In this document: positions 1-5,466 of the stretch, one piece after another
Numbering within the stretch: position 1 is the first letter of the stretch
Layout of the letters: each line of letters starts with the position of its first letter
Source of the DNA: a bacterium
GTDB taxonomy: Bacteria > NPL-UPA2 > JAGMAN01
NCBI GenBank assembly: GCA_023130215.1
Contig: JAGMAN010000063.1
Span: 1-5,466, forward strand
DNA: 5,466 nucleotides
Reading direction: 5' to 3'
The notes under the pieces: generated by a model
Seen by the model: the letters and a program-made list of their open reading frames with translations, nothing else
Database searches by the model: none
Told to the model about the DNA's origin: nothing
Program-made: the position numbers and the translations under genes

Positions 1-1
1 T

Positions 2-220
2 GATTCTGAAAAAATAGCTATAATTGTCACGGACTTTTATGGAACCTTAAGAGAGGAAACTATTGAACATCATAAAAATTTATCCAAAGGAAATTTTAGC
101 ATTGACACAACAAGGGGCATGGGCATATTTATAATGAATTCCATTGTTGATAAACTAGACTACAATATTAAAGAAGGCGAGTTTACCCAGCTGATTGCAA
201 TTTATGCTGGTAAAAAATAA
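2..220 (+). CDS. C-terminal fragment of an RsbW/SpoIIAB-like GHKL ATPase (anti-sigma kinase type), 5' end outside window
   Basis: An open frame enters from the left edge and stops with TAA at 218-220, giving 72 residues. The clearest motif is RGMGIFIMNSIVDKLDY (about residues 40-56). It matches the ATP-lid/G2 box of HATPase_c_2 proteins such as RsbW and SpoIIAB, followed by the usual final strand (FTQLIAIY). These proteins bind ATP, and many phosphorylate an anti-anti-sigma factor or bind a sigma factor. The upstream metal-binding N box is outside the window. The G1 box, normally D-x-G-x-G, reads DFYGT here, so the nucleotide site looks degenerate. The fragment is clearly more AT-rich than nudF and lies 49 bp upstream of the tRNA on the same strand. 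Family placement is fairly secure. The partner and pathway cannot be read from the fragment, and a histidine-kinase or STAS-linked role is also possible. Confidence 0.68.
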   Translation, partial: DSEKIAIIVTDFYGTLREETIEHHKNLSKGNFSIDTTRGMGIFIMNSIVDKLDYNIKEGEFTQLIAIYAGKK

Positions 221-269
221 ATGTTCTTCTTGGTGTTAAAATCAAAAAATGGGAGAGAATAAAATATCT

Positions 270-342
270 GGGGCTGTGGTGCAGTTGGGAGCACATCTGA
301 CTGGCAGTCAGAAGGTCGCGGGTTCGACTCCCGCCAGCTCCA
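270..342 (+). tRNA. tRNA-Ala, anticodon GGC
   Basis: A full 73-nt cloverleaf can be folded by eye. The acceptor stem is GGGGCTG (270-276) with CAGCTCC (335-341). The D arm is GTGC/GCAC, closing an 8-nt loop that contains GGG. The anticodon stem is TCTGA/TCAGA around loop CTGGCAG (301-307), and the T arm is GCGGG/CCCGC with loop TTCGACT. The anticodon at 303-305 is GGC, which reads alanine codon GCC. The third acceptor pair is G-U, the known identity mark of alanine tRNAs, so two independent signs agree. The discriminator is A342, and the next bases are CT, so CCA must be added after transcription. I see no convincing promoter in 221-269 and no terminator after the gene. Cotranscription with the upstream ATPase and with nudF is therefore plausible. 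Confidence 0.96.
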
Positions 343-360
343 CTGAATTGAATTAAAATA

Positions 361-900
361 ATGATGGAAGAGAAGACGGTTAAGTCAAAGCTGATTCATA
401 GGGGCAGAATCCTCACCCTTAGAATAGATGAAGTTATTCTCCCCGATGGTAAGAGGACCACCCGGGAGATCGTCGAGCATCCGGGAGCAGTGGCCGCCGT
501 TCCCCTCTTGTCCGAAGGAGGCCGAAAAGTAATTCTCGTCCGACAGTTCCGCAAACCAGTAGAAGAGGCTATTTACGAAATTCCGGCTGGGAAGTTGGAG
601 CCCGGTGAAGAGCCAAGAAGATGCATGGAAAGAGAATTAGAAGAGGAGATTGGCTACCGAGCGGGGAAACTCGAGAAACTTATTTCCTATTATCCCTCGC
701 CCGGGTTCAGCGCCGAAATCATCCACATTTTCTTAGCCACTGACTTAGAGAAGACAGAACAGAAATTAGAGAAGGACGAATTCCTGGAACCGATCACCCT
801 GGAGTTCGAGAAAGCCTTAAGGATGATCAAAGAAGGAAGAATAAAGGACAGTAAAACCATAATTGGCTTACTGCTAACCAAAGGGAAGTTGCACCATTAG
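361..900 (+). CDS. nudF: Nudix hydrolase, ADP-ribose pyrophosphatase
   Basis: This 179-residue protein hydrolyses ADP-ribose to AMP and ribose 5-phosphate in the cytoplasm, limiting free ADP-ribose. A complete Nudix box G-x5-E-x7-REUxEExGU spans residues 77-99 (G77, E83, R91-E92, E95-E96, G98), which supplies the Mg-binding glutamates. The YPSPGFSAE segment (111-119), with a proline about 15 residues after the box, is the mark of the ADP-ribose subgroup. The N-terminal half (REIVEHPGAVA, RQFRKPVEEAIYEIPAGK) resembles Bacillus NudF in order and length. Tandem ATGs at 361 and 364 are both possible starts. Neither has a Shine-Dalgarno, because the 18 nt after the tRNA are almost purely A and T. 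The stop codon lies in a palindrome shared with the convergent operon. A different ADP-sugar substrate remains possible. Confidence 0.92.
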   Translation: MMEEKTVKSKLIHRGRILTLRIDEVILPDGKRTTREIVEHPGAVAAVPLLSEGGRKVILVRQFRKPVEEAIYEIPAGKLEPGEEPRRCMERELEEEIGYRAGKLEKLISYYPSPGFSAEIIHIFLATDLEKTEQKLEKDEFLEPITLEFEKALRMIKEGRIKDSKTIIGLLLTKGKLHH

Positions 901-920
901 CCGTGAGCGAACGGCTATGG
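894..920. other. Palindrome between convergent genes, holding both stop codons
   Basis: TAGCCGT (898-904) and ACGGCTA (911-917) pair perfectly around a 6-nt loop. CCA (894-896) and TGG (918-920) add three pairs past a one-base bulge. The left arm begins with the TAG stop of nudF, and the right arm supplies, on the - strand, the TAG stop of the pdxA-family gene. The hairpin would form at the 3' end of both transcripts, so it may protect ends or act as a weak bidirectional terminator. No T-tract follows on either strand, so it is not a standard intrinsic terminator. Confidence 0.55.
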
Positions 921-1955
921 CGAAACTGAATTTAATTGCAGAGCTAACCTTATGGCTTGTTTAAGACTTTGGGGATTGGCTGTCCCCTTTCCTGCCTGAT
1001 CGAAGGCCACTCCATGGTCAACTGAAGTGCGGATGATGGGTAGGCCTAAAGTAACGTTTACTCCACTGATGGAAGTCCACCTCTCACCACCTTCCTTATC
1101 ATAGATGAATCCGGCCACTTTCATGGCAATGTGTCCCTGGTCGTGGTACATGGCTACGGCCAGGTCATATTGACCCCCTCGGGTTTTAGAGAAGATGGTG
1201 TCTGGCGGAATGGGACCTTCAGCTACAATTCCTTCTTTCCTGGCTAACTGAATGGCTGGAGTTATCTCCTCTATCTCCTCCCGACCAAATAGTCCTCCTT
1301 CGCCGGCATGAGGATTCAATCCAGCTACGGCAATCTTTGGGTTCTCTATTCCCAGCCTCTTCACCGCTTCATTGCCCAACCTGATCACCGTCAATATTCT
1401 ATCCCGTCTTACTTCTTCGCAGGCCCGCTTCAGAGAAAGGTGGCAGGAGACATGAGCTATACGGAAATCCTCGTCAACAAGCATTAAAGCGTAGTCTTTG
1501 CTGCCGCAGAGCTCAGCCAGAAGCTCGGTATGCCCAGGATAATTGAAGCCAGCTCTAACTATAGCTTCCTTGTGAATGGGACCGGTAACTATGGCTTGAA
1601 TCTCATCGTCTTGCGCTAAGGCAACTGCTCTTTTAATATACTCTATGGCGGCCCGGCCACATTCCTCATCCACCTGACCGAAGTTAACAGAGTCCGCTTC
1701 AATGTTATCTAAATTCAGGAGATCAATCGTCCCGTATTCACCTTTAGCTTCTCCTATTTCCTTAACGCAATTAATCTCCAGATCATTTTTGTTTATGAGA
1801 TTGACAGCTCTTCTCAGGACTGTCTCTTCACCAATCACCACCGGAACCGAAACCTGGTAGAATTCCTCGTCAGAAAGTGCCTTGACGGCAATCTCCGGCC
1901 CCACTCCCGCCGGATCACCCATAGTAATTCCAACAGTTGCTTTATTTCTTGACAA
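915..1955 (-). CDS. PdxA-family 4-phospho-hydroxyacid dehydrogenase, PdxA2-like
   Basis: At 346 residues this is a full-length member of the NAD-dependent PdxA family, which oxidises the 3-hydroxyl of a four-carbon acid 4-phosphate, followed by decarboxylation. Visible family motifs are ITMGDPAGVGPE (10-21), VTGPIHKEA (123-131), YPGHTE (139-144), LNPHAGEGG (213-221), MYHDQG (269-274) and GLPIIRTSVDHG (304-315). The likely metal-binding histidines are H172, H216 and H271. The segment after MYHDQG reads HIAMKVAGF, followed by about 12 extra residues before GVNVTLG. Classical PdxA has LPVLK and a short link there. From memory, the HI form belongs to PdxA2-type enzymes acting on D-threonate or D-erythronate 4-phosphate, so I withhold the symbol pdxA. 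The start is TTG at 1955. A TAG lies three codons upstream in frame, and the next ATG (codon 12) would delete the first strand. It is the last gene of the operon and overlaps the preceding gene by 14 nt. Confidence 0.88.
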   Translation of the reverse strand: MSRNKATVGITMGDPAGVGPEIAVKALSDEEFYQVSVPVVIGEETVLRRAVNLINKNDLEINCVKEIGEAKGEYGTIDLLNLDNIEADSVNFGQVDEECGRAAIEYIKRAVALAQDDEIQAIVTGPIHKEAIVRAGFNYPGHTELLAELCGSKDYALMLVDEDFRIAHVSCHLSLKRACEEVRRDRILTVIRLGNEAVKRLGIENPKIAVAGLNPHAGEGGLFGREEIEEITPAIQLARKEGIVAEGPIPPDTIFSKTRGGQYDLAVAMYHDQGHIAMKVAGFIYDKEGGERWTSISGVNVTLGLPIIRTSVDHGVAFDQAGKGTANPQSLKQAIRLALQLNSVSP

Positions 1956-2880
1956 CTTCCTCTACCGCTTTTATGATATCATCTTCGGTCAGACCGAATT
2001 CTCTGAACAGTTCCCCGGGGTCTCCTGATTCTCCAAAACGGTCTTTGATGGCTATCATCCTCATGGGCACTGGTTCATTCTCCACAATTACCTCGGCTAC
2101 CGCACTTCCCAGCCCGCCTTTAGACATATGCTCTTCAGCGGTGACGATAGCCCTTGTCTCCCGGGCCGCCTTAATGATAAGCTGCTCATCAATTGGCTTA
2201 ATAGTAGAAATATTGATTACCCGGCAGTTGGTCCCTCCTCTGACCCTCAGTTTCTGTGCTGCCTCTAAGGCTTTCTCCACCATAATCCCACAGGCAATGA
2301 TAGTAGCATCGCTGCCGTCAATTAGAACCTTTCCCTTTCCTATCTCGAAGTCTTCATCCTCATTCAAAATTATCGGCACCTTGGCCCTTCCCAGGCGAAT
2401 ATAAACTGGCCCTTTCATGGCAGCCGCAGTCATCACTGCTTTCCCCGTCTCCACTGCATCGCAGGGAACGATAACGGTCATATTGGCAATCGTTCTCATC
2501 AGGGAGATATCCTCAATGCATTGGTGGGAGGAACCATCAGCACCAACGGAAATACCTGCGTGCGTAGCTACAATCTTAACATTGAGGTTGGAATAGCAGA
2601 TGGTATTTCTTATCTGTTCCCAGGCTCGTCCCGAGGCGAAGATGGCGAAAGTAGAAGCAAAGGGAATCTTTCCGCAAGTGGCCAGTCCTGCCGCAGTTCC
2701 CATCATATCCTGTTCCGATATTCCCATCTGAAAAAATCTCTCCGGAAATTTCTTGGCGAAATCATGTGTCTTGGTTGATTTGGAGAGATCTGCATCCAGG
2801 ACAACCACATCTTTATCTATCTCGCCTAATCGGACCAGCGTTTTCCCGTAAGCATCCCGGGTAGCAATCATTTCAGTCAT
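1942..2880 (-). CDS. Transketolase, C-terminal subunit
   Basis: This 312-residue protein carries the pyrimidine-binding and C-terminal domains of transketolase, the half that completes the TPP site in a split enzyme. GISEQDM (53-59) contains the glutamate (E56) that activates the TPP aminopyrimidine. FAIFASGRAWEQIR (78-91) and THAGISVGADGSSHQ (106-120) are standard for the Pyr domain. The C-terminal domain follows from about residue 185, ending with RFGESGDPGEL (281-291). Transketolase moves two-carbon ketol units between pentose, triose and erythrose phosphates. ATG at 2880 overlaps the TGA of the N-subunit gene by one base, and a GGAGGA site sits 9 nt upstream. Translation of the two halves is therefore probably coupled, giving equal amounts. 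Length is usual for separate C-subunits (about 300-320). A DXP-synthase-like or sulfo-sugar transketolase specificity cannot be excluded by eye. Confidence 0.94.
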   Translation of the reverse strand: MTEMIATRDAYGKTLVRLGEIDKDVVVLDADLSKSTKTHDFAKKFPERFFQMGISEQDMMGTAAGLATCGKIPFASTFAIFASGRAWEQIRNTICYSNLNVKIVATHAGISVGADGSSHQCIEDISLMRTIANMTVIVPCDAVETGKAVMTAAAMKGPVYIRLGRAKVPIILNEDEDFEIGKGKVLIDGSDATIIACGIMVEKALEAAQKLRVRGGTNCRVINISTIKPIDEQLIIKAARETRAIVTAEEHMSKGGLGSAVAEVIVENEPVPMRMIAIKDRFGESGDPGELFREFGLTEDDIIKAVEEVVKK

Positions 2881-3710
2881 CAGGATAGTTCCTCCAGGGC
2901 TTGTCTGGTCTGCTCTTTGGTAGGGGCTTTACCGTGGAAATCAACTACATTCTCCATAAAGGAGACACCTTTTCCTTTTATGGTATGGGCAATGATAATG
3001 GTTGGTTTCCCTTTTATTTTCTTTGCTTCCTCGAAGGCTCTGAGAATTTCTTCAAAATTATGTCCATCAATTTCCATAGTATTCCAGCGGAAGGCAGTCC
3101 ATTTTTCTCTGATGGGATTTGAGTTCATAACTTCCACAATCGGCCCATCTATCTGAAGTCCGTTGAAGTCAAGGATAGCACACAGATTATCCAATTTATA
3201 ATGAGCCGCCGTCATAGCCGCTTCCCAGATCTGCCCTTCCTCAATCTCTCCGTCTCCTAAAAGGGCATAGACCCTGTAATCTTTCCCATCCAGTTTTCCA
3301 GCCATGGCCATACCATTAGCAACAGAGAGGCCTTGCCCTAAGGAACCGCTGGAAATTTCTACTCCCGGCGGGCTTCCTATCTTAGGGTGCCCCTGAAGAC
3401 GACTGCCAAATTTTCTCAAGCTCATCAATTCATCTTTTGGGAAATATCCTCTCTCTGCCAGAGCAGAATAAAGCAGGGGAGCAGCGTGCCCCTTGCTCAG
3501 AACAAACCTATCCCGGTCCTCCCGGCGAGGATTCTTATGGTCAATATTGAGAACAGAAAAATAAAGGGCAGTGACAATGTCAGCGGCTGAAAGGGAACCT
3601 CCCGGATGTCCCGAACCAGCCTCACCTAACATAGCAATAATGTCTCTGCGGATCTCAGTGGCCTTTACCTGTAATTTCTCTATGCTCATTTGCTCTTCTA
3701 AACCAAACAT
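2880..3710 (-). CDS. Transketolase, N-terminal subunit
   Basis: This 276-residue protein is the TPP diphosphate-binding half of a two-subunit transketolase. The diphosphate/Mg motif GDGE begins at residue 152 and ends with N183 in DFNG, the expected GDG-x(about 28)-N spacing. SGHPGGSLS (33-41), LSKGHAAPLLY (71-81), LQGHPK (105-110) and SSGSLGQGLS (120-129) are the usual substrate and cofactor contacts. With the C-subunit it should form a heterotetramer active in the non-oxidative pentose phosphate pathway. The sequence ends at LEELS, just after the domain, so this is a natural split gene and not a broken one. The start is uncertain. ATG at 3710 lies 4 bp after the cysE stop but has no nearby Shine-Dalgarno. 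ATG at 3689 (residue 8, MSIEKLQ) has AGAAGAG just upstream and matches the usual family start better. Confidence 0.93.
   Translation of the reverse strand: MFGLEEQMSIEKLQVKATEIRRDIIAMLGEAGSGHPGGSLSAADIVTALYFSVLNIDHKNPRREDRDRFVLSKGHAAPLLYSALAERGYFPKDELMSLRKFGSRLQGHPKIGSPPGVEISSGSLGQGLSVANGMAMAGKLDGKDYRVYALLGDGEIEEGQIWEAAMTAAHYKLDNLCAILDFNGLQIDGPIVEVMNSNPIREKWTAFRWNTMEIDGHNFEEILRAFEEAKKIKGKPTIIIAHTIKGKGVSFMENVVDFHGKAPTKEQTRQALEELS
2890..2895 (-). promoter_or_regulatory. Shine-Dalgarno for the transketolase C-subunit
   Basis: GGAGGA on the - strand lies 9 nt before the ATG at 2880, inside the end of the N-subunit coding sequence. Together with the TGATG stop/start overlap it supports the chosen start and re-initiation by the same ribosomes. 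Confidence 0.72.
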
Positions 3711-3714
3711 GAGA

Positions 3715-4419
3715 CTACTGTTTTCTCCACTTGATCAGTTCCCTCTCCATCTCGTCAATGTGGTGCTGTAACTCCTCCAACCTTTCAGCTAAAGGGTCAG
3801 GGAGGCGGGTATGGTCTAAACTGATTCCCGGGACTTTTTCCCCTTTTCGCTTAGCTATCCTTCCGGGGATGCCCACCACAGTGCAGTCAGGTGGAACGGA
3901 ACGGATGACCACGGCATTGGCTCCCACCTGGACGTTATCGCCAATAGTGATGTTTCCCAAAATCTTCGCTCCTGCTCCCACCACAACATTATTTCCCAGG
4001 GTGGGATGACGCTTCCCCCTCTCCTTGCCCGTTCCTCCCAGGGTCACTCCCTGGAAGAGGGTGACATTGTCACCCAAGACAGAAGTCTCACCAATAACCA
4101 CTCCCATCCCGTGGTCAATGAAGAGTCCCTTCCCTATCTTTGCTCCCGGATGGATTTCCATTCCAGTTATATGACGGGCCAGTTGGGAGAGAAGGCGGGG
4201 GAAGAAGGGAATTTTCATCTTTAAGAGAGCATGGGCAGTGCGGTGAAAGATGATAGCATGGAGTCCAGAGTAAGTGAGAACAACCTCCCAGCAACTGACA
4301 GCAGCAGGGTCTCTCTCAAAGCAGGCTCTCACCTCATGGCGGAAGATAGTAGCGATGAGGAGAAATTTGAGGAGTCCCAGACCAATTAAACCCAATATTA
4401 TGTAAAGAGCAATAAGCAT
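3715..4419 (-). CDS. cysE: Serine O-acetyltransferase with an N-terminal hydrophobic segment
   Basis: The 234-residue protein transfers acetyl from acetyl-CoA to L-serine, making the O-acetylserine used for cysteine synthesis. The core from about residue 30 (CFERDPAAVSCWEVVLTYSGLHAI) follows the Gram-positive CysE/EpsC pattern. A left-handed beta-helix of hexapeptide repeats follows (88-185), with IDHGMGVVIGET (101-112) carrying the catalytic D-H pair, then GVTLGGTGKERGKRHPT (124-140) and VVGIPGR (181-187). The last 30 residues are charged and coiled-coil-like. Residues 1-26 (from MLIALYIILG) are almost entirely hydrophobic and are missing from most relatives, so the enzyme may be anchored to the membrane. 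ATG at 4419 has AAAGGGG 12 nt upstream. A GTG at codon 30 has no ribosome site, so the long form is preferred. It is first in the operon, 4 bp from the transketolase N-subunit gene. Confidence 0.94.
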   Translation of the reverse strand: MLIALYIILGLIGLGLLKFLLIATIFRHEVRACFERDPAAVSCWEVVLTYSGLHAIIFHRTAHALLKMKIPFFPRLLSQLARHITGMEIHPGAKIGKGLFIDHGMGVVIGETSVLGDNVTLFQGVTLGGTGKERGKRHPTLGNNVVVGAGAKILGNITIGDNVQVGANAVVIRSVPPDCTVVGIPGRIAKRKGEKVPGISLDHTRLPDPLAERLEELQHHIDEMERELIKWRKQ

Positions 4420-4431
4420 TTCTTCGATCTA

Positions 4432-4438
4432 CCCCTTT
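4432..4438 (-). promoter_or_regulatory. Putative Shine-Dalgarno of cysE
   Basis: AAAGGGG on the - strand lies 12 nt before the ATG at 4419. Spacing is a little long, but it is the only purine-rich site near any possible start. It therefore favours the long form of CysE with the hydrophobic N-terminus. Confidence 0.5.
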
Positions 4439-4527
4439 AAATAATTTAACTATCAAAAAAAAGACACACCCGAAGCGGAATCGGAAAATATGAGAAGGTT
4501 ATTATGTTCTCCTTTATCCTGTAGAAA

Positions 4528-4556
4528 CTTATATCATACAATTGAGTTCCTATCAA
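4528..4556 (-). promoter_or_regulatory. Sigma70-type promoter of the cysE-transketolase-pdxA operon
   Basis: On the - strand, TTGATA (4556-4551) is followed by exactly 17 nt and then TATAAG (4533-4528). Each hexamer matches consensus at 5 of 6 positions. A run of seven Ts (4564-4558) lies just upstream of the -35 and could serve as an UP element. Transcription would start near 4521, leaving a leader of about 100 nt before cysE. The leader shows no T-box consensus. It does contain a U8 run, described among the findings. Confidence 0.65.
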
Positions 4557-4557
4557 G

Positions 4558-4620
4558 AAAAAAATAATCACAGTGTTGTCACAGAGCACAGACCTGCCTG
4601 TCGGCAAACAGCGATTATCT
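4558..4620 (-). terminator. Possible - strand stem-loop with U7 tail
   Basis: On the - strand, AGATAATCGC (4620-4611) can pair with GTGATTATTT (4571-4562), giving ten pairs of which two are G-U. The 39-nt loop contains a second small hairpin, TTTGCC/GGCAGG around GACA (4608-4593). Seven Ts follow and overlap the arm. It could end leftward transcripts reading through from ispF. The AT-rich stem and large loop make it weak, and the T run may instead belong to the cysE promoter. Confidence 0.3.
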
Positions 4621-4700
4621 AGTTTCATTCTTTTCTTTCGGAAATTGATAAATATTATTTGGCGTTTTTGCAAAACCCTCGCACTACATTTTGGGGCCGC

Positions 4701-4768
4701 AAAAAAATCTTTCCCGACGGGTTGAAAAAAACTTTGAAAAAAAATCTATTTTTTTCAGAAAAAAATTT
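4701..4768 (+). promoter_or_regulatory. A/T-tract array (putative curved DNA and UP element)
   Basis: A7 at 4701-4707, A7 at 4725-4731, A8 at 4737-4744, T7 at 4749-4755 and A7 at 4759-4765 have centres about 24, 12.5, 11.5 and 10 bp apart, so the last four are close to helical phase. The last tract lies around -50 relative to the predicted start site, where the RNA polymerase alpha C-terminal domain binds. Bending and UP-element activity are inferred from this layout. Confidence 0.5.
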
Positions 4769-4777
4769 GCAAATGAC

Positions 4778-4806
4778 TTGACAAAGATAACAGTATATGG
4801 TATATT
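4778..4806 (+). promoter_or_regulatory. Strong sigma70-type promoter of the lysine-rich protein
   Basis: A consensus TTGACA (4778-4783), a 17-nt spacer, then TATATT (4801-4806, 5 of 6 to TATAAT). Transcription should begin near 4813, giving a leader of about 60 nt. An ATTTGCAAAT palindrome (4765-4774) lies 3 bp upstream of the -35. A 7-bp inverted repeat, TTCCAAC/GTTGGAA (4806-4812, 4837-4843), spans the start site and could be an operator. Confidence 0.85.
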
Positions 4807-4855
4807 TCCAACAAATGACCACAATGTATTGTTTAAGTTGGAATTTAAGAACTGG

Positions 4856-4865
4856 AAGGAGGTGA
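4856..4865 (+). promoter_or_regulatory. Ten-base perfect Shine-Dalgarno
   Basis: AAGGAGGTGA is the exact complement of the conserved 16S rRNA 3' tail (UCACCUCCUU) and lies 9 nt before the ATG at 4875. It fixes the start of the lysine-rich gene and predicts very efficient initiation. It is the strongest ribosome site in the window. Confidence 0.88.
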
Positions 4866-4874
4866 GTTTATCCT

Positions 4875-4982
4875 ATGGCCGTTAAGAAGAAGAAAAAGAA
4901 AGTAGCCAAGAAGAAAGCCAAAGGCAAGGCCAAGAAAACCACCAAGAAGAAAGCCAAGGCTAAGAAGAAAAAAAGAAGATAG
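4875..4982 (+). CDS. 35-residue lysine-rich polycationic protein (histone-H1-tail-like)
   Basis: ATG at 4875 opens a 35-codon frame ending in TAG (4980-4982). The product has 21 lysines, 2 arginines, 6 alanines, 2 valines, 2 threonines, 1 glycine and the initiator methionine. It has no acidic, aromatic or cysteine residues, so net charge is about +23. It begins MAVKKKKKKVAKKKAKGKAK and ends KKKKRR, and KKKA/KAK units recur as in histone H1 tails and bacterial H1-like proteins. Such tails are disordered and bind nucleic acid. A nucleoid, RNA or ribosome-binding role is inference, and I recognise no named family. It is clearly a gene: a near-consensus promoter, perfect Shine-Dalgarno and strong terminator frame it as a single-gene unit. 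Lysine is encoded by both AAG and AAA, so the tract is not a simple DNA repeat. Similar small K/A-rich proteins are often missed because of length cut-offs. Confidence 0.85.
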   Translation: MAVKKKKKKVAKKKAKGKAKKTTKKKAKAKKKKRR

Positions 4983-4998
4983 GGATCTTATCCTCTGC

Positions 4999-5039
4999 GG
5001 CCCTCGTAAGCTGAATTCTTGCGAGGGCCTCTCTTTTTA
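4999..5039 (+). terminator. Rho-independent terminator of the lysine-rich gene
   Basis: GGCCCTCGTAAG (4999-5010) pairs with CTTGCGAGGGCC (5018-5029): twelve pairs with one T-G wobble, closing a 7-nt loop. TCTCTTTTT follows. It begins 16 bp after the stop codon. It works in the + direction only, since the - strand has no T run after the stem. Its T-tract reaches the TAA stop of the convergent ispF (5037-5039). Confidence 0.92.
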
Positions 5040-5466
5040 TCTCAGTGTTGCCACTGCATAAGCGGCCATTCCTTCTTCCCTTCCAGTGAAAGTAAGACCC
5101 TCGGTGGTAGTTGCTTTTACATTTACTGCCTTCTTGTCCATCTGCAGAGCCCGGGCAATCCGCTCCCTCATCGCTTCAAAGTAAGGAGCTAACTTCGGTC
5201 TTTCAGCAACAACCACTGCATCAATATTATTAACGATAATTTTTTCTTCGCTCAGAATGTCCCCGACTTTCTCCAAAAGGATGAGGCTGGAGATGCCTTC
5301 ATATTGAGGATCGTCATCGGGGAAATGCCGGCCAATGTCTCCCTTAGCCGCTCCGCCCAGAAGAGCATCCGAGATAGCGTGAAGCAGGACATCGGCATCG
5401 GAGTGCCCGGCCAATCCCTTAGAGAAAGGAATCTCTACCCCTCCTAAAAGGAGTTTCCTTCCTTCC
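5037..5466 (-). CDS. ispF: 2-C-methyl-D-erythritol 2,4-cyclodiphosphate synthase, 5' end outside window
   Basis: This MEP-pathway enzyme converts CDP-ME 2-phosphate to the cyclic diphosphate, releasing CMP, on the route to IPP and DMAPP. In frame from 5465 to the TAA at 5037-5039 there are 142 residues. They begin EGRKLLLGGVEIPFSKGLAGH, so the coding frame clearly continues upstream of the TTG at 5414, and only about 15 N-terminal residues are missing. Visible motifs are GHSDADVLLHAISDALLGGA (zinc-binding histidine in LLHAI), GDIGRHFPDDDP and NVKATTTEGLTFTGREEGMA (CDP-binding threonines and C-terminal signature). The missing N-terminus would carry the other two zinc ligands (the GHGFDVH motif). 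The gene converges on the lysine-rich gene, and its stop lies in that gene's terminator T-tract. ispD is often adjacent upstream, but that side is outside the window. Confidence 0.95.
   Translation of the reverse strand, partial: EGRKLLLGGVEIPFSKGLAGHSDADVLLHAISDALLGGAAKGDIGRHFPDDDPQYEGISSLILLEKVGDILSEEKIIVNNIDAVVVAERPKLAPYFEAMRERIARALQMDKKAVNVKATTTEGLTFTGREEGMAAYAVATLR

Follow-up and report, generated by a model that had tools for sequence, protein, structure and literature searches.

A probable gene for a free-standing, histone H1 tail-like polycation in a candidate division NPL-UPA2 bacterium

Introduction

Can a reading frame of 35 codons, most of them for lysine, be a gene in its own right, and what would its product do in the cell? 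The question is raised by an unannotated intergenic locus in a 1.01-Mb, 90% complete genome from an uncultured member of candidate division NPL-UPA2, of which one whole contig (G000:C97) makes up the stretch of DNA analysed here (the window; 5,466 nt). A first-pass annotation of the window had read the frame as a stand-alone, tail-only polycation gene with strong expression signals, likened its product to a histone H1 tail, and treated it as a lone oddity. If micro-ORFs of this sort are translated at the level that their signals suggest, part of the nucleoid charge balance would be carried by proteins that escape gene callers (being too short), similarity searches and trypsin-based proteomics alike. 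The tail-only form also offers a direct test of whether an H1-type tail needs an anchoring domain in order to work; the bacterial origin proposed for H1 raises this question (Kasinsky et al. 2001, as cited in PMC9239181 and PMC10919886).

Locus architecture and the leader alternative

The frame (positions 4875 to 4982, + strand) is preceded by a sigma-70-type promoter (4778 to 4806, +) composed of TTGACA (4778 to 4783), a 17-nt spacer and TATATT (4801 to 4806), the last preceded by TGG, making an extended −10. A 5′ untranslated region (5′ UTR; 4807 to 4855, +; total length before the ATG about 60 nt) leads to the Shine-Dalgarno (SD) sequence AAGGAGGTGA (4856 to 4865, +), and behind the frame lies an intrinsic terminator (4999 to 5038, +) with a 12-bp stem and a 7-nt loop (stem-loop 4999 to 5029; T tract to about 5039), the hairpin of which folds at −24.7 kcal/mol (z = −5.0). 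The −35 element, spacer, −10, 10-nt SD and 12-bp terminator are all present where they had been annotated. The SD is indeed perfect, but calling its spacing ideal was generous, as the ATG lies 9 nt after AAGGAGGTGA and 12 nt after GGAGG. Exact copies of AAGGAGGTGA number nine in the genome, this one included, and elsewhere also precede a CspA-like cold-shock gene and a second lysine-tailed gene discussed below. A further perfect AAGGAGGTGA stands before a GTG-started 129-aa protein (L112, position 1519, +; G000:C48 of the same genome), the start of which is VAKKKEERPEVYFMTEDVKRFWDGAVRRLKRLGDEAG (VAKKKEE).

Both neighbors are on the − strand: divergent cysE (serine O-acetyltransferase; 3715 to 4419; TIGR01172, 239.7 bits, over cut-off) and convergent ispF (2-C-methyl-D-erythritol 2,4-cyclodiphosphate synthase; 5037 to 5465, truncated by the contig end; PF02542, E = 3.7e-59; TIGR00151, over cut-off). 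The polylysine frame shares an operon with neither, and neither offers a hint of its function. A monocistronic gene for a free-standing polycation would be the best explanation of the locus. Elsewhere in the window (1942 to 3710, −), the N- and C-terminal parts of transketolase are encoded by two genes (276 and 312 aa) with pdxA after them, a common arrangement.

A short lysine-rich ORF followed by a terminator could also be a regulatory leader, such as a lysine-supply sensor, in which translation controls transcription termination and the product itself matters little; one study (PMC9207662) describes slowed translation on cationic peptide sequences. This reading is disfavored because no + strand gene lies downstream, ispF being on the opposite strand. 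Folding of the 5′ UTR does not exceed what chance would give (z = +0.75), selection acts on the amino acids across the whole ORF (see below), and similar tail-only ORFs elsewhere share no obvious downstream lysine gene. We regard a leader as very improbable.

Properties of the predicted protein

The product, MAVKKKKKKVAKKKAKGKAKKTTKKKAKAKKKKRR (4.04 kDa), comprises 21 Lys, 6 Ala, 2 Arg, 2 Val, 2 Thr, 1 Gly and 1 Met. With no acidic residue its formal charge is +23, the value first annotated for these 35 residues, and its computed charge at pH 7 is +22.5. This is the composition of a lysine/alanine-rich basic tail of the histone H1 type (proline being absent), and it suggests a disordered chain; no folded domain was recognized. 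Neither Pfam (E ≤ 1) nor NCBIfam (E ≤ 10) returned any family, which includes the Hc1/Hc2 profile and the ribosomal protein families in both databases and, in Pfam, the linker-histone winged-helix globular domain and the HU/IHF Bac_DNA_binding fold, and nothing was matched among PHROGs or PDB sequences; profile and sequence negatives say little for so lysine-heavy a composition.

Being short and highly cationic, the protein might be taken for a secreted antimicrobial or toxin-like peptide. However, it has no hydrophobic face, its sequence shows no hydrophobic signal peptide that would direct export, and no processing or immunity gene lies nearby, the neighbors being housekeeping genes; similar tails elsewhere are fused to intracellular domains. 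We consider this reading extremely improbable.

Conservation and selection within the genus

Counted across the window, the expression signals are no more frequent than chance (promoter-like matches, 8 versus 7.0 ± 2.9 in shuffles; terminator-like matches, 5 versus 6.6), so it is their arrangement and conservation, not their number, that makes them convincing. This chance-level frequency, together with the purine richness that lysine codons have in common with SD sequences and a scrambled-SD control that also yielded matches in viral contigs (see below), would favor a chance purine-rich ORF and no gene at all. Of 2,000 random sequences drawn from a first-order model of the intergenic region, none contained a K/R-rich ORF of at least 30 codons.

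Against a chance ORF stands the congener L003/G001, in which promoter, SD, frame and terminator stem are all kept in the same place. The two promoters are identical at 32 of 34 bases over CTTGACA...TATATTTYCA, GGAAGGAGGTGA at the SD is unchanged, and the terminator stem is identical with a diverged loop; the 5′ UTR has drifted, with small indels. Within the ORF, 7 of 10 substitutions are synonymous (2 to 3 expected) and the single indel, of 9 nt, is in frame. The dN/dS ratio is about 0.1 to 0.17 (P = 0.0007 to 0.008 depending on the transition bias assumed), from one genome pair and ten substitutions, a small sample with a clear direction. The pattern is one of protein-level purifying selection across the whole ORF. 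Conservation of the unit, the synonymous bias and the in-frame indel together argue that the ORF is very probably a real, translated gene, and the signals first annotated for a stand-alone polycation gene are borne out in a relative. Set against the same evidence, and against a genome survey in which scrambling or reversing the search pattern removed nearly all matches (see below), a chance ORF is highly unlikely.

Compared over its best segment, the window cysE shares 95% identity with the gene of candidate division NPL-UPA2 MAG-914; its identity to the L003/G001 gene is 92%. The MAGs L003 and L004 bear the name Nitrospirota in their GenBank titles, yet they fall with the NPL-UPA2 genome in one genus and one order, respectively. 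The annotation had raised the prospect that relatives might keep the transcript and lose the frame. The congener keeps both; the order-level relative (L004/G003) has only a shorter frame, MAIKKAGKKITKKTTKKKVTKRR, of 23 aa in the ispF-cysE slot, with a poor SD and weaker signals. Out-of-frame K-rich codons run on past its stop, and the frame may have been shortened by a one-base indel, either genuine or introduced in assembly. G002, of the same genus, has a 23-aa relative elsewhere in its genome (L153, G002:C3; tail-only MAAKKKAKKKATKKKAKKRGCCQ), equipped with TTGACA-17-TATTTT, an SD and a hairpin resembling a terminator. The gene downstream of it is deoxyhypusine synthase-like (PF01916, E = 2.6e-98); that an enzyme of lysine-modifying type adjoins a polylysine protein may be fortuitous. 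The DNA patterns used returned no tail-only ORF from G004 to G008, and not every genome of the phylum has the gene. DNA patterns were used for relatives because protein search is blind to such sequence: a plain protein search of 60 relatives returned only the own genome and missed the congener G001, which has the gene, the low-complexity sequence probably being lost in the first look of the search.

Tail-only reading frames across bacteria and phages

To establish how widely such genes occur, 386 genomes were searched for GGAGG-N4-12-ATG followed by codons of MAxKKxxKK. Matches were found in 21 genomes, compared with 2 for a scrambled SD (GAGAG) and 0 for the reversed pattern, so the SD is enriched before MAxKKxxKK starts. 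Tail-only ORFs of 15 to 39 aa account for 13 of the 21 (three in the window genus, ten in ten other families); the others are two longer K/A/V tails without a recognized domain (57 and 61 aa), two proteins with a SWIB domain (SWIB/MDM2; L156 and L160), one with a CxxxTxxGxxC...CxxH motif (L152/L140) and three other proteins. One tail-only ORF, MAVKKKKKKVAKKKAKKKAKKKKK in L161, is nearly like the window protein. Some have promoters matching 10-11/12 (L144, L153 and L158) and some have downstream hairpins (L150, L151 and L153). The window protein shares the traits of this recurrent class (whole ORF K-rich, own strong SD, no other domain), and its earlier treatment as a lone oddity can be set aside. 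The low complexity of these sequences does not let common descent be told from convergence. A strict lysine-codon pattern without the SD returned only A-rich noise. Small K-rich proteins of the form CAAKTAAGKRCK...GKSKFCxxHKKK, zinc-knuckle-like and weakly similar to the GvpO N-terminal and HGG_STG models, stand behind strong SDs in L140/L152 (G006) and L141 (2180 to 2278, −; G008).

Viral contigs gave at least 120 pattern matches, and 28 of the 80 that were read are tail-only; as the scrambled-SD control gave 73, SD enrichment is at the least harder to show there, and the set needs careful reading. Reading frames of 20 to 25 aa like MAKKKKAKKKNKKKNKKKKKR follow an SD, in many similar copies, in phage contigs L208, L214, L218, L220, L231, L233, L244, L250, L259, L265, L269, L272 and L277. 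The small viral contigs with tail-only ORFs were considered as microviruses, which have small basic packaging proteins, and this was set aside since their lengths and largest ORFs resemble fragments of larger phages.

Association with the YLYF motif family

The second K-tailed gene of the genome, behind the same AAGGAGGTGA, encodes MAEKVAKVGVRKVSGYLYFVDKAGDISRAKMARGGKKKKKKAKKKKAKKRRR (L114, 1333 to 1491, −; G000:C56). It belongs to a family with one or two copies per protein of the motif GYLYFxDKxGDxxRAKMARGG (YLYF) and a lysine-rich tail, which in the longest case exceeds 100 residues (L195). A YLYF profile matched 8 of 9 phylum genomes and 28 of 290 genomes overall (loci L114, L141, L147, L161 and L174 to L197); the YLYF protein itself matched no NCBIfam family and, above cut-off, no Pfam family. 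In three genomes (G220, G074 and G079) the YLYF gene has a tail-only ORF immediately upstream, and in the first two an HTH_17 gene precedes both. At L147 (1249 to 1596) and L161 (1232 to 1549), in two genomes of different families, the HTH_17 gene stands just ahead of the tail-only ORF, with a slight overlap, and the YLYF gene comes after. Tail and YLYF motif thus occur fused, adjacent or apart.

Predicted function

We infer high abundance, nucleic-acid binding, a preference for DNA over RNA, and compaction. The suggestion of the first-pass annotation that the mRNA would rank among the most abundant in the cell stands as a prediction. In the reading that we prefer, to which we assign a probability of roughly 0.5, the product would be a free H1-tail-like polycation that condenses nucleic acid. 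It would bind electrostatically, without sequence specificity, neutralize phosphate charge and help compact the nucleoid as do the C-terminal tails of proteins resembling histone H1, acting alongside HU and the YLYF protein of the same genome, in which a like tail is joined to a small conserved motif. Of the 9 phylum genomes, 8 have HU, the own genome included, and a K tail is lacking from the HU proteins that were read. Elsewhere, nucleoid compaction depends on the disordered H1-like tail of MDP1, and the tail alone has limited DNA affinity in vitro (PMC5974015); fragments of the KPAA tail of AlgP bind DNA (PMC9239181), and DNA binding by small basic proteins is exemplified by ScvA and Hq1 (PMC4766238). 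The likeness to an H1 tail first proposed for this product was apt, because similar tails are fused elsewhere to chromatin-type or other small domains.

The main rival casts the product as a polycation associated with RNA or ribosomes, either a small accessory protein of the ribosome or an RNA chaperone, neutralizing rRNA or mRNA. Small basic accessory ribosomal proteins exist, and the charge, the small size and an SD of CspA-class strength would equally fit an abundant RNA binder; because a polycation binds RNA as well as DNA, neither composition nor sequence separates this role from one in the nucleoid. On the other side, there is no Pfam or NCBIfam match, so it is no known ribosomal protein; like tails are fused to SWIB, which points to chromatin; and a patchy, rearranged distribution would be odd for a ribosomal protein. 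We consider an RNA or ribosomal role unlikely, if still to be reckoned with, and DNA the more likely target of the polycation.

The product might instead be a counter-ion for another polyanion, such as polyphosphate, an option listed in the first-pass annotation, or a cell-surface polymer, in the manner of AlgP, which has an H1-like tail and sits on polyphosphate granules (PMC9239181). Polyphosphate is disfavored, as a search for PPK1 found it in none of nine phylum genomes (0/9; positive controls detected), and a surface role finds no visible hydrophobic signal peptide; a polyanion other than nucleic acid is accordingly an improbable partner.

More broadly, bacteria may use free polycation tails to neutralize or compact nucleic acid. 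A wider proposal, which is possible but which we hold as doubtful, is that bacteria and many phages have an overlooked class of genes whose product is solely a detached H1-type tail of 15 to 40 aa. Bacterial free tails would then work in trans with anchor proteins bearing the same tail (YLYF, SWIB or zinc-knuckle-like) as a two-part chromatin or nucleic-acid-condensing system, missed by gene callers and tryptic proteomics.

Comparison with known systems

Lysine-rich, H1-like bacterial tails are an already known kind. In the literature searched (most subscription journals being outside its scope), we found no description of a whole protein that is only a tail of 15 to 40 aa, recurs across families and sometimes lies beside an unnamed motif family; the main text of the NPL-UPA2 transcriptome paper (PMC6305446) is silent on histone, nucleoid, hypothetical and highly expressed proteins. 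The C-terminal tail of H1, the KPAA tail of AlgP/PhaF and the tail of mycobacterial MDP1/HupB are likewise disordered, lysine/alanine-rich and expected to bind nucleic acid non-specifically. Unlike these, the window protein is all tail, with no proline, 60% lysine, 35 aa and no anchoring domain.

Chlamydial Hc2 (HctB) is comparable as a lysine-rich protein that binds DNA, stands alone and lacks an H1-type globular domain. Hc2 differs in its 165 to 237 aa of lysine-rich pentamer repeats (PMC2848022), and the window protein has no Pfam match. In addition, expression of the window gene looks constitutive, unlike the developmental expression of Hc2. The Coxiella proteins ScvA and Hq1 are likewise small and basic, and bind DNA; ScvA is about as long as the window protein. 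A point of difference is the enrichment of ScvA and Hq1 in the small-cell developmental form of Coxiella (PMC4766238). The YLYF proteins have a like K-rich tail and, in the own genome, the same SD, and their gene adjoins tail-only ORFs in three other genomes; they differ in having, once or twice, a conserved motif of ~35 residues, which is missing from the window protein. The SWIB/MDM2 proteins, finally, differ in their folded SWIB domain and share with the tail-only proteins a lysine-rich N-terminus, MAKKKxxKKK, behind a GGAGG SD.
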